From: Bacteroidota bacterium
GTDB taxonomy: Bacteria; Bacteroidota; Bacteroidia; AKYH767-A; OLB10
Direction: 5' to 3'
DNA: 39,134 bases
Assembly (NCBI GenBank): GCA_024643795.1
Contig: JAHEMF010000026.1
Location: 1-39,134 of the forward strand
Below, in pieces: positions 1-39,134 of the stretch. The position numbers and the translations under genes were made by a program. Below the pieces are notes generated by a model. It ran no database searches. It had not been told where the DNA came from and worked only from the letters and a program-made list of their open reading frames with translations. Each line of letters opens with the position of its first letter. The first letter of the stretch is position 1.

Positions 1-2
1 CT

Positions 3-635
3 GCCATTGGGCAATGGATGTTAAAAGCAGTTGTGAACATAAGTGTTGGGGTATTTCAAATTGCATTCGCAATTGTGATCGCCGGCATTTTGCTTGCAGC
101 AGAGGGGACCGGAAGTCTTGTAAATAAACTTTTTATCAAAATAGTTGGCGAAAAAGGAAATGAGTTTGCTGCTGTAACCGAAAAAACTATACGTAATGTT
201 ACAAAAGGAATTCTTGGCGTTGCAGTGATCCAGTCGCTGCTACTTGGAATTTTCTTCTTTATAGCCGGGATCCCTTATGCCGGTGTTTGGGCTTTACTCT
301 GTATGGTGCTTGCAATTATACAGGTTGGACCCGGACCAGTATGTGTTGGCATTATAATATTCTTATTCTCAACAGAACCGATAGGCAAAGCCAGCTTTTG
401 GTCTGTGCTAATTGGTGCCGGAATGTTGGTTGATAATGTATTGAAACCGATATTGCTCGGGAAAGGAGCTCCGGTGCCAATGCTTGTGGTGTTTATTGGA
501 AGTCTTGGCGGTTTTTTAACGTCAGGATTTTTAGGTTTATTCACAGGAGCAATCGTCCTTTCAATCGGATACATCTTATTTTTATCATGGCTTAACGAAG
601 ATGAAATACTACAATCAATTGAAAAAAAAGCATAG
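3..635 (+). CDS. AI-2E transporter family permease (3' part)
   Basis: The reading frame is open to the left edge, so this is the last 210 codons of a longer gene; family members are usually 340-380 residues. The visible part is almost wholly hydrophobic and carries the family's C-terminal landmarks: a hydrophilic stretch (VTEKTIRNVTKGILGV) leading into paired helices, the conserved IIQVGPGPV segment (family form LIPVGP), and a VDNVLKPILLG motif before the last helices. Family members are inner-membrane proteins. Some are implicated in autoinducer-2 or other small-molecule and ion export, so the substrate cannot be inferred. A DcaP-like porin starts 32 bases downstream on the same strand and may be co-transcribed. 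Family assignment is confident; function is not. Confidence 0.85.
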   Translation, partial: AIGQWMLKAVVNISVGVFQIAFAIVIAGILLAAEGTGSLVNKLFIKIVGEKGNEFAAVTEKTIRNVTKGILGVAVIQSLLLGIFFFIAGIPYAGVWALLCMVLAIIQVGPGPVCVGIIIFLFSTEPIGKASFWSVLIGAGMLVDNVLKPILLGKGAPVPMLVVFIGSLGGFLTSGFLGLFTGAIVLSIGYILFLSWLNEDEILQSIEKKA

Positions 636-667
636 ATCCTAAATAACTAACTTTTGATTTACTTATT

Positions 668-1840
668 ATGAATTTTATAAGAACAATTTTTGTAGCCACA
701 CTACTTGAACTTTGCTGGTGTAATTTCACATTTGCTGAAAACAACCCGGAATCTGATTCCATAAAAACGCAAGTATCTTTTGGAGGTTATATTAAGACGG
801 ATTTTTTATTTACAAATTATAATGATGGTCGGCCTTCGGAAGCAAGTCCAATAAATGATGTTCATTTTATATCTGATATCCCGGTTGGAAGTGATGTAAA
901 TTATTCTTCAACTCATTTTCACGCTAAGGAGTCCAGGTTCAATCTGGAATTAAATTCAGATTTTGCCGGCAAACCTGTCAAAGCATTTGCTGAGATCGAT
1001 TTCCTGATGTCAGTTCAAGGTAATCCAATAATCAGCAATTCATACAATCCCAGGCTCAGGCATGCTTTTGTAAGCTACAGGAATTTTACCATTGGGCAAA
1101 CATGGACCACTTTCATGACCGGTCCACTGCCTGAAAATCTGGATCTTTGGGGATCTCCAGAGGGAATTATCCTCATACGACAGCCTATAATAAGGTATTC
1201 AACCGGCAACTGGCATTTTGCCATCGAGAACCCTTATACAACATTTACTCCTTTTCAGGGAGGACCTTCATTTTCTTCCAAAGGTGTTATCCCTGATGTT
1301 GTTATCCGAAAAGATTTTGTTCTTTCATCAGGCAAAATTTCTCTTGCGGCAGTAGGGCGATCACTTACTTATGATAATGATATTGGTGATAGATTTTCCA
1401 CTACCGGCTATGGCATTTCTGCAGGAGGAAACATAGGCTTGGGTAAAAAGGATGAAGTCCGGTTTATGGCAACCTATGGTCAGGGATTAGGGAGATATAT
1501 TGCATTAGGGTTTTTAACTTCATCAGCTTTGGATGCAAATGGTGACCCCAACACAATAAGCTCAATGAATGGGTATGTTGCTCTTTTACATGAATGGAAT
1601 GAAAAATGGATGACCAGTTTAAATGGTTCAATGATCATGGCTGACAATAACACCAAATATTCCGGATCAGAAATAAATAGCCTTGCATTCAGTGGAGCAA
1701 TAAATTTGTTATACCTTCCTGTTTCAAGGTTGATGACAGGAATTGAGTTGAGGTATGGGTACCGGGAGCTGGAAAATCAAGTCAATGGCGACTTTTACAG
1801 AATTCAATTCTCTTGCAAATATCAGATCAGCAACCATTGA
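668..1840 (+). CDS. DcaP-like outer-membrane porin
   Basis: The protein has 390 residues with a Sec signal peptide (cleavage likely near residue 23, FTFA/EN). The mature part opens with an alternating beta-strand segment, GGYIKTDFLF, and contains SRFNLEL, an RLRHAFVSY segment and a TIGQTWTTFM segment, the order seen in DcaP-like trimeric porins. The C terminus is an amphipathic strand, although the usual terminal aromatic is replaced by ISNH. DcaP proteins of Acinetobacter pass dicarboxylates and other small anions; the substrate here is unknown. It sits between an AI-2E permease and an HdeD-like protein with gaps of 32 and 33 bases, so a three-gene transcript is likely. The assignment rests on recognised motifs, not on an alignment. 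Confidence 0.75.
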   Translation: MNFIRTIFVATLLELCWCNFTFAENNPESDSIKTQVSFGGYIKTDFLFTNYNDGRPSEASPINDVHFISDIPVGSDVNYSSTHFHAKESRFNLELNSDFAGKPVKAFAEIDFLMSVQGNPIISNSYNPRLRHAFVSYRNFTIGQTWTTFMTGPLPENLDLWGSPEGIILIRQPIIRYSTGNWHFAIENPYTTFTPFQGGPSFSSKGVIPDVVIRKDFVLSSGKISLAAVGRSLTYDNDIGDRFSTTGYGISAGGNIGLGKKDEVRFMATYGQGLGRYIALGFLTSSALDANGDPNTISSMNGYVALLHEWNEKWMTSLNGSMIMADNNTKYSGSEINSLAFSGAINLLYLPVSRLMTGIELRYGYRELENQVNGDFYRIQFSCKYQISNH

Positions 1841-1873
1841 ACCGTTTTACACTATATCACTAAATCATTATAT

Positions 1874-2407
1874 ATGAACAAGCTTCTTAATCCCTGGTGG
1901 TCTAACCTCATTCAAGGTTTAATTTTCATTTTATTAAGTTTTATAATTCTGAGTCGTCCAATTGCATTTCTGGAAACCATTGCACTATGGCTTGGAATCC
2001 TGATCTTTTTAAGCGGACTATCCGGTGTTGCCTTTTATCTGGTCTCTAAACCAGGCAACAAAAATACAATGTCGCTGGTAGGAGGTATCGCAGCAGGAGT
2101 ATTAGGGCTCACAATGATATCCAGAATGCTGATCACCGTTAAGGCCATAACAGTGATTTTTGGTATACTAATATTAATTTCCGGCATTAACATTCTTATT
2201 GGAAGTATCAAGGCCCGAAAACAATTCCGTTTTTGGTGGATCCCATGTATTGTTGGAATTCTGGCAATCATCACCGGCATTGAATCTGTTCAGAGAATGC
2301 AGGAAGGTGCCGAAGCAATTGCATTTATTATGGGAGTGAGTTTATTACTGACCGGAGTGGGTTTGATATTTCTGGCACTTGTGAAAAAGCGGGTTTACGA
2401 TGAGTAA
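1874..2407 (+). CDS. HdeD-like (DUF308) membrane protein
   Basis: This is a 177-residue integral membrane protein with six predicted helices arranged as three hairpins separated by short basic or polar turns (for example SKPGNKNT and KARKQFRFWW). The repeated ILIFLSG / ILILISG / SLLLTG pattern is typical of the HdeD/DUF308 family. In enterobacteria HdeD is an inner-membrane acid-stress protein; in Bacteroidota such genes are common and largely unstudied. It follows the DcaP-like porin by 33 bases. The stop codon lies seven bases before the stop of a convergent gene on the other strand, with no obvious terminator hairpin between them. Confidence 0.8.
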   Translation: MNKLLNPWWSNLIQGLIFILLSFIILSRPIAFLETIALWLGILIFLSGLSGVAFYLVSKPGNKNTMSLVGGIAAGVLGLTMISRMLITVKAITVIFGILILISGINILIGSIKARKQFRFWWIPCIVGILAIITGIESVQRMQEGAEAIAFIMGVSLLLTGVGLIFLALVKKRVYDE

Positions 2408-2414
2408 ATATTGA

Positions 2415-2855
2415 TTATTGTGACGAAATCACATACCTGATATTAAACCCGAATTTGTCAGCAAAAAAATCTGTGTTTTCTACCAGTCTGAATGTTGGTC
2501 TCCAGTCAACTCCCAGAGCAAGGGGAATTTCACTAAAGTGATATTCCAGCCCTATCTCACCCACTGCTCCAAGCTGAAAAGGATCGCCTATAAATAAATA
2601 TGGGCCAGCCCCCACATACCAGTCGAATCCATCAGCAGTGCCCAGAGGACGGTAAAGAAAATCATACAGCACCTCTATACCCAGACCCCGGCCAAATGAG
2701 GCATCTGCATGAATACGGCTATACTGTCCCATAGTAAAAATTGCATCTACAGCTACATTACCACCAACAACATCGCCAAAGCGAATTCCAACTTCCTGAG
2801 CTTTCCCGATAAAAAAGAGGCCACTCAAAAATAAAGTGAGGATAAACTTCTTCAT
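2415..2855 (-). CDS. Small exported beta-barrel-like protein
   Basis: The protein has 146 residues from the MKKF start (a start three codons further upstream is possible but would put MIV before the signal peptide). Residues 1-19 form a Sec signal peptide ending in GKA/QE. The rest is a run of short alternating strands rich in Gly, Tyr and Phe (YVGAGPYLFIG, GEIGLEYHF, FGFNIRYVI), as in small outer-membrane barrels of the OmpW or lipid A deacylase size class. I cannot place it in a named family. It is monocistronic: converging with the HdeD-like gene on one side and facing a 160-base gap on the other. Confidence 0.65.
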   Translation of the reverse strand: MKKFILTLFLSGLFFIGKAQEVGIRFGDVVGGNVAVDAIFTMGQYSRIHADASFGRGLGIEVLYDFLYRPLGTADGFDWYVGAGPYLFIGDPFQLGAVGEIGLEYHFSEIPLALGVDWRPTFRLVENTDFFADKFGFNIRYVISSQ

Positions 2856-3024
2856 AACAATCATGTATATATTAAAATATGAGTTGCAAAGTAGCGGTAT
2901 TTAATACGGTTAAATACCTGGAATTCAAATAAGATTTAAACAATATGACTGTTAATTACAATGGTATTTGAGTTCAGATTTAACAACATCATTTTTATAG
3001 CTTTTCTTTAATAAATTTGACTTC

Positions 3025-3438
3025 GTGAAACAGCTTATCAATAATGATCTTTTAAAAAAACTGCTGAAGTTTGGGTTAATAGGATTCTCTGGTTTGCTGA
3101 TAGATTATGCAGTTACTATTATTTTCAAGGAATTTGCAGGAATCGAAAAATACGTGGCTAATTCATTGGGATTTGCCACAGCGGCAACTTCAAACTACTT
3201 CCTGAACAGGCTATGGACTTTTAAAAGTAACAACCCTAAGATCACAAAGGAATTTGCAGGATTTATTTTGATTGCCACAGCCGGACTAATAATCAATAAT
3301 ATGATCATATGGCTTTTGGCCGATAAATACTTTAGTTTAAACTTTTACGTTTCAAAATTTATTGCCATCACAATAGTATTCATCTGGAACTTTTTAATGA
3401 ACAACTATTTTAATTTCAAGCACCGGGTCAATCCATGA
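3025..3438 (+). CDS. GtrA family membrane protein
   Basis: This is a 137-residue protein with four transmembrane helices and the GtrA signature: KLLKFGLIGFSGLLIDY in helix 1, then NSLGFATAATSNYFLNRLWTF before helix 3, and NFLMNNYFNFK at the C terminus. GtrA-like proteins are thought to flip or assist the transfer of polyprenyl-linked sugars across the inner membrane during glycan modification. The only reasonable start is GTG at 3025. A TAAATTTG motif at 3012-3019 ends five bases before it, so the transcript could be nearly leaderless. The 3' end overlaps the convergent DUF4421 gene by 11 bases. No glycosyltransferase neighbour is visible. Confidence 0.85.
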   Translation: MKQLINNDLLKKLLKFGLIGFSGLLIDYAVTIIFKEFAGIEKYVANSLGFATAATSNYFLNRLWTFKSNNPKITKEFAGFILIATAGLIINNMIIWLLADKYFSLNFYVSKFIAITIVFIWNFLMNNYFNFKHRVNP

Positions 3439-4501
3439 ACGGAATGATTCCCAATACTTTTTTAGCTTTTGGCCCTGCAACAAATCGTTTTGCATATATC
3501 AATCTAATATTTCCAGTGTTTATCCCAACGCTTTGAGTTTTTATATCTCTCGAAGCTTCTACCTGATTGGTCACAAAAAGCAAATTCAAAACCCATTTAT
3601 CTGAATTATAACCAAGGGCTAGCTTTAGAGCTGAATTTGGTGAAAGCCCGCTATCCTTTAGTTTTGTAGCGCCTCTGTAGTACTCTGTACTTCCAAAGGT
3701 GAATCCAATTGAATAAGATGCATGAAAAAAGAAATGCTTCTTAACTACAAAAGTATGAGCATATCCCACAGTTGGACCCAGATCCCAAAATGCCAAACTA
3801 TTAAGCTGAAGTGATGCCAGGTTAGAATCCACCTCTTCAGGAATAATGGATATCTCATCATGCACTACACCAAAATAAGTTTCTGCACCTAAAAGGAAAC
3901 TTCCTGCTGATTTCTTCTGCCATTCATTTTGCATGAATGATGATCTGTATGAATATTTTTTATTGTTAAAAACGTATTGTGCTACTACGCCTACTTCAAA
4001 TATTTTCAGATTTGGCCTGATTATATATTTTGATTCATCCGGTTGCCTGTCAGGCTTATCTGTATAAAACCCTTTGTAAAATTGCCCGAATACATCCATC
4101 ATAAGTTTTGTACCATAGCTATGAAATTGAAGATCCAGATATTCTGTCTTTCCTTTTTCTGTATCCTGATTCAAGACTGCAAAACCATAAGCAAGGTTAA
4201 GTGTAAACCACTTGTAAGTAATCCCAACTCCTAAATTTAATGATGTATTCGGAGAATAGTCCAACTTAAAACCTGCAGTATCATTTTCTAATGAAAAGTT
4301 TGTGAATTTCTGTGAAGTATATAGCCTGCCAACAATCTTATCACTGAAAGAAACAAAGTATGAAGTATCATGCAGTGGAATACTTATTGAATCACTTGAT
4401 ACCTCATCATCGACCATAATGTCTGATGCATACAAGTGACCACTCATAGCGAAACATAAAACCAAACTTGCTACTAAAAACCGGAGCGTTACTTTATGCA
4501 A
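3428..4501 (-). CDS. DUF4421 family outer-membrane protein
   Basis: The protein has 357 residues and a signal peptide of about 25 residues (ends LYASD). The family pattern is visible: an N-terminal segment DTSYFVSFSDKIVGRLYTSQKF, then LDYSPNTSLNLGVGITYKWFTLNLAYGF, and later long barrel strands such as DLQFHSYGTKLMMDVFGQFYKGFY. DUF4421 proteins are almost restricted to Bacteroidota and are predicted outer-membrane barrels of unknown role, which supports the taxonomic reading of the window. It is monocistronic, with its 3' end running 11 bases into the convergent GtrA gene. Confidence 0.8.
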   Translation of the reverse strand: MHKVTLRFLVASLVLCFAMSGHLYASDIMVDDEVSSDSISIPLHDTSYFVSFSDKIVGRLYTSQKFTNFSLENDTAGFKLDYSPNTSLNLGVGITYKWFTLNLAYGFAVLNQDTEKGKTEYLDLQFHSYGTKLMMDVFGQFYKGFYTDKPDRQPDESKYIIRPNLKIFEVGVVAQYVFNNKKYSYRSSFMQNEWQKKSAGSFLLGAETYFGVVHDEISIIPEEVDSNLASLQLNSLAFWDLGPTVGYAHTFVVKKHFFFHASYSIGFTFGSTEYYRGATKLKDSGLSPNSALKLALGYNSDKWVLNLLFVTNQVEASRDIKTQSVGINTGNIRLIYAKRFVAGPKAKKVLGIIPFMD

Positions 4502-4593
4502 TCAAATAATGTTTTAGTTGTAAATTTCATTAAATAGAAAATAATTCATGATAGTGATATAATTACTACCTTAGGTATTAAACAATTTTGACC

Positions 4594-5127
4594 ATGAATA
4601 AATTATCTGCAGCAAATTTATCATATATCATCGATGAACTAAATAACAATAAAGAAATTATTGTCAGATTGTTGTCTGACCTGCCCAGCCAACTGGAAAA
4701 ATGGAAATATGAAAACGATAATTGGTGCATTATTGAAGTATTATGCCATCTTGTGGACGAAGAAGTCCACGATTTCAGAGCTAGGTTTTTAAGCTTGATC
4801 AGAGACCCCACAAAGCCATTTGAACCAATAGATCCGCAAGGGTGGGTGCTCGCAAGAGGATACATTCATCAAGACCTTTCTTCAAAGCTAATAGAGTTTG
4901 AAAAAAAGAGAACAGAAAGTATTAACTTACTGAAAGACCTGGAAGAGATCTCCTGGGAAAATATATATCAGCATCCTACCTTGGGTGCAATGACACCAAA
5001 AATGATTCTGACCAACTGGCTTGCTCATGATTACTTACACATAAAACAGATCTTGCGGATCAAACACAAATTCCTTGCAAACCTTTCAAATGAATCATTG
5101 TCATATGCTGGCACTTGGAGTGGATAG
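4594..5127 (+). CDS. DinB-fold metal-binding protein
   Basis: The protein has 177 residues from ATG at 4594; a TTG two codons earlier is possible but less likely. It shows a DinB/YfiT four-helix layout with the expected metal triad: H52 in LCHLVDEEVHDF, and H145 and H149 in LAHDYLHIKQI. The NWCIIEVLCHL segment matches the conserved W-x-x-x-E-x-x-x-H-[LI] motif of the superfamily. Members include thiol-dependent transferases (bacillithiol, mycothiol) and many uncharacterised proteins; substrate specificity cannot be told from sequence. It is followed by a promoter-like motif and the FkbM gene, so it is probably transcribed alone. Confidence 0.8.
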   Translation: MNKLSAANLSYIIDELNNNKEIIVRLLSDLPSQLEKWKYENDNWCIIEVLCHLVDEEVHDFRARFLSLIRDPTKPFEPIDPQGWVLARGYIHQDLSSKLIEFEKKRTESINLLKDLEEISWENIYQHPTLGAMTPKMILTNWLAHDYLHIKQILRIKHKFLANLSNESLSYAGTWSG

Positions 5128-5145
5128 GTAGATTCGGTATATTTG
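5115..5145 (+). promoter_or_regulatory. Bacteroidota-type promoter for the FkbM gene
   Basis: A perfect TAnnTTTG -7 element, TATATTTG, lies at 5138-5145, with a TTG at 5115-5117 exactly 20 bases upstream, the spacing expected for the -33 element. The predicted start near 5150 gives a leader of about 45 bases to the GTG start. The -33 element overlaps the end of the DinB gene. Confidence 0.55.
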
Positions 5146-5194
5146 TAGATCAAAAATATTTTTACTCAGTACCTAGTAATTTGAGCTTATTCGG

Positions 5195-6070
5195 GTGAGG
5201 GCAATTGCAAAAAAAATATACGATTTAATTCCTTTTAAGAAAGAATTGTTCAGCATTCTTAAGCTTTTCTGGAAACCTCCATTGAGAACATACCAGCACT
5301 TAACTTTTAAAGGACCATTCAGAGTCCGTATAAATAAAACATCAAGTTTTAAACTGATGCATTTGGGATTCCAAATAGAAAATGCACTGTTTTGGGAAGG
5401 CGTAAATGATGGTTGGGAAAAAGTTTCTACGAAATTATGGATAGACTTATGCAAGTCTGCAAGCTATATCTTTGATATTGGAGCCAATACAGGGGTTTAT
5501 TCATTAATAGCCAAATCAATTAATAAAGAAAACCATGTGTATGCTCTGGAACCAGTGCATAGAGTATTTGAAAAACTTGAACAAAACAATAGGTTAAATA
5601 ATTTTAATATTCTTTGCATTGAAAAAGCTGCATCCAATTTCAATGGCACTGCAACAATCTACGACCTTCCAATTGAACATATACTTTCCGTCACAGTAAA
5701 TAAAGACCTGAATACAACTAAACATTCTACTATTCCAACCGAAATTGAAACTATAAGAGTAGATTCTTTAATTGATTTTTATAAGATCCCCCAAGTTGAC
5801 CTGATGAAAATTGATGTTGAAACACACGAACATGAAGTTCTACAAGGCATGGGCAAATATTTAGAACTTTTTCGCCCGACTCTGTTAATCGAAATATTGT
5901 TAGACGATGTAGGAGCCAACGTAGAGAAAATGGTCAATGGCTTAGGATATCTTTATTTTAACATAGATGAAAAACATGGTATCAGAAAAGTAGAACACAT
6001 AACCAAAAGTGATCATTTTAATTATTTGCTATGTAACGAAGCAAAAGCCCGGGAACTTGGCCTGATCTGA
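5195..6070 (+). CDS. FkbM family methyltransferase
   Basis: The protein has 291 residues from a GTG start. It has the class I S-adenosylmethionine fold: motif I is FDIGANTGVYSL (residues 93-104), the acidic ribose-binding residue is in YALEP, and the FkbM hallmark LMKIDVETHEHEVLQG follows near residues 203-218, then RPTLLIEI. FkbM-type enzymes O-methylate sugars or polyketides. In Bacteroidota they often sit in polysaccharide loci, but no such locus is visible here. The N-terminal 90 residues are basic and aromatic and are not part of the methyltransferase core. It appears to be monocistronic with its own promoter. Confidence 0.88.
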   Translation: MRAIAKKIYDLIPFKKELFSILKLFWKPPLRTYQHLTFKGPFRVRINKTSSFKLMHLGFQIENALFWEGVNDGWEKVSTKLWIDLCKSASYIFDIGANTGVYSLIAKSINKENHVYALEPVHRVFEKLEQNNRLNNFNILCIEKAASNFNGTATIYDLPIEHILSVTVNKDLNTTKHSTIPTEIETIRVDSLIDFYKIPQVDLMKIDVETHEHEVLQGMGKYLELFRPTLLIEILLDDVGANVEKMVNGLGYLYFNIDEKHGIRKVEHITKSDHFNYLLCNEAKARELGLI

Positions 6071-6201
6071 CATATTGCGTGATCAAAAAAATGACATTGA
6101 TTTTAAAGATCAAGCATTAGCTCACACTTTCGGCATTCTCCGCCAATCATACTTCGTTTAATTTTTAATACCTTTTCAAAAAGAGAAGTGCCTTAATTAG
6201 G

Positions 6202-6209
6202 TATATTTG
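6202..6209 (+). promoter_or_regulatory. -7 promoter element for the octaheme unit
   Basis: TATATTTG fits TAnnTTTG exactly and lies 27 bases before the ATG at 6237. No TTG is found at the usual -33 distance, so the promoter may be weak or activator-dependent. Confidence 0.4.
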
Positions 6210-6236
6210 TAATATATAACACAATTCTTATAAAGC

Positions 6237-8561
6237 ATGAAACGGATCTTGATCTTATTAGCATTTATCTTATTTTCAATTACATCGCATTCCGAAAATA
6301 ACTGGCCGAAAGAACTTATCGGGAGTGGATGGGTACTCAACATATACCAACCCATCAATGAATCATTGAAAGGTAATGTGGTAAAATCACGTTGTGCCGT
6401 CTCAATTAAATTTGACAATAGTGACGAACCTGTATTTGGAGCCATGTGGACTGAATCACGATTACAAACTAATAGAGATGAACGAACTGCCGTTTTAGAA
6501 TCCGTTAAAGTCATCGGACTTAAATTTCCCGACTCAATTGATTCGCTTACGTTAGAAACATGCAAATTCATTGTAGAAACAGAAGTGCCAAGATGGGATA
6601 TGGAGATCTCCATGGATAAGTTGCTTGCAAGCATTGAATATGCTGAACAAGAAGTTCAAACCGCTGATGCTATAAAAAATGATCCTCCGGAAATAATTTT
6701 CAAAACCAACCCGTCATTGTTGGTTGTAATTGATGGAGATCCTAAGTATGAACAACTAGAAGGATTTAGCTATCAACAAATTGTTAATACACCATTTTTC
6801 ATGATCCGGGATCCAAAAGCCGGCGAATTCTTTTTGTATGGAAATGAAAAGTGGTTTCAGACACGTGACTTTACAGGACAATGGCAACCTGTTAAGAAAA
6901 TGTCATCGGAACTTAAAAAACTCAATACCAAGTTGCAGGAGTCCATGGAAAGCCCTGCTCAGGACACAACCAACACCACTCCTGAGATAGTGATACGTAT
7001 GAAACCTGCCGAGTTGATCACTACGAACGGCGACCCTGTATTTTCGCCAATAGCCGGAACCGACTTATTGTACGTTAGCAATAGTTCTGACAATATCTTC
7101 AGATTGATCAACTCACAAGATTATTACATACTGATCTCCGGTCGTTGGTTCAAATCAGCTACCCTTACAGGAACATGGACATATGTTGAAGCAAGTGATC
7201 TGCCTGTTGAATTCAGCAAGATTCCTGAAGGTTCTGACAAGGATGGAGTGCTTGCGAGTGTTCCGGGCACAGATGCTGCTGAAGAAGCTTTACTTGATTC
7301 ACAAATTCCTCAAACTGCAGCAGTTGAAAGAAGCAGTGCCACAACATCGGTAACTTATGATGGTAATCCAAAGTTTGAAAAAATTGACGGCACAAGTTTA
7401 TATTATGCCAAGAACTCTTCACAAACTGTGCTCATGACTGAAGCAAAAATATATTATGTATGTGATGATGGTGTATGGTTTACCGGCACTACACCTGATG
7501 GTCCATGGGAAGTTGCTACACAAGTGCCACCAGATGTCCAAAAAATACCGCCAAGCAGCCCTGTTTATAATGTTAAGTACGTATACATATATGAATCTAC
7601 ACCAACGGTTGTTTATACCGGCTACACTCCAGGGTATCTTGGATGTTATCCATACGGACCTGTTGTAGTTTATGGTACCGGATATAATTATTCAGGTTGG
7701 TATGGAACATATTATTATCCACGGCCTGTGACTTATGGATTTAACTTTCACTATAATCCATATTCGGGTTGGAGCATGGGATTTTCAATGAGTTATGGTG
7801 GTCCGCATGGATGGGTAGGGATGAGTTTTGGCAGCCCTTATTATCATGGAGGATGGTGGGGACCGCCTGTATATCACCCACCATATTATCATCATCCTCA
7901 CAGCGGAGGGTATTATGGCCCCAGAGCTTCTCACTATGGCAACACAAACGTCAATATCAACCGAACCAACAATATCTATGTAAACAAGAACCGTCCGGGA
8001 GTTGAGTCCGGAGTACGTCCTTCAGCAAGACCTTCCTCTTCACCGGCTCGTCCAACGACAAAACCTTCTGGGCGACCTTCAACACAACCGGCTGGAAGGC
8101 CTAACCGTCCAACGACACAACCTTCTGGGCGTCCATCAACACAACCGGCTGGACAACCCAACCGGCCTTCAACACAACCGGCTGGAAGGCCTAACCAAAC
8201 TCAACCAACAGGTCGCCCCAGTACACAACCAGCAGGGAGACCGAGCCAACCACAGCAACAACCTGCAGGACGTCCTTCAACGATGCCTGCAACAACAGGC
8301 CGCCCTAATAATGTTTATGCAGATCCCTCAGGTAACATATATCGAAACAACAATAATTCATGGGAGCAGAACAACGGAAGAAACTGGCAACCTGCACAAC
8401 AAGCACCGCAACAAAATTTAAATAACATGCAAAACAGCCGTGACCGTGGTAATGTGAGACAACAAAACAGCACTCCATACACCAGGCCACAATCAGCTCC
8501 TCAGTCAAGACCAAGTCCGGCCGGCAGACCCGGTGGAGGTGCAACACCAAGAAGAAGATAG
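6237..8561 (+). CDS. Exported repeat protein with Tyr/Gly-rich and Pro/Gln/Arg-rich tail
   Basis: The 774-residue protein has a Sec signal peptide (residues 1-19). Residues 20-145 are an N-terminal domain. Three related repeats of about 75-100 residues follow (about 160-222, 257-330, 370-440), each built as DG(D/N)P-x-(F/Y)...G...L-Y...W(F)...G-x-W-x-x-V. Residues about 445-565 are extremely rich in Tyr, Gly, Pro and His (YYHHPHSGGYYGP). The tail (590-690) is a Gly-Arg-Pro-Ser-Thr-Gln-Pro repeat and ends PRRR. The layout resembles proteins labelled 'carbohydrate-binding family V/XII' in some genomes, but I cannot verify that name or assign a function. It ends 29 bases before the octaheme cytochrome and is probably co-transcribed with it. 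Confidence 0.7.
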   Translation: MKRILILLAFILFSITSHSENNWPKELIGSGWVLNIYQPINESLKGNVVKSRCAVSIKFDNSDEPVFGAMWTESRLQTNRDERTAVLESVKVIGLKFPDSIDSLTLETCKFIVETEVPRWDMEISMDKLLASIEYAEQEVQTADAIKNDPPEIIFKTNPSLLVVIDGDPKYEQLEGFSYQQIVNTPFFMIRDPKAGEFFLYGNEKWFQTRDFTGQWQPVKKMSSELKKLNTKLQESMESPAQDTTNTTPEIVIRMKPAELITTNGDPVFSPIAGTDLLYVSNSSDNIFRLINSQDYYILISGRWFKSATLTGTWTYVEASDLPVEFSKIPEGSDKDGVLASVPGTDAAEEALLDSQIPQTAAVERSSATTSVTYDGNPKFEKIDGTSLYYAKNSSQTVLMTEAKIYYVCDDGVWFTGTTPDGPWEVATQVPPDVQKIPPSSPVYNVKYVYIYESTPTVVYTGYTPGYLGCYPYGPVVVYGTGYNYSGWYGTYYYPRPVTYGFNFHYNPYSGWSMGFSMSYGGPHGWVGMSFGSPYYHGGWWGPPVYHPPYYHHPHSGGYYGPRASHYGNTNVNINRTNNIYVNKNRPGVESGVRPSARPSSSPARPTTKPSGRPSTQPAGRPNRPTTQPSGRPSTQPAGQPNRPSTQPAGRPNQTQPTGRPSTQPAGRPSQPQQQPAGRPSTMPATTGRPNNVYADPSGNIYRNNNNSWEQNNGRNWQPAQQAPQQNLNNMQNSRDRGNVRQQNSTPYTRPQSAPQSRPSPAGRPGGGATPRRR
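8049..8198 (+). repeat. 57-base tandem repeat inside the exported repeat protein
   Basis: Two near-identical 57-base units (8049-8105 and 8106-8162) and a shortened third unit encode RPTTKPSGRPSTQPAGRPN, RPTTQPSGRPSTQPAGQPN and RPSTQPAGRPN. Shorter GRPSTQPAGRP-like remnants continue to about 8290. Being in multiples of three bases, copy-number change would alter tail length without a frameshift. Confidence 0.85.
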
Positions 8562-8590
8562 TTGATCAAAACAAAAGAATTGATATTTAT

Positions 8591-10843
8591 ATGTTGAAAA
8601 ACAACTATACTTTTCTTATCGTTCTGATCATATTGACAATTATTTCCGGGTCAGTACTGAACTATTCATGTAATGACCATAAATCCGAAACATCAACCGA
8701 AGAAAGCAATGGAGTTGCCACATATACAGGTGATCTTTCTTGTAAAAATTGTCATGCAGCAGAATACGATCAATGGTTAAGTTCTGATCATTATATGGCC
8801 ATGCTTCCGGCAAATGACTCAACAGTATTAGGAGATTTTTCAAATGCACAACTAAAAGCTGACGGGATAACTTCTGAATTTTATAAAGAAAATGGAAAGT
8901 TTTTCATTCACACAGATGGCCCAAATGGAGTAGCTGGTAGTTTTGAAGTGAAATATATCTTTGGCCACTACCCTCTTCAACAATATCTCACTGAATTCCC
9001 GGGTGGGCGACTTCAGGCATTTCGACAATCATGGGATTCAAGAGAAAATAAATGGTTTCATCAATATCCCGGTGATGAAGTCCATCATAATGATTGGCTT
9101 CACTGGACCAATGGAGCCCAAACGTGGAATACAATGTGTGCTGATTGCCATAGCACTGATCTCAAAAAGAATTATGTATTCCAAACTGACAGCTTTCATA
9201 CAACATGGTCATCCATTAATGTAAGCTGTGAAAGTTGCCATGGCCCTGGTAGTAATCATATTGCCATAGCAGAAACCGGAGGTTATTCCGATAATAATAT
9301 ACCATCAACTTCCTTTTCTTACAACATAGGTGACACTTCAAATATCAATCAGATTGGTATGTGTGCTCCCTGTCATTCCAGAAGATCTGCTTTGGATCAT
9401 TCTTTCCAGGCAGGTAATGAATACATGGATCATTACATTCCTGAGATAATCCACACAGGCCATTATAAACCGGACGGACAAGTAAGTGATGAAGATTATG
9501 TATATGGCTCTTTCGTACAAAGTAAAATGTTTCACAATGGAGTGAAATGTACAAATTGTCACAACCCTCATAGTATGAAGCTAAAATTTGAAGGCAATAA
9601 ACTATGTACGCAGTGCCATACTTCATCATACGACGACCCAACGCACCACTTCCATAAAATAAATTCTGAAGCAGCTGAATGCATCAGCTGCCATATGCCT
9701 TCAAAATATTATATGGTAAATGACCTAAGGCATGATCATAGCTTCCGAATACCTCGTCCTGACCAATCAATAAAATATGGCACACCAAATACTTGTAAGA
9801 GTTGTCATGGAAATATGAGCAACCAGATGTTAGCCGATGCCATAGTTAACTGGTATGGGACAAAAAGAAAATATCATTTCTCAGACGACCTCGCTCCCGG
9901 CAGCATAGCAGGAAAAGAGTCGATCCCCTATTTGATAAACCTGCTTGAAAAGGACTCGATACCTTCAATAGCTAGAGCCACAGCATTATATTATTTGGGC
10001 AACAATGGATCCGTTGAACACATTGAATTGATCAAGCAACAATTAGCCAACACCGATCCCTTGATCAAAGTTCATGCCTGCCGTTCATTGATGAATTTTG
10101 ATGCAAGAACATATTATCAGGAGTTGTTGCCTCTGCTTAGTGATAAAATAAGAGCGGTGAGAATATCAGCATTTGAAGCTATTAGTACCGTTCATCCTGA
10201 TATTATTCCGATAACTGCCAAAACAAACTACATAAAGGCAAAAGCTGAATACGAATCCTATCTTGAAAACCAACTTGATTTCCCCTCAGGAAAAGCGGCA
10301 ACTGCATTGTATCGTCAAGGTCTGGGTGATATTAATACTGCAAGAAAATATTATGAAGCTGCATTGAAACAAGATAGCCTTTTACCAGGTGTAAGGAGTA
10401 ACCTTGCAATAATATACAATACCCTTGGCGAAAATATACTTGCAGAAAGGCAGTTGAAAGAGGCATTAATGATCACACCTTTGGATGGCAGCGCACATTA
10501 CAACCTGGGCTTACTTTACAATGAAATGGGTAATAAACCAGGCGCATTAGATCACTTTATAAAAGCCATGCAAATTCTAGAGCATAATGACAGAGTATGT
10601 TATAATACCGGACTACTATTTAAAGAATTAGGTGAAGCCGGTGAAGCTGAAAAAGCATACCTAGAGGGGCTTAAGCGAGCTCCATATAATGAAGATCTTA
10701 ACTATGTTATTACTCTGCTATACCTGGAACAGGGCAGATATAGTGAGGCCAGAAAATATGCTTTGAAGTTAACAGAATTAAGCCCCGGGGAACTTCAATA
10801 CAAGAATCTACTGAAGGATATAAACAAAAGGATCAATGGTTGA
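8591..10843 (+). CDS. Octaheme c-type cytochrome with HEAT and TPR repeats
   Basis: The protein has 750 residues with an N-terminal hydrophobic segment (8-24) followed by a possible, non-ideal lipobox Cys27. Eight CxxCH haem sites are at C51, C183, C213, C258, C320, C339, C364 and C402, giving CKNCH, CADCH, CESCH, CAPCH, CTNCH, CTQCH, CISCH and CKSCH. The block around TMCADCHSTDL and VSCESCHGPGSNH is typical of multihaem cytochromes of the c554 type fused to TPRs. Residues about 430-540 look like HEAT repeats and 565-740 like four or more TPRs. It acts in the periplasm or on the outer membrane in electron transfer; the redox partner is unknown. It follows the exported repeat protein by 29 bases, and its stop is one base from a convergent gene. 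Confidence 0.85.
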   Translation: MLKNNYTFLIVLIILTIISGSVLNYSCNDHKSETSTEESNGVATYTGDLSCKNCHAAEYDQWLSSDHYMAMLPANDSTVLGDFSNAQLKADGITSEFYKENGKFFIHTDGPNGVAGSFEVKYIFGHYPLQQYLTEFPGGRLQAFRQSWDSRENKWFHQYPGDEVHHNDWLHWTNGAQTWNTMCADCHSTDLKKNYVFQTDSFHTTWSSINVSCESCHGPGSNHIAIAETGGYSDNNIPSTSFSYNIGDTSNINQIGMCAPCHSRRSALDHSFQAGNEYMDHYIPEIIHTGHYKPDGQVSDEDYVYGSFVQSKMFHNGVKCTNCHNPHSMKLKFEGNKLCTQCHTSSYDDPTHHFHKINSEAAECISCHMPSKYYMVNDLRHDHSFRIPRPDQSIKYGTPNTCKSCHGNMSNQMLADAIVNWYGTKRKYHFSDDLAPGSIAGKESIPYLINLLEKDSIPSIARATALYYLGNNGSVEHIELIKQQLANTDPLIKVHACRSLMNFDARTYYQELLPLLSDKIRAVRISAFEAISTVHPDIIPITAKTNYIKAKAEYESYLENQLDFPSGKAATALYRQGLGDINTARKYYEAALKQDSLLPGVRSNLAIIYNTLGENILAERQLKEALMITPLDGSAHYNLGLLYNEMGNKPGALDHFIKAMQILEHNDRVCYNTGLLFKELGEAGEAEKAYLEGLKRAPYNEDLNYVITLLYLEQGRYSEARKYALKLTELSPGELQYKNLLKDINKRING

Positions 10844-10844
10844 A

Positions 10845-11687
10845 TTAAAATCTTGCTGTAAGAAATAAATTAAATCCTCCAAAGATAAACTTCACCTTTC
10901 CATCAATATTATCACTGAAAGGCAGTTCCCTCACAAGATAAATATTGGAGTTATATGCAGCACCTATACCTGCATTTTTAATAATATAATACTCAACCGA
11001 AGCCTTTGTTTCCAGTACATTGATCTTTATATCAGCAATGGAAGCCTGAAAATATTCTATTGAATATCGAGCCAGTAATCTATCTGTTAGATAACCAGCA
11101 CCATGCAAACCAACGAGTATAGCCGGGGCTGTGAATTTCGCATCTTTTCTGTAATCATAACTATTTTGATTCAGGGAAGCGCTGGCATATAGACCTGCTT
11201 TGAACTGTAGTGTTCTCAGGCCAATTGAAAAACCAGCATTCCATCCGGGTTTGTTAAATATAGAATATCTCCAGGTAGCTGCGTAGTAATATGTATCAAA
11301 GTAAACATCAACATATGCATCTGCATAAAATGTTGTATCTCCAAATGTTACATCACCCTGTAATTGCAAATCCTTACTCCTTTGCAGAGTAGTGAACATG
11401 ACAGCAACCTGTGATCTTTTACTCACCTGTAATATTGCATCAGCCTTAAAAACCCAAATGTTGGAATTAAATTTCAGGTCATCTTCAAGACTAATATCGG
11501 TTCCAAGTCCATTATCCGAATCAATTCTGAGTGATGTAACAATATTTGGATTATATGCTCCGGCTGACAAATACAACCAAGGTTTTTGCAATGTAGAATC
11601 CTTTGCGGTATAAGATTGGCAAAATGCACTGAAGGGGATCAGAAGTCCTGATAAAATGAAAATAAACCTATAGAACATATTTGCCAT
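10845..11687 (-). CDS. Outer-membrane beta-barrel protein
   Basis: The protein has 280 residues from ATG at 11687 (ATG at 11678 is also possible). A longer start at 11708 is unlikely because it falls inside a perfect -7 promoter element on the same strand. The signal peptide ends near FSAFCQS. The remainder alternates strands and turns (WLYLSAGAYNPN, YYAATWRYSIF, AGFSIGLRTLQFKAGLYAS) and closes with a terminal Phe (LFLTARF), the usual barrel signature for outer-membrane insertion. The layout resembles 12-14-stranded Bacteroidota barrels of unknown role. Its 3' end abuts the octaheme cytochrome gene (1-base gap, convergent). Confidence 0.75.
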   Translation of the reverse strand: MANMFYRFIFILSGLLIPFSAFCQSYTAKDSTLQKPWLYLSAGAYNPNIVTSLRIDSDNGLGTDISLEDDLKFNSNIWVFKADAILQVSKRSQVAVMFTTLQRSKDLQLQGDVTFGDTTFYADAYVDVYFDTYYYAATWRYSIFNKPGWNAGFSIGLRTLQFKAGLYASASLNQNSYDYRKDAKFTAPAILVGLHGAGYLTDRLLARYSIEYFQASIADIKINVLETKASVEYYIIKNAGIGAAYNSNIYLVRELPFSDNIDGKVKFIFGGFNLFLTARF

Positions 11688-11705
11688 ATTAAATAATTGA
11701 GTACG

Positions 11706-11713
11706 CAAATGTA
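11706..11713 (-). promoter_or_regulatory. -7 promoter element for the barrel gene
   Basis: On the minus strand this reads TACATTTG, an exact TAnnTTTG. The predicted transcription start is near 11701, just upstream of the ATG at 11687, which favours that start over 11708. Confidence 0.5.
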
Positions 11714-11762
11714 ATATTTAAGTAATTCATATATTTACTCTATCCACATTTATTATTGATGT

Positions 11763-14084
11763 ATGAACTGGTTTCAAAGGCTTTCTAAAGGTATTCAAAT
11801 ATTAATAGTATCATGCTCAGTAGTATTCGCATTGATATTTATTGCTTTGGCTGTTGCTCCAAACATAGCAACAAAGTATATCAACGATCATGGAAATGAG
11901 TTGTGTGGAAGAAAACTATATGTTGATGACATTGATGTAAATTATTTCACAGGAGGTATTAGCATTGAAAGCTTCACAATGTTTGAGCCAAATGAGAAAG
12001 ATACCTTTTGCGGTTTTAACAACTTTTATGTTAACATCGAATTATTCCGAACTGTATTCAGCGATTTAGCAATTTCTAAAGTTCAACTTGACCAGCCTAA
12101 AATAAAAATCATACAGGCAGATTCGGGGTTTAATTTTGATGATATCATTACCTTCTTTAATTCTTCCGATTCAGTTGCTCCTGCTGATACCACTGAAGAG
12201 AGTTTCGCTTATTTTATTGATAACCTATCCATAAATAATGCTAAACTTGAATACACCCTTACTGAGTATAATAGCACAATAGGACTGGAAAGCATCTTTG
12301 CAAAATGCCCGGCTATTCATTCTGATGACCCCAATATAGTTGCAAACATAACCACTGATTTTCGGCATGGAGGCCACGGCAGCGCTGATATTCATGTCAA
12401 TCTTGATGAATCTAGATACGCCGTATCAAACCTGATCGACTCATTGAATTTGATTTTTCTTGAACCTGTATTAAAAGGATTTATGAATATCAGCACATTC
12501 AACGGAAGACTGAGTTCTGACCTTCTGATAAGTGGGAGTTATGAAAACACAGATATACTCAGCGCATCCGGCGAAATCGACTTATATGGCTTTAATATGA
12601 TAGACAGTGAGAATAAGCCAATTTTAAGTACCGAATATTTGACGGCAGGTATCGATTCAATCATACTTGATAAAAGCGTATTTGATTTTGGCACTATAAA
12701 AATTGACTCTTTCTACAGTATCTATGAAATGTATCCAAATGGTTCCAATTTTGATAAATTAATAAAAATAAGTTCAACTGAAGCTGATTCGAGTTCTACT
12801 ATCGAATCTGCAGAGTATGATCCATATGAAGACGAAAGTATATATGAAATGATTGCGAGGTATGTAAGGACATACTTTACGGATTATAATATTACCGCAT
12901 ACGAAATAGAATCACTTGATATTGATAACTCAGCATTTGTTTTCAAGGACTATACTCTTGAAGAACCATTTAGCTACAATGTTGATCAGATACATCTTAC
13001 CGGAAAAGATCTTAATTCCAAAAATGATCGTATCTCTTTTGATGCATCCTGTCTCTTGAATGATAAGGGCGATTTTAAAGGTGTTGTTTCTATCAACCCA
13101 AAAGATTTTATGGATCTGGAGATAAATTATACTATAGATCATTTTGTTGTTGATGACTTTACTTCTCATTCAAAATTTTATGTGGCTCATCCTATTTTAT
13201 CAGGTGAAATGAAATACGACTGCAAGTTGGTACTAAAAGATGGCATGATCACAAATACGAATTATATAACCATAGATGAATTTTATTTTGGAAACAAAAA
13301 CAGATCCGGAGCCTTATATGACCTTCCGGTTAAACTGGCGGCAAGTTTATTGAAGGATAATAAAGGTGTGATCACACTGGACATACCTGTCAGCGGAGAT
13401 ATCAATGATCCTGAATTTAACATCTGGAAAATTGTTTGGGGCATCATTAAAAATCTAATAATCAAAATAGTAGCTGCACCCTACAAATTAATAAGCGGAT
13501 GGTTTGATGGTAATGAAGACGCGGCAAAACAAATAAATTGCGAGTATAAAAATTCTCAACTGGGAAGTAATGCATCAAAAACGATATCCGGACTTAGTAA
13601 ACTTTTTAAGGATAAGCCTGAACTGGTTGTGAATTTTTATCAATTAGCAGATAGTTCAGCGGAATTTGAGCTGCTGGCTGTGGAACAAATGAAAAAAGAT
13701 TACCTATTGTCTAAAGGTATTACCGAGGTCAGCAATGAGCAATTAAATGAACTTTCAGTTCATGATACCTCATTTGTTTTTTATTTAAACACGTTAACTT
13801 CGGATTTTGATACCATTACACCTCCACAACAAAAATGCGTTCGATTAGCTGACAAAAAGCATATCACTTCTACACTTTCTGAACTTAGAAATGGTAGAAA
13901 TAATAATTTAAAAATCATGCTTGAAGATGCTGGTATTTCTGCAGGTAAATATACTATACAGTTTGGCAGTAGTGCTGAAATTCAATCAGAGCAAGGCATT
14001 CCAAAATTTCTGATAAAATATGATGTTGGATCAGGATCTGTTGAAACAGCAGCAATGTCAGCTGATTCAAGTGGTACCAAATAA
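11763..14084 (+). CDS. DUF748/AsmA-like envelope protein
   Basis: This 773-residue protein has one N-terminal transmembrane helix (about 12-33) and then a long periplasmic body made of short alternating strands, such as DDIDVNYFTGGISIESF and FYVNIELFRTVFSDLAISKVQLDQPKIKI. These segments and the later GALYDLPVKLAASLLKDNKGVITLDIPVSGDINDPEF are hallmark DUF748 text. AsmA-superfamily proteins form hydrophobic grooves that bridge or service the envelope and carry lipids towards the outer membrane. The C-terminal segment (QFGSSAEIQSEQGIPKFLIKYDV) also matches the family. It is monocistronic, ending in a clear bidirectional terminator shared with the porin gene. Confidence 0.85.
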   Translation: MNWFQRLSKGIQILIVSCSVVFALIFIALAVAPNIATKYINDHGNELCGRKLYVDDIDVNYFTGGISIESFTMFEPNEKDTFCGFNNFYVNIELFRTVFSDLAISKVQLDQPKIKIIQADSGFNFDDIITFFNSSDSVAPADTTEESFAYFIDNLSINNAKLEYTLTEYNSTIGLESIFAKCPAIHSDDPNIVANITTDFRHGGHGSADIHVNLDESRYAVSNLIDSLNLIFLEPVLKGFMNISTFNGRLSSDLLISGSYENTDILSASGEIDLYGFNMIDSENKPILSTEYLTAGIDSIILDKSVFDFGTIKIDSFYSIYEMYPNGSNFDKLIKISSTEADSSSTIESAEYDPYEDESIYEMIARYVRTYFTDYNITAYEIESLDIDNSAFVFKDYTLEEPFSYNVDQIHLTGKDLNSKNDRISFDASCLLNDKGDFKGVVSINPKDFMDLEINYTIDHFVVDDFTSHSKFYVAHPILSGEMKYDCKLVLKDGMITNTNYITIDEFYFGNKNRSGALYDLPVKLAASLLKDNKGVITLDIPVSGDINDPEFNIWKIVWGIIKNLIIKIVAAPYKLISGWFDGNEDAAKQINCEYKNSQLGSNASKTISGLSKLFKDKPELVVNFYQLADSSAEFELLAVEQMKKDYLLSKGITEVSNEQLNELSVHDTSFVFYLNTLTSDFDTITPPQQKCVRLADKKHITSTLSELRNGRNNNLKIMLEDAGISAGKYTIQFGSSAEIQSEQGIPKFLIKYDVGSGSVETAAMSADSSGTK

Positions 14085-14114
14085 GAGGGGCAGAATTATT
14101 ATTCCGCCCCTCTT
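14083..14114. terminator. Bidirectional intrinsic terminator
   Basis: A 14-bp inverted repeat (14083-14096 with 14101-14114) around a 4-base loop has the core GAGGGGC/GCCCCTC and A/T-rich flanks. One internal mismatch on the plus strand becomes a G-U pair in the minus-strand RNA. It sits between the convergent DUF748 and porin genes and can serve both. Confidence 0.85.
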
Positions 14115-14130
14115 ACATGCATAAATCAAA

Positions 14131-15375
14131 TCAAAACGATATATCCCATTGGAGCCTGATGCGACTTCCATCTCCATCAAGACCTGTCGGGTCTTCTATT
14201 CTAAGATAAGAGTAATCTGCGGTTAGCTTATTTCGGTGACCACTAAAGAACCAATTCACACCAACTGTATATTCCTGGCTCACTGCTGAATCAAATTCGG
14301 TATCGGGGGTATAGTTAGCATATCGTACAGCCAACTCAAGAGGTTCGGGAACAAATGGTAACACCTGATGAAGGAAATAACCCATCTGCATATATGTTCC
14401 TGTCATTTCAGCGGCATCACCACCATTTATTTTGTCTTTTATCTTTTTAAGGTGAGATTCATGTGCCCATGAGAACCCTTTATACTTGAATGCTGTTTCC
14501 ACCAGCCCCTGAGTGGTTTCATATTGCCCGGGTTCGTCTTCAGGGAATCTGTCATCAACTTTACTTCCTCCTGAAGAAGAGAATCGGGTATAAACACTAG
14601 TGTTTGTAGCAGCGCCAAAAGCTACACTGAATCTGGGTTTCTCACTTATATCAATATCACAATAACTTAGGTCTACTCCTCCATTCAATATGTTCCATTG
14701 TAGTTTACCAACATACATCAAATTATTATCATCATTTGTAAGTGCCTGAATACCTGCACCTGTAAGAACACTCACCCAATATTGAACGTTGGCTGCTCCG
14801 CTTCCTTCAAGGTGTCCGTAGAAACATACTCCACGCTGACGATCGATCGTAAATGTTCGGTTCACTATTGAACGCTCAACAAATTGTTGTTTACCACTAC
14901 TTATACTACGCTCCTGGCTATAATCAATTTTCCATTGTCCAACTTTAACACTAAATGCCTTATATTTTTCGATCATGATCCTAAAATCAAGAAGCCTTGA
15001 AGCACCCATCTCATACTCAAAATAGTACTTAAGCCATGGTTGAAATGCATTGCCGCCTACTTTTAATCTTGCGCGTTTTATCCGCAATGTGGTGGTTTCG
15101 ATATCGAATTGATCTATTGTCAATGGATCGCCAGGATAGGGAGTATCAAAGCTAAATTGCAACCGGGAACCGATCTGCAGCCCGTATTTGCCGTCAGCCG
15201 ATTTAAATTCAAGGCCTTTAGATCCATACTTCATGGAAATGGATTTATCTGCTGCACTTGGCGCTACTGTAGAATCTGTGTCAATAGTAACTGATGGGTC
15301 TGCTTTAACGATAGAAATACTACCGGCAAGAGCCACAAACAATACCATTCTTCTAAGTAAAGTAAAGGTTTTCAT
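14131..15375 (-). CDS. Phosphate-selective porin O/P family protein
   Basis: The 414-residue protein has a signal peptide ending ISIVKADP. The OprO/OprP (PF07396) pattern is clear: GLEFKSADGKYGLQIGSRLQFSF, then TLRIKRARLKVGG, YYFEYEMGASRLLDFRIMIEK and FSVKVGQWKIDYSQER, followed by a C-terminal barrel ending in IRLQWDISF with a terminal aromatic. Pseudomonas members pass phosphate or pyrophosphate; Bacteroidota members are numerous and mostly of unknown substrate. It lies downstream of the sulfatase gene on the same strand but is separated from it by a terminator and has its own -7 element, so the two are probably separate transcripts. Confidence 0.85.
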   Translation of the reverse strand: MKTFTLLRRMVLFVALAGSISIVKADPSVTIDTDSTVAPSAADKSISMKYGSKGLEFKSADGKYGLQIGSRLQFSFDTPYPGDPLTIDQFDIETTTLRIKRARLKVGGNAFQPWLKYYFEYEMGASRLLDFRIMIEKYKAFSVKVGQWKIDYSQERSISSGKQQFVERSIVNRTFTIDRQRGVCFYGHLEGSGAANVQYWVSVLTGAGIQALTNDDNNLMYVGKLQWNILNGGVDLSYCDIDISEKPRFSVAFGAATNTSVYTRFSSSGGSKVDDRFPEDEPGQYETTQGLVETAFKYKGFSWAHESHLKKIKDKINGGDAAEMTGTYMQMGYFLHQVLPFVPEPLELAVRYANYTPDTEFDSAVSQEYTVGVNWFFSGHRNKLTADYSYLRIEDPTGLDGDGSRIRLQWDISF

Positions 15376-15411
15376 AATCTTAAATTGGTCTTATATTCAT
15401 GTTAATTGGGG

Positions 15412-15419
15412 CAAAAGTA
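15412..15419 (-). promoter_or_regulatory. -7 promoter element for the porin gene
   Basis: On the minus strand it reads TACTTTTG, an exact TAnnTTTG, 36 bases upstream of the porin start codon. No matching -33 TTG is seen at the usual distance. Confidence 0.5.
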
Positions 15420-15473
15420 TAGGGCTTATGTTATCTGGGAGTTAAGTATTGATAAGATGTGTTAAGTTATTGT

Positions 15474-15504
15474 TAAATAAAAAAGCCCCTCATTTAGAGG
15501 GGCT
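15474..15504 (-). terminator. Intrinsic terminator of the sulfatase gene
   Basis: A perfect 8-bp stem, AGCCCCTC/GAGGGGCT (15484-15491 with 15497-15504), surrounds a 5-base loop. On the minus strand it is followed by a run of six T then ATTT, a textbook rho-independent terminator 21 bases past the sulfatase stop codon. Confidence 0.9.
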
Positions 15505-15524
15505 ATTACATTATCTGAAGCAGA

Positions 15525-17093
15525 CTATTTACTACCTAAGCCACTTGAAAGCTTCTCCATGACCTGATCAAGGGAAAAGCTTGCAGCCTTTTGTCTGGGT
15601 GGGTAATCTTTAAATGTCATGAGGAAACTGCCTACGTAATCCTGAGCAGGCACCAATAGGTAAGCGCGATCAATCAACCAGTCATAATATGTATTCGATG
15701 TTATTGTTGCGCGTTCATACGGATCTCTTCTGAGGTTAAACACTAGTGGAATTCTCAAAGGCACAAAAGGCTCCATCCAAACCCTTAATGTTCCAGTTGT
15801 TTTTTGTTCCATAAATATAAGTTTCCAGTCGGCATATCGCAACGCAGTAAGGTCGCCATCATCTGAAAAATAGAATATCTCCTTACGCGGCCCTTCTTTC
15901 ACTTTTCCTTCTAGGTAAGATCTGAAATCGTAACCATCCAAGTGGATCTTATATGTCTTACCATTTGCTGTATAACCCTTGAGCATCTTGTCCTTAACTT
16001 TATCATCACCTGCTATGTCAGCAAAAGTTGGTAACCAATCCATATGATGCATGATCTCATTTGAAATTGAACCAGGTTCAATTTTACCAGGCCAACGCAC
16101 CATTGCGGGTACCCTCCAGCCACCTTCCCAGTTAGTATTCTTTTCACCACGGAACGGAGTTGCTGCAGCATCAGGCCAGGTATTATAATGAGGACCATTA
16201 TCTGTTGAATAGAATACAATCGTATTTTCTGCAATTCCTAGATCATCAAGCAACTTAAGGAATTGCCCGATGTGCATATCATGCTCAACCATACCATCAG
16301 CATATTCATCCTGACCGGAGATGCCACGGTGCTCTGCTTTTACGTGAGTACGGAAATGCATTCTTGTACCATTCCACCATACAAACCAAGGCTTACCATC
16401 GGCATTAGCCTTTTTAATAAATTCAATTGCAGCTGTTGATGTTTCATCATCTACGGTTTCCATCCTTTTTTTGGTAAGAGGACCTGTATCTTCAATTCGC
16501 TGCGTACCATCACTGTTGGCATAAGAGTGAATTACACCACGGGGGCCATATTTCTTTCTCATTTCCGGATCCTTGAAATAATCTTCATTTTCAGGCTCCT
16601 CTTCAGCATTTAAATGATAAAGATTACCAAAAAATTCATCAAAGCCATGTGCTGTTGGCAGATGTTCATCACGGTCACCCAAATGATTTTTTCCAAATTG
16701 CCCTGTGGTATAACCTTGGGCCTTTAGCACAGTAGCAATTGTAGGGTCTTCTTTACTCATTCCCTCCTTAGCACCCGGCAAACCCACTTTACTTAGTCCA
16801 GTTCTGAAAACACTTTGCCCGGTTATAAAAGATGACCGGCCTGCTGTGCAGGATTGCTCACCATAATAATCTGTGAAGATCATCCCTTCGTTGGCAATAC
16901 GATCTATATTAGGAGTACGATACCCCATCATTCCCATAGTATATGCTGAAATGTTAGACTGTCCGATATCATCACCCCACACAACAAGGATGTTGGGTTT
17001 AGCGTTGCCTTTTTTTTGCGCACTTACCGGTCCTGGAATCAGAATACCAGCAGTAAACAAAACAATCGATAATTTTAAAATTTTTAATGTCAT
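15525..17093 (-). CDS. Type I arylsulfatase
   Basis: The 522-residue protein has a signal peptide ending GPVSA/QK. The N-terminal metal site is NILVVWGDDIG (D41, D42). The catalytic motif is C82-T-A-G-R86, the C-x-A-x-R form in which Cys is converted to formylglycine. GKNHLGD (near 134), the H-rich TRMHFRTHV segment and YSTDNGPHYNTWP (distal metal-binding D-N pair) complete the active site. It should hydrolyse sulfate esters in the periplasm. No formylglycine-generating enzyme is visible in the window. The C-terminal third (VFNLRRDPYERA) is the usual small domain. The upstream gap contains a TACCTTTG motif. Confidence 0.9.
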   Translation of the reverse strand: MTLKILKLSIVLFTAGILIPGPVSAQKKGNAKPNILVVWGDDIGQSNISAYTMGMMGYRTPNIDRIANEGMIFTDYYGEQSCTAGRSSFITGQSVFRTGLSKVGLPGAKEGMSKEDPTIATVLKAQGYTTGQFGKNHLGDRDEHLPTAHGFDEFFGNLYHLNAEEEPENEDYFKDPEMRKKYGPRGVIHSYANSDGTQRIEDTGPLTKKRMETVDDETSTAAIEFIKKANADGKPWFVWWNGTRMHFRTHVKAEHRGISGQDEYADGMVEHDMHIGQFLKLLDDLGIAENTIVFYSTDNGPHYNTWPDAAATPFRGEKNTNWEGGWRVPAMVRWPGKIEPGSISNEIMHHMDWLPTFADIAGDDKVKDKMLKGYTANGKTYKIHLDGYDFRSYLEGKVKEGPRKEIFYFSDDGDLTALRYADWKLIFMEQKTTGTLRVWMEPFVPLRIPLVFNLRRDPYERATITSNTYYDWLIDRAYLLVPAQDYVGSFLMTFKDYPPRQKAASFSLDQVMEKLSSGLGSK

Positions 17094-17248
17094 AAGTATG
17101 AATTAGGTGAATATAAATTACTTTCCGTTAAATTAATAAAACAATATGCAAAATCAATAAATGAGGCAATTAATCTACTTATCGACCCAAATGCTTAATC
17201 CGTGCGTTAAAGAGTGGATTAGCTTATTTGCTCATTTTCAAAGCATTG

Positions 17249-17256
17249 CAAAGGTA
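17249..17256 (-). promoter_or_regulatory. -7 promoter element upstream of the sulfatase gene
   Basis: On the minus strand it reads TACCTTTG, an exact TAnnTTTG, giving a leader of about 150 bases. No -33 TTG is seen at the right distance, so this is tentative. Confidence 0.3.
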
Positions 17257-17269
17257 AAAATTTATAGCC

Positions 17270-17914
17270 GTGAAAATTAGTTTCAAACAAGCTTTTTGCT
17301 TTTTATTTGCAACAATATTCCTGCTTTCGTGTGCAGGGAACAAAACAGATGATCAATTTGTTTCAAGGCTGGTATCTGATAATTCCGAGGACACTTATAA
17401 AACGGGAGGATCAGAGTCAAACGATACCATTATTCTACGCGAACTTATAAGTAAAGAGTTTAATGAATGGATCAACATTTCAGGCAAACAACTGGATACA
17501 ATTTCTTTCAAAAGATATATTTCTTCAGGAGCTGCGCCTGATATTATATATGCTGATTTTAATTGTGACGGGTTATCTGATTTTGCTATGCTGTTGCAGT
17601 CAGCTGACAGCACTGAAATTTTAAAAGGTATTGGGCTATTTATTTTCTGGAATAACGGATACACATTTAAGCCGCAACATATAGATGCTTTTAGCCGGTC
17701 AGAAAACTCTGACTATTCATTTGTCCCAATTGCCATTTATAAAATAAAAAATGGTCTGCTTTTCCATAATGGCAGAGATGAAGGTGTTGATATTGATTCA
17801 CCTTTTACAATTGATTGCCCCGGCATTTCACTTATATATTTTGAAAAATCTTCAAGAGTTTACTACTATAATCGTGATTGCAATTGCATGCAATGGGTTT
17901 GGACAGGATGCTGA
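17270..17914 (+). CDS. Lipoprotein of unknown function
   Basis: The 214-residue protein starts at GTG 17270 and has a signal peptide with lipobox LLSC (Cys21). The following 25 residues are a polar linker. One segment, IIYADFNCDGLSDFAMLLQ (residues about 96-114), resembles a single FG-GAP-like DxNxDGxxD calcium loop, as in short Bacteroidota proteins that report on 'small molecule' or 'progress' values, but I do not recognise a named family. The C terminus ends in a cluster of Tyr and Cys (YYYNRDCNCMQWVWTGC). Its stop is one base from the stop of the convergent SQR gene. Confidence 0.6.
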   Translation: MKISFKQAFCFLFATIFLLSCAGNKTDDQFVSRLVSDNSEDTYKTGGSESNDTIILRELISKEFNEWINISGKQLDTISFKRYISSGAAPDIIYADFNCDGLSDFAMLLQSADSTEILKGIGLFIFWNNGYTFKPQHIDAFSRSENSDYSFVPIAIYKIKNGLLFHNGRDEGVDIDSPFTIDCPGISLIYFEKSSRVYYYNRDCNCMQWVWTGC

Positions 17915-17915
17915 G

Positions 17916-19136
17916 TTACCCTTTCCCCTTCAACATGCGATTCCAATAAAACCATGGCAGCACATAGTGTTTTAACAAATACATTGAAAATCTCGGCTTT
18001 GTAGTATCAATAGGGAACGATGGCATCGGTTCATTGTTATAGCCAAACTCTGCCAAAAGCACATGATGATAGTCTGTTACGATCGGACATGCTGAATATC
18101 CGTTATATAGGGATTTCTGAATGTAAGACTCTTTTTTGATTTTCGAAAGTATAGCCTCTGCCACTACAGGAGCTTGCTTTCTGACTGCTGCACCTGTTTT
18201 GGCAGTAGGCAACCCGGCTACATCACCAAGACCATACACATTTTCATAGTTGACATGCTTTAGTGTATACTTATCTACATCCATCCAACCCTTCAGCGGC
18301 CCCTCATTTATTGCTAGCGGGCTATTTTTTATAAAGTCAGGTGCACTTTGAGGTGGCACAACATGTAACAGGTCAAAATTTTCTTCAATAATGGTATCTT
18401 CTTTTTCAGGTGTATGCACTCTGAACCATGCTTTTTTATTGGTACCGTCAACCTTGATCAAATCATGTTTAAATCGGACACCGATATCTTTCTCTTTTAT
18501 CAGTTTTTCAAGCGTTTCTGTGAATCCCGGGACAGCAAATATTTTAGTTCCGGATGAAATAAACTGGATGTCGGTATTGTTTCTTAAATTTTTCTTTCGC
18601 AGAAATGCATCTGTGAGATACATGATCTTTTGAGAGGCTCCACCACATTTTACCGGTGTCCATGCTGCTGTGAATATTGCCTTGCCACCTTTAAAGTTTC
18701 GCAGGATATTCCAGGTATCTTCTGATTGTTTATAACCATAAACACTACACACCCCGTTTTTCCCCAAAGTTTCTTTTAGTCCTTCGATAATATCCCAGTC
18801 TATCTGTAGACCTGGCGCAACCACAAGATATTCATATTGATATGTAGAATTATTTGTAATTACCCGGTTATTATCAGGCTCAAACCCTATAACCGGCTCT
18901 TTGATCCAATCTGCATTTTTCGGGATCACAGATGCCATGGGGCGTGCTGTTTTCTTTACATCATCAGCACCGGCACCAACAAGTGTATAAAGTGGCTGGT
19001 AATAATGCGTATCTGCAGGATCAATGATGGCCACCTTTATATTTTTCAGTTCACGGAGCAACATTGAGGCCACCGTGATACCAGCTGTTCCAGCACCCAC
19101 TACCACTACATCAAAATGTTTTGTATTCATATTCAC
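17916..19136 (-). CDS. sqr: Sulfide:quinone oxidoreductase, type II (mitochondrial-like)
   Basis: This is a 406-residue FAD enzyme. The N terminus carries the Rossmann motif VVVGAGTAGI (residues 11-20), and GLGDVAGLPTAKT (302-314) is the second FAD-binding motif. The two redox cysteines of type II enzymes are in place: C164 in PVKCGGASQK and C350 in YSACPIV, matching the two catalytic cysteines of human SQOR. C130 is an additional cysteine. The C-terminal FSMYLLKHYVLPWFYWNRML is the amphipathic membrane anchor that docks to quinone. It oxidises sulfide to sulfane sulfur and passes electrons to the quinone pool. It appears monocistronic with its own -7 element; no persulfide dioxygenase is adjacent. 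Confidence 0.9.
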   Translation of the reverse strand: MNMNTKHFDVVVVGAGTAGITVASMLLRELKNIKVAIIDPADTHYYQPLYTLVGAGADDVKKTARPMASVIPKNADWIKEPVIGFEPDNNRVITNNSTYQYEYLVVAPGLQIDWDIIEGLKETLGKNGVCSVYGYKQSEDTWNILRNFKGGKAIFTAAWTPVKCGGASQKIMYLTDAFLRKKNLRNNTDIQFISSGTKIFAVPGFTETLEKLIKEKDIGVRFKHDLIKVDGTNKKAWFRVHTPEKEDTIIEENFDLLHVVPPQSAPDFIKNSPLAINEGPLKGWMDVDKYTLKHVNYENVYGLGDVAGLPTAKTGAAVRKQAPVVAEAILSKIKKESYIQKSLYNGYSACPIVTDYHHVLLAEFGYNNEPMPSFPIDTTKPRFSMYLLKHYVLPWFYWNRMLKGKG

Positions 19137-19207
19137 TGCATCTAAAACAATTTTACTTTTATTGAAGCTTAATAAATTGCAATATTTACTATTCGCTAAT
19201 TACCATC

Positions 19208-19231
19208 AGTGCAAATTTACACTAGTGCAAA
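19208..19231 (-). promoter_or_regulatory. Promoter and operator-like repeats of the SQR gene
   Basis: The minus strand carries an exact -7 element TAAATTTG (19212-19219). Overlapping it are a direct repeat AGTGCAAA (19208-19215 and 19224-19231) and the palindrome CACTAGTG (19220-19227), together a plausible repressor or sensor site. There is no -33 TTG at the standard spacing. The leader to the start codon would be about 70 bases. Confidence 0.4.
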
Positions 19232-19333
19232 AACATTGAATATGACTTATGTTACATTTCAGAAGACTTAATTGATCATAGTTTGCGGAACTGTATTGAA
19301 ATCTAATATTTACCAGCGCCCAGACTGTGATAA

Positions 19334-19465
19334 ATGTTGAGTTTTATGGGCAACGATAATGCAAAACTTGTGGTAACAAATGATCAAGGCTACTTATCTG
19401 AAGGCGAAAAGCACCCTCATAGCTGGAGTATTATAGACGAAAATGAATTAATAAAATGGTTCTAA
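19334..19465 (+). CDS. Possible 43-residue small protein
   Basis: The ATG follows directly on an in-frame TAA. The frame encodes 43 residues (MLSFMGNDNAKLVV... to ENELIKWF) and ends 20 bases before the next gene. The composition is protein-like: hydrophobic and charged residues are mixed, and the HPHSWSIIDENELIKWF end looks like a real domain terminus. It may be a genuine small protein, the C-terminal remnant of a decayed gene, or chance. I recognise no family, and no promoter is evident. Confidence 0.3.
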   Translation: MLSFMGNDNAKLVVTNDQGYLSEGEKHPHSWSIIDENELIKWF

Positions 19466-19485
19466 CACATTAATAAAATAATCAA

Positions 19486-20007
19486 ATGAACACTAAACTA
19501 AAACTTGTATTAATAATTGGAATCATACTAGTATCAAACCAAATAATTATGGCGCAGGAAACCAAACCATGTCCTTGTTGCAGTGAAGAATATAATCAAT
19601 TCGATTATTGGATAGGGAACTGGGAAGTTTATGATACATCCGGCACGAAAGTGGGCACCAACAACATAGAAAAATTAATGGACGGGTGTATTGTAAAAGA
19701 AAACTGGACATCAACAGGCAAGCATAGAGGCACCAGCTACAATTTTTATAACCGGACAGATAAAAGTTGGAACCAGATCTGGGTTGATAATCAGGGAACT
19801 GTTCTTGATCTGAAAGGCGAATTAGTTAACAAGGTAATGACACTCAAAAGTGCGCAAACTAAAGATCAAGAAGGAAATGTCATCTACCATCAGATCACCT
19901 GGAAGCTACAAAAAGACGGCTCAGTAATCCAGATTTGGGATGTAATTGATGCGCAAGGCAATGTTAAATCAAATTTGTTTACCGGGATATACAGAAAGAA
20001 TAATTAA
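19486..20007 (+). CDS. Exported DUF1579-like protein
   Basis: The 173-residue protein has a Sec signal peptide ending IIMAQE. After a short CPCC segment comes FDYWIGNWEVYDTSG, the usual opening of the DUF1579-like lipocalin-type fold, followed by GCIVKENW, SYNFYNRTDKSWNQIWVD and SNLFTGIYRKNN. Proteins of this type are common in Bacteroidota and are generally predicted to be periplasmic ligand binders, with no tested role. The 3' end overlaps nosY by four bases on the opposite strand. Confidence 0.7.
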   Translation: MNTKLKLVLIIGIILVSNQIIMAQETKPCPCCSEEYNQFDYWIGNWEVYDTSGTKVGTNNIEKLMDGCIVKENWTSTGKHRGTSYNFYNRTDKSWNQIWVDNQGTVLDLKGELVNKVMTLKSAQTKDQEGNVIYHQITWKLQKDGSVIQIWDVIDAQGNVKSNLFTGIYRKNN

Positions 20008-20771
20008 AGATCTTTCCTGTCGAAAATCCTGATACTTAGAAAAACAGGGAGGGCTATCCACACGTTCATCACCAGGAATGAAAATAGCATTCCTTTAAAG
20101 TGCCCGAAATAATCGAGATACACAGCTCCAGTATAACCCATCATAGCAGATACATCTAATCTTATCAGCATAAAAATGCGGGCTAAATCAACCGGATTAA
20201 AATGTGAAAGTATAACAATTACCGGCTCGATCGGATAATCACTGAATGCAAACAATACAAACATGATCATTCCATCATACATGATCGTGAAGAATAGCCA
20301 TACTAGTATTGACGCTCCAATTCCACGTGACTTATCCTTTGTCATTACAGAGCATAAAAATGCAAGAGATGCAAACACAATGGTTATCATGAATCCGGAT
20401 ATAAGAACCGAAAGACCGGATTGAGTAGGATTGAATATTGAAACCGGCACCCCAACTCCAATTAAAAATGAGATCGCCAAAGAGAGTGTTACTCCCAGAA
20501 ACTCTCCCAGTATAATCAACTTTCTGCTAATAGGTTGAGCTACCAGCAACTCCATAAATTCATATGAATTATAATAATGAATTGTTGTAAAAATGATACT
20601 TACAAGAGGTATAATTATCAAATTAATATTGACTATGCTTAATGTGCTTTTAGCAGGATTTTCATCTAGCATGTACAAACTAAATGTTATAATGAATAAA
20701 AATAAGGTATAGGCAACAATCACCTTACTTCTTAAAATGTCTAATAATATGTAACGAATGATCTTAAGCAT
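20004..20771 (-). CDS. nosY: NosY, ABC permease of the nitrous oxide reductase maturation system
   Basis: This 255-residue protein has six predicted transmembrane helices, beginning with IIRYILLDILRSKVIVAYTLFLF, and an ABC-2 type permease layout. In the NosDFY complex it forms the membrane channel, with NosF as ATPase and NosD as periplasmic partner, needed to build the copper sites of nitrous oxide reductase. Its start overlaps the nosF stop by eight bases. It is the last gene of the operon, running into a convergent gene with a 4-base overlap and no clear hairpin. Confidence 0.85.
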   Translation of the reverse strand: MLKIIRYILLDILRSKVIVAYTLFLFIITFSLYMLDENPAKSTLSIVNINLIIIPLVSIIFTTIHYYNSYEFMELLVAQPISRKLIILGEFLGVTLSLAISFLIGVGVPVSIFNPTQSGLSVLISGFMITIVFASLAFLCSVMTKDKSRGIGASILVWLFFTIMYDGMIMFVLFAFSDYPIEPVIVILSHFNPVDLARIFMLIRLDVSAMMGYTGAVYLDYFGHFKGMLFSFLVMNVWIALPVFLSIRIFDRKDL

Positions 20772-21477
20772 ATATAAGATTCTTCATGATAGCAGCCACC
20801 GCCTTCGGAAGTGTCCTTTCATTAGTTCGTTCTAGTAATTGCTGCAGGGTTTCAAACAATACAACCTCACCTTCATTAAGATATACAACATGGCTTGAAA
20901 CATCCTGAAGATCGCTTAGAATGTGAGATGTTACAATGATCAATCTGTCTTCTCCTGCTTCTTTTTGTATTTTCTCTTTTAAAATTTCGGATGACAACGG
21001 ATCCAGTCCAGCTGTAGGCTCATCAAGGATTAAAATTTGAGATCTGAAAAGAAATGCAAGGCAAGCGCTGACCTTTTGCCTAGTACCTCCTGAAAGAGAT
21101 CCTATACTTTTGTGATAAATCTGATTCAATCCATAAGCTTCTATCAATTCATCATCATAACCATCCATAGGTTTTCTGAGGCTCTTCAACAGGTCAACCA
21201 CCTGACCCACCCTCATCGTGTCAGGGTAGCGACCGATTTGGGGCATATATCCGATAAAATCGCGACACCTGAAATCTTTGAGTGCATTAATACCATTTAA
21301 AGTTACTGTACCTTGAGATGGTCTTACGATTCCCAAAATGATCTTGAGTAATGTGGTTTTGCCCGAAGCGTTAGGCCCAAGCAATGAGACACATGAGCCT
21401 TTCTCGAGATTAAGATTTACTCCATTAAGCACCTTTAATTTACCAAACTGCTTGTGCAGATCATTGATTTCAATCAT
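20764..21477 (-). CDS. nosF: NosF, ABC ATPase of nitrous oxide reductase maturation
   Basis: The 237-residue protein has all the ABC ATPase motifs: Walker A GPNASGKT (34-41), Q-loop MPQ (78-80), signature LSGGTRQKV (128-136), Walker B ILILDEPTAGLD (148-159) and the H-loop TSH (183-185). It powers NosDFY, which supports copper cluster assembly in periplasmic NosZ. The start overlaps the nosD stop by eight bases and the stop overlaps nosY, so the three subunits are translationally coupled. Confidence 0.9.
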   Translation of the reverse strand: MIEINDLHKQFGKLKVLNGVNLNLEKGSCVSLLGPNASGKTTLLKIILGIVRPSQGTVTLNGINALKDFRCRDFIGYMPQIGRYPDTMRVGQVVDLLKSLRKPMDGYDDELIEAYGLNQIYHKSIGSLSGGTRQKVSACLAFLFRSQILILDEPTAGLDPLSSEILKEKIQKEAGEDRLIIVTSHILSDLQDVSSHVVYLNEGEVVLFETLQQLLERTNERTLPKAVAAIMKNLIYA

Positions 21478-22693
21478 GAGTGTAAGGTCTCAAAAGTGGC
21501 TTGGTATCAACCAAATCAACTGGTGTAATGCTAGGCATTATCTTTTCCATTTGTTCAAGTAGTGTTACAATAAAACTACGATATAATATCATTGCAACCG
21601 GTATTCGTTCTACAATTACAGAATATACACTTACAGGATAATATGGCACATCACCTTTTTGATCCTTATCAAGATCATAACCGGAGTACTTATCCCAATA
21701 ATTTTCATTAAAAGTATTCATAACTGCTGTACCATTTGTAGTAATATCAAAAGTATTTGCTACATAGTTATTTCTTGTTATTACATTATCACTGCAACTT
21801 GCCTGTATTTTCATTGCCCATCCATTTCCGGTAAAATTATTATTGTTAACCTGGATTCGGTTCGATTCTTCCATTGTAATCGCGACAGTATTATTACTGA
21901 ATGTATTTCCTACAATGTAGCTATCGGTAATATCTTTCAATAGCAGTCCATATGAGGATATTCCCTGATTATCTACAAACCGATTATTGGTCATTTTTAC
22001 ATTTTTTGTATACATAACTGCAACACCCGCTCCATTGCTTCTAAAGATATTATTATCATACGTATTGTTGTGTGAAAACATAAAATGAAGTCCGTATCGT
22101 ATATTCTGCAAACTTTCATTGTTCAATACCTGAATGTTTGTTGCAAATTCAAGATAAATACCATCACGATTTCCTGAAACATGATTCCCTTTAATAATAA
22201 AATTATCTGATTTCCACAGATGTATGCCATTTCCGGATTTCGTTTCAGTTGATCTGGATGAAATTACAGTACTATTTTCGACCCGGCAGTTTTTGGAATT
22301 CGAAAAGTATATTCCAAAAAAGCAGTCTCTAACTTCACAATTGAGGATTTGTACTTCTGAACAGTTTTTTATCATTATCCCTGCCAGATCATTATAGCTT
22401 GAGTATCCAGAATTGATGATCTTTATTCCTTGTAATATAACCTTATCAGAAGTAATTGTGAGTACATTATCCTTATTCATGCCATTAATGACCACATCAC
22501 CTACACCGATCATCACCAATGGTTTGTCAATGATCAATCCTGTTTCATCAAAAGTGCCCTCTTCAAGAAAAAGTGTATCTCCTGATTTCGCATTTTGGAT
22601 TTTAAGTTGAATAGCCGATCCAATACTGGCAAATGCTGCCTGCAAAGACAGCACTTGAATTAAAATAACCAAATAATATTTCATTATTCTCAT
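21470..22693 (-). CDS. nosD: NosD, periplasmic maturation protein
   Basis: The protein has 407 residues; the start at 22693 overlaps the preceding stop as ATGA, although an ATG at 22684 gives a cleaner signal peptide (MKYYLVILIQVLSLQAAFA). From about residue 45 it is a right-handed beta-helix (PbH1 repeats): GIKIINSGYSS, GIYFSNSKNCRVENSTV, GIHLWKSDNFIIKGNHV, GIYLEFATNIQVLNN and GVAVMYTKNVKMTNN. This is the periplasmic NosD subunit that takes copper from NosL to NosZ. The gene lies directly after the NosL fusion and before nosF. Confidence 0.9.
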   Translation of the reverse strand: MRIMKYYLVILIQVLSLQAAFASIGSAIQLKIQNAKSGDTLFLEEGTFDETGLIIDKPLVMIGVGDVVINGMNKDNVLTITSDKVILQGIKIINSGYSSYNDLAGIMIKNCSEVQILNCEVRDCFFGIYFSNSKNCRVENSTVISSRSTETKSGNGIHLWKSDNFIIKGNHVSGNRDGIYLEFATNIQVLNNESLQNIRYGLHFMFSHNNTYDNNIFRSNGAGVAVMYTKNVKMTNNRFVDNQGISSYGLLLKDITDSYIVGNTFSNNTVAITMEESNRIQVNNNNFTGNGWAMKIQASCSDNVITRNNYVANTFDITTNGTAVMNTFNENYWDKYSGYDLDKDQKGDVPYYPVSVYSVIVERIPVAMILYRSFIVTLLEQMEKIMPSITPVDLVDTKPLLRPYTHD

Positions 22694-23724
22694 TCCCGAC
22701 TAGCAATATCTTGCTCACCTCCGATCATGCGTTCAGGATTTCTTTCAACCTTGACCGCACCCAGGTTATTCATGATCTCAATACGCTGATTCTCGTTTTT
22801 AAAAGCTGCGATATTGCCTCCCATAGGACTCCTGATTGTTCCATTACCGGCAAAATAAGCAACAGTTTCAGGAAACAACTCGCCTGTGATATAATCAACT
22901 ACATAAAATGTATGCACCTTTGACAGCTCTATTTTTCCATTGTCAACAAACTGATCCATACATATTAAATCATCAAATTTTATTGCTTTTCCGGTCTTAA
23001 GGATGATCTCACTACCGAACCTATTATCCATGATTAACATTTTACAATGCTGACATTGGTCTTTACCAAGAATAATATTTTGAGGTTCAACGGAACATGA
23101 AGATAAAGTGATTGATAAAAGCATGCAACCAGCTAAACTAACGGCTGTCGTATTTTTCAAAATTCTCATTTTTTTCCATTCTAAAAATGCTGCAGTTACT
23201 AACAAGAGATCACAGAACACAAAAGACCATCCACCAATGTCAGGAATTGAAAATGCTCCGAAATTTAAAAGCAACTTGTATCCTATTAAAGGGGGCTGAT
23301 ACGACATTCCTGGGACTTGAATTGGTGCGGTTGGATCAAGGTTATGCCCATAATCATACTCCCACATATAAAAATCAACCATCGCAACTATTCCAAAAAG
23401 GATCATGTAGCCAACAAAGGCAAATAGCAAGCCTCGTTTACCTATTAAAGCCGTCAATAAGCCAAATACAACTGAAAATGCAATAATGTATGGCAGTATT
23501 TTAAACTCAATGAAATCTTCAGTATGCATAGTGGCCATACCAATGTAATGATTAAGACCATTGATCACGTCGAAGTCTCCACCTAAACCATTAATATGGA
23601 TAAGCATTACTAAACCCTCAGGATATTGCGGTGCGGTTAATTCTATCCGCCAAAGTGGATATAAATATGTGAGTAATAATGAAAGTGAAGCTAAAGCTAT
23701 TAATATGCGTGATAACCGACTCAT
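22690..23724 (-). CDS. nosL: Membrane domain-NosL fusion protein
   Basis: The 344 residues make two parts. Residues 1-185 hold about five transmembrane helices with the conserved-looking segments LYPLWRIELTAPQYPEGL and NGLNHYIGM. Residues 186-344 are a full NosL copper chaperone: a lipoprotein signal (MRILKN...LSSC, Cys210), then the Cu(I) site D-Q-C224-Q-H-C227-K-M, RFGSEIILKTGKAIKFDDLICM and SPMGGNIAAF. NosL delivers Cu(I) to NosD for NosZ. NosL is normally about 150-190 residues on its own. An ATG at 23169 starts the NosL part and could also be used for internal initiation. It follows nosZ across a 65-base gap holding a hairpin. Confidence 0.85.
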   Translation of the reverse strand: MSRLSRILIALASLSLLLTYLYPLWRIELTAPQYPEGLVMLIHINGLGGDFDVINGLNHYIGMATMHTEDFIEFKILPYIIAFSVVFGLLTALIGKRGLLFAFVGYMILFGIVAMVDFYMWEYDYGHNLDPTAPIQVPGMSYQPPLIGYKLLLNFGAFSIPDIGGWSFVFCDLLLVTAAFLEWKKMRILKNTTAVSLAGCMLLSITLSSCSVEPQNIILGKDQCQHCKMLIMDNRFGSEIILKTGKAIKFDDLICMDQFVDNGKIELSKVHTFYVVDYITGELFPETVAYFAGNGTIRSPMGGNIAAFKNENQRIEIMNNLGAVKVERNPERMIGGEQDIASRE

Positions 23725-23750
23725 CTTATCTTTCCTTTATAATTAAAGAA

Positions 23751-23777
23751 ACAGGGGATGGTAAGTCCACCCCCTGT
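23751..23777 (-). terminator. Hairpin between nosZ and the nosL fusion gene
   Basis: An 11-bp stem, 23751-23761 with 23767-23777, surrounds a 5-base loop. The one plus-strand mismatch is a G-U pair in the minus-strand RNA. It is followed on the minus strand by TTTCTTTAAT, an imperfect U-tract. It starts 13 bases after the nosZ stop and could act as a partial terminator or mRNA-stabilising 3' hairpin. Confidence 0.65.
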
Positions 23778-23789
23778 CTGTTAATCCCA

Positions 23790-25775
23790 TTACTTGGGTT
23801 GGTCTTCAGCTAAATCCCCTAGACTGAAGGTAATTTCAGGGTTACTTCCTGCAGGGAATACCCTGATGTATCCTTGCATTTCCTGATGTAATGCGGAACA
23901 GAAATCTGTACAATAAAAAGGAACCACTCCAGCTTCCTGCGGGATCCATTTTAAGGTTGAAGTTTCTCCAGGCATGATTAGTAATTCTGAATTTCTGGCC
24001 CCTTTAATAGCGAATCCATGAGGGATGTCCCAGTCTTGTTCAAGGTTGGTTACGTGGAAATATACTTCATCACCAACCTTAACTCCTTCAATATTATCGG
24101 GAGCAAAATGTGAACGGATAGAAGTCATATAAACATGAACTTTATTTCCTTCGCGAACCACTTTGGCTTCTTTCTCACCCTTAGCAACATAAGGATGCAT
24201 ATTCTCTTCAATTTTATAAAACTTCTTAGAATTCCCTTTAATAAGTTCAGCAGGACAAGCAATTCCGTAGTGCGGCTCTCCTATTGTTGGGAAGTCACTA
24301 AGTAATTGCATTTTATCTCCAGTAATATCATAGAGTTGTGCGCTCTGAGTAAGTTCAGGACCTGTAGGTAAATATCTGTCTTTAGTGATCTTATTATAAG
24401 CGACCACATATTTTCCAAATGGCTTAGCTGATCCTCCACCGGGAACACAAAGGTGACCGATAGAATAATAAGTTGGAACCCTGTCAAGAACCTGAAGATC
24501 GCTTACTCTCCATTTAACAATTTCAGATGACACAAACATGGAAGTATAAGCATTTCCTTTATCATCAAATTGGGTGTGAAGTGGACCTAGGCCAGGTTTT
24601 TGAACTTCACCATGCAATACTGCATCGTAGCTTAAAACTGGTATTCCCTGATATTCTCCATCAAAATTTTTCTCTTCTATTGCCTTTATCATTTTTGAGA
24701 ATGAAAATACAGGCATAACTGCTGCAAGTTTACCACTTCCAACAATGTATTCACCTGTTGGATCAACATCAACTCCGTGCGGAGATTTTGCACATGGCAT
24801 AAAATAAACCATATCAGGAACTTTTGTTGGATCCAATACCAATACTTCATTCATCATGGTAGAAGTTGCAGAATGCGTCTTATCATCCCAAGTATTATGC
24901 GCGTATTTAGCGGGCCACTTTTCTCCCTTACCTGCAGCGATATATTCTTCAGCTTTTTTCCAGTTGACTGCTATAATAAAATCCTTATCGCGCTGCGATG
25001 CATTTACTTCTTTCAATGTATTAGCTTGCTCGCTGTTATAACATGAGAAGAATGACCAATCTTTGCTAGGGCCTCTTCCTGAACGGCTCAGATCAAAATC
25101 CATACCTGGCATCAGTATCTGGAAACCAATACTCATATTTCCAGATGTAGGATCAACCTTTATGAACGTGATAGTGCCTTTGAAATTTTCTTTGTAAGAT
25201 TTTATTGGCACATTAGTATTATTACCTAATGGTATACTGAACCGGGTTCCTGCTACCACATACTCGGTGTTTGCAGTTACGAACGGGGAAGAGTGATTAC
25301 CCGCACTATTAGGGATCTCTATTATTTCTTCTGTTTTAAAAGTAGTTAATCCAATTCTGGCTACTCGTGGTGTATTATTTCCATTAATAAACACCCATCG
25401 TCCATCTACTTCTGCATTGGTACATGAGAAATCAGGGTGATGTGCATCATCCCATGGAATAAAGCCATGAGAAGTGTTCAACATTGGTTTAGTTTCTTCT
25501 GAAAAGCCATAACCTTTTTCAGGATCTACGGAGAAAACCGGAATGCTTCTGAACATTCTGCCCGATGGCAAGCCATAAACAGAGAGTTGACCGTTAAAGC
25601 CACCGGATACAAAGTTGTAAAACTCATCGTATGTACCGGGCGCAACGTAAACTTTAGATGCTGCATCACCGGATGCAGCTGTTTGAACTGTTTGAGGCTT
25701 ACAACCCCATTGAATTAAAATGGCTGAGACCGCAATTATCATCACAGAAACGCTTACTATTTTATTTTTTTTCAT
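23790..25775 (-). CDS. nosZ: Nitrous oxide reductase, clade II, Sec-type
   Basis: The 661-residue enzyme reduces N2O to N2 in the periplasm. The signal peptide is Sec-type with a lipobox-like IQWGC (Cys25), not a twin-arginine motif, which marks clade II. The CuZ histidines appear in DAHHPDF (H112, H113), GNHSSPF, SPHGVDV, GPLHTQF and GEPHYGI. The CuA domain at the C terminus has H586 in IPHGF and C622-x3-C626-x3-H630-x2-M633 in FYCTDFCSALHQEMQG. The length matches clade II enzymes. It is preceded by a cytochrome c lipoprotein (gap 23 bases) and followed by maturation genes, so it is the core of a seven-gene operon. Confidence 0.97.
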   Translation of the reverse strand: MKKNKIVSVSVMIIAVSAILIQWGCKPQTVQTAASGDAASKVYVAPGTYDEFYNFVSGGFNGQLSVYGLPSGRMFRSIPVFSVDPEKGYGFSEETKPMLNTSHGFIPWDDAHHPDFSCTNAEVDGRWVFINGNNTPRVARIGLTTFKTEEIIEIPNSAGNHSSPFVTANTEYVVAGTRFSIPLGNNTNVPIKSYKENFKGTITFIKVDPTSGNMSIGFQILMPGMDFDLSRSGRGPSKDWSFFSCYNSEQANTLKEVNASQRDKDFIIAVNWKKAEEYIAAGKGEKWPAKYAHNTWDDKTHSATSTMMNEVLVLDPTKVPDMVYFMPCAKSPHGVDVDPTGEYIVGSGKLAAVMPVFSFSKMIKAIEEKNFDGEYQGIPVLSYDAVLHGEVQKPGLGPLHTQFDDKGNAYTSMFVSSEIVKWRVSDLQVLDRVPTYYSIGHLCVPGGGSAKPFGKYVVAYNKITKDRYLPTGPELTQSAQLYDITGDKMQLLSDFPTIGEPHYGIACPAELIKGNSKKFYKIEENMHPYVAKGEKEAKVVREGNKVHVYMTSIRSHFAPDNIEGVKVGDEVYFHVTNLEQDWDIPHGFAIKGARNSELLIMPGETSTLKWIPQEAGVVPFYCTDFCSALHQEMQGYIRVFPAGSNPEITFSLGDLAEDQPK

Positions 25776-25798
25776 AATGTATTTAGGTTAAAAGCGAA

Positions 25799-26284
25799 TT
25801 ATTTTACTCCATCATTTTCTCTCATAAACTCCAGAACAGCAAAAGCATCTTCATCAGATAGGTTTTGGTTTGGCATTCTGATCAGACATTCTTCAAGTTG
25901 TGCTATAGCTGCCGGATCTTTGCTAAGCATCTCATCAACATTGGTGACAAAATTCAAGATCCAGGTAGGTTCTCTTCTTGATGTTACTCCATCCCATGAA
26001 GGGCCAACCAATCGAGGACCGGAGAGCTTGTGGCAGGACGAACATTTCAGTTCATATACGTCTTTACCCGCACTTGCAAGCTTTACATCTAATGTGGGAC
26101 TCACAACAACATCTTTAAATTTTCCAATACCTTTTGAGTAATCTTCTTCATTTTCAACAGGAGTTGATTCTGTTGCAGATGCAGTACTTTTATCTGGGTT
26201 ATCGGAAGTAGCGGGTTCATTACCTCCACATGATATAAGCATCATGAAGGCCGGAAATGCTAGAGCAGTTATTAATTTTTTCAT
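25799..26284 (-). CDS. Monohaem cytochrome c lipoprotein of the nos operon
   Basis: The protein has 161 residues from MKKLIT at 26284; a longer frame to 26320 would run into the preceding gene and spoil the signal. The lipobox is LISC (Cys19). An acidic Ser/Thr/Glu-rich linker (20-55) precedes a class I cytochrome domain with haem motif C81-S-S-C-H85, RLVGPSWDGV and axial Met137 in IRMPNQNLSDED. Tethered beside NosZ, it is the likely electron donor to the CuA site. It sits 11 bases after the fasciclin gene and 23 before nosZ. Confidence 0.9.
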   Translation of the reverse strand: MKKLITALAFPAFMMLISCGGNEPATSDNPDKSTASATESTPVENEEDYSKGIGKFKDVVVSPTLDVKLASAGKDVYELKCSSCHKLSGPRLVGPSWDGVTSRREPTWILNFVTNVDEMLSKDPAAIAQLEECLIRMPNQNLSDEDAFAVLEFMRENDGVK

Positions 26285-26294
26285 TTTTAGGGAT

Positions 26295-26861
26295 TTATTG
26301 AGGTAGTAATACTTGATCAACTACATGGATCAGCCCGTTAGATGCTTCAACTGTTCCAATTATATTAGCTCCATTAACTTTTACCTGATCACCATTTTTG
26401 CTTATAGTAATCATACCACCATTCACCATTTCAAGTTTTTGACCGTCACGTAGGTAATCAGTTTTTAACACAGCAACAGCTACATGATATTGGAGAATGT
26501 CTGAAAGCTGGTCTTTATTTTCAGGCTTTAAAAGGTTGTCCACAGTGCCTGCAGGTAAAGCATCAAAAGCAGCATTAGTGGGTGCAAAAACCGTAAATGG
26601 TCCTGCATTCACTAACACATCCACGAGCCCTGCAGCCTGCACTGCTGCAACCAATGTTGAATGATCAGCCGACCCGGAAGCGACTTGTACAATATTTTTT
26701 TGTGATTCATCATCCTGAACACTTGATTGACCAGCAGGTAAAGGAGTATTTACGTCCGGTGAGCCTGTAGATTGTTCAGATTGTTGTGGGTTGTTGCATG
26801 CCGCAAATAGAAAAAAAGATGCCACCGCAACAAATGCCGTGCCTTTTAGATAGTTCTTCAT
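26295..26861 (-). CDS. Fasciclin (FAS1) domain lipoprotein, first gene of the nos operon
   Basis: The protein has 188 residues from ATG at 26861. A longer frame to 26894 is rejected because its start codon lies inside the -7 promoter element. The lipobox is LFAAC (Cys22). A single FAS1 domain covers about 55-188, with the landmarks GPFTVFAPTNAAFDALPAGTV (shortened: TVFAPTNAAF), ILQYHVA, VNGANIIGTVEASNG and IHVVDQVLLP. FAS1 domains mediate adhesion and protein-protein contact. Its place as first gene, 11 bases before the cytochrome, suggests a role in the Nos complex or its regulation, but none is established. Confidence 0.85.
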   Translation of the reverse strand: MKNYLKGTAFVAVASFFLFAACNNPQQSEQSTGSPDVNTPLPAGQSSVQDDESQKNIVQVASGSADHSTLVAAVQAAGLVDVLVNAGPFTVFAPTNAAFDALPAGTVDNLLKPENKDQLSDILQYHVAVAVLKTDYLRDGQKLEMVNGGMITISKNGDQVKVNGANIIGTVEASNGLIHVVDQVLLPQ

Positions 26862-26884
26862 GATTGTTAATTTTTTGTTAAGAC

Positions 26885-26892
26885 CAAAGGTC
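26885..26892 (-). promoter_or_regulatory. -7 element of the nos operon
   Basis: The minus strand reads GACCTTTG, one mismatch from TAnnTTTG. It would place the transcription start near 26880 with a leader of about 20 bases before the fasciclin ATG. No -33 TTG is present, as expected for an activator-dependent promoter. Confidence 0.5.
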
Positions 26893-26914
26893 ATTGAGAA
26901 TCAGCAGGGTTAAC

Positions 26915-26928
26915 TTGACCCTTGTCAT
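26915..26928. promoter_or_regulatory. Crp/Fnr-family (FNR/DNR-type) operator upstream of the nos operon
   Basis: TTGAC-CCTT-GTCAT is an inverted repeat with one mismatch to TTGAC-N4-GTCAA, the site type of FNR/DNR/NNR regulators. Its centre (26921.5) lies about 41 bases before the start predicted from the -7 element, the class II activator position. Confidence 0.65.
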
Positions 26929-27030
26929 TGTTAATTATGATTAAAGTCATGTTTCCCATTCAAGGCCCCCGGCTTGGGCTTAAAAACGTCAATAAGTTCA
27001 TTGTGAATTGATTATATTATCTTTAAAGTC

Positions 27031-27552
27031 ATGACTCAAAATATCACCCAACCTTTGCAGTTCAAGAGCCATATAGCAAGACTGGAGATGCTGATGGGTG
27101 CGAATTACATTCTAATTCCTCCTGTAATTCTAAATCAATTAGGTGGCGCAGGGAAAGGTCGTTACATATGCACCGTAAATAATAAATTACAATTCCAATG
27201 TGGGATCATGCCTTTAAAAAAAGGTTCCGGATATATAACCATAAACAAAAAAAGACTTGCTGAAGCCTCATTAAAAACTGGTGATAAAGTTGAAATTACA
27301 CTTGAATTGGATAATAGTAAGTACGGCATGAAAATGCCTGATGAATTGAGTGAATTGCTCAAACAAGATAAAGAAGCTGATCAAAGATTTCATGCACTTA
27401 CACCAGGTAAGCAGAGAACAATAATTTATTATATCCTCAATGTGAAGCGCTCACAGAGCCGTATAGATCGGGCTATTATGATGATGAATAACCTGAAGTC
27501 GCTACCTAAAGGAAAAGAAAATATGAGAGGGTTATTAGGTCTTGATCTTTAA
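27031..27552 (+). CDS. YdeI/OmdA-type protein (DUF1905 plus OmdA domains)
   Basis: The 173-residue cytoplasmic protein has two parts. Residues about 8-95 form a DUF1905-like small beta-barrel (HIARLEMLMGANYILIPP, GRYICTVNN, KTGDKVEITLELD). Residues about 100-165 match the OmdA/YdeI tail: LSELLKQDKEADQRF, LTPGKQRTIIYYI and NVKRSQSRIDRA. YdeI-like proteins are linked to bacteriocin and antimicrobial peptide tolerance in enterobacteria; the mechanism is not known. It is divergent from the nos operon and converges on the FG-GAP gene with a 1-base gap. Confidence 0.8.
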   Translation: MTQNITQPLQFKSHIARLEMLMGANYILIPPVILNQLGGAGKGRYICTVNNKLQFQCGIMPLKKGSGYITINKKRLAEASLKTGDKVEITLELDNSKYGMKMPDELSELLKQDKEADQRFHALTPGKQRTIIYYILNVKRSQSRIDRAIMMMNNLKSLPKGKENMRGLLGLDL

Positions 27553-27553
27553 T

Positions 27554-30500
27554 TTAGGGTGTTACAGAATTTTCCCGAAATTTTAATACCTGTACCGGCT
27601 CGTTGTTTTTAGCAATTATTAATAGAGTGCCAGAATCAGATGCCACTTTTTGAATGTGTCTCACATTGCCGGAAACATTCAGGCCATTTGATTGGCTTTG
27701 CCAAAAAGTGAAGCTGCCTGAACCATTCCCCAACAGTACTCCTCCAATTGATGCATCATATCTGCCGGTTTCAACATCCGGTGAATAATCATTCCCTACA
27801 AACAAAATGTCTTTCTTCCCATCATTATTCCAGTCGCCTGTTACAATATCATTGATTGTAGAAAACTGTGCCTGAAGAGGAAGCTCGTGAAATGAAAAAT
27901 TATTATCGCCTTTATTTTCGACATAAAATGATGCAAAAGTTTTGGCTTCCAAAATCAATGATTCATTAATAGCAGGGCCAGAATAAATATCATATATGGT
28001 TGCATCAGCATAATCACGGTATCTCAAAAATTTCTTTTTTAAGGGCCTTATCTGGTCACTCAATACATCACGACTATGTATAGGAAAGCTCTTCCCCTGA
28101 ATATAATAAGTCATAATAGCATCGAGTGTTCCATTTTTATCAAAATCTTTAGCATAAACTCTTGCAGGTTCATTTTCAGATGCCGATATTCTGCTATTGA
28201 GTCCGCGGTTTCCTAAAATAAAATCCATATCTCCATCTCCATCCATATCAGCAACCTCAACACAATTCCACCACCCTGATTTGGTCGTAAGATCTTCGGA
28301 GGCTTTTTTGAGTTTCCCACTTTTATTCAGAAGTACCATTGGGTACATCCATTGACCCACCACAATCAGGTCGTTTGTTCCATCGCCGTTAAGATCAGCC
28401 CACGCTGCATCGCATACCAGTCCGGGGGCCACAAGCTCTGGAGCTAGTTCGGCTGTAGCATCCCTGAATTTACCTGCTTCATTCAACAATAAATAACTTC
28501 GTGGACTCACCGGGTAATTCCAGGCAATGATTCTTCCACCAATAAAAAGGTCAAAATCCCCATCCCCGTCAAAATCTCCCGGAACAACACATGACGTACT
28601 GTAATCAATTGGCGGGAGTATACCTATACCCTTTTTAAAATTTCCTACGCCATCATTCACATACAGTCTATCCTGATAAACCGGCATCCCGGCATCCCAT
28701 TCATTTCCACCACTTGAAACATATAGATCCAGATCACCATCCTGGTCAGCATCAAAAAATGCAGCACCGACATCTTCCTGTAACTTGTCGTCTTCAAATA
28801 TTTTAACTCCTTTTTTTCTGAATTTGGAATCCTTGCCCATAGTATATAATACTCCCGGATGATCCTTTGCTCCTCCTATATATACATCTGATAACCCGTC
28901 CCCATTAATATCGCCAATCGCAAGTGCAGGGCCTAGTTCCGAAAATTTCATAGGCAGTAGAGGCTCCCTTTTGAAATCGACAAAATCATTTTCCTGATGT
29001 TTGAAATTTAGCCCGGAAGACTTTGTAACATCCAAAAATATAGGTTCAGGTTTTGAGGCAGAAGGGGTATAAGAAATTGCATCCTTAATATCAGCTGTAA
29101 TCTGCTGATTTGATCTTATGTTTGTTCTTATCAGTCGTTTATTTTCGGGCCATATCACTTCAAGTGTATCTACTGTGCTACTTAATGATAATCCAAAAAG
29201 CATTTTATTCGGCAAACATGAGAAAAATCCAGAAGTGGGGAAATAAGTATTTACTTGTACATTTTCTCCTGAAACAACCCTTACCTTGGTTCCTATACCA
29301 TGTGTATTATATGTATCGCCATTGACCTTAACTGTTAAGAACGAAGCTGAATCAATCGATGAAGTTTCATTCCTGTAGATCATAGCAGGCTGATCGATAT
29401 TATTTACTACAATATCCAGATCGCCGTCGTTATCTAGATCTGCGCAAGCTGAACCATTAGAGAAAGTTTTTGCAGAAAAGCCCCAATCGTCTGAAACATT
29501 TTGAAAGGTCAGATCTTTTTTGTTACGGAACATATAATTCTGCACAGGCGTTTCAGGTAGTGAGCTCAGCATATCAGCCATAGATCTGAATATGCTCACT
29601 CCTCCTAGCTTATTAATTGAATCAAGAAAATAAACCACATAATCCATATTGGTCAGATCTCTACGATACCCATTTGCTATAAACAAGTCTTTCCATCCAT
29701 CATTATCAAAATCTGCCATAAGCGGTCCCCAACTCCAGTCGGTATTACTTACTCCTGCCAACTCTCCAATTTCACTGAACGTACCATTACCATTATTTAA
29801 CTGAAGCTGATTTCGCATATACTGATAATATGCTCCATTAGCTGATGACAAATAAAAATCATCATAATCCATCGGGCCTCTTAAAAGTTTTTGTCTGTGG
29901 TTATCTTCAGCTACCATATCTAAAACAAAAACATCAGACAATCCATCATTGTTATAATCGGCTATCACAGAACCCATACTTGAATTAGGACAATGTTTCA
30001 TATATGATGATAGTGATTCAGTAAAGGTTCCATTCCCATTATTTATATATAAATAGTCAGGTTGCAGATAATCATTGGTTACATAAAGGTCCCAGTATCT
30101 ATCATTATTAAAATCTTCAACGGCTGCATTAAATCCAAATGCTTTATTAACCAGTCCTGCCTGTTTCGTTATTTCGGTAAACGTTTGATCTCCGTTATTT
30201 CGGTAAAACCTATCACTCACATATTGCCTGACAGTATCAGATCTTAAAAGAATTGTATTTGCATAAGTATATTCAATAGGCTGGTTAACCAGATACATAT
30301 CCAGATCACCGTCGTTATCAAAATCAAAGAAAGTAGCTTGGTTTGAATATCCTTGATCGGCTAAGCCATATTCAAGCGCACTTTCTCTGAAAGTGAGATC
30401 CCGGTTATTTATATACAATAGATTTTGTCTTTTATCAGGACTTGATTTCCCTGTGCGGCATATATATATATCAAGATAACCATCACAATTGATATCAACC

Positions 30501-30877
30501 ATGGTAACACCAGTTGCTATGCCATCTGATTTAAGAATGCCGGCCTCCGCAGTGATATCCTTGAATTTTAATGATCCCAGATTCAGATAAAGTTTGTTAT
30601 CAAGGTTTGTTGCGGTAAAAAATAAGTCATCGAGTCCATCGTTATTGACATCTCCAATACCTACGCCGGCTCCGTTGAACCTGTGTTCGAAGGTCAACAT
30701 GACCGTTTCATCTTCTACCATTGTATTGGCAAAATACACTCCTGTTGAATCAGGAGGCAATAATGTAAATCGCTTTTTAACTTGCACCTGAACATTCTGG
30801 TTGCTCTTCATATCATCACAAGACGGTAGCACACCAATCAATAATAATATCAAGGTATACTTACAAATTTGCTTCAT
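27554..30877 (-). CDS. FG-GAP/VCBS repeat lipoprotein with ASPIC/UnbV domain
   Basis: The protein has 1107 residues from ATG at 30877; a TTG start at 30889 is less likely because it overlaps the preceding gene. The lipobox is LPSC. At least fourteen Dx[ND]xDGxxD calcium loops are spread over two blocks (for example DVNNDGLDD, DINCDGYLD, DFDNDGDLD, then DINGDGLSD, DADQDGDLD and DWNNDGKKD), predicting two integrin-like beta-propellers. An ASPIC/UnbV segment lies between them (NGDTYNTHGIGTKVRV). It is probably displayed on the cell surface. It lies 8 bases after a haloperoxidase-like lipoprotein gene and is surely co-transcribed with it. Substrate is unknown. Confidence 0.88.
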   Translation of the reverse strand: MKQICKYTLILLLIGVLPSCDDMKSNQNVQVQVKKRFTLLPPDSTGVYFANTMVEDETVMLTFEHRFNGAGVGIGDVNNDGLDDLFFTATNLDNKLYLNLGSLKFKDITAEAGILKSDGIATGVTMVDINCDGYLDIYICRTGKSSPDKRQNLLYINNRDLTFRESALEYGLADQGYSNQATFFDFDNDGDLDMYLVNQPIEYTYANTILLRSDTVRQYVSDRFYRNNGDQTFTEITKQAGLVNKAFGFNAAVEDFNNDRYWDLYVTNDYLQPDYLYINNGNGTFTESLSSYMKHCPNSSMGSVIADYNNDGLSDVFVLDMVAEDNHRQKLLRGPMDYDDFYLSSANGAYYQYMRNQLQLNNGNGTFSEIGELAGVSNTDWSWGPLMADFDNDGWKDLFIANGYRRDLTNMDYVVYFLDSINKLGGVSIFRSMADMLSSLPETPVQNYMFRNKKDLTFQNVSDDWGFSAKTFSNGSACADLDNDGDLDIVVNNIDQPAMIYRNETSSIDSASFLTVKVNGDTYNTHGIGTKVRVVSGENVQVNTYFPTSGFFSCLPNKMLFGLSLSSTVDTLEVIWPENKRLIRTNIRSNQQITADIKDAISYTPSASKPEPIFLDVTKSSGLNFKHQENDFVDFKREPLLPMKFSELGPALAIGDINGDGLSDVYIGGAKDHPGVLYTMGKDSKFRKKGVKIFEDDKLQEDVGAAFFDADQDGDLDLYVSSGGNEWDAGMPVYQDRLYVNDGVGNFKKGIGILPPIDYSTSCVVPGDFDGDGDFDLFIGGRIIAWNYPVSPRSYLLLNEAGKFRDATAELAPELVAPGLVCDAAWADLNGDGTNDLIVVGQWMYPMVLLNKSGKLKKASEDLTTKSGWWNCVEVADMDGDGDMDFILGNRGLNSRISASENEPARVYAKDFDKNGTLDAIMTYYIQGKSFPIHSRDVLSDQIRPLKKKFLRYRDYADATIYDIYSGPAINESLILEAKTFASFYVENKGDNNFSFHELPLQAQFSTINDIVTGDWNNDGKKDILFVGNDYSPDVETGRYDASIGGVLLGNGSGSFTFWQSQSNGLNVSGNVRHIQKVASDSGTLLIIAKNNEPVQVLKFRENSVTP

Positions 30878-30885
30878 GAAAACAA

Positions 30886-32226
30886 TCAATTAGCTTGTTT
30901 GGCATTATTTGCATCCAGTAGTTCATCAACCACAACTTGTCCAACCTGACGTCCCATCCTTGCCCCAACTTCATTTGAAACAACAAAATGAATACCACCA
31001 TAAAATCGACTTTGTGCTACTTCATTGGCGGCATGTTCAAAAGAGCGGAAAGAGCGTACAGGCAAACCGAAACGCATCTCTGAAGAATCAGTAAATGCGA
31101 ATTCATTTCCAAACAAAGCTGTGAGTGCAGTGGCCGCAGAAGCGGAGATCGCACTATGACCTGATGGATACTCTGGGAAGGGTGGTGTTTGCAATATCGG
31201 TGTCCATTCTGGACTTACCAGATCGTTCAGATAAGTAACAGGACGAATCGTTTGATAATAGTACTTTGCCTCCCAGCAAGATATAAATGCGTCAGCCAAT
31301 GCAATAGATGTAACAGCATATGCCATTGCAGCATCAACCATATCCTTATCAAATTCTCTTACAGCCATAGATGTAATTGCTATCCAGTGCCCTCCCGGTG
31401 TCATCTTCTTATTTTTCATCATTATATGTCCGGCATGTTCTGTTACTACCGGATTATCATCCCAGAACTTTGCCATACTTCTTTGATCATCGGTAAGGTT
31501 GTTCACAGCATCATATACTTCAATTGCAGCGTTATAAAAATCAGACCCCTTTGTTGTGCTGAACCTGATCATACTATCAGGCCGAAAAATATCAGCTCTG
31601 TCTATCACAAAAGTTCTCAGCTCGTGCCAGTGCGGCTCCATAGCCGGAGTATAGTCAGGAGGAGTAGGCAACCACGAACCATCTGTCTTTAGAAGCGGAT
31701 ACCTTTCGGCTGATCTGGTTTGTTTGTAGTTGTCACCCATAGCCCACATTAGTATATGGTCAGCAACCGTATCACCATATGCGATTGAGTTATTCAAAAT
31801 GGCCTCATCAACACCTGCCTTAGTTAACGAATCAAGAACATGTTCTTCAAATTCAACGATCGCCCCTTCTGTATATACCATTTGCCTAGCAATCATATTG
31901 AAAGCATGCATTGCCGCTATATAATAGTCTACCGGATCATTATTTGATGGCAATGGTTTAAGGCCTCTGATCTTTCCGGTCATAGTTGGAGCATCAGTTG
32001 AAAGTCTTAAAATTTCATACGCTGCGATATTGGGGTATGCATAGATCCTGCTTGCTACAGGAGGCGAAAAGAGATCTGTAATTACTGCTTCTGTTAAAAC
32101 TTTATTAAATTCCGAGATCAGATTTCCATTACTATAATCACCGGTATATTTTTCATTCTTTTTGTCAGAACATCCAAATACAGCTATAATCAAAGTAGAC
32201 AATAACAGAAGACTTCTTACTTTCAT
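30886..32226 (-). CDS. Vanadium-dependent haloperoxidase-like (PAP2 superfamily) lipoprotein
   Basis: The 446-residue protein has lipobox VFGC (Cys19). The vanadate or phosphate pocket motifs are present: K321-x6-R328-P in KYYYQTIRP, P354-S-G-H357 in EYPSGHSA, and S-R407-x5-H413 in SRFYGGIH. The Asp usually found three residues after the last histidine is Ser here (HFVVS). The family includes vanadium chloroperoxidases and acid phosphatases. Bacteroidota members are common beside ASPIC/FG-GAP lipoproteins, as here, and whether they oxidise halides is untested. Start and lipobox fit well. Confidence 0.85.
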   Translation of the reverse strand: MKVRSLLLLSTLIIAVFGCSDKKNEKYTGDYSNGNLISEFNKVLTEAVITDLFSPPVASRIYAYPNIAAYEILRLSTDAPTMTGKIRGLKPLPSNNDPVDYYIAAMHAFNMIARQMVYTEGAIVEFEEHVLDSLTKAGVDEAILNNSIAYGDTVADHILMWAMGDNYKQTRSAERYPLLKTDGSWLPTPPDYTPAMEPHWHELRTFVIDRADIFRPDSMIRFSTTKGSDFYNAAIEVYDAVNNLTDDQRSMAKFWDDNPVVTEHAGHIMMKNKKMTPGGHWIAITSMAVREFDKDMVDAAMAYAVTSIALADAFISCWEAKYYYQTIRPVTYLNDLVSPEWTPILQTPPFPEYPSGHSAISASAATALTALFGNEFAFTDSSEMRFGLPVRSFRSFEHAANEVAQSRFYGGIHFVVSNEVGARMGRQVGQVVVDELLDANNAKQAN

Positions 32227-32553
32227 GACGCAATTCTGTTTTTATAATAAGGAAGCATAAGAGCGAAGTTACTTCTTTGTAGCAGTAGAACCAAACCACC
32301 GGTTAAATAACACAGAAGCAGAGTGCACCCACCCATTTTAGAACTATTAAACATTTCAAACGCCGCTTAGCATAACAGCTATTTCTACTGCTGGACCCTT
32401 GTCGGTTCCTTAATGTGCAGACAGGAAGTTAGGGTATTAGTGATTGAAAACGGGGGCAACATCATCCTATATCATTACAAACCCAGTGTATCTGAGGTCA
32501 CAGTGCTATAAGCCGCTATTTATTAATATTGCATTGTTCTAAAAATTAACATT
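32227..32553. other. Gene-free gap of 327 bases
   Basis: Apart from a promoter for the haloperoxidase gene (next entry), I see no ORF of note, riboswitch, tRNA or strong hairpin in this divergent region. A GACCCTTGTC decamer at 32394-32403 also occurs in the nos operator. Confidence 0.5.
32264..32295 (-). promoter_or_regulatory. Promoter of the haloperoxidase/FG-GAP unit
   Basis: On the minus strand a TTTG (32292-32295) is followed, after exactly 20 bases, by TAACTTCG (32264-32271), one mismatch from TAnnTTTG. The leader would be about 33 bases. Confidence 0.5.
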
Positions 32554-32946
32554 ATGAAAAAATCGCTGTTTATTCTGTTCGTAGCCCTTTCGGGATATGT
32601 ACTTCCCGGCTGCTCTCAACCAAAGACCAATGTTGATGGGGCAGTTGCACAAGATATTTCGGTAGCTGAATTTAAAAAGATGAGCCATGATAACCCTGGT
32701 ACTATACTAGATGTGAGAACTGCCGATGAGGTATCGAGAGGTGCCATACCTGGATATATCAATATTGACTTTTACAATAGCGACTTTATAGAGCAGGTGT
32801 CAAAACTTGATAAAGAAAAACCTGTTTATGTATACTGTGCCGTAGGAGGCAGAAGCGGTCAAGCAAAGGAAATGCTAAGTAATGCCGGATTCAAGCAGGT
32901 ATATAACCTTGAAGGAGGTTATAAAGCCTACTCTTCTCAAAAATAA
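32554..32946 (+). CDS. Rhodanese-domain lipoprotein
   Basis: The 130-residue protein has lipobox LPGC (Cys20) and a single rhodanese domain: TILDVRTADEVSRGAIPGYINID, then the active loop Y-C95-A-V-G-G-R-S, and GFKQVYNLEGGYKAY at the end. C95 would carry a persulfide, making this a periplasmic sulfurtransferase. It might accept sulfane sulfur made by the SQR encoded 13 kb away, which is inference only. It begins a two-gene unit with the hydroxylase gene, 20 bases downstream. Confidence 0.88.
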   Translation: MKKSLFILFVALSGYVLPGCSQPKTNVDGAVAQDISVAEFKKMSHDNPGTILDVRTADEVSRGAIPGYINIDFYNSDFIEQVSKLDKEKPVYVYCAVGGRSGQAKEMLSNAGFKQVYNLEGGYKAYSSQK

Positions 32947-32966
32947 CAGCGTTGCCTGGATAAGTT

Positions 32967-33839
32967 ATGGATAAGTATGTCAAAATAATAATTGATTCAT
33001 TCACAGGTTACTTTAACTACCTGATGAGTGAAATATTAAATCCTTCATGGCATAATTATTTTTATTGGCTGATAGGGCTTTCATTATTTGTTTGGCTCCT
33101 TGAAATTGTGGTTCCATGGCGCAAGGATCAAAAAAAAATACGTAAAGATTTTTGGCTGGACGGATTTTATATGTTCTTCAATTTCTTTTTATTCTCCCTT
33201 GTAGGATATAACGCCATTTCAAATGTGGCCGTAGAAGCTTTTAATGATTTCTTATCCTTATTTGGAATCACGAATCTGGTAGCTATAAAAATTGCATCGT
33301 TACCCGGCTGGAGCCAAATGCTGATTTTATTTATTGTTGCTGATTTTATACAATGGAACACGCACCGACTGTTACATAAGGTACCATGGCTTTGGGAATT
33401 TCATAAACTGCATCATTCCGTTAAAGAAATGGGGTTTGCAGCACACTTACGTTTTCACTGGATGGAGACTATTGTATACAAGACCATTCAATATATCCCT
33501 CTTTCTATGATCGGATTTGGGATCTCTGATTTCTTTATAGTGCATATAATTTCAGTTGCCATAGGCCATCTCAATCATTCAAACCTGAACCTTTCTTACG
33601 GTCCATTAAAATATCTGATCAATAACCCGGTTATGCATATTTGGCATCATGCCAAGGAATTACCTAAAGGATCTTATGGAGTAAATTTTGGAATAAGTTT
33701 AAGCTTATGGGATTATATTTTTAATACTGCTTATATTCCAAACGAAGGAAGAGACATCACTCTTGGGTTTCCCGGCGATGAAAAGTATCCTGAAGATTTT
33801 GTTCATCAGATCACATATCCGCTTTCAAAATCAGATTGA
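32967..33839 (+). CDS. Fatty acid hydroxylase/sterol desaturase family protein
   Basis: This 290-residue membrane protein has four or more transmembrane helices and the di-iron histidine boxes H133-RLL-H137, H146-KL-HH150, H201-LN-H204 and H224-IW-HH228, in the order expected of PF04116. These enzymes hydroxylate or desaturate lipids with O2. The substrate (fatty acid, carotenoid, ether lipid) cannot be told. It is 20 bases after the rhodanese gene and converges on the barrel gene at 33852. Confidence 0.88.
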   Translation: MDKYVKIIIDSFTGYFNYLMSEILNPSWHNYFYWLIGLSLFVWLLEIVVPWRKDQKKIRKDFWLDGFYMFFNFFLFSLVGYNAISNVAVEAFNDFLSLFGITNLVAIKIASLPGWSQMLILFIVADFIQWNTHRLLHKVPWLWEFHKLHHSVKEMGFAAHLRFHWMETIVYKTIQYIPLSMIGFGISDFFIVHIISVAIGHLNHSNLNLSYGPLKYLINNPVMHIWHHAKELPKGSYGVNFGISLSLWDYIFNTAYIPNEGRDITLGFPGDEKYPEDFVHQITYPLSKSD

Positions 33840-33851
33840 TTCGATCATTTT

Positions 33852-34997
33852 TCAGAAACTGGCCTTGACCCTTAAAAAGATGCTGTTAACGGGATTGTGA
33901 AACTCATCCTTATACCACACAAAGAATTGTCCAAAAACTGCGGCTTCCCAATTCTCTGCAATTGAATAACTAAATGAATTCATGATAAATGAAGCATTTA
34001 CCTCAGGTGACCAGGTAGCCATCAATGAGACGTTCAACAAAGGTGTGATAGGGTAACCCGCATTTGCAATAAAATTATGGTCAAATGGCATAAGCCGTTT
34101 CGGTGATGCTCCATTCGCGAACCTGTCTATTATATTCTCTGCCGTTATTCCGGATGTTTCCAGGTTTTGATATAAATATCCACCTGTTAAAAAAAGTTTA
34201 CTTGGGAAGTAATAGTCTCCTGAAACGCTAATGCTAACAGTAGTGTTTCTTTTAGGGTCTTCCGGAACAAACACTGCCGACTCCCCTTTAAATCCCACAT
34301 TGCCAATATTACCCTCCCAACCCAATCCTGCAACATATTCATTCTTATATGTCCCTCCAAGTATTTTTATATCATAACGGTTGAGTGTAAATGCATAACG
34401 CAATGCTGCTACAAAGTCTGAATCATTGGCAGGGACTTTAATTGCTGCTTCTATCCATCTTTCATCACCAATCAGCCGTGTAACCCTTACAGCATCACTT
34501 CCCGGCCGCTCTTCGTAATCAAACTCAACAAGTGAATAGGTGTTAAAAAGATCATTATTATTCCAATAAAGATTGATACCCCAGTTAACCCTTTGCCTTC
34601 CGGCAGATAGCTGCCAGTTGTCAGTTTTATATTCAAACCATGCCCTGTCAACCTGCACAACTCCAACCATATCATTAGTATTCACCACCAGCCAGGTAAG
34701 ATCTATTGCGCCGTTATCATGATCAACAAGTTGGCTGAATCCACTTTCAGAGGTTACAGACTGGCCGGCGAATAACCTGTTACGAAGCTCAATGTTGAAG
34801 CGGAAACTATCATTGAATTTATGTTCAAAGTTCAATCGGTTATGAAGCAGGTAATCCCAGTTGGTTCCCTCAACCTGATCACCAAAGCTTGTTGTTTGCA
34901 TTAACTTAATGTAGCCCCCCAGCTGTGATTGACACAGGCCTTCGAACCGGATAAGTGTCAGGCAAATGATGATAATTATGCACTTATCTCCTTTCAT
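33852..34997 (-). CDS. Outer-membrane barrel at the end of the Lol-like operon
   Basis: The 381-residue protein has a signal peptide (ends GLCQS). It looks like a large barrel: QLGGYIKLMQT, FRFNIELRNRLF, then AWFEYKTDNWQLSAGRQRVNWGINLYWNNNDLFNTY, and a final strand ending LRVKASF. The GRQRVNWG...NDLFN...DAVRV layout is reminiscent of DUF1302-type barrels that accompany lipid exporters, but I cannot confirm the family. Its start overlaps the ATPase gene by 14 bases, tying it to the ABC transporter. Confidence 0.75.
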   Translation of the reverse strand: MKGDKCIIIIICLTLIRFEGLCQSQLGGYIKLMQTTSFGDQVEGTNWDYLLHNRLNFEHKFNDSFRFNIELRNRLFAGQSVTSESGFSQLVDHDNGAIDLTWLVVNTNDMVGVVQVDRAWFEYKTDNWQLSAGRQRVNWGINLYWNNNDLFNTYSLVEFDYEERPGSDAVRVTRLIGDERWIEAAIKVPANDSDFVAALRYAFTLNRYDIKILGGTYKNEYVAGLGWEGNIGNVGFKGESAVFVPEDPKRNTTVSISVSGDYYFPSKLFLTGGYLYQNLETSGITAENIIDRFANGASPKRLMPFDHNFIANAGYPITPLLNVSLMATWSPEVNASFIMNSFSYSIAENWEAAVFGQFFVWYKDEFHNPVNSIFLRVKASF

Positions 34998-35670
34998 CTG
35001 AAGCTATCTTTCCGTCTACCAAAGTGATAACTCTCCGAGCACGGTCGATCACTCTTTGGTCATGAGTTGAAAAAATAAAAGTTATGCCCTCTTCCCTATT
35101 TAGCCGCTCCATTATATCAAGCAGGTTGGAAGCACTTTTGGAGTCCAGATTCGCTGTAGGCTCATCAGCTATCACAAAGTCGGGCTTAGAGGCCAAAGCT
35201 CGTACAACAGCAACCCGCTGTTGCTGGCCACCGCTGAGCTGTGATGGCCTACTATCAACCTTGTCCTGTAATCCTACTTCATTCAGCAATTGTAAAACAC
35301 GTTGCTCCCTTTCTATTCGCGGATATTTTTGCAGTAATAAAATAAACTCCGCATTTTCTCTTGCCGTAAGTACGGGGATCAGGTTAAAACTTTGAAAAAC
35401 AAAACCAATGTGTTTTAACCTAAAATTAGTTAACTCATGATCAGATAGTTTATTTAAATCAAGTCCATTCACAGAAACCGAACCAGAGGTTGGCCTGTCG
35501 AGCCCTCCGATCATGTTGAGCAAAGTAGTTTTCCCCGAGCCTGAAGGACCCACAATAGCGGTGAATTCATCATCTTCTATTGTAAGATCAACACTCTGCA
35601 CCGCATGTACCGGTAACGGACCTTTGAATGTTTTGGAGAGCCCAATGGTTTGTACAACAATTTTTTTCAT
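34984..35670 (-). CDS. LolD/MacB-type ABC ATPase
   Basis: The 228-residue protein carries Walker A GPSGSGKT (41-48), Q-loop VFQSFNL (91-97), signature LSGGQQQRV (145-153), Walker B FVIADEP (165-171) and H-loop STHDQR. The NMIGGLDRPTSG segment marks the LolD/MacB/FtsE-type subfamily that powers mechanotransmission across the envelope. Neighbouring permeases and a LolA-like protein fit this. The start overlaps the upstream permease stop by four bases. Confidence 0.9.
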   Translation of the reverse strand: MKKIVVQTIGLSKTFKGPLPVHAVQSVDLTIEDDEFTAIVGPSGSGKTTLLNMIGGLDRPTSGSVSVNGLDLNKLSDHELTNFRLKHIGFVFQSFNLIPVLTARENAEFILLLQKYPRIEREQRVLQLLNEVGLQDKVDSRPSQLSGGQQQRVAVVRALASKPDFVIADEPTANLDSKSASNLLDIMERLNREEGITFIFSTHDQRVIDRARRVITLVDGKIASDERR

Positions 35671-36881
35671 ATTTTCCTCAAAGATTCAGATGGTTTTAGT
35701 TTGAGCGCTTTCATCGCCGGGAACAAAGCTGCTATTATTGCCATTAGCACAACCATAATAGCTACCATATAAAAGTCATGAGGCTCCAACACAGGATAAA
35801 TAACCGGTGCAAACCCCAAATCCATATATGTCTCACGAAATGGCCCCAGATCAATACCGTGTTCGCTAAAGTATTTTACAGTTAACCATGAGAACAATAA
35901 CCCCAGTGGTCCTCCTGTAACAGCCAGAATGATAGTTTCAATAACTATCATGGAGAAAACACGAATATTAGACATACCGATACTTATGAGCATACCGATC
36001 TCGCGTGTACGTTCAAGTACCGACATTAGCATAGTGTTAATGATTCCAAAAAGAAGTGCCAGTAAAACTATTCCTACAATAACCACCATATAGGTATCCA
36101 TGGCTTCAACAAGAAATCTCATTCCTGTTGAGAGATCCATCCATGATTTTACTTCAAGTGAAGGATATTGTAATTGTAATTCGTCGGCAATTGAATTTAC
36201 ATCATCATGATCTTCAAACAATACTGCTATCTCATTTGACCTGTCGGGAATTGATAAAAGTTGGTTAAGATCTGTCTGAACCACCAAAACGTTGGCTTCA
36301 TCATACATTCCATTATCTGTTTCAAATATTCCAACTACTCTGAATGCACCTGAAACGATCTCGCCATCTACATCCTGAACTGTGACTACAACTTTCGATT
36401 TCAAAGACAAGTTATACTTGTCTGCCTGTTTTCTGCTGACAACCACAGGGTGCTTTACGCCGCCTTCAAAATAGGAGCCTTCCTTGATATACGTATAAAG
36501 TGTTGTTGTTTTGCGCTCCTCAACCGGATCCACTCCTATGATTTTGACGGCTCCGCCTTTAGTTGGTGAACTAAGCATCCCCATGGCAATGGACCTGAGC
36601 GCGATTGCCTTTACATTGTATTTGTTTTGTATTTGCCTTTTGATTTCCTGCGCATTGTTTAAATAATCTGCAGGAAGATAATCATCGCGAAAGCCGGGTA
36701 TATGAATTTGCAAGTGTGACATCTCCAACTTTATCACATCATTCACCTTTTGTACTGTTACACCTTTGTAAAAACTTGTGACAAAAATTGCAGCCAACAG
36801 TCCCAACGAAACAGATGCAATAACCACTATGCTTCGCATGCTGTTTCGCCAAATATTTCTCCATGCTATTTTAAGTATCAT
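35667..36881 (-). CDS. FtsX/MacB-type ABC permease, second copy
   Basis: The 404-residue protein has one N-terminal helix (about 15-36), a large periplasmic domain of MacB_PCD type, and three C-terminal helices (about 265-395), with the coupling segment LERTREIGMLISIGM before the last two. It ends in LKPSESLRKI. This is the LolC/LolE/MacB layout: the permease does not transport through a channel but pulls or lifts a substrate from the membrane. Its start is one base after the stop of the paired permease gene. Confidence 0.88.
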   Translation of the reverse strand: MILKIAWRNIWRNSMRSIVVIASVSLGLLAAIFVTSFYKGVTVQKVNDVIKLEMSHLQIHIPGFRDDYLPADYLNNAQEIKRQIQNKYNVKAIALRSIAMGMLSSPTKGGAVKIIGVDPVEERKTTTLYTYIKEGSYFEGGVKHPVVVSRKQADKYNLSLKSKVVVTVQDVDGEIVSGAFRVVGIFETDNGMYDEANVLVVQTDLNQLLSIPDRSNEIAVLFEDHDDVNSIADELQLQYPSLEVKSWMDLSTGMRFLVEAMDTYMVVIVGIVLLALLFGIINTMLMSVLERTREIGMLISIGMSNIRVFSMIVIETIILAVTGGPLGLLFSWLTVKYFSEHGIDLGPFRETYMDLGFAPVIYPVLEPHDFYMVAIMVVLMAIIAALFPAMKALKLKPSESLRKI

Positions 36882-36882
36882 A

Positions 36883-38100
36883 TCAGCTTTGCCTTGAACT
36901 TAAAATGTTCATTGTAAATATTTTTAATACCGGGTATAATGCAAGGATTGAACTTAGTGCGGCTATGATCAGAGCTTGTTCAAAGAATATTCCCAAATCC
37001 ATTGAAGCTTTCATTATAGGTTCAAAGCCATACTCTTCAAACATTTCGTTGAATTCATCTCCAAAGCGAATAGGGTTTTGGTTAAAATAATAACACACTG
37101 GAATTGCACCGGCAATACCAATCATAGCACCGGCAAGGGATAGAAAGAGCGCTTCAAGCCACACCATAAATGCTAGACTCATTCTTTTCATTCCAATAGA
37201 AAGCAGCATTCCAAATTCATATGCCCTCTCCACAAGCATCATTAACAATGTTCCAAAAATTCCAAATGAGATCACCAAATATAAAATGAACATGAACACA
37301 TACCCCTCAACACGGTCAGCCTGTATCATTTTATCGATCTCCGGCATCACCTCTTTCCAGGTTCGGATGTCCATTTCATTGCCAACAATTCCCGCAAGCA
37401 ATGTTTTTGATGTTTGCAACCCTGCGTCTTCTGATGGCCAAATATTCAGCTGTGTTATAACACCGGGTGCTGAATACAGTTGTTGCGCATTTCCCAGATC
37501 CATAACCACCAATTGTTTGCTTAATTCAGGTGAACCCAGCGACACAATCCCTTTTACCGCAAACTTTCCTGCTGCACTTGTGCCGTGATATCCTTGACCG
37601 AGTAAAACTATTGTATCGGCAACTGCTATATTCAGATACTCGGCCAGACCTTTACCTAACAAAACACCTTTATCGTTTCTTGATAAACAACTGCCTGAAA
37701 TTATCCGTTCATCTATCTGTGTAAGTTCCTTTTCGGCAATAATATCAGTTCCCAGAACAAGTGTTCCGCGTGTTTTATCGCCATAGGCAGATAGTGCAAA
37801 GTTCTCTATACGGGGAATGGCTTTGATCTGGCTTTTGATACCATTAAGATCATCCGACATTGCCTGGGTGAATACAAAACCATTATCAAGTGTGCCATCA
37901 GATGTAAAATCAGATGTATTGATCTGTAGGTAACCGGAATAAGAACCAACTGCCGATTGTATCATTAGCGAATACATACCCTCTTTGATACTCATCATAA
38001 GTGAGCTTAGTATGACCGCAAAAAATATACTCGATAACGTTATGAACGTCCTTCTGCGGTTTCGCCAAATATTTCTCCAGGCAAGCTTTTCAATTATCAT
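36883..38100 (-). CDS. FtsX/MacB-type ABC permease, first copy
   Basis: The 405-residue protein has the same plan as its neighbour: an N-terminal helix (KLAWRNIWRNRRRTFITLS leads into it), a periplasmic domain (about 45-265) and three C-terminal helices with VERAYEFGMLLSIGM. The two permeases are clearly paralogous (AWRNIWRN at both N termini) but diverged, as in LolC and LolE, so a heterodimer is likely. Its start overlaps the LolA-like gene's stop by four bases. Confidence 0.88.
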   Translation of the reverse strand: MIIEKLAWRNIWRNRRRTFITLSSIFFAVILSSLMMSIKEGMYSLMIQSAVGSYSGYLQINTSDFTSDGTLDNGFVFTQAMSDDLNGIKSQIKAIPRIENFALSAYGDKTRGTLVLGTDIIAEKELTQIDERIISGSCLSRNDKGVLLGKGLAEYLNIAVADTIVLLGQGYHGTSAAGKFAVKGIVSLGSPELSKQLVVMDLGNAQQLYSAPGVITQLNIWPSEDAGLQTSKTLLAGIVGNEMDIRTWKEVMPEIDKMIQADRVEGYVFMFILYLVISFGIFGTLLMMLVERAYEFGMLLSIGMKRMSLAFMVWLEALFLSLAGAMIGIAGAIPVCYYFNQNPIRFGDEFNEMFEEYGFEPIMKASMDLGIFFEQALIIAALSSILALYPVLKIFTMNILSSRQS

Positions 38101-38852
38101 TGAAGAGACTTCATATTTTGAGTAGTGAAAAAGGAATTGTCTAAAGGTCTGTCAAATAAGATCTTATTTATCTGCATTTCTGTACTGTTGCCACTATTAT
38201 CATTGGGCACCAGTTTGACCTTAGTAGCAATTTTTCTGCCATCCATTATTTGAATATCTGATGCCTCCATTACTTTTACCAGTTCTCCATCTTCATCATA
38301 CATTTCACTTTTCATTTGAATCATTTCGGCCGAATCAACATACACAATTACCATACCCCATACTACCGCGGCTTCAGGCTTTGGCTCAAGTTTAATCTTA
38401 TAACATTTCTTACCTGAAATATCTTCATTCCCTACCAGTTCATGTGTATAGTCGCGCACAAGAGAAGATTCTCTTACAAAGTCATCGTTGGTGAAATCAC
38501 TGCCCATCCAACTTTGCATCATCATGCTGGGCGATAATTTAATGGTTCTTTCAATAGAAGGGATCCAGTTCCATGCATCTTTCTCTTTCTTTAAGAATGC
38601 TGTGCCTTTTTCGTTGGCCGGATATGTGATCAACACCATACTGAAATCATTCCCTTTTGACCAGCTTTTCAGCGACAGCTTCCTGTCCCATTTAGGCCTT
38701 ACTATTGTTAAAGTTAACTCTGTATATGCAGAAGTCACACCTCTGTACTTTTCTTCCGACTGCTTAATGATTTCAGATGCATCCTGTGCTTCTGATGCCA
38801 GTACGGTGAATAAAAAAACAGATATAAATATGTAATATCTAAACTTAGTCAT
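38097..38852 (-). CDS. LolA-like outer-membrane lipoprotein-sorting protein
   Basis: The 251-residue protein has a signal peptide (ends VLASEA/QD). The body is the LolA-like fold of PF17131: SEEKYRGVTSAYTELTLTIV, KLSLKSWSKGNDFSMVLITYPANEKGTAFLKKEKDAWNW (shortened), SMMMQSWMGSDFTNDD, and CYKIKLEPKPEAAVVWG. These proteins carry lipid or lipoprotein cargo in a half-barrel through the periplasm. It is first in the operon, before two permeases, an ATPase and a barrel, and so would be the shuttle between them. Confidence 0.88.
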   Translation of the reverse strand: MTKFRYYIFISVFLFTVLASEAQDASEIIKQSEEKYRGVTSAYTELTLTIVRPKWDRKLSLKSWSKGNDFSMVLITYPANEKGTAFLKKEKDAWNWIPSIERTIKLSPSMMMQSWMGSDFTNDDFVRESSLVRDYTHELVGNEDISGKKCYKIKLEPKPEAAVVWGMVIVYVDSAEMIQMKSEMYDEDGELVKVMEASDIQIMDGRKIATKVKLVPNDNSGNSTEMQINKILFDRPLDNSFFTTQNMKSLQ

Positions 38853-38873
38853 GAGGTAATGATCTTTATCCCT

Positions 38874-38944
38874 GCTAAAGTAAGCTTAAAGCGATGCTTT
38901 ATCTATGACAAATTGCAGGTTATTTCCTGTGAATGTACTTTAGC
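38874..38944. promoter_or_regulatory. Divergent promoter region of tag and the Lol-like operon
   Basis: On the plus strand TTG (38913-38915) precedes TACTTTAG (38936-38943) by 20 bases: a good tag promoter with a leader of about 15 bases. On the minus strand TACTTTAG recurs at 38875-38882, making a 9-bp inverted repeat GCTAAAGTA/TACTTTAGC. The minus-strand copy lacks a -33 element at standard spacing. Confidence 0.5.
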
Positions 38945-38962
38945 ATTTAATAAACACTGATA

Positions 38963-39134
38963 ATGGCTATAAAATCTCGTTGCTCCTGGTGTGGCACTGA
39001 TCCTGAATACATTTTATATCATGATACCGAATGGGGAATTCCTATTCATGATGATGCAAAACTATTTGAAATGCTGATACTTGAGGGGGCACAAGCTGGA
39101 TTGAGTTGGCTTACCATTTTAAGACGCCGGGAAG
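38963..39134 (+). CDS. tag: DNA-3-methyladenine glycosylase I (5' part)
   Basis: This is the first 57 codons, cut by the right edge. The start, MAIKSRCSWCGTDPEYILYH, and the following DTEWGIPIHDDAKLFEMLILEGAQAGLSW are unmistakable Tag. C7 and C10 (R-C-S-W-C) would be part of the zinc site found at the Tag N terminus, and E38 lies in the conserved LILEGAQAGLSW segment. Tag excises 3-methyladenine from alkylated DNA. The promoter is described above; it diverges from the Lol-like operon. Confidence 0.95.
   Translation, partial: MAIKSRCSWCGTDPEYILYHDTEWGIPIHDDAKLFEMLILEGAQAGLSWLTILRRRE

Follow-up and report, generated by a model that had tools for sequence, protein, structure and literature searches.

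Hein (2017) and van Spanning (2011) are cited in PMC9697520 for a fusion of the membrane protein NosB to the copper chaperone NosL in Dyadobacter fermentans. In the excerpts of PMC9697520, NosB is fused to NosL in D. fermentans and the same NosB-L architecture is inferred for Flavobacterium, with Flavobacterium azooxidireducens, F. denitrificans, F. crocinum, and D. fermentans as members, and the stretches LNHYIGM and YGHN are given as conserved in NosB; an internal lipobox, an internal start, and repeated fusion are not discussed in these excerpts. This was the only paper on a NosB-L fusion found in the open-licence PMC literature, where a search for "internal lipobox" retrieved no paper. NosB on its own is essential for N2O respiration in Wolinella succinogenes (as cited in excerpts of PMC9697520 and PMC13274427), in which it is a polytopic membrane protein of a clade II nos cluster and is not joined to NosL. 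A different NosB fusion, NosB-NosC2, is mentioned in the excerpt of PMC11409646 and has a c-type cytochrome as partner. The NosL proteins of Paracoccus denitrificans and Shewanella denitrificans are free lipoproteins with an N-terminal signal peptide, are predicted at the outer membrane, and have as hallmarks a lipobox Cys, a CXM motif, and one further invariant Met (PMC6530538, in the part available; 7og7, 7osf). Structures of NosL bound to NosDFY are also available (PDB 7osf, 7osg, 7osj, 7znq).

The window, by which we mean the whole analysed stretch of 39,134 nucleotides, contains a genuine NosB-NosL fusion gene in a clade II nos operon (Table 1). Both domains lie in a single uninterrupted frame encoding 344 amino acids with zero internal stops, in agreement with the initial annotation, which had joined an N-terminal membrane domain to NosL in one frame; the codon of M186 indeed lies at 23169, and the lipobox ...SITLSSC in the frame translation ends in Cys210. 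Chance is not an explanation for this arrangement because 50 distinct loci (window included) hold it in one frame. As in the published NosB-L proteins, the two domains are found between nosZ and nosD and carry LNHYIGM and YGHN (motifs from the excerpts of PMC9697520), whereas the window belongs to a different lineage from Flavobacterium and Dyadobacter, and its protein shares at most 50% identity with any of the other 49 fused rows in the alignment. The type of fusion is thus already known and the window adds another member. The start codon of nosD overlaps the stop codon of nosBL. Immediately upstream of nosZ, and on its strand, are genes for a fasciclin-domain protein (PF02469) and a cytochrome c (PF00034) (window 25799-26894, minus strand).

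Table 1. Positions of the fusion gene, its parts, and the neighbouring nos genes in the window.
Feature	Position	Strand	Remarks
nosBL (NosB-NosL fusion gene)	22690..23724	(-)	344 codons plus stop, one open frame
NosB domain, residues 1-192	23149..23724	(-)	model, mean pLDDT 97; motifs as in PMC9697520
Linker, residues 184-210	23095..23175	(-)	basic n-region, hydrophobic h-region, lipobox ending at Cys210
Internal ATG (Met186)	23167..23169	(-)	in frame; preceded by GGAAAAAA
NosL domain, residues 210-344	22693..23097	(-)	Cys210, C227-x-M229 motif, Met301
nosZ, clade II (Sec-dependent) nitrous oxide reductase	23790..25775	(-)	upstream; TIGR04246, 935 bits, cut-off 625
nosD	21470..22693	(-)	downstream; TIGR04247, 410 bits, cut-off 300
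nosF-type ABC ATPase	20764..21477	(-)	PF00005; named by operon position
nosY-type ABC permease	20004..20771	(-)	PF12679; named by operon position

The membrane domain is assigned to NosB of clade II nos clusters by its motifs, LNHYIGM at residues 57-63 and YGHN at residues 125-128, and by its place between nosZ and nosD. Within these motifs, N58, Y60, G62, and M63 are invariant among 149 NosB domains, and H59 and H127 are conserved in at least 90% of them; the invariant M63 and the two conserved histidines leave metal or b-haem binding by NosB possible. CxxCH is absent from every NosB-bearing frame in 197 loci and these frames therefore encode no c-type haem site, which also rules out a NosB-cytochrome fusion of the NosB-NosC2 type. 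Profile databases were of little help in naming the domain: the fused window protein had no NCBIfam match at E <= 0.1, its 50 relatives gave weak NCBIfam matches in a few cases and none to NosB, and the NosB part of the window protein had no Pfam match at gathering score. Among seven plasmid matches to NosB, six are labelled hypothetical protein and one stands in an unannotated record, and no relative was found in the viral contigs scanned. The initial annotation was right about a true fusion; the domain that it took for a possible Cu transporter or quinol-linked domain is better named NosB.

For the topology of this domain we used a model of NosB alone (149 sequences, mean pLDDT 97); the two alignments prepared for folding, A2 and A3, contain 143 and 149 rows from the sampled loci. 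Four transmembrane helices are predicted at residues 3-20, 73-94, 97-127, and 163-191, together with a periplasmic beta-sheet of five strands. This corrects the five-helix membrane domain described initially, as the supposed fifth helix is predicted to be NosL's own signal helix.

The arrangement of helices and sheet in the model, obtained with high confidence, suggests a claudin/TARP-like architecture of NosB without detectable sequence homology. Like the animal claudin, TARP, and GSG1L proteins, the NosB model combines four transmembrane helices with an extracellular sheet, and with either model the best structural entries were claudins, AMPA receptor-TARP and GSG1L complexes, and a designed claudin. 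In VIA, the 50 rows listed for NosB alone were all claudin, AMPA receptor-TARP/GSG1L, or designed claudin entries (Z 8.9-10.8), and the top values (Z up to 10.8, 152 residues, 4.5 Å) are of a size that can reflect a common arrangement. Foldseek scores for NosB alone were moderate, with a best E of 3.3e-3, none at or below 0.001, and TM by query length of 0.39-0.48 in the 50 rows listed; DUOX1-DUOXA1 is also present in the Foldseek lists. Unlike the folds, the sequences gave no sign of a relationship. The NosB profile matched no claudin chain among PDB sequences at E <= 10 (one irrelevant match, E 2), and Pfam scans of the 149 NosB domains returned scattered weak matches to 38 families, with no claudin in the 25 that were listed. 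The claudin profile PF00822 matched nothing in the window's genome (E <= 10). Across 21 genomes, this one included, it gave matches below the threshold in 10, never on the nosB contig; such matches mean little, since they also occur in 5 of 14 control genomes. On these searches we rejected claudin homology by sequence. No paper linking NosB and claudin in a nitrous-oxide context was found among the open-licence PMC matches listed, judged by titles and abstracts.

The second domain is NosL. The Pfam NosL profile (PF05573) recognizes the window protein narrowly (24.3 bits vs. a gathering score of 24) and matches 48 of the 50 fused members at E <= 0.01, and the modelled C-terminal part aligns with the NosL crystal structure 7og7 (Z 13.7, 118 residues, 2.6 Å, 20% identity). 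C210, C227, M229, and M301 are invariant in all 50 fused proteins, so that the window protein has the lipobox Cys, CXM motif, second conserved Met, and fold of P. denitrificans and S. denitrificans NosL (PMC6530538, in part), with C227 and M229 as the candidate Cu(I)-motif residues. The difference lies in the signal peptide, which is N-terminal in those proteins and internal here.

We placed the fusion among its relatives with loci from one genome scan, from searches of the own genome, family, order, and phylum, and from 100 fetched stretches (102 further matching genomes minus G027 and G085). In the phylum sample, any match was found in 132 of 395 genomes. The resulting 197 loci hold 183 distinct NosB sequences (window included, 14 duplicates dropped), which comprise 50 fused and 117 split genes, 15 without a NosL match beside NosB, and one with frameshifts (L026) that is left out of the 50 and 117. 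The split form is the commoner one in this sample, which is non-random, since the fused protein served as query for much of it. L030, among the 15 without a NosL match, is cut off by a contig end, and five others of these (L193-L197) have the C-terminal tail HRKAYKPFY in common. The membrane partner thus also exists as a separate neighbour of nosL, as anticipated in the initial annotation. In all 27 loci longer than 8 kb among L001-L033, nosZ is upstream and nosD downstream; this is one and the same place in the operon, where either the fused or the split form can stand.

On a quickly computed maximum-likelihood tree (168 NosB+NosL rows, 167 gene pairs after pruning of L026), the fused and split states must have switched at least 22 times, compared to a mean of 43 and a minimum of 35 in 200 shuffles. 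When branches with SH-aLRT below 95 were collapsed, 15 switches were needed, against a mean of 33 and a minimum of 26 in the shuffles. Rooted at the midpoint, with the root inferred to be split, the tree implies 11 to 16 separate fusions by parsimony. A two-rate model (lnL -71.7, L026 counted as split) describes the states better than fission-only (-76.4) or fusion-only (-83.8) models. On the tree, the window protein stands apart from the other fused proteins as a separate fused lineage, and the row at the shortest distance from it is a split pair (L072). The nosB/nosL stretches of L027 (labelled Ignavibacteriae) and L028 (Desulfobulbaceae) are very similar, which may be due to a contaminated metagenome bin or to transfer.

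At the join itself, the window reads GGAAAAAAATGAGA, an A7 run (23175 to 23169) that continues into ATGA, in which the last base of the run is the A of ATG 23169 and the TGA lies in another frame. Because the join sits on this run, the fused frame depends on its length, and a single base too many or too few in it, or slippage there, could turn a true pair of genes, split with an ATGA overlap, into an apparent fusion. An overlap of 4 bases is the commonest spacing of the split relatives (27 of the 110 with an identified NosL ATG; in the other 8 of the 118 loci not in one frame, none was identified). However, such runs are not special, with 19 runs of at least seven A or T in the window and identical-base runs of at least six bases in 19 of the 50 fused linkers, and the fusion is also present in isolates (e.g. 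L004, L005, and L007) and in single-contig genomes (G056, G096, G325, and G211). The isolates and single-contig genomes rule out sequencing error as a general explanation, and we consider a misread or slipping A7 run at the window join very improbable. The initial annotation had proposed that close relatives with two separate genes would imply an error at this site; both states were seen (117 split vs. 50 fused), and the split relatives do not imply an error at the window because fusions also occur in the isolates and single-contig genomes.

The segment between the two domains has the features of a lipoprotein signal peptide, with n-region, h-region, lipobox, and Cys all present in the middle of the protein. 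Across the 50 fused proteins, residues 184-208 are variable (entropy about 2.3-3.9 bits), whereas Cys210 has an entropy of 0 and is preceded by Ser, Gly, or Ala in 48 proteins; the exceptions are Asn in L076 and Arg in L086. Lys and Arg are the commonest letters in the n-region ahead of the hydrophobic segment, and the hydrophobicity is below the threshold of 1.0 in four fused proteins (L002, L085, L086, and L104; 0.82-0.99). A complete lipoprotein signal peptide has thus persisted mid-protein across at least 11 inferred fusions. The same search of the split pairs found a Cys after a hydrophobic stretch in 108 of 117 (five under the threshold) and none in the other nine (L108, L113, L114, L117, L119, L133, L135, L156, and L172) in the stretch searched; the NosL proteins of these nine may be anchored otherwise or start differently.

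How an internal signal peptide is used can be read in several ways. One reading is that this genome makes two products, the full-length NosB-L and a NosL that starts at ATG 23169, which follows GGAAAAAA, a plausible context for a start, and opens a typical-looking lipoprotein signal peptide. Among the 50 fused linkers, 14 contain an ATG, and counting GTG and TTG as well (the start codons scored, in the stretch that begins where the NosB match ends and stops 12 residues short of the Cys) gives 27. The 36 genes without an ATG, 23 of which have none of the three codons, rule out internal initiation as a general mechanism, and for the window genome itself we regard it as quite improbable, so that the initial suggestion of two products from one frame fails for the group and is conceivable here. 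Of the three options raised initially (a true fusion, internal initiation, and processing at the internal lipobox), processing has the best comparative support, with C210 in all 50 fused proteins amid a variable linker.

We therefore lean, somewhat above even confidence, towards a NosB-NosL precursor that is lipidated at Cys210 and probably cut there to give NosB and a lipid-anchored NosL. In this sequence of events, NosB (residues 1 to about 191) would insert as a four-helix inner-membrane protein with both ends inside and its beta-sheet in the periplasm, and the basic stretch after helix 4 would stay cytoplasmic. The old signal peptide of NosL would then re-enter the translocon and bring NosL into the periplasm, Lgt would attach a lipid to Cys210, and signal peptidase II would probably cut before this residue. 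This would yield NosB and a lipid-anchored Cu(I) chaperone in a 1:1 ratio at the same spot beside NosDFY, and the gain from the fusion would lie chiefly in fixed stoichiometry and co-insertion, not in a new function. Within the fusion, we infer lipidation with more assurance than cleavage by signal peptidase II, which is probable because lipoproteins normally mature that way. Several observations count against this reading: the unusual residues before the Cys in L076 and L086, the four fused proteins of low hydrophobicity, the good placement of an internal start in the window, and the narrow Pfam NosL score of its protein.

The conserved lipobox speaks for lipidation more than for cutting, and the product could stay joined. 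In such a stable fusion, helix 5 and perhaps the lipid on Cys210 would hold NosL in one piece with NosB at the inner membrane, where it would be kept from the outer membrane and hand over copper beside NosB and NosDFY. The single frame in 50 loci, the 23 fused genes without ATG, GTG, or TTG in the linker, and the NosL-NosDFY complexes (7osf, 7osg, 7osj, and 7znq), which fit work at the inner membrane, are consistent with this. A stable fusion, however, needs no Cys that is invariant in 50 of 50 proteins and preceded by a small residue in 48, and the inferred return to two genes (fusion-only lnL -83.8 vs. -71.7) suggests that the covalent linkage is dispensable. We consider the uncut form rather unlikely. 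It would contradict an outer-membrane NosL in these species, which the cut precursor would not.

What the window and its relatives add to the known NosB-L fusions is the repeated fusion and splitting of the two genes, the invariance of the internal lipobox, the rejection of internal initiation as a general mechanism, the predicted four-helix topology of NosB, and its claudin-like model. A fused and split set with a conserved lipobox bears on the question whether lipoprotein maturation can free a domain from a polytopic membrane protein. For NosB, both electron transfer and copper handling come into consideration, and the latter is favoured by its recurrent joining to a copper chaperone; at least at birth, the fusion would place NosL beside NosB at the inner membrane. 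If the claudin-like model holds, NosB would resemble a subunit for docking or scaffolding more than a transporter or cytochrome. Taken together, we tentatively suggest, as a possibility short of probable, that NosB is a bacterial claudin-fold scaffold and NosB-L a lipoprotein polyprotein that arose at least 11 times by parsimony and is lipidated and cut at its internal lipobox by the ordinary machinery, which would leave scaffold and chaperone side by side in a 1:1 ratio.
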